A stretch of DNA of 32,472 bases from a virus: IMG/VR virus record IMGVR_UViG_3300037264_001218, positions 1 through 32,472 of that record; one strand, 5' to 3'. Below the pieces are notes generated by a model. It had not been told where the DNA came from. It saw only the letters and a program-made list of their open reading frames with translations, and ran no database searches. Both the position numbers and the translations under genes were made by a program. Shown in pieces: positions 1-32,472 of the stretch (positions within the stretch are counted from its first letter, which is position 1; each line of letters opens with the position of its first letter).

Positions 1-1
1 A

Positions 2-490
2 AACGGTGGCTCGATCTACTCCACGACGTTTATCGGGGAAACCGCACCGACTGGCGATGAAACAAACATTGAACTGACCGGGGTATATCAGGCTGGTGTG
101 ACCGAGGTCAGATGGGTGGTCGATGATTTTGAGACTGGCCGCTACACGCAGCCGCTGGTGCTGACGCAGGCGAATGTACTGGTGTTGGCGGACCTCCTCC
201 ACGCTCACACGCTCGACAACGTCGCGTTGACTCAGGCGCACGTACTGGCGCTGCAGGAGCTACTCCACGCCCACACGCTTGACAACGTCGCGTTGACACA
301 GGCGTATGCGCTGCTGGTGAATGATCTGTTGCATCAGCACCGGTTGGACGGCGCTGTGCTGAGTCTGTTGGGTGTCTTGCTCGGCAAGGTGTTCGCGGTG
401 GGCCGGGAGGAGTTTGTGTTCGCAGGGGGCCGTGGAGATCGCATCTTCATCGCGCCAACTAGGGTTTCGACTTTCAGGAGCATACAATGA
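2..490 (+). CDS. Partial phage structural-type protein with 22-residue tandem repeats (5' end outside window)
   Basis: The frame is open from the first bases of the window, so the N-terminus lies upstream; at least 162 residues are present. The visible N-terminal part is beta-rich and Gly/Thr-rich. It is followed by three 22-residue repeats of the form VALTQAHVLALQELLHAHTLDN (bases 155-352) and a hydrophobic tail. Such LTQA/HAHTLDN repeats are known to me from phage virion proteins of unassigned role. The gene sits upstream of the capsid gene and overlaps the next start by 4 bp (ATGA), so it is probably a head-associated or decoration-like protein, but a fibre component is equally possible. 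The ATG/GTG start near 98 is internal, because the reading frame continues upstream without a stop. Confidence 0.7.
   Translation, partial: NGGSIYSTTFIGETAPTGDETNIELTGVYQAGVTEVRWVVDDFETGRYTQPLVLTQANVLVLADLLHAHTLDNVALTQAHVLALQELLHAHTLDNVALTQAYALLVNDLLHQHRLDGAVLSLLGVLLGKVFAVGREEFVFAGGRGDRIFIAPTRVSTFRSIQ
155..352 (+). repeat. Three tandem 66-bp coding repeats
   Basis: Units at 155-220, 221-286 and 287-352 each encode 22 residues with the core LTQA...L.LL(H)xH.LDN. The first two are most alike; the third has diverged (LLHQHRLDG). The period is an exact multiple of three, so the reading frame is kept. A degenerate fourth unit may follow. Confidence 0.85.
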
Positions 491-711
491 TCAAGCTGGA
501 GGTTCTGGAGAAGTTTTCCATTGAGGGGCAGGTGTATCACGCGGGTGAAATCCGTGTGGTGCCGGAGGTCGTCGCCAAGACTGCGTGTGGAGCAGGCTGG
601 GCGCGAGACGTTGATGGCGTCATTCCCACAGGCGAGCGCGACCCGTCCGCCAAGAAACTTGAGGTTGGGAAGCTGTCACACCCTGCGGGCGTGACCAAGG
701 CAGGAGGGTAA
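487..711 (+). CDS. Small conserved phage protein, resembles the 71-aa protein at 3647
   Basis: This 74-residue protein starts at an ATG with AGGAG at 476-480, 6 nt upstream. It has an N-terminal beta-strand-like part (MIKLEVLEKFSIEGQVYHAG) and a polar C-terminal tail. Its pattern KLEv...G..Y..G..., then hydrophobic residues and a GxA motif, resembles the small protein encoded just after the capsid gene, suggesting two members of one small head-region family. Such short proteins are common next to capsid and connector genes in siphophages, and their role is generally unknown. It overlaps the preceding gene and is followed 3 bp later by the next. Confidence 0.7.
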   Translation: MIKLEVLEKFSIEGQVYHAGEIRVVPEVVAKTACGAGWARDVDGVIPTGERDPSAKKLEVGKLSHPAGVTKAGG

Positions 712-714
712 GAC

Positions 715-1083
715 ATGGCCAAGTTTGCAAATGATCTGATCATGGACGCGGCGTTTGACTTCGTCATTGCTGAGGCGGAGCGGATCGTGGTTGCTACCGG
801 TGACGCGGCTTTTGTGTACGCGTCTCTTGCGGCAATCACGTTGGCGGACAACGCGATTGGTACAATCACCAAGGCGAACGGCGACACCAACGGGCGCAAG
901 GCGAACGTACCGCAGCACACGGCCGTGCCGATTGACTCAAACGGGACAGCCACTCACGTCCATGTGGTGGATGACACGGGCACGCGTATCCTGCTGGTCA
1001 CCACCTGCACCTCGCAGGTGTTGACTTCGGGCGGCACCGTGACTATCCCAACGTGGGACGAGGAGATTGGCGACCCAACGTGA
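715..1083 (+). CDS. Hypothetical phage structural protein (122 aa)
   Basis: The ATG is preceded by a strong AGGAGG at 702-707. The N-terminus (MAKFANDLIMDAAFDFVIAE) is typical of a family of short phage proteins encoded beside virion genes. The C-terminal half is predicted beta-rich with many Thr/Val residues (HVHVVDDTGTRILLVTTCTS), consistent with a virion surface or decoration protein. No enzymatic motif is visible. The gene lies in the run of four small genes leading into the protease-capsid fusion, so a head role is inferred from position only. A tail appendage role cannot be excluded. Confidence 0.7.
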   Translation: MAKFANDLIMDAAFDFVIAEAERIVVATGDAAFVYASLAAITLADNAIGTITKANGDTNGRKANVPQHTAVPIDSNGTATHVHVVDDTGTRILLVTTCTSQVLTSGGTVTIPTWDEEIGDPT

Positions 1084-1093
1084 GGAGCTTGAG

Positions 1094-1600
1094 ATGGCTT
1101 GCAAAATTGTAGGTCAGCTGTGTAAGTTGCCGGGTGAGAAGCTGCCAATTCAGGTTGACCTGACGGACTTCTGCGAGCACCGCTGGGACTCAAACCGGGC
1201 TGCTGGGATCTACGCGGCCGGCGCGTTTGTCCGGCCGACACCGGTAAACCGTACAGGCTTTGAGTATGAGTGCACCACCGGGGGGCAGGTCGGGGTTGAG
1301 GAGCCGCGTTGGCCGGTTGTTGTGGCGGAGACAGTCACTGACGGGTCCGTGGTGTGGGAGGCTGCGCCTATCTCAAACTCCAGCCTGTTGAAGACGATAG
1401 CCACTGCGGCTTGGGACGGCGACGGGTTTGAGGTTGACACAGAGGTGGTCACCAATACTGACGGAGAGCAGTGGGTCAGCTGTTTCATTTTTGACTCCAG
1501 CGTGGTGTTGTCCCCTGGGAAGTATCTGGTCAAGGTGGGTATCGTGTTCAGCGACGGGCATGTGGAAACTTTCGGTGTTCAAGTCAAGATGAGTTCTTGA
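1094..1600 (+). CDS. Hypothetical virion protein with carbohydrate-binding-like module
   Basis: I chose the ATG at 1094 because it has GAGGA at 1082-1086. An in-frame TTG at 1067 lies inside the previous gene and has no better ribosome binding site. The 168-residue product contains a short domain (Y.aGafVrPT...GfeYeCTTGG..G..EPrWP...G.tVtDGsVvWe) that recurs in phage structural proteins and resembles small carbohydrate-binding or adhesion modules. After it comes a beta-rich, Ig-like region ending in GxxxVxFSDGHVETFGVQVK. The position directly upstream of the protease-capsid gene suggests a head decoration or accessory protein; the domain content suggests glycan contact. Confidence 0.7.
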   Translation: MACKIVGQLCKLPGEKLPIQVDLTDFCEHRWDSNRAAGIYAAGAFVRPTPVNRTGFEYECTTGGQVGVEEPRWPVVVAETVTDGSVVWEAAPISNSSLLKTIATAAWDGDGFEVDTEVVTNTDGEQWVSCFIFDSSVVLSPGKYLVKVGIVFSDGHVETFGVQVKMSS

Positions 1601-1610
1601 GGAGACGGGA

Positions 1611-3584
1611 ATGACTATCAAAACAGCCTACAGCCTGTTGCGTGTGAAACAGGTTGACGAGGAGATGAGGCAGGTTGAAGGCATCGCTACGACGCCAACA
1701 CCTGACAGGATGAACGACGTTGTTGACCCAATGGGGGCTACTTTTGCGGCGGAGATACCGTTGCACCTGTACCACAACGACACCAAGCCCATCGGGCACG
1801 TGAAGCTGGGAAGGCCGACCAAAAAAGGCATACCATTCAAAGCGTGGCTGCCGTTGGTGACGGAGCCGGGTGTGGTCAAGGACCGGGTTGATGAGGCGTG
1901 GCACTCGCTCAAGTATCGGCTACTGGGCGCGGTCTCAATCGGGTTCAAGGTCATCAACGATGCCGTGGAGTACATGGAGAACGGCGGCATCAACTTTTTG
2001 CAGACGGAGATCCTGGAGCTGTCACTGGTAAGCATACCAGCGCAGCCGGATGCCGTCATCACGGGTATCAAGTCAATAGACGACCAACTGCGGGCCGCGT
2101 CAGGTCCAAGGCAGCGTGGCGTCGTCACAATTCACAAGTCTGCCGGCGTCGCGGCTTCGTCTGTACACAAAGGCCGGGAGGCCAAGCAAATGAATCTTCA
2201 GGAAAACATCAGTCAGTTTGAGGCCAAGCGCGTTGCTTCGGCCGCGCGGATGGAAGCCATCATGAAGGCGGCCGGCGATGAAGGCCGCACGCTCAATGAG
2301 GCGGAGGAGGAGGAGTATGACGGGCTCGCCAAAGAGGTCGAAACCGTTGATGCTCATCTGGTTCGGCTGCGTCGTGCTGAATCAGTCGCTGCGGGCAAGG
2401 CGCAGCGCGTCGTCGTGCCGGCAGACTCCGCGGATCAGCAGGCGGCGGCGGATACTGCCCGGTCAGGCTCTGTCATTTCGGTTGACCGCAAGCTGGAGAA
2501 GGGCGTTGAGTTCGCGCGCTACGCGATGTGCGTGGGCGCGGCGAAGGGCAACCTCATGCAAGCGCACGAGATTGCCAAGACCCGATTCAAGGACACGCCG
2601 CGTCTGGCTATCGTCCTGAAGGCAGCCGTTGCCGCGGGCACTACCGTTGACGCGACGTGGGCCGCGCCGTTGCTGGAGTACAATCAGTTTGCGGGCGACT
2701 TCGTTGAGTTTCTCCGCCCAATGACGATTCTCGGCAAGTTCGGCAACAACGGCATTCCGTCCTTGCGGCGGGTTCCGTTCAACATCAACATCCGTGGCCA
2801 GACTTCCGGTGGCGAAGGCTACTGGGTCGGTCAGGGTGCCCCCAAGCCGTTGACCAAGTTCGACTTTGAGAACATCTACCTTGGGTTTGCCAAGGTCGCC
2901 AACATCGCCGTCTTGACGGAGGAGCTGCTGCGGTTCAGCAACCCGTCCGCGGAGCTGTTGGTGCGCGACTCGCTCGCGGCTGCGCTCATCGAGCGGCTGG
3001 ACATCGACTTTGTTGACCCGGCGAAAGCGCTGGTTGCCAACGTGTCTCCGGCGTCCATCACCAACGGCGTGACTGGTATCCCGGCAAGCGGCACTGGCGA
3101 TGCGGCGGACATCCGCGCTGACGTGAAGGCGGCGATGAGTGCCTACATTGCAGCGAACATCAGCCCGACTTCGGCAGTGTGGATCATGCCGGCAACGACG
3201 GCGTTGTCACTTTCGCTCATGGTCAACCCGCTGGGTCAGCCGGAGTTCCCGGGCGTCTCAATGAACGGTGGAACCTTTGGCGGTATTCCGGTGATCGTAT
3301 CGGAGCATGTGCCAACCGTCTCTGCGGGAGCGTTGGTGATCCTTGCGAATGCGCAGGACATCTGGCTGGCGGATGACGGTGGCGTGACTCTGTCAGCAAG
3401 CACAGAGGCGTCGCTGCAGATGCTCGACAACCCGACCAACAACAGCGCGACCGGAACCGCGACCACGATGGTGTCGATGTTCCAGACCAATAGCGTTGCG
3501 CTGCGGGCGGAGCGTTACATCAACTGGAAAAAGCGGCGCGCTCAGGCCGTGCAGGTGATTGAGGACGCGAACTGGGGCGCATAA
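1611..3584 (+). CDS. Fusion of prohead protease (HK97 S78-type) and HK97-fold major capsid protein
   Basis: One 657-residue frame encodes two normally separate proteins. Residues 1 to about 165 match HK97-type prohead proteases: likely catalytic His55 (LYHND), Ser109 (GAVSIGFK) and the conserved ELSLVSIPAQPDA motif (Glu136). From Met194 to about 260 there is a charged coiled coil typical of the scaffolding delta domain. From about 345 to the end is an HK97-like capsid domain (PMTILGKFG, GEGYWVGQGAPKPLTK, NIAVLTEELLRFSNPSAE). Met194 has its own strong ribosome binding site, so free capsid precursor (464 aa) could also be made. The protease would mature the prohead by removing the delta domain. 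It is followed by a strong hairpin and then the portal operon. Confidence 0.93.
   Translation: MTIKTAYSLLRVKQVDEEMRQVEGIATTPTPDRMNDVVDPMGATFAAEIPLHLYHNDTKPIGHVKLGRPTKKGIPFKAWLPLVTEPGVVKDRVDEAWHSLKYRLLGAVSIGFKVINDAVEYMENGGINFLQTEILELSLVSIPAQPDAVITGIKSIDDQLRAASGPRQRGVVTIHKSAGVAASSVHKGREAKQMNLQENISQFEAKRVASAARMEAIMKAAGDEGRTLNEAEEEEYDGLAKEVETVDAHLVRLRRAESVAAGKAQRVVVPADSADQQAAADTARSGSVISVDRKLEKGVEFARYAMCVGAAKGNLMQAHEIAKTRFKDTPRLAIVLKAAVAAGTTVDATWAAPLLEYNQFAGDFVEFLRPMTILGKFGNNGIPSLRRVPFNINIRGQTSGGEGYWVGQGAPKPLTKFDFENIYLGFAKVANIAVLTEELLRFSNPSAELLVRDSLAAALIERLDIDFVDPAKALVANVSPASITNGVTGIPASGTGDAADIRADVKAAMSAYIAANISPTSAVWIMPATTALSLSLMVNPLGQPEFPGVSMNGGTFGGIPVIVSEHVPTVSAGALVILANAQDIWLADDGGVTLSASTEASLQMLDNPTNNSATGTATTMVSMFQTNSVALRAERYINWKKRRAQAVQVIEDANWGA
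2176..2192 (+). promoter_or_regulatory. Internal ribosome binding site and ATG for the capsid half of the fusion
   Basis: GGGAGG at 2176-2181 lies 8 nt before an in-frame ATG at 2190-2192, which begins MNLQENISQFEAKR. This is exactly where a stand-alone HK97-type capsid precursor with a delta domain would begin. Both the sequence and the spacing are near ideal. Initiation here would yield a 464-residue capsid precursor independent of the protease. Confidence 0.7.
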
Positions 3585-3601
3585 GCTCTGGTGGTCTGCG
3601 T

Positions 3602-3633
3602 GGGACCGGGCCGCGTGGCCCGGTCCCATTTTG
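3602..3633 (+). terminator. Strong hairpin, probable intrinsic or partial terminator after the capsid gene
   Basis: A perfect 11-bp stem (GGGACCGGGCC at 3602-3612, GGCCCGGTCCC at 3617-3627) with a GCGT loop is followed by ATTTTG. The T-run is short, so termination may be incomplete. It sits between the capsid gene and the next gene, and no promoter is evident before the portal operon, which fits an attenuator that lowers downstream transcription. Confidence 0.75.
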
Positions 3634-3646
3634 AAAAGGAAAGGCC

Positions 3647-3862
3647 ATGAAACTTGAAGCGGTGAAGATGGTGCGGTATGGGTCCGGGCGTTACGACCCA
3701 GGCACCCAGTTTGAGGTCGATGATGAGCGCCACGTGAGAGTGCTTGTGGCGTCCGGGCTCGCCAAGATACCGGAGGAGCTGAGCAAGAAGCCAACGCGCC
3801 GGCGCCGGGTCAACGGCCAGTACGAGAGGCGTGACATGGTCGCGGACGGGCGGCCGTCGTGA
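3647..3862 (+). CDS. Small basic conserved phage protein upstream of portal
   Basis: This 71-residue protein begins at an ATG preceded by AAAGGAAAGG. The first 40 residues (KLEAVKMVRYGSGRYDPGTQ, then FEVDDE and VLVASGLAKI) follow the pattern of small phage proteins that carry one compact beta domain. The pattern also resembles the 74-residue product at 487. The C-terminus is strongly basic (KKPTRRRR) and probably disordered. It is the first gene after the hairpin and overlaps the portal start (GTGA). Function unknown; a head assembly or nucleic-acid contact role is possible. Confidence 0.75.
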   Translation: MKLEAVKMVRYGSGRYDPGTQFEVDDERHVRVLVASGLAKIPEELSKKPTRRRRVNGQYERRDMVADGRPS

Positions 3863-5418
3863 ACCTGGTCACACGAGTTAGAACAGCGCTCACCAAGGCA
3901 TTGCTATCGCCAATTGGCTCGTGGGGCTGGACGTGGCCGCGGGTCTGGGAGTCCTACCCGGGCGCGTGGCAGCAGAACGTCGTGGTAGACCAGACGCTGG
4001 TGCCGGCATATTGGGCTGTTTTTTCTTGCGTGACGCTGATTGCCAGCGACATCAGCAAGCTACCGGCGCGGGTCATGCAGCGGAACAAGGCCACTGGCGT
4101 GTTCAAGGAGACGTTTTTGCGCCCGGTACTTCAGAAGCCGAATCATTTCCAGACCCACCTGGAGTTCTTTTTCACGTGGATCGTCAGCCAGTTACTGAAC
4201 GGCAACACCTACGTTTTGAAGCGTCGCAACCCGCAGGGGTTCGTTGACGCGATGTACATACTGTCCCCCAACCTAGTGACGCCGTTGATTGCCGACGACG
4301 GCAGCATATTCTACCAGCTGCAGGCGGACAACATCGCTGGCCTCAAGGCGACGGTGACCGTGCCTGCGAGTGAGATCATACACGACCGCATGTACACACT
4401 TCACCACCCACTCATCGGCGTCTCGCCTATCTATGCCTGTGGGGTTGCGGCCATGCAGGGTATGGCCATACAAGGTAACAGTGCGAAGTTCTTTCAGAAC
4501 ATGAGCCGGCCAGGGGGTATCTTGACGGCGCCGGGAGCCATCAGCAACGAGACGGCACTGCGGCTGAAGGAGAGCTGGGAGACAAACTTTGGCGCCGGTA
4601 ACATTGGCAAGGTCGCGGTGCTAGGCGACGGCCTCAAGTATGAAGCCATGACCGTTACGGCTCACGACTCGCAGCTGATTGAGCAGCTGAAGATGACGGC
4701 CGAAATGGTGTGTGCCTGCTACCACGTCCCGGGGTACAAGATTGGGGTTGGCCCGATGCCGACCGTCAGCAACACCGCTGCGCTCAATCAGCAATACTAC
4801 GACCAGTGCCTGCAGTACCCGATTGAGAAGATGGAGCTGCGGCTTGACGAGGGGCTTGAGCTGGCGCCTCCGTTTGAGGTCTGGATGGATCTGTCTGGGC
4901 TTCTGCGTATGGACCCGCAAGCCCGCTACGCTTCGCACAACGAGGCAATCAGGGGCGGCTGGCTCAAGCCGAATGAGGCACGCATTGAGGAGGATCTGGA
5001 GCCGGTAGACGGCGGTGATACTCCGTACATGCAGCAGCAGAACTACTCGTTGTCTGCCCTTGCCAGACGCGACGACGAAGATGCCGAGGGGACAACTGAC
5101 GTTCAGTCCGCAGCGATGAACGGCGCTCAGGTTACGTCGCTGCAGGGGTTGATCACCGCGGCAGCCAACGGCGAGATACCTGTGGGGACGGCTGAGGCAG
5201 CGATTGCGGCGGCTTTCCCGTTGCTGACACCTGCTCAGGTGACCGCCATGATGTCACCGTTGAGGGGGTTTGAGCCTGTGGCTCCTCCTCCGGCGGCGCC
5301 TCCTGCCGCGCCAGAGCCAGAGCCGGAGCCGGCGCCGGGAGAAGGGGAGGAGGACCAGACAGAGTTAGCGCTGTTGGCGTTGTTCCACAAAGCTCCGGAG
5401 TCATACGCCCATGCTTGA
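3859..5418 (+). CDS. Portal protein, HK97 family
   Basis: This 519-residue protein would form the dodecameric ring at the capsid vertex through which DNA is packaged and to which the tail attaches. Family features are clear: DQTLVPAYWAVFSCVTLIAS and DISKLPARV near residues 45-75, NHFQTHLEF, LLNGNTYVLKR, SEIIHDRMY, HPLIGVSPI, the FFQN..RPGGIL stretch and Y.VPGYKIGVG. The start is a GTG overlapping the previous stop. Beyond the usual core there is a C-terminal segment with a helical pattern (ITAAANGEIPVGTAEAAI) and a Pro/Glu-rich tail (PPAAPEPEPEPAPGEGEE). The gene lies downstream of the capsid gene, opposite to the usual order. Confidence 0.95.
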   Translation: MNLVTRVRTALTKALLSPIGSWGWTWPRVWESYPGAWQQNVVVDQTLVPAYWAVFSCVTLIASDISKLPARVMQRNKATGVFKETFLRPVLQKPNHFQTHLEFFFTWIVSQLLNGNTYVLKRRNPQGFVDAMYILSPNLVTPLIADDGSIFYQLQADNIAGLKATVTVPASEIIHDRMYTLHHPLIGVSPIYACGVAAMQGMAIQGNSAKFFQNMSRPGGILTAPGAISNETALRLKESWETNFGAGNIGKVAVLGDGLKYEAMTVTAHDSQLIEQLKMTAEMVCACYHVPGYKIGVGPMPTVSNTAALNQQYYDQCLQYPIEKMELRLDEGLELAPPFEVWMDLSGLLRMDPQARYASHNEAIRGGWLKPNEARIEEDLEPVDGGDTPYMQQQNYSLSALARRDDEDAEGTTDVQSAAMNGAQVTSLQGLITAAANGEIPVGTAEAAIAAAFPLLTPAQVTAMMSPLRGFEPVAPPPAAPPAAPEPEPEPAPGEGEEDQTELALLALFHKAPESYAHA

Positions 5419-6448
5419 TATCACAAGGTTTGTTGCTGGTCTTCACGACTACATTGGCCAAGCGTTTGCGCCGGTTGTTGCGCGGCTCAAGGCGCTGGAG
5501 GAGCGAGCACCACCCAAGGACGGCGCGGACGGCAAGAGCCTCACGCCGGAGGACGTGCGCCCGTTGGTTGAGGAGCTGGTGGCAGCGATACCTCACCCCA
5601 AGGACGGCGCAGACGGTAGGAGCCTCACGCCGGAGGACGTGCGCCCGTTGGTTGAGGAGCTGGTGGCAGCGATACCTCACCCCAAGGACGGCGCAGACGG
5701 TAGGAGCCTCACGCCGGAGGATGTGCGCCCGTTGGTTGAGGAGCTGGTGGCAGCGATACCTCACCCCAAGGACGGCGCGGACGGACGTGGTGTTACTGTT
5801 GCGGAGGTTATCGCGGCGCTACAGCCTACGATTGACGAGGCGCTGGGATCAATCCCAACCCCAAGAGACGGCGTGGACGGTAGGAGCCTCACGCCGGAGG
5901 ATGTGCGCCCGTTGGTTGAGGAGCTGGTGGCGGCAATACCGCGTCCCAAGGACGGCGCGGACGGGCAGAGCGTATCCGTTGACGACGTCAAGCTGATGCT
6001 GGAAGGCTTTGTGGCCAAGTGGGCGCTGGACTTTGAGCGCCGCGCTATGGACCTACTGCAGAGGGTGGCGGACAAGATCCCATTGCCCAAGGACGGGAAG
6101 GATGGCATGGGCTTCGATGACTTTGAGCCGGTGTATGACGGTCATCGCACGCTCGGCTTCCGGATGACGCGCGGTGAGCAGGTGAAGGAGTGGACGTTCA
6201 AGATGCCTTGGCCGTTGGAGATTGGCGTGTATCAGCCGGAGCACGCCTATGAGCGCGGCGACGGCGTGACATACGCTGGCAGCTTCTGGTTTGCGCAGAC
6301 CGACACCACCAAGCGTCCGGGAGACAACAACAGTGACTGGAGACTGGCTGTCAAGAAGGGTCGCGATGGGAAAGACGGGAAAGCTCCTGAGATCACCAAG
6401 CCGGCGGTAGTGCGGTTGACTTCGCATCAGAGCGGAGAGCCAGCATGA
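5411..6448 (+). CDS. Collagen-like repeat phage protein with C-terminal carbohydrate-binding-like module
   Basis: The 345-residue product starts with a short helical segment (1-34). It continues with repeats that each open with a short collagen-like PKDGxDG motif followed by a helix (LTPEDVRPLVEELVAAIP): residues 35-62, 63-90, 91-118, a divergent 119-150, 151-178 and a degenerate one from 179. After PKDGKDG near 225 comes a beta-rich part and a CBM5/12-like module (GVYQPEHAYERGDGVTYAGS...DWRLAVKKG), then GRDGKDGK. Proteins of this build often follow portal genes in proteobacterial phages and are thought to be virion appendages. It overlaps the portal by 8 bp and the next gene by 4 bp. A trimeric fibre projecting from the head or neck is my inference. 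Confidence 0.85.
   Translation: MLDITRFVAGLHDYIGQAFAPVVARLKALEERAPPKDGADGKSLTPEDVRPLVEELVAAIPHPKDGADGRSLTPEDVRPLVEELVAAIPHPKDGADGRSLTPEDVRPLVEELVAAIPHPKDGADGRGVTVAEVIAALQPTIDEALGSIPTPRDGVDGRSLTPEDVRPLVEELVAAIPRPKDGADGQSVSVDDVKLMLEGFVAKWALDFERRAMDLLQRVADKIPLPKDGKDGMGFDDFEPVYDGHRTLGFRMTRGEQVKEWTFKMPWPLEIGVYQPEHAYERGDGVTYAGSFWFAQTDTTKRPGDNNSDWRLAVKKGRDGKDGKAPEITKPAVVRLTSHQSGEPA
5513..5944 (+). repeat. 84-bp tandem coding repeats in collagen-like gene
   Basis: Units at 5513-5596, 5597-5680 and 5681-5764 are almost identical: the second and third differ at one base, the first and second at about three or four. A divergent 96-bp unit (5765-5860) is followed by another close copy (5861-5944). Near identity at the DNA level, synonymous sites included, points to recent duplication or ongoing homogenisation. 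Confidence 0.93.
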
Positions 6449-6777
6449 AGCTCGTGACACTTGAAGCAGCCAAAGCCCACCTCCAGATGGACCATGATCA
6501 GGATGACGAAGACATCGACAGCATCATTGATCAGGCGTCAGCAGCAGTGCTCGACTATTTGAACGGGGGTCAAGACCTGTACGCGGATTCCAGCGGCTTG
6601 ATTCCCAACGACGCGAATGGCGACCCGGATGTGCCATATCAGGTCCGGGCGGCGACACTTCTGCTCATTGGGATTCTGTACAAGGGGAATGATCAAGACA
6701 AGGAGTGGGACCACGGCTATTTGCCGCGGCCGGTTCTGAGCCTGTTGTATCCTTTGCGCACACCGTCATTGGGGTGA
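6445..6777 (+). CDS. Head-tail connector protein, HK97 gp6-like
   Basis: This 110-residue, mostly helical protein has the family pattern: an N-terminal LVTLEAAKAHLQMDHDQDDE, then DIDSIIDQASAAVLDYLN, and a second hydrophobic helix VRAATLLLIGILYKG before a C-terminal YPLRTPSLG. Members form the adaptor ring under the portal. It overlaps the collagen-like gene by 4 bp (ATGA) and precedes the head-closure gene by 3 bp, the usual neighbourhood. Confidence 0.92.
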   Translation: MKLVTLEAAKAHLQMDHDQDDEDIDSIIDQASAAVLDYLNGGQDLYADSSGLIPNDANGDPDVPYQVRAATLLLIGILYKGNDQDKEWDHGYLPRPVLSLLYPLRTPSLG

Positions 6778-6780
6778 GTC

Positions 6781-7119
6781 ATGTTCAAGTTCCGGGAGCT
6801 GCGCCACCGCATAGACATCGAGCGGCGGAGTACAAAGCAAGACCCAGTGACGGGCGAAGTGAGCAAGCCATGGGTCGCGTTTCTGTCCAACGTCCCGGCG
6901 AAGGTCGCGCCATTGAGCGTCCGGGAGTTCATCGCATCGCAGGCGGTGCAAAGCGGGGTCACAGTGCGCGTCACCATCCGCCACCGCGACGGGTTGACCG
7001 CGGATATGCGGATCATACACTGCGGCCGGGTGTACAACCCGCAAGGTTGGTTCGCGGACCCAGACAGCGGGCTTGAGCATTTGACGGCGCCATGTACAGA
7101 AGGGGTTAATGAAGGGTGA
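6781..7119 (+). CDS. Head closure / head-tail joining protein (SPP1 gp16-like)
   Basis: The 112-residue product has the features of the phage head-tail joining family: FRELRHRIDIERRSTKQDPV at the N-terminus, W..f...pAkvaPLSvREFI in the middle and a conserved hydrophobic strand pattern with RDGLTADMRI and GRVYNPQGW near the C-terminus. Members form the beta-barrel ring that closes the head after packaging. It lies between the gp6-like adaptor and, unusually, the sugar/methyl cassette, whose first gene overlaps its stop codon (GTGA). Confidence 0.9.
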   Translation: MFKFRELRHRIDIERRSTKQDPVTGEVSKPWVAFLSNVPAKVAPLSVREFIASQAVQSGVTVRVTIRHRDGLTADMRIIHCGRVYNPQGWFADPDSGLEHLTAPCTEGVNEG

Positions 7120-7631
7120 GCACATGGGCGGTATTGGCTACCGGGCCCAGCATGTCTCGCGCGGTCGCGGAGTCTGTCCGCGGCCGGTGTAAAGCGGTTG
7201 CGGTTTCTGATGCTTACACTCTTGCGCCGTGGGCAGACGCGCTTGTGAGCAACGACGCGATGTGGTGGAAAGTGCATGCGGCCGCTGTGGATACTTTCCC
7301 GGGGCGGAAGTTCGCCGGCTGCAGAGTTCCGGAGATAGAAGCATTGCCCGTCTCACCTGTGTTTGGGTTGGGCTCCAACAGCGGGTTGCAGGGGATGCGC
7401 GTGGCGGTGCTGCTGGGCGCAACGCGGATTCTGCTGCTGGGGTTCGACATGCGCGGTGACCATTTCTTTGGGAAGCACCCGGCGCCGTTGCGCAACACCA
7501 CAACAATCAGGTATCAGATACTGCGCAAGCAGTTTGACAGGTGGCGCGGTTGTCCTGTGATCAACTGTACTCCGGGAAGCGCGTTGAAGCAGTTCCCGTT
7601 CATGACCTTTGAGGAGGCTATGGCGTGCTGA
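7116..7631 (+). CDS. DUF115-like Rossmann-fold protein, possible glycosyltransferase-related
   Basis: This 171-residue protein begins at a GTG overlapping the previous stop. It has STWAVLATGPSMS at the start, a segment DAYTLAPWADALVSNDAMWW, a conserved GLGSNSGLQGMRVAVLLGA and ILLLGFDMRGDHFFGKHPAP. It closes with INCTPGSALKQFPFMTFEEA. This pattern is seen in phage proteins related to the DUF115 group, which includes MptE-like enzymes and the Maf flagellin glycosylation proteins. The precise reaction is not predictable from sequence. Its neighbours are methyltransferases and glycosyltransferases, so a role in handling an activated sugar or in glycan transfer is inferred. It is shorter than Maf proteins, so it is at most the core domain. 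Confidence 0.72.
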   Translation: MSTWAVLATGPSMSRAVAESVRGRCKAVAVSDAYTLAPWADALVSNDAMWWKVHAAAVDTFPGRKFAGCRVPEIEALPVSPVFGLGSNSGLQGMRVAVLLGATRILLLGFDMRGDHFFGKHPAPLRNTTTIRYQILRKQFDRWRGCPVINCTPGSALKQFPFMTFEEAMAC

Positions 7632-8272
7632 ACCTAGCGCGTGCCAAACACTACCGCGCCACATGGGCTTGGGAGCAGATGCAGGGGAGCAAGGCGTGTC
7701 TGAAGTGGAACCTGGAAGACTTGGTATCACTGGACATCGCCATGTCCTTGACGAAGGGGCGCAAGCTCGCGGTACAAGCCGGCGGCAACCTGGGGCTGTT
7801 TCCCAAACGTATGGCGGAGGAGTTCGCTTGCGTGTACACGTTTGAACCTGACCTGGCGCTCATGTCCTGTCTGCGCCACAACGCGCGAGAGCCCAACATC
7901 AAGGCCATACAAGCGGCGTTGGGCGACTCTGACACACCAGTGAGGCTGGAGTGCGGCCGGCGCGATAACAGCGGACGGGCGGTGCACGAGGGGTTGACGT
8001 ATGTTGCCGGCGCGGGGGACGTGCCGCAGGTACGGCTAGACGACATGGACCTGCCCGCCTGTGACCTGATCTATCTTGACATCGAAGGCTATGAGATGCA
8101 CGCGTTGTTGGGGGCGCAGCGGACGGTTGAGCGGTTTCATCCTGTGTTGGCTCTGGAGATCAACGGCAACGTCCTGATGTACAACACCACCAAGGCGGAG
8201 ATACGGGGCTGGATCACCGCGCGCGGGTATCGGCTGGTGACACGTCATCGCGGGGATGACATCTATGTATGA
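7625..8272 (+). CDS. FkbM-family SAM-dependent methyltransferase
   Basis: The 215-residue product carries the FkbM pattern: a SAM-binding motif region with KLAVQAGGNLGLFP (about 47-60), VYTFEPDLALMSCLRHN where the acidic residue would bind the ribose, then QVRLDDMDLPACDLIYLDIE with GYEMHALLGA (motif LDIEGYE), and HPVLALEI. Family members O-methylate sugars or other small groups and occur in polysaccharide loci. The start is a GTG overlapping the preceding gene by 7 bp, so the two are translationally coupled. Placement inside a virion operon suggests that the substrate is a glycan attached to the phage particle, but methylation of a host or small-molecule substrate is equally compatible. Confidence 0.85.
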   Translation: MLNLARAKHYRATWAWEQMQGSKACLKWNLEDLVSLDIAMSLTKGRKLAVQAGGNLGLFPKRMAEEFACVYTFEPDLALMSCLRHNAREPNIKAIQAALGDSDTPVRLECGRRDNSGRAVHEGLTYVAGAGDVPQVRLDDMDLPACDLIYLDIEGYEMHALLGAQRTVERFHPVLALEINGNVLMYNTTKAEIRGWITARGYRLVTRHRGDDIYV

Positions 8273-8984
8273 TTGTGACCAGCGTCGTCAGGACTTCGCG
8301 CTGGCATTCTTCCGGGAGCAGTGCAACGCCTATCCGGAGGTGGATCAGCTTGAAGCCCGTTGTGGCTTCGCTGTTCACCGCGGGCGTTTGGAAGCAGCTG
8401 CCCGGGTGTTGGCTTGTCCCGTGAAAGTCAACCCGCCAAGCTGGCAGCACGGGCGGGTGATCTACGCCATGGCGGGGCGGTTGCTTTCTGTTGACCCGGC
8501 GCCGGGGGTGTTCGTGGACATAGGCACTGCCAAGGGGTTTTCAGCGGTAGTGGCTGGCTGGGCAATTGAGTTGGCCGGGACAGACCACAAGGTGGTGTCG
8601 GTTGACATCGTTGACCCGTCGTTGCGCGTCGTGCGCAACAGTGTCCTTGAGGTGGGCGACGAGCTGTTCACGGTTTCACAGTTCGTTGCCCCATTCATAT
8701 CCCGGAGTGTGAGCACCACGTTCCTTGGGGGTGGCTCCGGGCCAACGTTGGAGAAGCTGACTGAGCGGGTGCGCTTCGCATTTGTGGACGGCAAGCACAG
8801 CCACGCGGCTGTGGTGGCAGATGCGGAGCGGTTACGCGCGCGGCAACAGACGGGCGATGTGATCGTGTTTGATGATGTCCAGATACCGGGGGTGGACAGC
8901 GCAGTGCGAGGGCTGACCGGGTATGACAAAGTGGTTTTGTCCGCCGGCGCGTTGCGCCAGTATGCGCTGGCGACGCGGCAGTGA
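8265..8984 (+). CDS. Class I SAM-dependent methyltransferase
   Basis: I chose the ATG at 8265, which has GGGG 9 nt upstream; the in-frame ATG at 8256 is too close to that motif. The 239-residue protein has a glycine-poor but recognisable motif I (FVDIGTAKGFSA, about 83-94), a motif II acidic strand (VVSVDIVDP) and a later FAFVDGKHSHAAVVADAERL segment followed by GDVIVFDDVQIPGVDSAV. This order is typical of Methyltransf_24-type enzymes acting on sugars or small molecules. It overlaps the FkbM gene by 8 bp and the next gene by 4 bp. The substrate is unknown. Confidence 0.83.
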   Translation: MYDCDQRRQDFALAFFREQCNAYPEVDQLEARCGFAVHRGRLEAAARVLACPVKVNPPSWQHGRVIYAMAGRLLSVDPAPGVFVDIGTAKGFSAVVAGWAIELAGTDHKVVSVDIVDPSLRVVRNSVLEVGDELFTVSQFVAPFISRSVSTTFLGGGSGPTLEKLTERVRFAFVDGKHSHAAVVADAERLRARQQTGDVIVFDDVQIPGVDSAVRGLTGYDKVVLSAGALRQYALATRQ

Positions 8985-9631
8985 CCCTAACTGTGGCATG
9001 TGTGTTTGCCCGGGGGCACGTGCCCTTCACGGCGCAGTACGTTACGCGGCTGAAGAGCATGGCTGACAGGGCGCTCCCTGCGCACCGTTTCGTTTGTCTC
9101 ACTGACCGCGCGGCGGAGCTGCCAGACAGCGTTGAGACAATCAAGATACCGTCTGTTGTTGGTGCGTATGCGTGGTGGGCTAAGTTGCAGTTGTTCAACC
9201 CGGTTCTGGAGTTGTCTGGCCGGGTGTTGTACCTGGATCTGGATGTGTTGTTAGTCGGGGACATGGGGCCCATCATTGGGTATCCGTCTGACTTTGCGCT
9301 TGCGCCGGACACAGCCAGCTTTCAACCGCGCGACGGTAGACAATGTGTGCACCGGTTCAACTCCAGTGTGATGGTATGGGACCACGGTTGCAATCACGAG
9401 CTGTACTGCGACTGGAAGCCGGAGGTGACGAAACGGTTGTGGGGGGATCAGGACTGGATTGGGGCGCAACGTCCGGGCGCGGCTAGTATGCCGGCTGAGT
9501 GGTTCCCGCGGTTGAGCAGTCTTGGGTCGCGGCAGGGGTGGCCCAAAAGCGCGAAGGTGGTGTTGTGCAAGAAGCCCAAGAATGAGCAAGCGGTGCAGGT
9601 GTTCCCGTGGTTTGATGAGGCGTGGCAGTGA
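8981..9631 (+). CDS. GT-A-type glycosyltransferase, GT8-like
   Basis: The 216-residue protein has the main features of a GT8-like enzyme: an N-terminal strand TLTVACVFARG, a segment FVCLTDRAAELP, then RVLYLDLDVLLVGDM with the metal-binding DxD (Asp86-Leu-Asp88), NSSVMVWDHG, and GDQDWIGAQ. It ends with a PWFDEAWQ motif typical of phage-encoded members. The likely role is transfer of a hexose from a nucleotide sugar. The start is a GTG in a GTGA overlap with the previous gene. It appears paralogous to the gene at 10395, which has the same motif order. Confidence 0.85.
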   Translation: MTLTVACVFARGHVPFTAQYVTRLKSMADRALPAHRFVCLTDRAAELPDSVETIKIPSVVGAYAWWAKLQLFNPVLELSGRVLYLDLDVLLVGDMGPIIGYPSDFALAPDTASFQPRDGRQCVHRFNSSVMVWDHGCNHELYCDWKPEVTKRLWGDQDWIGAQRPGAASMPAEWFPRLSSLGSRQGWPKSAKVVLCKKPKNEQAVQVFPWFDEAWQ

Positions 9632-10395
9632 TGGGGGCGCCGGGGTTTGATGACGCACCGATTGTACGCTTGCCAAAGGCGGCTGGGCCCAAGGCGGTGC
9701 AGTTTGTGTACCCGTACTATGACAACCCGGAGTTCATGCGCCGCCACTTCAGGGTGTGGGCGGAGTTCCCACAGGAACTGCGCGCCCATTTGAGTGCTGT
9801 CATTGTTGACGACGGGTCGCCAGACTATCCGGCGAGCGCGGTGTTGAAGGCGGCGGCGCCACTGCCATTTCGCGTGCGGCTGTTTCGGATAGAAGTTGAC
9901 GTGCGCTGGAACTGGCTTGCTGCCCGGAATGTGGCGATGCATCATGTGGAAGACGAGTGGTGCCTGCTCACTGACATGGATCATGTCGTGACCCGTCTAG
10001 TCGCTGAGCAGCTGGTGCACTGTGAACATGATCCGCGGGTGATCTACCGGTTGAGCCGGCGCGAGCACACCTGGGTGAGGATACACCCGCACCCCAATTC
10101 TATGTTCCTGACCCGGCGCATGTTTTGGAAGGCTGGCGGGTATGATGAGACGCTGTCCGGGCACTATGGTACAGACGGTGATTGGCGGCGCCGGCTTGCT
10201 GCGACGGCGCCGGTGAAGACGCTGCCGGAGGAGCTGGAGCGGCACGAGCACACAGGTGATTCTTCAACGGTGCGGTACAAGCGCAAGCAACCGGAGGACG
10301 CGGGGGTGAAGGCACTCGTTGCGGCGCGCAAGGGGGTGAGGGGAGGCTGGCGTCCAAAGGTGTTGTCATTCCCGTACCACGAGGTGGAGCTGTGA
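9631..10395 (+). CDS. GT-A-type glycosyltransferase, GT2-like
   Basis: The ATG at 9631 overlaps the previous stop by one base (TGATG); a GTG at 9622 is an alternative. The 254-residue product has the GT2 layout: FVYPYYDNPEF, AVIVDDGSPDYP (nucleotide-binding Asp60/61), a Rossmann-like strand order, RWNWLAARNVAM, and LLTDMDHVV with the DxD at Asp115-Met-Asp117. A later GGYDETLSGHYGTDGDWRRR resembles the acceptor-side GGfde...ED region of GT2 enzymes. It is flanked by two GT8-like genes, so successive sugar additions to one glycan are likely. The acceptor is not identifiable. Confidence 0.87.
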   Translation: MGAPGFDDAPIVRLPKAAGPKAVQFVYPYYDNPEFMRRHFRVWAEFPQELRAHLSAVIVDDGSPDYPASAVLKAAAPLPFRVRLFRIEVDVRWNWLAARNVAMHHVEDEWCLLTDMDHVVTRLVAEQLVHCEHDPRVIYRLSRREHTWVRIHPHPNSMFLTRRMFWKAGGYDETLSGHYGTDGDWRRRLAATAPVKTLPEELERHEHTGDSSTVRYKRKQPEDAGVKALVAARKGVRGGWRPKVLSFPYHEVEL

Positions 10396-11129
10396 TGCTT
10401 GACATCGTGTGTTGGAAGTGGAAGCCGGCGGCGCGCTACCGTTCGCAGTTCGGGCCGGAGACGGTCAATGTGTTGCAGAGGATGGTGGCCCGGCATTTGC
10501 GTCTGCCGTACCGGTTCAGCTGCATCACCGACGACGCAACGGGGATTGATCCTAGTGTGCGCATCATACCACTGTGGTCTACCTATGGGGGGCTGATCAA
10601 TCCGTCAGGAGCGCACAACCCGTCGTGCTACCGGCGCCTGCGCATGTTTAGTTCAGAAGCGCGGGAGCTGATTGGCGAGCGGATTGTGAGCCTGGATCTG
10701 GATGTGGTGATAACGGGCGACATCACCTCAGTGTTCGACCGCGACGAGGACTTCATCATATGGGGCGGGCAGTCGGTTCAACCGGGCACCAAGGTTCCGT
10801 TCTGTTGGTACAACGGCTCTACCATGATGCTGCGGGCCGGGACTAGGCTGAAGGTGTGGGACGAGTTTGACCCGCAGGTGTCCCCGATGCGGGCGCACCG
10901 GGCCAACTCGCGCGGCAGCGACCAGGGCTGGATCAGCTATTGTCTGGGCCCGGGGGAGCGCATCTGGACAGACCGCGACGGGCTGTATTCATTCCGCAAT
11001 CAGGTGGCGACGCGGCGCGGAGGTCGTCTGCCTGCCGACGCGCGCATGATCATGTTCCACGGTAAAGTTGACCCTTGGAGCCCGGAGGCTGTCAAGATTA
11101 GCCCATGGATCAAGGAGCATTACCAGTGA
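10395..11129 (+). CDS. GT-A-type glycosyltransferase, GT8-like (second copy)
   Basis: The ATG at 10395 has GGAG 5 nt upstream and overlaps the previous stop (TGATG); a GTG at 10392 is the alternative. The 244-residue protein contains DIVCWKWKP, FSCITDDATGI, RIVSLDLDVVITGDI with DxD at Asp101-Leu-Asp103, CWYNGSTMMLRAG, GSDQGWISYCLG and a C-terminal MIMFHGKVDPWS. The FHG..DPW ending is a common signature of phage and bacterial GT8-like enzymes, in which the His helps bind metal and nucleotide. It is the last gene of the cassette, and the next tail gene starts within its stop codon. Confidence 0.86.
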   Translation: MLDIVCWKWKPAARYRSQFGPETVNVLQRMVARHLRLPYRFSCITDDATGIDPSVRIIPLWSTYGGLINPSGAHNPSCYRRLRMFSSEARELIGERIVSLDLDVVITGDITSVFDRDEDFIIWGGQSVQPGTKVPFCWYNGSTMMLRAGTRLKVWDEFDPQVSPMRAHRANSRGSDQGWISYCLGPGERIWTDRDGLYSFRNQVATRRGGRLPADARMIMFHGKVDPWSPEAVKISPWIKEHYQ

Positions 11130-11662
11130 GCCCAATCCTGCCGTCTCTGGGCACGTCCCATTTGAGGGGGTTAGATGAGCTGTTGACAAAGCTGAGGACG
11201 CTAGTGCCAAAACTTCAGAAGAGGGGTTTGCGCGGCGCGATGGGTAAGGGCGCCGGTGTTGTCAAGAAGGCGGCCATTGCTAACGCCAAGGCGATTGATC
11301 GTGGGAGCACCCCACGGATGATCTGGAAAAACATAGCGGTGCAGATGTCCGGGCCACAAGGTAAGCGTGTGAAGGGTATTGTGATGCGCGTTGGTGTGCT
11401 TGGCGGAGCCAGACAACGGGTGAACAATATCGTGAACCGGCGGGCGGGGCGGGTTGGCCAGACATACTCTGTGCTGGGCGACAGCGACAACCCGGGCGGT
11501 GACACTTGGTACTGGCGATTCATTGAGTTTGGTTCGTCTAAGATGCGGGCGCGGCCGTTCATGCTCCCGGCGCTACGGGCTAATGCTGACCGCGCTACTG
11601 ATGTGATCAGGGCGGAGCTGGAGCGGCAGATTGGTAAGCTGGCGTCAAAGGCGGGCCCATGA
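11126..11662 (+). CDS. Tail completion / neck protein, HK97 gp10-like
   Basis: I chose the GTG at 11126 because AAGGAG at 11112-11117 precedes it by 8 nt and it makes a GTGA overlap with the cassette; an ATG at 11105 would overlap by 25 nt. The 178-residue protein has the gp10 pattern: GLDELLTKLRTLVPKL at the N-terminus, GAGVVKKAAIANAKA, a beta region (VMRVGVLGG) and the hallmark YWRFIEFGSSKMRARPFMLP. Family members sit at the head-tail joint or end of the tail tube. Its normal partners (gp6- and gp16-like genes) are 4 kb upstream, separated by the glycan cassette. Confidence 0.92.
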   Translation: MSPILPSLGTSHLRGLDELLTKLRTLVPKLQKRGLRGAMGKGAGVVKKAAIANAKAIDRGSTPRMIWKNIAVQMSGPQGKRVKGIVMRVGVLGGARQRVNNIVNRRAGRVGQTYSVLGDSDNPGGDTWYWRFIEFGSSKMRARPFMLPALRANADRATDVIRAELERQIGKLASKAGP

Positions 11663-12036
11663 GCATACCTATTTTCCAGCTGGTGACGGCCAGCCCGGAG
11701 GCGGTCGCGCTGCTGGGGGCTAACCCAACGCGGTTCTACCCGTTCGGAGAAGCAGACCAGCGCACGCTCAAACCGTACGCCGTGTGGCAGCAGGTATCCG
11801 GGGAGCCGTTGAACAAGTTGGCCGGGGTTCCGGACCACGACGCGTACGCCGTGCAGGTGGACGTATACGCGGATACTGGCGCGGTGGCTCGCGAGGTCGC
11901 GATGGCGTTGCGCGACGCGCTTGAGCCTGACGGTTACATTTCGAGTTGGAACGGAGAGTCACGAGAGCCTGACACGCGTTTGTTCCGGTTCTCGTTTGCG
12001 GTTGAGTTTATGATGGCACGTTCTTTGACAAGCTAG
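11659..12036 (+). CDS. Tail completion protein, DUF3168-like (gp17-type)
   Basis: This 125-residue protein starts 4 bp inside the previous gene. It shows the DUF3168 pattern: an N-terminal helix with LVTASPEAVALLG, RFYPFGEADQRTLKPYAVWQ, VQVDVYADTGAVAREVAMAL, and a C-terminal beta segment FRFSFAVEF. Members complete the tail and contact the head closure ring. The position between the gp10-like and tail tube genes is the canonical one. Confidence 0.88.
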   Translation: MSIPIFQLVTASPEAVALLGANPTRFYPFGEADQRTLKPYAVWQQVSGEPLNKLAGVPDHDAYAVQVDVYADTGAVAREVAMALRDALEPDGYISSWNGESREPDTRLFRFSFAVEFMMARSLTS

Positions 12037-12053
12037 TCTGAGGAGGACTACAC

Positions 12054-12518
12054 ATGAAGACGCAAGGCACTGAGCTGTACTTTGTTGACCCCACGGGGCC
12101 GACTATCACTGAGGTGGGCTGTATCACGTCCATCGACGGGATTGACACGAGCATCGAGCAGATTGACGTCACGTGTCTGCAGGACAATTTCAGATCTTAT
12201 CAGGCCGGGTTGGCGGCTCCGGGCGCGGCATCCTTCGGGATCTATCTGGACCCCAACGACGCCAGCCACGTCCGGTTGCACGAGCTGAAGGTTGCTGGCA
12301 CTACGCTGGAATGGGCGGTGGGCTTCAGCGACAACACTGGTGTTCCGCCGACGTCAGTTGACAGCATTGGGGAGTTCGTGCTGCCCACCACGCGGTCTTG
12401 GATCACGTTCGCCGGGTACATGAACAGCTTCCCGTTCAGCTTCCAGCAGAACAGCGCTGTCCAGTCGGCCATCGGCATTCAGGTATCCGGTGAGCCGGCT
12501 CTGATTCCGGCTGTTTGA
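12054..12518 (+). CDS. Major tail tube protein
   Basis: A strong AGGAGG (12041-12046) precedes the ATG, in line with high expression. The 154-residue beta-rich protein fits siphophage tail tube proteins: KTQGTELYFVDP, then ITEVGCITSIDGIDTSIEQI with VTCLQDNFRSYQAGL, APGAASFGIYLDPND, TTLEWAVGFSD and a GYMNSFPFSF segment. Hexamers of this protein would stack around the tape measure. The location just before the frameshifted chaperones confirms the assignment. Confidence 0.9.
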   Translation: MKTQGTELYFVDPTGPTITEVGCITSIDGIDTSIEQIDVTCLQDNFRSYQAGLAAPGAASFGIYLDPNDASHVRLHELKVAGTTLEWAVGFSDNTGVPPTSVDSIGEFVLPTTRSWITFAGYMNSFPFSFQQNSAVQSAIGIQVSGEPALIPAV

Positions 12519-12519
12519 T

Positions 12520-12861
12520 ATGAGCAGCCTCAAGGAGCTACGTGAGCTGGGTGCCTTTGTACCGGACGAGCTGGTGCAAAAGGAGATCACATTCAAGCTG
12601 GGCGGCGGGGATGAAGCGGCGGAGCACACGGTCACAGTGTTCATCCGTCGTCTGAGCATTGGGTCGCAGGAGGAGATATTTTTGGGGGGCGGCGACGCGG
12701 AGCGGAGCCGCAGTGCCAAGATGATAGCGGAGACTGTGCGGTTGGGCGAAGGGGGGGTTGAAAAGATCACCTTTGTTGACGCGTACAGACTTGAGCCCGC
12801 TATCGCGCTGGCAATGATTCAGGCTGTTTCGGAGGTGAACAAGAGCACGCGGGGAAACTGA
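12520..12861 (+). CDS. Tail assembly chaperone (lambda gpG-like, zero-frame product)
   Basis: The 113-residue helical, acidic product (LKELRELGAFVPDELVQKEI, then RRLSIGSQEEIFLGGGDAE and AYRLEPAIALAMIQAVSE) matches tail assembly chaperones that coat the tape measure during tail assembly. Its last codons contain the -1 slippery heptamer GGGAAAC just before the TGA stop, so a fraction of ribosomes would continue into the frame at 12858-13166 and make a longer G-T type fusion. There is a 1-bp gap after the tail tube gene. Confidence 0.88.
   Translation: MSSLKELRELGAFVPDELVQKEITFKLGGGDEAAEHTVTVFIRRLSIGSQEEIFLGGGDAERSRSAKMIAETVRLGEGGVEKITFVDAYRLEPAIALAMIQAVSEVNKSTRGN
12852..12858 (+). other. -1 programmed frameshift site GGGAAAC
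   Basis: The heptamer is in phase as G GGA AAC, followed at once by the zero-frame stop TGA (12859-12861). A -1 slip places ribosomes on CTG ACA GCC and so on, entering the downstream frame. Lambda uses the similar GGGAAAG between genes G and T. The downstream region is suited to stimulate slippage, but I did not fold it. Confidence 0.88.
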
Positions 12862-13166
12862 CAGCCACTGATCGTTTCTTGTTTGACTTGGCTCTGGCGC
12901 TCGGTGGCATGACGGTTGGAGAGCTGAAGAGACGGATGACCACGGAGGAGCTGCGTGGGTGGGAGCTGTACGCGCAAGAGATGGGCCCGCTCAATGTCGC
13001 GCTGCGCGTGGAGGGGGCGGTGGCGCGCGCTGTCAAGCCATTTTTGAAGAATGCGACGATGCGCCAGTTGATGATTTGGCCCAAGGAGCCGGAGCGGGAA
13101 GCCACACTGGAGGACTTCATGTCAATCTTGAAGGCAGCAAAGAAGCCGGAGACACCGCATGGCTAG
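12858..13166 (+). CDS. Tail assembly chaperone frameshift extension (lambda gpT-like)
   Basis: This frame encodes about 102 residues fused to the upstream chaperone after -1 frameshifting, giving about 215 residues in total. The sequence FDLALALGGMTVGELKRRMT, then ELRGWELYAQEMGPLN, is typical of the T part (an E/D-W-x-x-Y motif near its start). The region near the junction has only a TTG (12879) with no ribosome binding site, so independent translation is unlikely. It overlaps the tape measure start by 8 bp, as usual for siphophages. Confidence 0.85.
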   Translation: MTATDRFLFDLALALGGMTVGELKRRMTTEELRGWELYAQEMGPLNVALRVEGAVARAVKPFLKNATMRQLMIWPKEPEREATLEDFMSILKAAKKPETPHG

Positions 13167-15651
13167 TCGCAGTCTAGGCTCCCTGACACTAGACCTGATT
13201 GCCAAGATTGGAGGCTTCCAGTCTGGCATGGATCAGGCGGCGCGTGTGGCGGATACGCGGGCCAAGAAGATACAGTCAAGCATGCGCGGTATCGGCCGCG
13301 CGGTTGCTGGGGCCATTGGGTTTATTTCAGTTGGGCTTCTGGTCCGCAAGATCGTGGAGGCCACCAGAGAACAAGAGAAGGCGATTGGGCAGCTGAATGC
13401 TGTCTTGAAGTCAACTGGCTCTGTGGCTGGGTACACGTCTAAACAGCTGCAGGACATGGCGGGTGCCTTCCAGAAGACCACCACATTCGCTGATGAGGCA
13501 GTCTTGTCTATGGAGGCTTTGCTGCTGACCTTCACGCAGATCCGCGGGGAGGAGTTCGGGCTGGCGACAGAAGCGGTTTTGAACCTAGCCACCGCGCTGA
13601 ACAAGGATCTTCAAACAGCAGCAATACAGGTAGGCAAAGCGCTCAACAGCCCGGTTCTTGGTATCTCCCAATTGGCCCGGGTTGGCATCCGGCTTTCTGA
13701 CGCCCAGCAAGGCGCTATCAGGAGCATGGTTGCCCTTGGAGACGTGGCCGGGGCGCAACGGGTCTTGCTTGCGGAGCTGGAGGTGCAGTTTGGCAAGTCG
13801 GCCGTAGCGGCGCGTGCGACGTTCGGCGGGGCGTTGACGTCACTTGGTAATGCCTTTGGGGATCTGCTGGAAGGCACCAAGGGCATCCCAGAGTTGACGG
13901 GGCAGATCAATGATGTGACCACGGCGCTGGAAGATCCGGAGCTGAAGGAGGGCATGGCCACGCTCATCGCCGGCTTGGCGACGTTGTTTAGTTGGGTTGT
14001 GAAGCTCGCGGCGTACACTGCACTGGGCGTGAGCACCGTCGTCGGGTTCATCTTCGGTGACAACTCTGACGACGTGCAGGCCAATCAGGAGGAGCTGAAC
14101 CGGCTGCTGGAGCAGCGGCTGGAGATACTGAGCCGGCTGGCGCAGCAACGTGACCGGTGGATACCAGACACCAAGCGTATTGCGGAGTTGGAGGCGCAGC
14201 TGGTGTCGGTTGAACTCCAGCTCAACAAGGTCAACACCGCGGCACTTGGATTTGCCCGTTCGGGGGCTGACCCGGACTTTGCCGGAGGGTTGACGCCCGC
14301 TGCCCGGCCGTTGGTGCCAACAGAGGAGTTTATCAAGCAGAGCGACGAGCTGAAGAAGCAGATTGCCCTGTTTGGCAAAGTCGGCAAAGCGGCTGAGATA
14401 GCCTACCAGATTCAGCAGGGCGGGATTGAGGGGGTACGCGACGACGAAGCGCAGCAGCTTCTGGCGTTGGCCAAACAACTGGACGCACTGGAAGCGACCA
14501 AGGGCGGGGTCAACGACGTAAACAAAGCGGCGGAGGAGCTGAAGAAGACGTATGAGAGCCTGACGACGACGCTGACGGAGCAGATCAACCTCGCTGCGTT
14601 CAAGGAACAATACAAGATCACAGCGGAGCTGACAGAGCTTGAAAAGGCCCGGTTTGAGATTCAGTATGGCGCGTTGAAAGCGCTGTCCCCAGAACAGCAG
14701 GCGCGGCTAGAACAGCTGGCCGGCGAAGTGGACGCCATCAACGCGGTAACGGCGGCGACGCTCAAGCGCAAGGACATGGAGGAGGAGGGGAAGCAGGTCA
14801 CAGCGGACGCGCGCACGGAGGCGGAGAAGTACGCTGACGACCTCGTGCACTTGAAGGAGCTGTATGAGGGGGGATTCATTGACGAGCAGACGCTGGTGAG
14901 ACAGTCCAAGAAGATTGCCGATGCGTTCGCGGAAGCGGGGCATGTGGTCAACGAGTTTATGTTGGAGGCCAGCCGCAACGTCCAGAACATCCTTGCTGAC
15001 TTCCTTCTGGACCCGTTTGAAGACGGGCTGGAAGGCATGGTGGATGCGTTCGCTGACGCGATGCGGAGGATGGTGGCTGAGGCGGTTGCTGCGGACCTCG
15101 CCAGAAGAATCTTTGGCACCGGCGGAGTGGGGTCAGGCGGAGGTTTGATTGGGGCGGCGGCAGGGTGGCTGTCAGGCTTTTTCGGAGCGGGCGGCGGCGC
15201 CACTGCCACCGTCACGTCCACTGGGAGCGGCAGCGGTACGTTTCGCGGGTTGTATGCTCAAGGCGGGTACATACCTGAAGGCGGTTATGGCTTGGCCGGC
15301 GAGCGCGGGCCAGAGCTTGTGTATGCGGGGCGCGGTGGTCTGTCTGTGTTCAGCAACGCGGACTCAATGGCCGTCATGCGCGAGCTGATGTCACACGCTC
15401 CGTCTCGCGACACCGGCGGGCGCGGCCGGCAGGGGCAGGTATACCAGATTGGAACCGGAGCGCAGCCTGAGTGGTTCATACCGGACAGCCCGGGAACCTT
15501 TGCGCTTGAGGACTCACTCGGCGGCGACGCGGGCATCACCAACAACTTCATGATAGCGGCGCCAACTGGCAGCGTGAGCCGGCAGACCCAGATGCAGATT
15601 GCGGCGGCGGCGGCGCGCGGGGTAACTGAAGCGCAGCGGAGGAACAACTGA
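13159..15651 (+). CDS. Tape measure protein (lambda-type)
   Basis: At 830 residues this is the longest protein before the tip. The N-terminus (SLTLDLIAKIGGFQSGMDQA) is characteristic of lambda-family tape measures, followed by a hydrophobic stretch near 50-65, a helical TMP N-terminal region (TSKQLQDMAGAFQKTTTFAD and a GISQLARVGI motif), a hydrophobic segment near 275-300, long charged coiled coils (310-640) and a Gly/Ser-rich C-terminus ending with IGTGAQPEWFIPDSPG. It sets tail length and is injected with or before DNA. By the usual proportion of about 0.15 nm per residue, a tail of roughly 125 nm is expected; that is an estimate. Confidence 0.95.
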   Translation: MASRSLGSLTLDLIAKIGGFQSGMDQAARVADTRAKKIQSSMRGIGRAVAGAIGFISVGLLVRKIVEATREQEKAIGQLNAVLKSTGSVAGYTSKQLQDMAGAFQKTTTFADEAVLSMEALLLTFTQIRGEEFGLATEAVLNLATALNKDLQTAAIQVGKALNSPVLGISQLARVGIRLSDAQQGAIRSMVALGDVAGAQRVLLAELEVQFGKSAVAARATFGGALTSLGNAFGDLLEGTKGIPELTGQINDVTTALEDPELKEGMATLIAGLATLFSWVVKLAAYTALGVSTVVGFIFGDNSDDVQANQEELNRLLEQRLEILSRLAQQRDRWIPDTKRIAELEAQLVSVELQLNKVNTAALGFARSGADPDFAGGLTPAARPLVPTEEFIKQSDELKKQIALFGKVGKAAEIAYQIQQGGIEGVRDDEAQQLLALAKQLDALEATKGGVNDVNKAAEELKKTYESLTTTLTEQINLAAFKEQYKITAELTELEKARFEIQYGALKALSPEQQARLEQLAGEVDAINAVTAATLKRKDMEEEGKQVTADARTEAEKYADDLVHLKELYEGGFIDEQTLVRQSKKIADAFAEAGHVVNEFMLEASRNVQNILADFLLDPFEDGLEGMVDAFADAMRRMVAEAVAADLARRIFGTGGVGSGGGLIGAAAGWLSGFFGAGGGATATVTSTGSGSGTFRGLYAQGGYIPEGGYGLAGERGPELVYAGRGGLSVFSNADSMAVMRELMSHAPSRDTGGRGRQGQVYQIGTGAQPEWFIPDSPGTFALEDSLGGDAGITNNFMIAAPTGSVSRQTQMQIAAAAARGVTEAQRRNN

Positions 15652-16298
15652 TGCATTTTCTTGAGACACCCAGATTCCCGGGTTGCCCATCGTTCGGCTA
15701 TACGTCTGAGCCGATGTATCGTGTCACGGTGGTAGCTACGACTGGCGGATATGAGCGGAGGAACAGGCACTGGGCGTACCCTTTGCATAGGTTCACCATG
15801 ACAGTTGGACCGCGCCTTGAGGCGGAGATTGCTGAGCTGCTAGAGTTCTGGCATGCTGTGGGCGGGCGGGCATATGGGTTCCGGTTTCATGACTACGTGG
15901 ACTTCAAGTCAGGCCAGATACAGGACACGCCAACCGCTATTGACCAGCCTCTGGTGATCAGTCCGGCAGCCTCCTCCGGTGTCTACCAGCTGGTCAAGGT
16001 CTATACAGCCGGGGTGCTTTCACAGGCGCGTGAGATCACCAAGCCCGTCGCTGGGACCATACTGGTTGCTGACAACGGGGTTCCCAAGACGGAGGGCGCG
16101 GACTGGACGCTGGACGATACAACTGGGCTTGTGACCATCAACTTCGCGCCGGCCGGGGCGCTTTCATGGGGCGGTGAGTTCGATGTCCCGGTGCGGTTCG
16201 ACTCTGAGCTGCCAATCGAGATTGTCAACAAGAACATACATTCAGTTCAGTTCCTACTGATGGAGCTGCGCTTCACTCTTGACGCGGCTCTGTCATGA
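15651..16298 (+). CDS. Distal tail protein, DUF2460 (gene-transfer-agent gp12-like)
   Basis: The 215-residue product shows DUF2460 features: FLETPRFPGCPSFGYTSEPM at the start, RRNRHWAYPLHRFTM with GPRLEAEIAELLEFWHAVGG, AYGFRFHDYVDFKSG, and the closing VRFDSELPIEI..NIHSVQ. In Rhodobacter gene transfer agent the equivalent protein forms the distal tail ring below the tube. The start overlaps the tape measure stop by one base. The next genes follow the same order as in gene transfer agents. Confidence 0.92.
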   Translation: MHFLETPRFPGCPSFGYTSEPMYRVTVVATTGGYERRNRHWAYPLHRFTMTVGPRLEAEIAELLEFWHAVGGRAYGFRFHDYVDFKSGQIQDTPTAIDQPLVISPAASSGVYQLVKVYTAGVLSQAREITKPVAGTILVADNGVPKTEGADWTLDDTTGLVTINFAPAGALSWGGEFDVPVRFDSELPIEIVNKNIHSVQFLLMELRFTLDAALS

Positions 16299-17251
16299 GA
16301 GCCCTGTCAGGTCAGATGCAGGCGAGCGTCGCTGGGCGCCTAACCTCGCTGACGACGTGTTGGAAGATCACCAAGACCAACGGTGAGTTCTTGTTTGGCA
16401 CAGAGCATGACCGTGACATCCTCATCACGATTGGGGCGTTGGCTGGGGCGTATCCGGCGGAGTTCAACATCACTGGGTCTGACAGCCGTACAACCTCTGA
16501 CTTGTCTGTGGACAACTTGGAGGTGGACGGGGCGGTTGATCAGCTGATCGGCACCAGCGTCCAAGTCGCAGACATCGAGTCAGGCGTGTTGGACGGTGCC
16601 TCTGTGATCGTGTTCTTGGTTGACTGGACAGACCCGGACGACGACCAAGTGATCATCCGGGCCGGGTACTTGGGTGCGATTCAACGTGACACCGATGGCC
16701 GTTACAAGGCTGAGATCCGGGGGTTGATGCAGAAGCTGGCGCAGCAGGTAGGACAGAACTACAGTGAGCAGTGTAACGTCGTGCGGTTTGGCGATGCCCG
16801 CTGCGGGTTCAACGTGGCTTCAATCACCCAGCCGTCCACGGTGGCTTTTGTTACAAACAGGAAAAGCTTTGTTGTCACGCTCGTGGCTACCTCCGGAGTC
16901 ACGCTGCCCCCGTACCTGCCGCGCGGCGGAGAAGTCACTTGGACCTCCGGGGACAACGCTGGGTTTACCCGGGAGGTCAAGGTCATGACCCTGAACAGTT
17001 CCGGGGACATGGTGGTTGAGTTGTATGAGGAGGCGGCAGCAGACATTCAGGTTGGCGACGGGGTTGATATAGTTCCCGGATGCGACCGGCTTGCGACCAC
17101 GTGCCGTTACCTGTATGACAACTTTGTGAATTACAGGGGTTACGGGTTGTTTGTTCCCGGCGCGTTGGCCCTGATGCGCGGTAACTCCGCCGTGGAGGAC
17201 TGCGTTGTGCCGGCGTTTCCGCCACCGCCACCCGGGGTTGGGAACACTTGA
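16295..17251 (+). CDS. Tail tip / baseplate hub protein, DUF2163 (gene-transfer-agent gp13-like)
   Basis: The 318-residue product matches DUF2163 proteins, distant relatives of lambda tail tip gpL. N-terminal features include CWKITKTNGEFLFGTEHDRD. The C-terminal half has four cysteines in the conserved arrangement: Cys160 (SEQC), Cys170 (DARC), Cys263 (PGC) and Cys270 (TTC), followed by YNFxNYRGYG-like FVNYRGYGLFVPG. In lambda gpL, four cysteines bind an iron-sulfur cluster; the same is inferred here. It starts 4 bp inside the DUF2460 gene and ends with a proline-rich tail. Confidence 0.92.
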   Translation: MRALSGQMQASVAGRLTSLTTCWKITKTNGEFLFGTEHDRDILITIGALAGAYPAEFNITGSDSRTTSDLSVDNLEVDGAVDQLIGTSVQVADIESGVLDGASVIVFLVDWTDPDDDQVIIRAGYLGAIQRDTDGRYKAEIRGLMQKLAQQVGQNYSEQCNVVRFGDARCGFNVASITQPSTVAFVTNRKSFVVTLVATSGVTLPPYLPRGGEVTWTSGDNAGFTREVKVMTLNSSGDMVVELYEEAAADIQVGDGVDIVPGCDRLATTCRYLYDNFVNYRGYGLFVPGALALMRGNSAVEDCVVPAFPPPPPGVGNT

Positions 17252-17676
17252 AACACACAGAGTTGATCGTCCGCGCGAGGAGTTGGATTGGGGTGCCGTT
17301 CTTGCATCAGGGGCGTACCCGGTTTGGGGTTGATTGCGTTGGGTATCCCATCGCGTTGTTCAAGGAGCTGGGCATGGTCCCGGCAACTTTCAACGACATC
17401 GCGGCGTATGGTCGCAACCCGTGTGATGGTCCACACGAGCGGTTCTATCAGCTGGCGCAGGAGCACTGCCGCAGAGCCCCGGCGCCGGTTCCGGGGGCCA
17501 TGTTGTTGTTGCAGTGGCCGGCGTTGCCAGCACCTACTCATGTTGCGTTCTTCACAGGCAGTACCATACTGCACACGCACCAGCAGGCCGGCCGAGTAGT
17601 TGAACACGGCTACCGGGAGCCGTGGCTGACCTACACTCACAGCGTGTGGCTCCTCCCGGGGGTCACATATGAGTAA
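17248..17676 (+). CDS. Tail-associated NlpC/P60 peptidase (gene-transfer-agent gp14-like)
   Basis: The 142-residue protein starts at a TTG in a TTGA overlap with the previous stop. The NlpC/P60 signature is present: WIGVPFLHQGRTRFGVDCVG with catalytic Cys30, and PTHVAFF with His98; His109 or His111 is the likely third residue. It is expected to cleave the peptidoglycan peptide stem, helping DNA entry, since it lies in the tail tip module rather than the lysis region. The next gene overlaps it by 8 bp. Confidence 0.9.
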   Translation: MKHTELIVRARSWIGVPFLHQGRTRFGVDCVGYPIALFKELGMVPATFNDIAAYGRNPCDGPHERFYQLAQEHCRRAPAPVPGAMLLLQWPALPAPTHVAFFTGSTILHTHQQAGRVVEHGYREPWLTYTHSVWLLPGVTYE

Positions 17677-20600
17677 CATTGGCCAGATAGGCAGCGCAGT
17701 AGTTGGCGGCGTTATTGGGTTTGTTGTGAGCGGGTTCAACCCAGTCGGCGCGGCATACGGGTTCCAGATTGGGTTGATGGCGGGCACGCTCCTGTTCCCC
17801 ACCAAGCTGCCCACTGTCTTTGGCCCACGCCAAGAAGACATTGTTGTCACAGTCGCGCAGATTGGCAGCCCCGTGGGGATTACATATGGGACGTTCGCAG
17901 TGCCCGGGCAGGTGATCGCGATTGGGTGTGTGACGGAGACGGAGAGCCGGGAAAGGGTTGGAGGCAAGGGGCACCGACAAACCGTTGTCAGCTTCGGCTA
18001 CACGCAGACACTCGCGGTGGGGTTGTGTGAGGGGGTTATCTGTGGTGTTCAGCGCATTTGGGAAAACGGTGAGTTGAAGTATGACCTGCGCGACCCACAG
18101 CCGGAGGAGACTGGCGATGACTACGCTGCGCGGTTGGAGATGTCCGGCACCTACGCTCTGACCTTCACGCTGTACCTTGGGGACGAGTTACAGGAGCCTG
18201 ACCCAGCACTTGAGATAGTGTTTGGGGCTACCTTTGTGCCGGCGTTTCGCGGCTTGGCATACATCGTGTTCCCAGACCGCGAGATGCGGGAGGATCAAGC
18301 CTTCAGACACCCCACATGGCGGTTTGAAGTCTTCCGCGGTATTGGTGAGCGCTCAGTAACTGCCCCCACGTTGTTGACCGGCGCACTGACCGGGTTTGAC
18401 ATAACAGTGCTGATGCCTGATTGGGTGCGCAATCGGTTCTTCACCATCGATTACTCCGGAGACGGAGGCGCAACTGGCATCAGAGCGTTCGCACTGCACA
18501 CCAACACGGAGGTCTTGCAACGGACGTTCTGGGACATAGGCATTGGGACACCCGGAGATGACCCTATCGCATTCTACAAGTCTCACGTCGGCATTGATGG
18601 GTTCATATATTTGTGCGCGACGTGGCACAATCAAGGGCCAGCCGTCTTCTATCGCATTGATCCTGTCACGCTGGATGTTGTGGAGTCGTCCACCGGGCCG
18701 CTGTCTCAAAATCAATGGATCAATCTTACCAGCGTCACGGCATCGGGGTTTGGGATCAGCGCGACCTTCCTGTGTACTGCGTCCTTGTTAGGTAATCATT
18801 TCAAGGTGCGTAACGCTGAGACCTTTGGACAGCTGTCCACCTTCGGTGACGGCCGAGAGGAAGGGCGATGGGTTCGCGGGCGTGTTGTCAGAAACGTAGT
18901 CACGGAAAATGCGTATGCCTACGCGTTCTCATTTGATGAGAGCCAAGCCGGAGCCACTGATGGCATAGACGTGTATGTGGCCGATTGCAGGATTGAGCTT
19001 GTGATTGGTATTCTCACGTTTGAGCCGGCGCCGCGGGCGTCAATTACGCTTGTTGGTACGCTTGAACCGGCGGCGATGCAGGCTGACTGGATCAGGATTG
19101 TAGTTGTTGAGGGGTTCGTTTACGACGTGGACGATGACACCGTGATAGTCACTGTCACCGGTTCTCCAGACACGTCAGGCGGGAACATACAGAAGCGGAT
19201 TGTCAAATTCAATCCTGAGACTCTGGCGATAGTCTGGAATGTCGTTGCTGTGGCCTCACATGGCGTTACTTACGACGACAATCACAACCTCAGTCGCGTG
19301 GCCGGCGGGCGGTATGTCGTCGCAAAGTCTTTGAGTGCTCAGTTGAACGTGATTGACACCGTTACCGGCGAGCAGACTGAAGAGGACTATGCCGGCGACT
19401 TGCCCGGCAACGAGACACTCACTGGCGAGGAGATATGGGACGGGATCACAGGCTGTCTGATCACGTACATAAGCGACGTTGGGCCCGTCTTGATATGCTT
19501 GGAGTCATGCGCGTCGGTGCCCATCACTCTGGGCGAGATTGTCGCGGACGTATGTGACCGGAGCGGGGTGCCGGTTGGCGGCTACGATGTCAGCGAGCTG
19601 ACACAAACCGTTCTGGGGTACGGGGTGCTGCGCAATATGTCCGGCCGGGACGCTATTGAGCCGTTGCGTCCGGTTGGTTCCTTTGACGGGGTTGAGTCTG
19701 GCACTGTGATCCGGTTTCCGGTACGGGGCCGCGCGGCGTCTGACACCTATGATCTTGACGACCTTGGCGCGCACTTGGCTGGGGAGGCGGTTCCGCCGGC
19801 GGTGTCGGTGGACAAGCAACAAGCGGTGGAGCTACCACGCATTGTCCGGATGCACTACATCGCGCCAACCCGGGAGTATGAGCCGGGGGAGAAGTTGTCA
19901 CCGTCCAGATTCTCGCCAGGCATCATACACGAGGTTGACAGCGAAGTACCTGTTGCGCTTGACGACGACCAAGCGGCGCAGATCGCGGAGATTATGCACA
20001 CCGATGCGTGGGTCAGCCGGTGGAAGTACCGCGTGGTCATTGATGTCAGCAAGCTGGCGATTGAGCCTACAGACGTTGTGTTGCTGCCGGTCGATGGCCG
20101 GCTGTACCGGTGCCGCGTCACAGACATAGAGGATGCGGGCGGCGGGCTGTTGCGGAAACTGAACTTGGTACGTGATGATGACAGCTCATACGTTTCCACC
20201 GCTGCGTCTGATCCTCCGCTGTCCTTGCCGCCACCCGGGGTGGTGATCCGTTCTGAGACGCTGCTGGTGCTGATGGACCTGCCCCCGCTGAATGAGGCGG
20301 ATGACGACCCTGGGATATACGCGGCTGTGTACCGCGCAACACCGGGGTTCACGTGGACCGGGGCCATTGTTCTGCGTTCGGTTGACGCTGGGACAACTTG
20401 GGATCAGATTGCGGCGACCTCGTCAGAGGCTACCGTTGGCAACATCACGCAGGTTCTGGATGTCGGTTCGCCGGCGACGTGGGACACAGCAAACGAGCTG
20501 ATCATCAGCGTTGACGCGGGGACGTTTGAATCTCAGACGGATACCGCGGTGTTGAACGGCGCCAACTTGGTGGCTGTTGGGGCGCACGGCCGCTGGGAGC

Positions 20601-21196
20601 TTGTGCAGTTTGCCAACGCTGAGTTGATCGGAGTAAACACCGCGAGACTGACCCGGTTGCTGCGCGGCCGGCGCGGCACGGAGGTGTTCATTGGGACTTC
20701 CGTTGCCGGGGATCTGGCGGTGCTGTTGACTACCGCGACGACCATGCGGCTACCGTTACAGACCACTGACATAGGACAGGAGCACCAGTACAGGGCGGCG
20801 ACGGTTGGGATGTCCAGTGCCGTGGCGACAATTCAGGCGTTTACAGGAGCTGGCCGGGCACTTCAATCGTGGGCGCCGGTTTATATCCGCGGGGCGCGCG
20901 ACGGCGGAGATGACCTGACCATCACATTCTCGCGGCGCAGCCGGTTTGGCTCTGACCTCACTCCGGCTTCGCAGAACCTGCCATTGACGGAGGCGCCGGA
21001 GGACTACGACATTGACATCATTGGGGATAGCGCTGGCGAGGTATTGCGGACCATCAGCACAAGCGTTGAATCAGCCGTCTACACATCTGCACAACAGACA
21101 ACCGACTTTGGCGCGCCGCAAGCGGCCGTCTGGGTTAGAATCTATCAAATATCCGTGACTGTGGGTCGCGGTCTTGTTGGCGAGGGTACCATATGA
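17669..21196 (+). CDS. Tail hub / central fibre protein (gpJ / GTA gp15-like) with a large insertion
   Basis: This 1175-residue protein has a Gly-rich hydrophobic N-terminus (residues 8-45) and the family block VAQIGSPVGITYGTFAVPGQ. It then has GLAYIVFPDREM and, at about 613-660, VPITLGEIVADVCDRSGVPV with YDVSELTQTVLGYGV, followed by the usual hub domains and C-terminal DIIGDSAGEVLRT, VWVRIYQIS. Between about 235 and 612 there is an extra segment rich in beta-strand repeats (for example GFIYLCATWHNQG, VFYRIDPVTLDVVES, IVKFNPETLAIVWNV, GGRYVVAKSLSAQLNVIDTV) that looks propeller-like. The core would form the tip hub and guide receptor contact. Starts 8 bp inside the peptidase gene. Confidence 0.9.
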   Translation: MSNIGQIGSAVVGGVIGFVVSGFNPVGAAYGFQIGLMAGTLLFPTKLPTVFGPRQEDIVVTVAQIGSPVGITYGTFAVPGQVIAIGCVTETESRERVGGKGHRQTVVSFGYTQTLAVGLCEGVICGVQRIWENGELKYDLRDPQPEETGDDYAARLEMSGTYALTFTLYLGDELQEPDPALEIVFGATFVPAFRGLAYIVFPDREMREDQAFRHPTWRFEVFRGIGERSVTAPTLLTGALTGFDITVLMPDWVRNRFFTIDYSGDGGATGIRAFALHTNTEVLQRTFWDIGIGTPGDDPIAFYKSHVGIDGFIYLCATWHNQGPAVFYRIDPVTLDVVESSTGPLSQNQWINLTSVTASGFGISATFLCTASLLGNHFKVRNAETFGQLSTFGDGREEGRWVRGRVVRNVVTENAYAYAFSFDESQAGATDGIDVYVADCRIELVIGILTFEPAPRASITLVGTLEPAAMQADWIRIVVVEGFVYDVDDDTVIVTVTGSPDTSGGNIQKRIVKFNPETLAIVWNVVAVASHGVTYDDNHNLSRVAGGRYVVAKSLSAQLNVIDTVTGEQTEEDYAGDLPGNETLTGEEIWDGITGCLITYISDVGPVLICLESCASVPITLGEIVADVCDRSGVPVGGYDVSELTQTVLGYGVLRNMSGRDAIEPLRPVGSFDGVESGTVIRFPVRGRAASDTYDLDDLGAHLAGEAVPPAVSVDKQQAVELPRIVRMHYIAPTREYEPGEKLSPSRFSPGIIHEVDSEVPVALDDDQAAQIAEIMHTDAWVSRWKYRVVIDVSKLAIEPTDVVLLPVDGRLYRCRVTDIEDAGGGLLRKLNLVRDDDSSYVSTAASDPPLSLPPPGVVIRSETLLVLMDLPPLNEADDDPGIYAAVYRATPGFTWTGAIVLRSVDAGTTWDQIAATSSEATVGNITQVLDVGSPATWDTANELIISVDAGTFESQTDTAVLNGANLVAVGAHGRWELVQFANAELIGVNTARLTRLLRGRRGTEVFIGTSVAGDLAVLLTTATTMRLPLQTTDIGQEHQYRAATVGMSSAVATIQAFTGAGRALQSWAPVYIRGARDGGDDLTITFSRRSRFGSDLTPASQNLPLTEAPEDYDIDIIGDSAGEVLRTISTSVESAVYTSAQQTTDFGAPQAAVWVRIYQISVTVGRGLVGEGTI

Positions 21197-21891
21197 CAAC
21201 ACCATTACTTGGCATGACTGAATGGACTGAGAATCAGAATCAGCCCCACGTGCCGGTCAACGCGATGATCCGGGAGCTGGAGGTGCTGTCAACATTTGCC
21301 GTCGTTGAGGCGGTGCAAACAGCTCCGGCTGGATCAGCGGACGAGGATGACGGGTCAGTGTTTCTGGTGGGCGCCGGCGCTACCGGTACGTGGGCCGGCC
21401 ATGATGATGACATTGCTTACTATTCAAACGGGCTGCAGTTTATCGCGCCCAGAGTGGGCATGGTCGTCTATGTCGTGCTGACCGACGAGGTGTTGCAGTA
21501 CGGGGTCAGCACAACGGGCTGGGCGACACCTTCATGGGTGGGTACGACTCCAGTCAACCCGTATGATGTTGGGTCCATGGGCACCGGGGTTCCAACAGCC
21601 AGTCTGGTGATGATGCGGTACCCTTTCCCGCGGCAGGTGGTGTTTCCGGCCGGGTTGACCGGCTCGCGCGGAGTAGCAGAGGTGGCGGCCACCGCGCAGA
21701 CCGACTTTGACATCAAAAAGAACGGCAGCAGCGTTGGCACCATGCGGTTCGCTGCCAGCGCTACAACCGCGACGTTCATCATGGCTTCTCAGACCACCTT
21801 TGTGGCAGGGGATATACTGCGGGTGGTAGCACCGGGGACTCCGGACGCGACGCTGTCTGGAGTTGGTTTTGGTCTTGCAGGGACGAGGTGA
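21193..21891 (+). CDS. Tail appendage protein, DUF2793-like
   Basis: The 232-residue product begins TPLLGMTEWTENQNQPHVPV with NAMIRELEVL, the signature of DUF2793 phage proteins, and continues with an SADEDDGSVFLVGAGATGTW-type beta region. The C-terminal 65 residues form a separate module (FDIKKNGSSVGTMRFAASAT, FVAGDILRVVAPGTPDATLS) seen in many tail fibre proteins. Overlap with the hub gene is 4 bp. It is probably a tail-fibre-related virion protein; receptor binding is an inference. Confidence 0.87.
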   Translation: MTTPLLGMTEWTENQNQPHVPVNAMIRELEVLSTFAVVEAVQTAPAGSADEDDGSVFLVGAGATGTWAGHDDDIAYYSNGLQFIAPRVGMVVYVVLTDEVLQYGVSTTGWATPSWVGTTPVNPYDVGSMGTGVPTASLVMMRYPFPRQVVFPAGLTGSRGVAEVAATAQTDFDIKKNGSSVGTMRFAASATTATFIMASQTTFVAGDILRVVAPGTPDATLSGVGFGLAGTR

Positions 21892-21894
21892 CCT

Positions 21895-22920
21895 ATGGCT
21901 CTGATATTCTGTGACAGCTTCGATCACTACGCCAACGCTGACGTGCTCCAAAAGTGGACCAGTCAAGATGCAAGCTCCAGTCAATCTCCCAGCGCTGGCA
22001 ACGGCCGGCGCGGCACAACGTCATGGCGGATGACGACGGCGCGCGACATGAACAAGGCAGTGGCGACGCAAACAACTTACGTCGCTGGTGCCGCGTTCAA
22101 ATGTGCCAGCTTGCCGGGCTCCACTGTCACCATCATTGCTTTCAAGGAAGGCGCGACGGTTCACGCGACGTTGCGACTGGCGGCAGATGGGTCGTTGATT
22201 GTTGCCCGCAATACAACCCAGCTCGCGGCGTCAGCTGCCGGTGTTATCTCCGCCGGGGCATACTTCTATCTTGAGTTCAAGGCGAAGATTGACAACACGA
22301 CGGGTACGACTGAAGTGTGGGTCAACGGTGCTGTTGTCGGTGCGCTCACGCTCACCGGACAGGACACGCAGAATGCCGGCACCACATCTATCACCATTGT
22401 CACGTTATCCGGCATTACAGCCGTGGTAGTAGATTGGGACGACCTTTACATCTGTGACACCACTGGTGGCTCGCCCAACGACACTTTCCTTGGGGATGTC
22501 CGGGTGGACGCCTATCTGCCAAATGGTAACGGTAACAGCAGCCAGCTGGTCGGCAGCGACGCTGATTCAACAGACAACTACCTGCTGGTGGATGAGGCCT
22601 CAGCGGACGGTGACACGACCTACGTTGAGTCAGCTACCGCGTCCAACAAGGACACCTACCTGTTTGGCAACATGTCGCACACTCCGTCAGTTATCAGCGG
22701 GGTTCAGATCGTGGCGAGCGCCAAGAAGGACGACGCCGGCGCGCGCAGCATCACGACAGTTACCAGATCCGGCGGCACGGACTACGACGGCGCGACGGTG
22801 GCTCTGTCCACGGCGTATCTGATGTACATGGATGTTCGCGGCGTGAACCCCAACACATCGGCGGCGTGGACCAAGACCAACTTTGATTCGGCGGAGTTCG
22901 GAGTGAAGGTGGCGGCGTGA
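21895..22920 (+). CDS. Putative tail fibre protein with LamG-like fold
   Basis: This 341-residue beta-rich protein begins LIFCDSFDHYANADVLQKWT, a common start for phage proteins with a concanavalin A/LamG-like jelly roll (residues about 1-195, with AYFYLEFKAKI...TTEVWVNGA...VVDWDDLYICD). The C-terminal half (VRVDAYLPNGNGNSSQLVGS to FGVKVAA) is a second beta module often encoded together with it. LamG-like folds commonly bind glycans, so a host-surface contact role is likely. It follows the DUF2793 gene by 3 bp and overlaps the next by 4 bp. Confidence 0.82.
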   Translation: MALIFCDSFDHYANADVLQKWTSQDASSSQSPSAGNGRRGTTSWRMTTARDMNKAVATQTTYVAGAAFKCASLPGSTVTIIAFKEGATVHATLRLAADGSLIVARNTTQLAASAAGVISAGAYFYLEFKAKIDNTTGTTEVWVNGAVVGALTLTGQDTQNAGTTSITIVTLSGITAVVVDWDDLYICDTTGGSPNDTFLGDVRVDAYLPNGNGNSSQLVGSDADSTDNYLLVDEASADGDTTYVESATASNKDTYLFGNMSHTPSVISGVQIVASAKKDDAGARSITTVTRSGGTDYDGATVALSTAYLMYMDVRGVNPNTSAAWTKTNFDSAEFGVKVAA

Positions 22921-23120
22921 CCGTCAAGCGTACCACACAGGTTGTTGCGGAGTCAGTCTCCAATGTCGTGCCAACGGCGCGAGCATCTCAGGTGGTCGCA
23001 GAAGTGGTGTCAGCCAATGCGCTCAAGCTCATAGCCTCACAGGTGATCGCGGAAATGGTCAGTCAGAACGTACCAGACGATGTGTTGGGCGGGCCGGTCA
23101 TGCTGATCACGGCAACATAG
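22917..23120 (+). CDS. Small repeat-containing virion-type protein
   Basis: The 67-residue protein starts at a GTG overlapping the previous stop. It is made largely of three short repeats of the form QV(V/I)AExVSxN (TTQVVAESVSN, ASQVVAEVVSAN, ASQVIAEMVSQN), about 17-18 residues apart. Similar short beta-repeat proteins follow fibre genes in phages; each repeat could be a turn of a small beta structure on the fibre tip. No enzyme motif. Function unknown. Confidence 0.72.
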   Translation: MTVKRTTQVVAESVSNVVPTARASQVVAEVVSANALKLIASQVIAEMVSQNVPDDVLGGPVMLITAT

Positions 23121-23137
23121 TCCAAGGAGGAACCGCA

Positions 23138-23446
23138 GTGGAGCTCAAAGACTTTAAGGCGCCGATAGGGTCAATTGTCATTGATGGCGCTCTGGTGATC
23201 GCGCTGATCTGGTCACAGGCATCGACGGTTGCGACGTTGGATGCGCTCAGCACGCGACTAGCAACCGCAGAAGTAACGCTGAATCACCGCGCGACCTTGG
23301 AGCCGCGGCTCAGTGTTGTTGAGGTGCGGATTACAGCCGGTGTAGACGCTGACAAGAAGTTGAAAGAGGACCAGATGGAGCTGAAGGCCGACATAATGAA
23401 AAGTCTGGACAGGATTGAGGCGAAACTTGAAAAGGTGAGACGATGA
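23138..23446 (+). CDS. Small membrane protein with coiled coil, lysis-associated candidate
   Basis: The GTG start has a near-perfect AAGGAGG at 23124-23130, 7 nt upstream. The 102-residue product has one likely transmembrane segment (residues about 11-27, IGSIVIDGALVIALIWS), then a helical region and a charged C-terminal coiled coil (ADKKLKEDQMELKADIMKSL). This layout is seen in accessory lysis or antiholin-like proteins and in unassigned phage membrane proteins. It overlaps the endolysin start by 4 bp. A single-pass holin or regulator is possible but not shown. Confidence 0.75.
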   Translation: MELKDFKAPIGSIVIDGALVIALIWSQASTVATLDALSTRLATAEVTLNHRATLEPRLSVVEVRITAGVDADKKLKEDQMELKADIMKSLDRIEAKLEKVRR

Positions 23447-23943
23447 GTGAACCTATCTGGCTCAAGAAAGCGCGCACATACATCGGCACCGCTGAGATAC
23501 CGGGAGCCGCTACGTCAGGCACAATCTCACGCTGGTTGTTAGACCTGAAGGCGTGGTGGCGCGACGACGAGACACCGTGGTGCGGGGTGTTTGTCGCGGC
23601 GTGCATGAAGGAGGCCGGGTTGACGGTGCTGCCCGTGCATTGGTACCGGGCCAAGGGCTGGCTGGACTGGGGGCAGGTACTCCTCGCGCCGGCGGTTGGC
23701 TGCGTGGTCGTCTTTGAACGCAAGGGCGGAGGACACGTTGGGTTGGTAGTGGGCCGGGATTCGACCGGCAACCTCATGGTGCTCGGCGGCAATCAGGGCA
23801 ACCGCGTCTCCATTATGGCGTTTGAGATGGGCCGTGTGATAGGCTACCGTTGGCCAAATGAACCGGGGGTGCATTTCTCCGCTCCCAACAGGGAGTTACC
23901 CGTTGTGGCCGTAGCGGGTATGGTAAGCAAGCAGGAGGGGTAG
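23443..23943 (+). CDS. Endolysin, TIGR02594 / CHAP-NlpC-like peptidase
   Basis: The 166-residue protein begins PIWLKKARTYIGTAEIPGA and has DDETPWCGVFVAACMKEAGL with catalytic Cys47, then GGGHVGLVVG with His98 and LMVLGGNQGN with Asn117 as the likely third residue. This matches the TIGR02594 group of phage cysteine peptidases that cleave cell-wall cross-links. There is no signal peptide, so release by a holin is expected. It is distinct from the tail peptidase at 17248 and lies in the lysis region. Confidence 0.9.
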   Translation: MSEPIWLKKARTYIGTAEIPGAATSGTISRWLLDLKAWWRDDETPWCGVFVAACMKEAGLTVLPVHWYRAKGWLDWGQVLLAPAVGCVVVFERKGGGHVGLVVGRDSTGNLMVLGGNQGNRVSIMAFEMGRVIGYRWPNEPGVHFSAPNRELPVVAVAGMVSKQEG

Positions 23944-23946
23944 GCT

Positions 23947-24285
23947 ATGAAGTTCAACATGAGTCTCATGGACCTGATCAAGCATTTCATGCTGATCGTA
24001 TCAGTGGTCACCATGTCCGCGGGCGTGGCATACTCCGCGGGCTGGATCGTGAACCGGGCCGGCGCCAGTGAGATGATTGCGCAGTCAGTGTACGGGGAGG
24101 CGTTGGACCGGGAGCGCGCAGACCTACAATTTCAGATTGACATGGCGAGCATGAAGCTACAGCTGTTGTCTGAGAAGGAACAGCGCACCGACTACGACGA
24201 GCTGGAGATGTCTCTGCTGACGGATCAGATCAAGCGGTTACAACAGCGGCTTGAGGAGCTGAACATGCCCCAAGGCGCCGGTTGA
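23947..24285 (+). CDS. Membrane protein with C-terminal coiled coil
   Basis: The 112-residue product has a hydrophobic segment at residues about 13-35 (FMLIVSVVTMSAGVAYSAGW) and a long charged helix afterwards, with heptad-like spacing (DYDELEMSLLTDQIKRLQQR). It lies between the endolysin and an exported FN3-like protein. It may be a lysis accessory or superinfection-related membrane protein. No family recognised. The start is an ATG 3 bp after the endolysin stop. Confidence 0.75.
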   Translation: MKFNMSLMDLIKHFMLIVSVVTMSAGVAYSAGWIVNRAGASEMIAQSVYGEALDRERADLQFQIDMASMKLQLLSEKEQRTDYDELEMSLLTDQIKRLQQRLEELNMPQGAG

Positions 24286-24310
24286 GGTCTACAACGGAAC
24301 AGGAGTGAGC

Positions 24311-24823
24311 ATGAACGCCAAGCTGGTCTACATCATCGAACGGGTCAAGACGACACTGGCTGACCCTGTGAAACGCAAACGGGTAATCACAACAGCGGCT
24401 GTGTTGCTGTTGCTCAACCTTGTCTTCTGGGCGGGGCGTGCGACGGCGCAGACGGTATCCTGCCCGCCCACCACGACCACTGCGGTCAACGCGGCACTTG
24501 TCTGTTGGATCAACGCCACGCTGAACGAGGACGGCACGACTATCCCTGCCATTGGTCCGCTGTCATTGAAGACAACGACGATTCAGCGGGCGCAGGTTGC
24601 AGCCACCGCGGCGTGCGACTTCGCGACGGTAGCGCAAACCCTGAACGTGACACCTGACGTGACCAAGGTTCTGTTTGAGAACCTGACAGCAGGCAAGCAG
24701 TGCTTCCGGGCGCGGCATGTCAATGAGGCGGGGACCAACAGTGCTTATTCGGCCATAGTCAGCAAGGTGACGACGGTGCCCGCGCCGGTGAAGACCCGGC
24801 CGCCCACCATCACGATTTTCTGA
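24311..24823 (+). CDS. Exported or membrane-anchored FN3-like protein
   Basis: The ATG at 24311 has AGGAG at 24301-24305; an in-frame GTG at 24305 overlaps that motif and is less likely. The 170-residue protein has a basic cytoplasmic N-terminus, a hydrophobic segment (VITTAAVLLLLNLVFWAG) ending in ATAQ, like a signal peptide or anchor, then one fibronectin type III-like domain with a C-terminal strand pattern (FENLTAGKQCFRARHVNEAG) and a Pro/Thr tail. It would act in the periplasm or on the membrane. Its position inside the lysis cassette is unusual. The frame continues for 23 residues past the TGA. Confidence 0.8.
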   Translation: MNAKLVYIIERVKTTLADPVKRKRVITTAAVLLLLNLVFWAGRATAQTVSCPPTTTTAVNAALVCWINATLNEDGTTIPAIGPLSLKTTTIQRAQVAATAACDFATVAQTLNVTPDVTKVLFENLTAGKQCFRARHVNEAGTNSAYSAIVSKVTTVPAPVKTRPPTITIF

Positions 24824-24917
24824 GCAGGGGCCACCGTGAGCTGCGGGACGACGGTTGCGCCCGGGCTTACAGTGAAGGCGCAAACAAAGCACTGAAAACG
24901 TGCATGGAGAAGTGACC

Positions 24918-25175
24918 ATGTCAGACACTCTAATGTCCACGGCGGCGTTCAAGGGCGGAGCCAAAAGCAAAGCGGTGTGGGTTGGGGTAGCCATCGCGGC
25001 GCTCGGCTACCTCCAGTTGAACCTCGCGTTGATTTCAGACCTGTTGAGCCCGGTGCTACCTCCGGAGACCACAAAACAGATCATGGCGGCGTTGACCCTC
25101 CTGTTGGGGCTCGCGGTCATCCTCATCCGGATCTTCACAGCCACCAGCCTACACGAGAAGGGCGGGGGTGGGTGA
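24918..25175 (+). CDS. Putative holin
   Basis: I chose the ATG at 24918 with GGAGA 7 nt upstream; an in-frame GTG at 24900 is weaker. The 85-residue protein has two predicted membrane helices (residues about 22-44, AVWVGVAIAALGYLQLNLAL, and about 52-73, IMAALTLLLGLAVILIRIFT) and a basic, Gly-rich C-terminus. Size, topology and location directly before the spanins fit a class II-type holin that permeabilises the inner membrane to release the endolysin. The assignment rests on topology and position, not on a family motif. Confidence 0.75.
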   Translation: MSDTLMSTAAFKGGAKSKAVWVGVAIAALGYLQLNLALISDLLSPVLPPETTKQIMAALTLLLGLAVILIRIFTATSLHEKGGGG

Positions 25176-25579
25176 TGCCATACTTCCTGATTGCGAAGCT
25201 CGTTGGCAGTCTGTTGCTTGCCGGGGTGCTCGCTGCAGGGGTGATGAGGGTACGCTCATGGCACGAGGACGCGCGCCGGCTCCCAACTGTTGAGCGGCAG
25301 TTGGAGGCGGCGGCGGCGGAGCGCGACGCCCACATCGAAGCGGCGCGCAAGGCAGCGGAAACTGCCAATGCCGCGGAGGCGCGGCTGGACACCCTGATAC
25401 ACAAGCAACAAGCGGTCAAGATCATCTACCGTGAGGCTGTCAATGAAGATCCGGAATGTGCTGAGTGGGCTGCTGCCCCTGTGCGTTGTCCTCTTGGTGG
25501 TGGGGTGCAGTCAGGGGGTGAAGCCGGAACCCGCGGTGTCCCGGATCTGCCCGGACATCCCAGCGTCCCTGACCCGTGA
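25175..25579 (+). CDS. Rz: i-spanin (Rz-like)
   Basis: The ATG at 25175 overlaps the holin stop by one base (TGATG). The 134-residue protein has an N-terminal transmembrane helix (residues 4-24, FLIAKLVGSLLLAGVLAAGV), a periplasmic coiled coil rich in Ala/Glu/Arg and the typical late motif EDPECAEWAAAPVRCPL. The o-spanin is encoded within its 3' half in another frame, the hallmark of Rz/Rz1 pairs. Together they link inner and outer membrane and complete lysis in Gram-negative hosts. The last about 25 residues, where the frames overlap, are unlike the family. Confidence 0.9.
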   Translation: MPYFLIAKLVGSLLLAGVLAAGVMRVRSWHEDARRLPTVERQLEAAAAERDAHIEAARKAAETANAAEARLDTLIHKQQAVKIIYREAVNEDPECAEWAAAPVRCPLGGGVQSGGEAGTRGVPDLPGHPSVPDP

Positions 25580-25736
25580 CTGTGGCATGTGCCCGGAGGA
25601 TGCGCCGGTGCCACGCACAAACGGCGCCTTGGCAGAGGCGTGGATGGAATGTCGCGCCTGCGTCGCGGCTTACCGCGTGCGCCTAGAAGCAGTTGCGGAC
25701 CTCGCGGCTTGCAGAGTGTTAGTTACCCCAAATTGA
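25443..25736 (+). CDS. Rz1: o-spanin lipoprotein (Rz1-like), overlapping in a different frame
   Basis: From the ATG at 25443 the 97-residue product has a lipoprotein signal peptide (KIRNVLSGLLPLCVVLLVVG) with lipidated Cys22 in the lipobox VVGC. A periplasmic Pro- and Cys-containing tail follows (five further cysteines). The first 137 bp overlap the i-spanin gene in the +1 frame. An upstream in-frame GTG at 25431 would lengthen the signal peptide without adding features. Anchored in the outer membrane, it would pair with the i-spanin C-terminus. Confidence 0.88.
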   Translation: MKIRNVLSGLLPLCVVLLVVGCSQGVKPEPAVSRICPDIPASLTRDCGMCPEDAPVPRTNGALAEAWMECRACVAAYRVRLEAVADLAACRVLVTPN

Positions 25737-25769
25737 GTCTGGTCCGGGTGCGTCCACAGCGGGTGGCAG

Positions 25770-25799
25770 CTTTACTTTTTCAGTAAAGGGGAGTATGAT
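25770..25799 (+). promoter_or_regulatory. Promoter P1 with perfect CTTTACT-N5-AGTAAAG dyad
   Basis: TTTACT (25771-25776) and TATGAT (25794-25799) are spaced 17 bp apart, a good sigma70-type promoter. The -35 box lies inside a perfect 7-bp inverted repeat (25770-25776 and 25782-25788). It is the first of four related elements and lies in the 103-bp gap before the early-type genes, which otherwise holds nothing I recognise. Confidence 0.75.
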
Positions 25800-25839
25800 A
25801 GACGAGTAGACCCAACAACGCTCAATACAGGATACAGCC

Positions 25840-26061
25840 ATGAAACACCCAACGACACGCAAGCTGCGCAACCGCAACCTCGTACCTATCCGCTATCACA
25901 CACCGCCACCGCACTCACAGGTCCAGCATGGCTGGATCATTGAACAGGGCGCGCGCGGCGCTATGGTCGTGCGACTGGTTGGCGAGGACCGCAACCGCAG
26001 GCTCAGTTGTGAGGAGGCCAAGTATGTGAAGCTCGTTGCCCCAGACAAGAGACAGTCATGA
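25840..26061 (+). CDS. Small basic hypothetical protein
   Basis: The 73-residue product begins at an ATG after promoter P1, with CAGGA upstream. It is rich in Arg/Lys/His (pI clearly basic by eye), with RKLRNRNLVPIRYHTPPPHS at the N-terminus and a short beta segment QHGWIIEQGARGAMVVRLVG. The small size and basic nature are typical of early phage proteins that bind nucleic acid or a host target. No family recognised. Its stop overlaps the next start (ATGA), so both form one operon. Confidence 0.7.
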   Translation: MKHPTTRKLRNRNLVPIRYHTPPPHSQVQHGWIIEQGARGAMVVRLVGEDRNRRLSCEEAKYVKLVAPDKRQS

Positions 26062-26858
26062 GCGACAGCCACCGGGACTCACAGAGACAGAAAGTGTACA
26101 GTGCTGAGAACGAGGCATTTGCCGGTTTCAAACAGCGTGACGTCAGTACAGCGACCAAGTATGAGCAGCGGCTCCGCGACATCCTCCGGTCCAAGTGGAT
26201 GCGCGACAACTACCCGTCTGCCCCAAGCCAACTCAAAGTGGAGTACAGCGACATGATGAACGGCGCCAACGCTAACGCGTGGCGCATACGCACCGGGGCG
26301 AATTCAATGCAGGAGGCGGTGCTCATTCACGAGCTGGCCCACGTCGTGCACAGTAACCTCCGCGAGCGCGACAAGTGGGACCATGTCAGCCACGGCCGTC
26401 AATACACAGACATCTACCAGAAGCTGGTGCGCCGGTTTCTGGGCGCGGAGGCGTACAAGCTGCTGCGCGCGGGATTCCGCAAGTACAAGGTAAAGGTCGG
26501 CCGCAAGCGCGCGTTCATCCCGGGAGCGGCGCAGAGGAGCGGGCTGCCCGTGCATCTCGCGGCTGCCCGGTTAAAGCTGGCTGAGACTATGGCCGCCAAG
26601 TTTGTGAAGACGCGGCACCGCGAGTTCGTGCGCGACCACCGTGTGTGGGAGATGCGCTGTGTTGAAGCAAACAAGACGAAGGATGGTTCAGGCTCATGGT
26701 GCTTCACCACCGCTGATGGCGTGGTGTTTTCCCGCGACGACGACGGCAAGCTGTACAATGAGGGGGAGTACATCACGTTGCCCGGGCTGAGTGACGTAGA
26801 CGTACACCAAGCCTACGTCGCGTGGCGCGCCGGGTTCCAGAACCTGAAGTGGAAGTGA
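26058..26858 (+). CDS. Putative zinc metalloprotein with HExxH (SprT/TIGR04338-like)
   Basis: The 266-residue product starts SDSHRDSQRQKVYSAENEAF, similar to TIGR04338-type putative metallohydrolases. It has a zincin motif VLIHELAHVVHSN (His91, Glu92, His95) with a further HGRQYTDIY (His112) as the likely third ligand. The spacing HELAH...HGxxY resembles SprT-like proteases. The C-terminal part carries two Cys and a DGVVFSRDDDGKLYNEG segment of unknown role. A protease acting on host or DNA-bound protein is possible; the substrate is unknown. It is the second gene of the P1 unit. Confidence 0.8.
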   Translation: MSDSHRDSQRQKVYSAENEAFAGFKQRDVSTATKYEQRLRDILRSKWMRDNYPSAPSQLKVEYSDMMNGANANAWRIRTGANSMQEAVLIHELAHVVHSNLRERDKWDHVSHGRQYTDIYQKLVRRFLGAEAYKLLRAGFRKYKVKVGRKRAFIPGAAQRSGLPVHLAAARLKLAETMAAKFVKTRHREFVRDHRVWEMRCVEANKTKDGSGSWCFTTADGVVFSRDDDGKLYNEGEYITLPGLSDVDVHQAYVAWRAGFQNLKWK

Positions 26859-26864
26859 GGAGGG

Positions 26865-26894
26865 CTTTACTTCCTGAGTAAGTGCGCGTATGGT
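26865..26894 (+). promoter_or_regulatory. Promoter P2 with CTTTACT-N5-AGTAAGT dyad
   Basis: TTTACT (26866-26871) and TATGGT (26889-26894) are 17 bp apart. The second half site (26877-26883) matches the P1 dyad at five of seven positions. It starts 7 bp after the previous stop and precedes the DUF932 gene by about 49 bp. Confidence 0.7.
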
Positions 26895-26942
26895 CGGGCT
26901 GTTGACGTTTCATTCACACAATCAGAGATAGGAGATTACATC

Positions 26943-27950
26943 ATGCCACACGAAATCAGTTTTGAGCAGAATACCGCGGGCGACTTCGCCTATGTGGGAG
27001 AGGAGGCGTGGCACGGACTGGGCACCAAGCTCCCAGAGGGCGCCGGGTTTGATGTCTGGCTGAAGACGGCCGGGATGGACTACACCGTGGAGCGGGCGCC
27101 GGTCCAGTTCTTGACGGGCGACGGTTCCATGCGCCAGATGCCGTCACGGCACGTGTTCTACCGGTCTGACACCGGGGCTCCGATCAGTGTCATGGGCGAC
27201 AAGTTCAAGATTGTGCAGCCGCGCCAAACACTTGAGTTCTTTGCGGACCTCGTGGCCGGCTCCCGGTTCACTCTTGAGACGGCGGCCGTGCTCAAGGGCG
27301 GCGCGCGGTTCTTCGCGATGGCGCGATACAACGGTGGTGCTATGTTCGTGGACGGACGCGACGAGGTGCGCCCGTACCTGCTGTTGGCGTCGGCTGTGGA
27401 CGGATACCTGGCCACAGTCGGCAGCTTCACTACAACCCGCGTAGTGTGCCAGAACACGCTCGACATGTCCATGATGGACATGCGCGGCGAGGATGGGGCA
27501 GAGGGCACCGTCAAGACGTACCACAGTCAGGTGTTTGACGCTACCGCCATCAAGGCCAAGCTGGGTCTGGCCGACTTCGTGTTTGAGACGGCGCTGGAGA
27601 ACTTCAACAAGCTGGCCCGCATCGCGATGTCTGACGAGGCGGCGGTGCGGTACTTCCTGCGCGTGGTCAACCCCAAGCTGGACGTGCAGGCGCTGGTTGC
27701 CGACGCGGACAAGCAGACGGCGGAGGAGCGCACCGCGGCCCGGGAAGTGAACCGGCTGTTGGCAGCCTACCGCGAGGCACCGGGCGCCCGTCCGGGCACC
27801 GTGTGGGGTGCGCTGAATGCGGTGACGTGGCGCGAGGACCACGGCCGCAACTTCCGCGACGCGGCAACCCGCATCGACGGGTCGCAGCTGGGCGCCGGCG
27901 CCGCGCGCAAGCGCGTGGCCTATCAGGAGGCCATGGCGCTGGCCGCGTAA
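26943..27950 (+). CDS. DUF932 phage/plasmid-like protein (TIGR03299-type)
   Basis: The 335-residue product fits the DUF932 family: AYVGEEAWHGLGTKLPEGA near the N-terminus, RHVFYRSDTGAPISVMGDKF, TLEFFADLVAGSRFTLETAA, TTRVVCQNTL and the C-terminal GTVWGALNAVTWREDHGRNF. DUF932 proteins are encoded by phages and plasmids and are abundant early products; their biochemical role is not settled. It forms a single-gene unit: P2 upstream, a strong terminator directly downstream. The leader contains AGATAGGAGAT before the ATG. Confidence 0.9.
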   Translation: MPHEISFEQNTAGDFAYVGEEAWHGLGTKLPEGAGFDVWLKTAGMDYTVERAPVQFLTGDGSMRQMPSRHVFYRSDTGAPISVMGDKFKIVQPRQTLEFFADLVAGSRFTLETAAVLKGGARFFAMARYNGGAMFVDGRDEVRPYLLLASAVDGYLATVGSFTTTRVVCQNTLDMSMMDMRGEDGAEGTVKTYHSQVFDATAIKAKLGLADFVFETALENFNKLARIAMSDEAAVRYFLRVVNPKLDVQALVADADKQTAEERTAAREVNRLLAAYREAPGARPGTVWGALNAVTWREDHGRNFRDAATRIDGSQLGAGAARKRVAYQEAMALAA

Positions 27951-27970
27951 CAGCAGGTTGTGTTGGGTCT

Positions 27971-28004
27971 AACCCCGGGCGCCCGTGGCCCGGGGTTTTC
28001 TTTT
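27971..28004 (+). terminator. Intrinsic terminator after DUF932 gene
   Basis: A perfect 10-bp stem (AACCCCGGGC at 27971-27980, GCCCGGGGTT at 27988-27997) with a 7-nt loop is followed by TTCTTTT. Promoter P3 begins 10 bp after it, so the two units are insulated from each other. Confidence 0.9.
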
Positions 28005-28013
28005 GCCAGGGGG

Positions 28014-28042
28014 CTTTACTTCCTGAGAAAAGCGCGTATGAT
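28014..28042 (+). promoter_or_regulatory. Promoter P3 with CTTTACT-N5-AGAAAAG dyad
   Basis: TTTACT (28015-28020) and TATGAT (28037-28042) are 16 bp apart; the second half site (28026-28032) matches the P1 dyad at six of seven positions. The 72 bp from here to the start codon recur almost unchanged at P4. Confidence 0.78.
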
Positions 28043-28047
28043 GGGAA

Positions 28048-28082
28048 CCGTAGACAGACCCACCAGACAGGAGACTCACATG
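28048..28082 (+). repeat. Leader repeat, copy 1 (identical to 29680-29714)
   Basis: A 35-nt stretch from CCGTAGACAGACCC through the ribosome binding site CAGGAG and the ATG is identical to the leader after P4. A shorter 19-nt version, ending in the same GGAGACTCACATG, also precedes the gene at 29920. Confidence 0.9.
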
Positions 28083-28349
28083 ACCACCGCACAATTCATA
28101 ATCAAGCAACGCGAGTTCGCCGGCATGAGCGCTCCAAACCCATACCGTCCGCGCGGGCAGAAGACATTCGGCAAGTGGCAGGTGCGCGGCACTTATGAAA
28201 CCGTTTTCCTTGCTCACTCTGTGATGTTGCAAGAGCCAATTTCAGGGCTCGCAGAGCGCGCCGTGTTCTACCGCGGCCGGCGGGTCACGGACACGGCGCA
28301 GCGCATCAACTTGTATCTGGTCAGCCGTTTGAGAGGAGACGCGGCATGA
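28080..28349 (+). CDS. Small hypothetical early protein
   Basis: The 89-residue product starts at the ATG immediately after the repeated leader with CAGGAG. The frame is open upstream to 27960, but that part contains the promoter and terminator and is not coding. The sequence is basic, with AQFIIKQREFAGMSAPNPYR and a C-terminal AVFYRGRRVTDTAQRINLYL. No family recognised. First gene of the P3 operon; overlaps the next by 4 bp. Confidence 0.72.
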   Translation: MTTAQFIIKQREFAGMSAPNPYRPRGQKTFGKWQVRGTYETVFLAHSVMLQEPISGLAERAVFYRGRRVTDTAQRINLYLVSRLRGDAA

Positions 28350-28594
28350 CCACCACACAAGAGCAGACGACGGGTTGGGAGCGTTGGCAGCGGAGCGAGG
28401 CGTGGCGCGACCACGCGCTGTTCCTGACGCGCAAGTACGGGTACGCAGAAGCGCGCCGGCGCTGTGTCGAAGCTATTGACAACAACAGCATGGGCACGGC
28501 CACCTCCGCGTTTCACACCGCCACCCTCAAACAGCTTGACGCAATTCAGCAGCAGCTGGCCGGCGCCGTCTCCCAGCTGGGAGACGGGACATGA
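28346..28594 (+). CDS. Small hypothetical early protein
   Basis: The 82-residue product is mainly helical (TGWERWQRSEAWRDHALFLT, then AEARRRCVEAIDNNS and TLKQLDAIQQQLAGAVSQLG). It starts at an ATG overlapping the previous stop and overlaps the next start by 4 bp (ATGA). No family recognised. The overlap chain indicates coupled translation within the P3 unit. Confidence 0.72.
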   Translation: MTTTQEQTTGWERWQRSEAWRDHALFLTRKYGYAEARRRCVEAIDNNSMGTATSAFHTATLKQLDAIQQQLAGAVSQLGDGT

Positions 28595-28776
28595 GAAACA
28601 CCCTTGGCTACGTCGGCAAGGCAATCAAGTCCAGGCACGGCTATCCCGGCTTGCGCTACATACACAGCTGGGACACCGGCGCCCAAGAGCTGATCTTCAA
28701 GGACAAGGACCACGCGGAGAAGTGGGCAGCGCGCGAAGATTCACAGGGCAGGCCAACGGCCGTGTCCCACAACTAA
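28591..28776 (+). CDS. Small hypothetical early protein
   Basis: The 61-residue product (RNTLGYVGKAIKSRHGYPGL...DTGAQELIFKDKDHAEKWAA) is polar and basic, with a beta-then-helix pattern. It starts in an ATGA overlap with the previous gene. No family recognised. A 23-bp gap with CAGGAGACAG precedes the next gene. Confidence 0.65.
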   Translation: MRNTLGYVGKAIKSRHGYPGLRYIHSWDTGAQELIFKDKDHAEKWAAREDSQGRPTAVSHN

Positions 28777-28799
28777 TCACAGACAAACAGGAGACAGTC

Positions 28800-29102
28800 A
28801 TGAGCAAGAAGACGACGACCAAACCGGTTTTGTTGGAGCCTCTGGAGCAGGAGGAGCTGCTGGGTGCCATGCGCAGCCTGTGGGAGTACATAGGGGGTGA
28901 TGCAGAAGCAGCTTGTCAGGAGGCTGGCGAGCGGCTCACCAACGCGTGTGCCATTGAGTTCGTGCTCGACGCGGGCCGGCTGGAGGAGCGGCTGAAGGGG
29001 CGGGAGGACAAGGCGCTGGCGTACAAGGCATATCAGAAACTGAAGGCAGCGAGCTGGGGCGACCAGATGAAGTGGGCCAAGACGCACTGCCACTACGCTT
29101 GA
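28800..29102 (+). CDS. Small acidic helical hypothetical protein
   Basis: From the ATG at 28800, with AGGAGACAG upstream, the product is 100 residues. The frame is open upstream, but that part lies over two other genes and lacks a supported start. It is acidic and helical (LEPLEQEELLGAMRSLWEYI, then RLEERLKGREDKALAYKAYQ). No family recognised. Member of the P3 unit. Confidence 0.7.
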   Translation: MSKKTTTKPVLLEPLEQEELLGAMRSLWEYIGGDAEAACQEAGERLTNACAIEFVLDAGRLEERLKGREDKALAYKAYQKLKAASWGDQMKWAKTHCHYA

Positions 29103-29111
29103 GGGGCGGCC

Positions 29112-29504
29112 ATGAGCAAACGCATACTGAACAGACTAGGCGCCGTGCTGGCGTTGACGCCGGAGAAGCTCCAGAGCTATTGGCCGGGTGGCGCTCCGGC
29201 CCACAGCCTGGAAAGAAGGAAAGCGGAGAAGCCTGTTTCACAGACATGGATCAAATTGTTCAAGACCAAGACCGGGTGGAGATGGCGCATGACTGACGAG
29301 GCTAACGGCAAGGTGATCGGCGCCTCAACACAAGGCTACAGCCGGCGTATTGACGCAGTCCGCAATCTGAACCGCGTTGCGCGTGTCGGCAGCTGCGGGT
29401 TGCCACCCCCCGGAAACCGCTGCTACCAGTCTGACTTGAAGACCACTGCCAAGGGGGAGGTTGAGATGTTGGTGCCCTGTTGGCGGTGGCAGGGGCGGCC
29501 ATGA
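29112..29504 (+). CDS. Hypothetical protein with DUF1508/YegP-like stretch
   Basis: The 130-residue product starts at an ATG with GAGGGG upstream. Residues about 55-90 (TGWRWRMTDEANGKVIGAST, then QGYSRRIDAVRNLNRVA) resemble the DUF1508 repeat seen in YegP-like proteins, in which short beta-hairpins and a helix alternate. The C-terminus has three Cys and is Gly/Pro-rich. A protein- or nucleic-acid-binding role is conceivable, but unproven. Overlaps the next start by 4 bp (ATGA). Confidence 0.72.
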   Translation: MSKRILNRLGAVLALTPEKLQSYWPGGAPAHSLERRKAEKPVSQTWIKLFKTKTGWRWRMTDEANGKVIGASTQGYSRRIDAVRNLNRVARVGSCGLPPPGNRCYQSDLKTTAKGEVEMLVPCWRWQGRP

Positions 29505-29626
29505 TCCTTGAAGCACTGGCGGAGGTCGCGGTCATGGCGCTGATCCTTGTCGTTGGGATGGTGTGGACCGGCTCCGGGCGCCGGCCGGTGGCGCGGCGCC
29601 GTCCAATGGCGCGGCGCCGGCGTTGA
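29501..29626 (+). CDS. Tiny membrane protein (41 aa)
   Basis: An ATGA overlap with the previous gene opens a 41-codon frame. It encodes LEALAEVAVMALILVVGMVW, a single probable transmembrane helix, followed by a tail with about ten arginines (GRRPVARRRPMARRRR). The charge pattern suggests an N-out/C-in orientation. Such tiny phage membrane proteins are often inhibitors of host functions, but no specific one is recognised. Confidence 0.55.
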   Translation: MILEALAEVAVMALILVVGMVWTGSGRRPVARRRPMARRRR

Positions 29627-29645
29627 AATATATTTTGCTGAGGGG

Positions 29646-29674
29646 CTTTACTTCTGCCGAAAAGCGCGTATGGT
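29646..29674 (+). promoter_or_regulatory. Promoter P4 with CTTTACT-N5-CGAAAAG dyad
   Basis: TTTACT (29647-29652) and TATGGT (29669-29674) are 16 bp apart; the second half site (29658-29664) matches the P1 dyad at five of seven positions. The element and the following leader closely copy P3. Confidence 0.75.
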
Positions 29675-29679
29675 CGGAG

Positions 29680-29714
29680 CCGTAGACAGACCCACCAGAC
29701 AGGAGACTCACATG
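29680..29714 (+). repeat. Leader repeat, copy 2 (identical to 28048-28082)
   Basis: Identical over 35 nt to the leader after P3, including ribosome binding site and ATG. The bases after the ATG differ, so the duplicated module ends at the start codon. Confidence 0.9.
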
Positions 29715-29897
29715 GCTACCATCAACCTCACCCAGCTTCCGGCCAATCAGACGTGGGCTTTCACGTTTGGCGACGCGCTGCTGCGGATGCAGGACTGGCC
29801 CATGTTCTTCCAGGACCGCAAGGACGCGGTGTGGGCGGCGCAGATGTGCGGGCTGACCGTATCCCGCAGCGGCGCCGTCGCGACCAAAACCGAATAA
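29712..29897 (+). CDS. Small hypothetical early protein
   Basis: The ATG at 29712, at the end of the repeated leader, gives 61 residues; the upstream part of the open frame covers promoter P4. The product (ATINLTQLPANQTWAFTFGD, then MQDWPMFFQDRKDAVWAAQM) ends with a helix and VSRSGAVATK. The pattern resembles other short phage proteins of unknown role. First gene of the P4 unit. Confidence 0.72.
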   Translation: MATINLTQLPANQTWAFTFGDALLRMQDWPMFFQDRKDAVWAAQMCGLTVSRSGAVATKTE

Positions 29898-29919
29898 TCA
29901 ACTCAGACAGGAGACTCAC

Positions 29920-30600
29920 ATGAACAACACAGACTCAAGAACAGCCTTCAACATCCCGTCCTTCCGCGCGGAGGACATCGCGGCCGGCTACTACAGCTAC
30001 GACGTAGCGGTGACCGGCTTCTGGTCCAGCCCGGTTTCCATCCGGTTCAACCGGTCTGGCTGGGGCAAGGCGGGCGGGCAGTGGACGGTAGAAGTGACCC
30101 ACAGCAGCGGCGGGTATGAGAGCGAGTTCAATCAGCTGGAGGCGGAACGCAACTTTGCGCTGGCTTGCCTTGCGGCCGTGGGCGTTGCGGACGCGTACAT
30201 CACCGCCAACAGGGACCAGCTGGAGCAGGCGTATCAGGCCAAGATGCTCAAGTGGGAGGCGGAAGCAGCGGCAACGGCGCAGGCGGCGCAGGCGGCTCGC
30301 GACGCGGACCCGGCTGTGGGCAAGGACGCGGCCAAGAAGCTGATCAACAAGCTGTACGCGCAGGGGACTGAGAAGGACGCAGAGGGCAACTATGTCGTCA
30401 AGTCGCGTACGGCTCTGTTGCTGGGCAAGGCACGGGGCTCCGTCGCGCGCCACAAGGTGGCGGCAGTCCGGACTTGGAACGGCACGGTGCTGTTCTCCGT
30501 TGACGGGGCGCGTCAGTCTCGCAAGGCGGCGGAGTTGTTCGTCAACGAGCAGATCACGGCCGGCACCTGCGAGTTCATCGGGGCGGAGGTGCCGCTGTGA
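29920..30600 (+). CDS. Hypothetical early protein with Ala-rich helix
   Basis: The 226-residue product starts after a third copy of the CAGACAGGAGACTCAC ribosome binding region. It has an N-terminal beta-rich domain (DVAVTGFWSSPVSIRFNRSG, WTVEVTHSSGG) and a helical middle (NRDQLEQAYQAKMLKWEAEA) with an Ala/Gln-rich part to about residue 130. The C-terminal domain, about 150-226, includes AVRTWNGTVLFSVDGARQSR. No family recognised with confidence. Overlaps the next start (GTGA). Confidence 0.75.
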   Translation: MNNTDSRTAFNIPSFRAEDIAAGYYSYDVAVTGFWSSPVSIRFNRSGWGKAGGQWTVEVTHSSGGYESEFNQLEAERNFALACLAAVGVADAYITANRDQLEQAYQAKMLKWEAEAAATAQAAQAARDADPAVGKDAAKKLINKLYAQGTEKDAEGNYVVKSRTALLLGKARGSVARHKVAAVRTWNGTVLFSVDGARQSRKAAELFVNEQITAGTCEFIGAEVPL

Positions 30601-30803
30601 TTAACCGCGGCCACACCACAGAGCAGGCGGCATGGGCGGAGGCGCTGAAAAATAATTTCTGGCCTTGCCAACGGGGGGACGGGCTGTTGGTTGTCAGCAA
30701 CGGCAAGACACGGCTGGCGCTACAGCGGGAGCACAGGGCACGCTCCACCCAGTGGCACTGGGTCACCGACTTCCCACCAGACGTGAAACGGACAGGAGAA
30801 TGA
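30597..30803 (+). CDS. Small basic hypothetical protein
   Basis: The 68-residue product starts at a GTG in a GTGA overlap with the previous gene. It is rich in Trp, Arg and Gln (TEQAAWAEALKNNFWPCQRG, then RLALQREHRARSTQWHWVTD). The tryptophans and basic residues suggest a small nucleic-acid- or protein-binding domain, but no family is recognised. The next gene starts 1 bp after its stop. Confidence 0.65.
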   Translation: MINRGHTTEQAAWAEALKNNFWPCQRGDGLLVVSNGKTRLALQREHRARSTQWHWVTDFPPDVKRTGE

Positions 30804-30804
30804 C

Positions 30805-31134
30805 ATGGCTAAAGTGTATGTGACGCAGGCCCAACCCGGGCGCGACCTTTCCCAAGCGAACATATTTGGGGAGGTGGTATCCATTTTCCCGGGCTCGCTA
30901 CAGGTGTACAACAACATCGAGGAGGCGGTGAAGACGGCGCGCGAACGTCTGGCGGGCGCGACACCTGAAGACTACTGGCTGCCGATTGGTGACCCCATTC
31001 TCATCGGGCTAACCTTCAGTGAGATGGTGGACGCGACCGGCGGTCAGTTTCGGATTCTGAAATGGGATAAGCGGGCGCGCGACGGATTTGGGGCATATCA
31101 CCCCGTCAAGATTGACATGGGCTTTGAACAGTAG
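30805..31134 (+). CDS. Hypothetical early protein, 109 aa
   Basis: The ATG has CAGGAGAA upstream. The 109-residue product (AKVYVTQAQPGRDLSQANIF, then GEVVSIFPG and IGDPILIGLTFSEMVDATGG) is mixed alpha/beta and ends with FRILKWDKRARDGFGAYHPV. Similar small proteins occur in phage early regions beside DUF2800 genes; function unknown. No catalytic motif seen. Confidence 0.73.
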   Translation: MAKVYVTQAQPGRDLSQANIFGEVVSIFPGSLQVYNNIEEAVKTARERLAGATPEDYWLPIGDPILIGLTFSEMVDATGGQFRILKWDKRARDGFGAYHPVKIDMGFEQ

Positions 31135-31155
31135 CAACAACAGGAGTACCTCAAC

Positions 31156-31533
31156 GTGACGATGGAACAGATACTGGTTGACCTCACGGCCGCAATCCTC
31201 TACCTGAGCAAGCAGCTGGCCGCGGGCAAGACGGCGCCGGTTGCGGTCGCGCCGGAGGCGGCACCTACGGCGCCGGCCAAGCCCGTGAAGCCGGCGGCGC
31301 CGGCCAAGCCCGCAAAGCCGGCGGTGGACACGGGCGGCCACACGGTTGAGTCTCTGCGGGACAGCCTCAAGCTGTTGCTTGACAGCAAGGGCAAGGACGC
31401 TGTGATTGATGCGTTGGCCCGGGTTGGGGCTACTAAGCTGTCAGAGGTGAAGGCGGAGACGTTTGTGAAACTGGCAGAGAACATCGTTGAACTCAGCCAA
31501 GTCCAGCCTCCTGCCACTGACCCGTTCGCTTGA
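31156..31533 (+). CDS. Hypothetical protein with Ala/Pro/Lys-rich linker
   Basis: The GTG at 31156 has AGGAG (31142-31146) 9 nt upstream; an ATG at 31162 is an alternative with poor spacing. The 125-residue product has a short N-terminal helix, a flexible linker (APAKPVKPAAPAKPAKPAV) and a compact C-terminal helical domain (LRDSLKLLLDSKGKDAVIDA, then LARVGATKLSEVKAETFVKL). The tethered domain pattern occurs in phage proteins next to recombination or replication genes. Function unknown. It precedes the DUF2800 gene. Confidence 0.72.
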   Translation: MTMEQILVDLTAAILYLSKQLAAGKTAPVAVAPEAAPTAPAKPVKPAAPAKPAKPAVDTGGHTVESLRDSLKLLLDSKGKDAVIDALARVGATKLSEVKAETFVKLAENIVELSQVQPPATDPFA

Positions 31534-31539
31534 TCCGTT

Positions 31540-31570
31540 GCCCCGGGTTAGCACGTCGCTGACCCGGGGC
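31540..31570 (+). terminator. GC-rich hairpin without T-run, next to DUF2800 ribosome binding site
   Basis: A 13-bp stem with one G-U pair (GCCCCGGGTTAGC at 31540-31552, GCTGACCCGGGGC at 31558-31570) and a 5-nt loop. The next bases are GGAG, the ribosome binding site of the following gene. There is no T-run, so it is a weak terminator at best; a translational or mRNA-stability element is equally plausible. Confidence 0.5.
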
Positions 31571-31580
31571 GGAGCTTTGA

Positions 31581-32472
31581 ATGCTACACGCCAAACTGTC
31601 TCCCAGCGCGTCAGACCGCTGGATGAAGTGCCCGGGCTCCGTTGCAGCTCAAGCCGGGTTCCCGGACACAACAAGCATCTATGCTGAAGAGGGCATCCGG
31701 GCGCATGAGGTGTTTGAGCTGTGCCTCCGGCTAGACTGCGCGCCGGAGGACATCAGCAAGCCGTCTGATCCGGAGGATGTGGTGGCCGCGGTCGGCCACG
31801 CACTGGACTTCCTGCGCGGGTATCTCGCTGTCAACCCCACGGCCGACTACCACCCAGAACAGATCCTCATGGCAGATGAGACCCACGACATATGGGGCAC
31901 CTCAGACCTGATAGTGGTCGGCGCCGACGAGCTTGTGGTGATGGACTACAAGCACGGGTATGGGGTTGTGGAGGTTGAAGACAATGCCCAGCTGCTGACA
32001 TACGCGGTCGGGGCGCGGCGCAAGTATGGACGCAGGCGGAGGTACAGGTTGGTGATTGTTCAGCCAAGGGCGCGGCACGACGCTGGCCCAGTACGTGAAA
32101 CGCTGATCACGGACGGAGAGCTGACCAAATTCGCAACGCTGTTGAAGGCCGCGGCAAAGGCGACCGGCGCCCCAAATGCGCCGCGAACGGCCGGCACGCA
32201 CTGCCGGTGGTGTCGCGCCCGGGGAGAGTGCCCAGCGCTCGCGGAGTTCGCGTTGCAAGCTGCCATCAAGGATTACACAGAGGATCAGCTGCCAATGGTA
32301 GCGGAGCCGGCGGTGCTCCCAACAGACAACGCACGGCTGGCTGAACTGTTGCGCGTCGCGCCGGTTGTAGAGTTGTGGCTGACCGGTCTACGTGAGACGG
32401 TGAAGGACCGCGTGTCAATGGGGCAGGCGGTTCCCGGGTTCAAGATGGTGGCCGGCCGGCGGATGCGCTACT
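31581..32472 (+). CDS. DUF2800 protein, PD-(D/E)XK nuclease-like (3' end outside window)
   Basis: From the ATG at 31581, with GGAG 6 nt upstream, the frame runs off the window (297 residues visible). DUF2800 features are HAKLSPSASDRWMKCPGSVA, AEEGIRAHEVFELC, GTSDLIVVG, VVMDYKHGYG and QLLTYAVGA. These fit the PD-(D/E)XK core of RecB/Cas4-type nucleases: Glu38/His42, Asp109, Asp122 with Lys124, and Gln137-x3-Tyr141. Cys17 together with Cys208-x2-Cys211-x5-Cys217 matches the split cysteine set that holds an iron-sulfur cluster in Cas4 and AddB. DUF2800 genes are common in phage replication and recombination regions, pointing to a DNA end-processing role. Confidence 0.9.
   Translation, partial: MLHAKLSPSASDRWMKCPGSVAAQAGFPDTTSIYAEEGIRAHEVFELCLRLDCAPEDISKPSDPEDVVAAVGHALDFLRGYLAVNPTADYHPEQILMADETHDIWGTSDLIVVGADELVVMDYKHGYGVVEVEDNAQLLTYAVGARRKYGRRRRYRLVIVQPRARHDAGPVRETLITDGELTKFATLLKAAAKATGAPNAPRTAGTHCRWCRARGECPALAEFALQAAIKDYTEDQLPMVAEPAVLPTDNARLAELLRVAPVVELWLTGLRETVKDRVSMGQAVPGFKMVAGRRMRY

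Follow-up and report, generated by a model that had tools for sequence, protein, structure and literature searches.

The locus raises the question of why six genes for sugar and methyl transfer would be embedded between two virion genes of a tailed phage, and on which molecule their products would act. In the window, that is the whole 32,472-nucleotide stretch of viral DNA analysed here, six overlapping open reading frames at positions 7116-11129 are flanked on the 5' side by Hc1, a head closure protein (6781-7119; PF05521 3.1e-23, phrog_25 9.7e-26), and on the 3' side by an HK97 gp10-like neck protein (11105-11662; PF04883 2.2e-7, phrog_5 8.1e-18), all on the plus strand. An earlier note on this DNA had described such a cassette, joined throughout by overlapping starts, and all six reading frames and their overlaps were confirmed, the latter being 4, 7, 17, 4, 10, 4 and 25 nt in order from Hc1 through the six genes to gp10. 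It had also held that Hc1 and gp10 are normally adjacent, and this is borne out in ~ 30 cassette-free relatives, where the two genes abut with a gap near zero or negative, i.e. an empty site. The GC and GC3 of the cassette are those of the neighbouring genes, promoter- and terminator-like signals in the cassette region do not rise above the shuffled background and no membrane-like segment was found in any of the six proteins. A defence-system reading of the cassette was dropped given that PADLOC returned no match on it.

The first gene, designated SiaT (7116-7631, plus strand; phrog_4603 3.9e-30), encodes a Maf/GT42-fold, DUF115-like transferase. Its AF2 model (pLDDT 95) is closest to the Maf flagellin glycosyltransferase 5mu5 with a Z of 13.2 over 158 of 171 residues (rmsd 3.0), while its likeness to Cst-II (GT42) is one of fold (Z 11.7), the PDB sequence-profile match being at E 0.93. 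Foldseek alone gave no significant structural match with SiaT. Against the Pfam MptE-like model (PF01973) SiaT reached E 0.2 and 11.9 bits, below the cut-off of 34.6, and hence it is classed as a Maf-like fold and not as a family member; the DUF115/Maf call made earlier thus stands by fold but not by sequence. Indeed, the phage protein shares the Maf fold over almost its whole length but is a minimal single domain of 171 residues with 16% identity. Sialic acid transfer, as implied by the database name 'alpha-2,3-sialyltransferase', is not to be assumed since Maf is the nearer fold, and SiaT is likely a protein-priming glycosyltransferase.

The next two genes encode methyltransferases, both on the plus strand. 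The FkbM-family enzyme (7625-8272) passes the curated cut-offs of PF05050 (6.5e-13; 49.6 bits, cut-off 22.7) and TIGR01444 (1.1e-15; 58.3 bits, cut-off 37.7) and matches PDB 2py6 (5e-7). MT24, of the Methyltransf_24/CmcI type (8256-8984), passes the broad cut-offs of PF13578 (2.9e-11) and PF04989 (6.7e-6) and matches PDB 6g7d (7.7e-5); judged by its sequence it resembles rhamnosyl O-methyltransferases, the match to their NCBIfam equivalog NF045824 (4.5e-7, 29.5 bits) lying far under the cut-off of 400. Four cassette-free phages (L212, L222, L232 and L235) also have MT24-family matches, located between MCP and portal, which may be unrelated. Three glycosyltransferases follow on the same strand. 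GTa (8981-9631; phrog_1962 3.5e-15) is a GT8-like paralogue of GTc with a DLD motif invariant in 9 relatives, GTb (9622-10395; PF00535 3.6e-8, PDB 6yv7) is a GT2-family enzyme with a conserved TDMDH/TDIDH motif, and GTc (10392-11129; phrog_1962 9.9e-14; AF2 pLDDT 90.9) displays a GT8 fold with a DxD motif, DLD, invariant across 19 sequences, and matches LgtC 1ss9 (5.6e-9) and glycogenin. The catalytic motifs of the cassette glycosyltransferases are hence conserved, and the family calls made previously, an FkbM and a second methyltransferase and three glycosyltransferases, hold through PF05050, PF13578, PF00535 and, for two genes, phrog_1962.

Our favoured reading, held with moderate confidence, is that the six genes specify a cytosolic pathway of the phage by which a virion protein receives a methylated oligosaccharide while particles are assembled. 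By analogy with Maf and flagellin, SiaT would attach the first sugar to a side chain of the protein; further sugars, supplied by nucleotide sugars of the host, would then be added by the GT8- and GT2-like enzymes, and both O-methyltransferases would cap the chain. Less certainly, the glycan may shield or tune the particle surface and not be required for assembly. This pathway is supported by the enzymes themselves, namely a protein-glycosylating Maf fold, a GT8 fold, a GT2-like enzyme weakly matching the flagellin transferase GmaR (22ao) and sugar-type O-methyltransferase families, and by the fact that they are soluble and joined to structural genes by gapless overlaps without internal signals. 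The timing of glycosylation with assembly is something we infer from the operon structure alone.

Given that polysaccharides are common substrates of glycosyltransferases and methyltransferases, the enzymes could instead alter a host surface polysaccharide (O-antigen or capsule) in infection or lysogeny, blocking superinfection or the readsorption of progeny. The matches of GTb include polymer synthases, the wall teichoic acid glycosyltransferase TarP (6h1j) and, weakly, exopolysaccharide glycosyltransferase models, and the closest fold of GTc is LgtC, an LPS galactosyltransferase. However, such an activity is unlikely in view of the lack of a membrane segment in the cassette proteins, the place of their genes in the virion operon, in lockstep with portal, and the SiaT fold, which is that of a protein glycosyltransferase. 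Moreover, the membrane-embedded transferase and flippase that define O-antigen seroconversion (Gtr-type) modules are absent from the six-gene cassette.

The distribution of the cassette across relatives bears further on a link to the virion. In all 36 cassette-bearing relatives having portal and neck genes it lies between portal and gp10, and a slot census also places it inside the portal-to-gp10 module. Furthermore, SiaT co-diverges with portal (Mantel r 0.68), which fits enzymes made together with the virion. A mobile, position-independent cassette, which the earlier note had set against its own proposal, is ruled out by this confinement and the census, and is at odds with the co-divergence as well; the proposal that the enzymes suit a methylated glycan and are made together with the virion draws support from their families, their location and the same co-divergence. 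As for the search for the same gene order in other phages, the slot is kept but its content is modular, from a lone Maf-fold (SiaT-type) gene up to all six. A Luteimonas saliphila prophage (L133) has the order Hc1-SiaT-GTc-gp10 and a collagen-like ORF adjoining portal. Close pairs of cassette genes show a dN/dS of ~ 0.1, and these genes are under purifying selection.

Some relatives carry unidentified ORFs in the slot, and a recombination joint is found at SiaT|gp10 between L041 and L042, as could be the case if the slot were a hotspot gathering assorted moron genes without common function. This is nevertheless very improbable, the identifiable slot genes being largely glycosyltransferases and methyltransferases, with conserved gene order, co-divergence with portal and purifying selection. 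Glycosylation of modified bases in phage DNA was weighed as well, DNA-acting phage glycosyltransferases being well known. The thymidylate-synthase family includes base hydroxymethylases, and a gene of this family is present in 3 of the 20 cassette-bearing records but was not seen in the other 17; the records may be fragments. With the cassette located in the late structural module and a SiaT fold proper to protein or sugar transferases, an action on DNA is most improbable.

With regard to the acceptor, the gene directly after portal (5411-6448, plus strand; portal-associated phrog_1289/phrog_2271) encodes a collagen-like protein. A collagen-like gene is found just after portal in 14 of 18 cassette-bearing lineages compared to 5 of 53 cassette-free ones, by a measure devised after a first look at the data, and the association persists after tree correction (Pagel p ~ 0.003). 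In a hold-out of later-added loci, whose negatives are mostly one clade, it was present in 4/4 cassette-bearing and 1/26 cassette-free. An independent-pairs test had too few supported pairs to add to this. This association of the cassette with a portal-adjacent collagen-like gene is new in the present analysis. Because the collagen-like gene tracks cassette presence, the fibre is the leading candidate acceptor, and we tentatively suggest that tailed phages, including some of Proteobacteria, run a dedicated collagen glycosylation in which the cassette would put a methylated glycan on the portal-anchored fibre. Ser/Thr enrichment was not found in the collagen part of the fibre. Hydroxylysine-type collagen glycosylation is unsupported, PF13640, the one 2OG-Fe(II) oxygenase family sought, being present in just 1 of 20 cassette-bearing records (which may be fragments).

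The same pathway could possibly act on the major capsid or tail-tube protein in place of the fibre. The window's own fibre is a weak collagen only, with eight DGxDG units but no Gly-X-Y run longer than 3 triplets, and 4 of the 18 cassette-bearing lineages are without a collagen-like fibre. In mycobacteriophages, according to PMC12619734, the acceptors are the C-termini of capsid and tail-tube proteins. On the other hand, cassette-bearing and cassette-free lineages do not differ at p < 0.01 in how long MCP and MTP are or in what they are composed of, but they do differ in the collagen content of the fibre region. Hence, among the acceptors guessed at previously, the collagen-like fibre gains comparative support while capsid and tail tube show none.

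Virion glycosylation in mycobacteriophages offers the nearest parallel to the pathway proposed here. Glycans are described on their capsid and tail tube (Freeman et al. 2023, cited in PMC12619734 and also in PMC12894461 and PMC10568470), and, according to PMC12619734 and PMC12894461, the system comprises phage-encoded glycosyltransferases believed to act on virion proteins, methyltransferases being implicated too. Here, in contrast, the leading enzyme has a Maf fold, the genes are locked in the neck operon, the glycan is a predicted one and a collagen-like fibre is put forward as its candidate acceptor; the matches that tblastn listed for FkbM, GTb and GTc include no mycobacteriophage. Counting against a virion glycan, no protein glycan was detectable in a phage whose methyltransferase is putatively linked to glycosylation (PMC12894461).

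In phage P1, pmgO and pmgP are SiaT homologues (3.9e-48 and 4e-18) and pmgQ a GT8-like homologue (1.2e-38). The pmgO-pmgP-ppp-pmgQ stretch is among genes named 'putative morphogenetic', for which a late promoter is annotated, but it lies outside any neck module, and FkbM, MT24 and GTb were not found in it. None of the three pmg homologues is required for plaque formation (PMC10695390), which is what a decoration would lead one to expect. In Pseudomonas phage D3 (orf7, orf12-13) Ad1 is preceded by a SiaT homologue and the Hc1-gp10 slot contains a gene annotated as a methyltransferase; glycosyltransferases of cassette type were not detected and the interval has no collagen-like ORF. Tetraselmis viridis virus S20 carries two SiaT, GTb, FkbM and GTc genes adjoining Hc1 and gp10, but in permuted order and between the capsid genes and Hc1. 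A DNA-level search of the cassette among isolate phages gave no match, and no phage cassette joining FkbM, glycosyltransferases and structural genes was found in the open-access papers searched.

To our knowledge, phage virion glycosylation has been demonstrated mainly in mycobacteriophages. The neck-operon cassette is a new, widespread form of predicted phage virion glycosylation, and with a position-locked, modular cassette in many uncultured phages and homologues in P1 and D3, sugar-coated particles may be far commoner. The P1 genes, labelled only 'putative morphogenetic', gain a possible function, and since these homologues exist and are dispensable for plaques, E. coli offers a test of the idea. 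As antibody recognition and adsorption can change with surface glycans, such glycans bear on phage ecology and therapy. The portal-adjacent collagen-like fibre offers a concrete acceptor hypothesis. Collagen glycosylation occurs in giant viruses and bacterial spore-surface collagens bear methylated glycans; if the hypothesis is true, the neck-operon pathway would be the bacterial-virus counterpart of both.

The window record (32,472 bases, IMG/VR, possibly a fragment) encodes a major capsid protein (MCP) with a fused protease (1611-3584), the portal (3859-5418) and directly after it a collagen-like protein (5411-6448), then the head-tail connector proteins Ad1 (6445-6777) and Hc1 (6781-7119), six enzyme genes (7116-11129) and a gp10-like neck protein (11105-11662), with the tail terminator and the major tail protein (MTP) downstream. 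The protease-fused capsid gene thus lies upstream of the portal (1611-5418), whereas Pseudomonas phage D3 shows the reverse order (portal, protease, capsid). The six-gene cassette that the earlier note had placed between Hc1 and the gp10-like gene is confirmed, its genes overlapping one another and both flanking genes by 4 to 25 nt. Its GC and GC3 equal those of the neighbouring genes; hence, by composition, it is no recent foreign arrival. Promoter- and terminator-like signals showed no excess over shuffled background.

The first enzyme, SiaT (7116-7631), matches phrog_4603 (3.9e-30), and the closest structural match of its AF2 model (pLDDT 95) is the Maf flagellin glycosyltransferase 5mu5 (Z 13.2, 158/171 residues, rmsd 3.0 Å), followed by the Cst-I/Cst-II sialyltransferases (Z 10 to 12); Foldseek alone gave no match for the model at E <= 0.001. 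The DUF115/Maf identity previously proposed holds for the fold but not for the Pfam MptE-like model, whose cut-off the protein does not reach. Next comes an FkbM methyltransferase (7625-8272), which scores above both curated cut-offs. MT24 (8256-8984) belongs to Methyltransf_24 and RMNT_CmcI; its top PDB sequence match is 6g7d (7.7e-5), which we take to be a mycobacterial sugar O-methyltransferase, and it reaches 4.5e-7 with the NCBIfam rhamnosyl-O-methyltransferase model, far under that model's cut-off. GTc (10392-11129) has a GT8 fold (LgtC, glycogenin), GTa (8981-9631), a paralogue of GTc, carries an invariant DLD motif, and GTb (9622-10395) is GT2-like with weak matches including the flagellin transferase GmaR. 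No membrane-like segment was found in any of the six proteins.

Loci of relatives, retrieved with GTc, FkbM, portal and MTP queries and labelled by iterated profiles, were next compared. In all 36 loci (up to about 20 kb, some being duplicates of one phage) whose portal-to-gp10 interval holds a cassette gene, no cassette family member occurs elsewhere in the locus; an MT24-family match lies between MCP and portal in four cassette-free loci. After dereplication the cassette sits between Hc1 and gp10 in 18 loci and between Ad1 and Hc1 in 12, most others having it before Ad1 or Hc1. Cassette genes lie on either side of Hc1 in L007, L008 and L034, so that enzyme order is kept while the position of Hc1 moves. 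The site is empty, Hc1 directly adjoining gp10, in about 30 relatives. Content is nested, from SiaT alone (L041) through SiaT+GTc (L039, L133) and SiaT+MT24+GTc (L043) to all six (L009, L010, L034, L049 and the window). Other ORFs of the cassette slot are often additional methyltransferases, sometimes glycosyltransferases, and some lack an assignment. By coordinate comparison of 20 larger records, GT2 matches fall within the cassette in nine and outside it in two, both with only SiaT in the neck. Large ORFs also occupy the portal-Ad1 interval of L039 (6884-10426), L037 (3298-7305) and L090 (4336-7014); the three tested (622 and 552 aa in L039, 892 aa in L090) had no PHROG match.

Cassette genes of close pairs show a dN/dS of about 0.1. 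SiaT divergence tracks that of the portal (Mantel r 0.68; Hc1 0.55, MTP 0.44; MT24 not significant). The necks of L041 and L042 are 99-100% identical in portal, Hc1 and SiaT but only 74% in gp10, pointing to a recombination joint between SiaT and gp10, the downstream edge of the slot. Modification of the host surface agrees less well with soluble enzymes in a structural operon and with portal-linked evolution, and we consider it unlikely. The same holds for glycosylation of DNA, which appears very improbable, even if a thymidylate-synthase-family gene on two full-cassette contigs (L049 and L010; G001:33028-33537, G002:31339-31848) makes base modification possible in those phages.

Among known phages, P1 (NC_005856 79592-82150) carries two SiaT homologues, pmgO and pmgP, and a GT8-like homologue, pmgQ. 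These cassette homologues are functionally unassigned in P1, and knockdown and deletion showed them dispensable for plaque formation (PMC10695390). Phage D3 has a SiaT homologue upstream of Ad1 and an annotated methyltransferase between Hc1 and gp10, and a permuted arrangement is seen in Tetraselmis viridis virus S20. Some carriers can be assigned to Proteobacteria, since copies occur in Luteimonas saliphila and in a Bradyrhizobium genome.

A collagen-like protein is encoded right after the portal in most cassette-bearing phages. For loci picked by portal or MTP rather than by enzymes, with redundancy removed at 90% portal identity, runs of Gly-X-Y summing to at least 12 triplets occur in 14/18 cassette-bearing vs 5/53 cassette-free lineages (Fisher 1e-7). 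On a quick portal tree Pagel's correlated-evolution test gave LR 15.7 (p 0.003; 0.005 and 0.0007 with thresholds of 10 and 15 triplets); an independent-pairs test had low power. Given that this measure was defined after a first look at the data, later-fetched loci were tested separately and gave 4/4 vs 1/26 (p 2e-4), the negatives being mostly one clade. The window's own protein counts as one of the exceptions: it has eight DGxDG units, but none of its Gly-X-Y runs exceeds three triplets. A portal stretch and a collagen-like stretch are both covered by phrog_2271, suggesting that the fibre may be located at the portal. Common to the collagen-like proteins is a C-terminal motif, about YxxGDxVTYxGSxWxA...DWxLxVKRGRDGKDG (C-terminal part of 5411-6448 in the window), of very weak CBM5/12 likeness (E 0.13). 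A hydroxylysine route of collagen modification was unsupported.

Between cassette-bearing and cassette-free phages, MCP and MTP showed no difference at p < 0.01, and portal, Ad1 and Hc1 small composition differences. The precedent comes from mycobacteriophages, whose capsid and tail-tube subunits bear glycans at their C-termini (Freeman et al. 2023, as cited in PMC12619734 and PMC12894461). As a caution, PMC12894461 also describes a phage in which no protein glycan could be detected although it has a methyltransferase putatively linked to glycosylation. Capsid or tube would rank next after the fibre as acceptor; these estimates are nested inside the virion-protein reading and hence do not sum to one. 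Together, the cassette is rather probably a pathway for glycosylation and methylation of a virion protein, co-expressed with the particle, for which the collagen-like fibre would be the best-supported candidate acceptor, with about an even chance.
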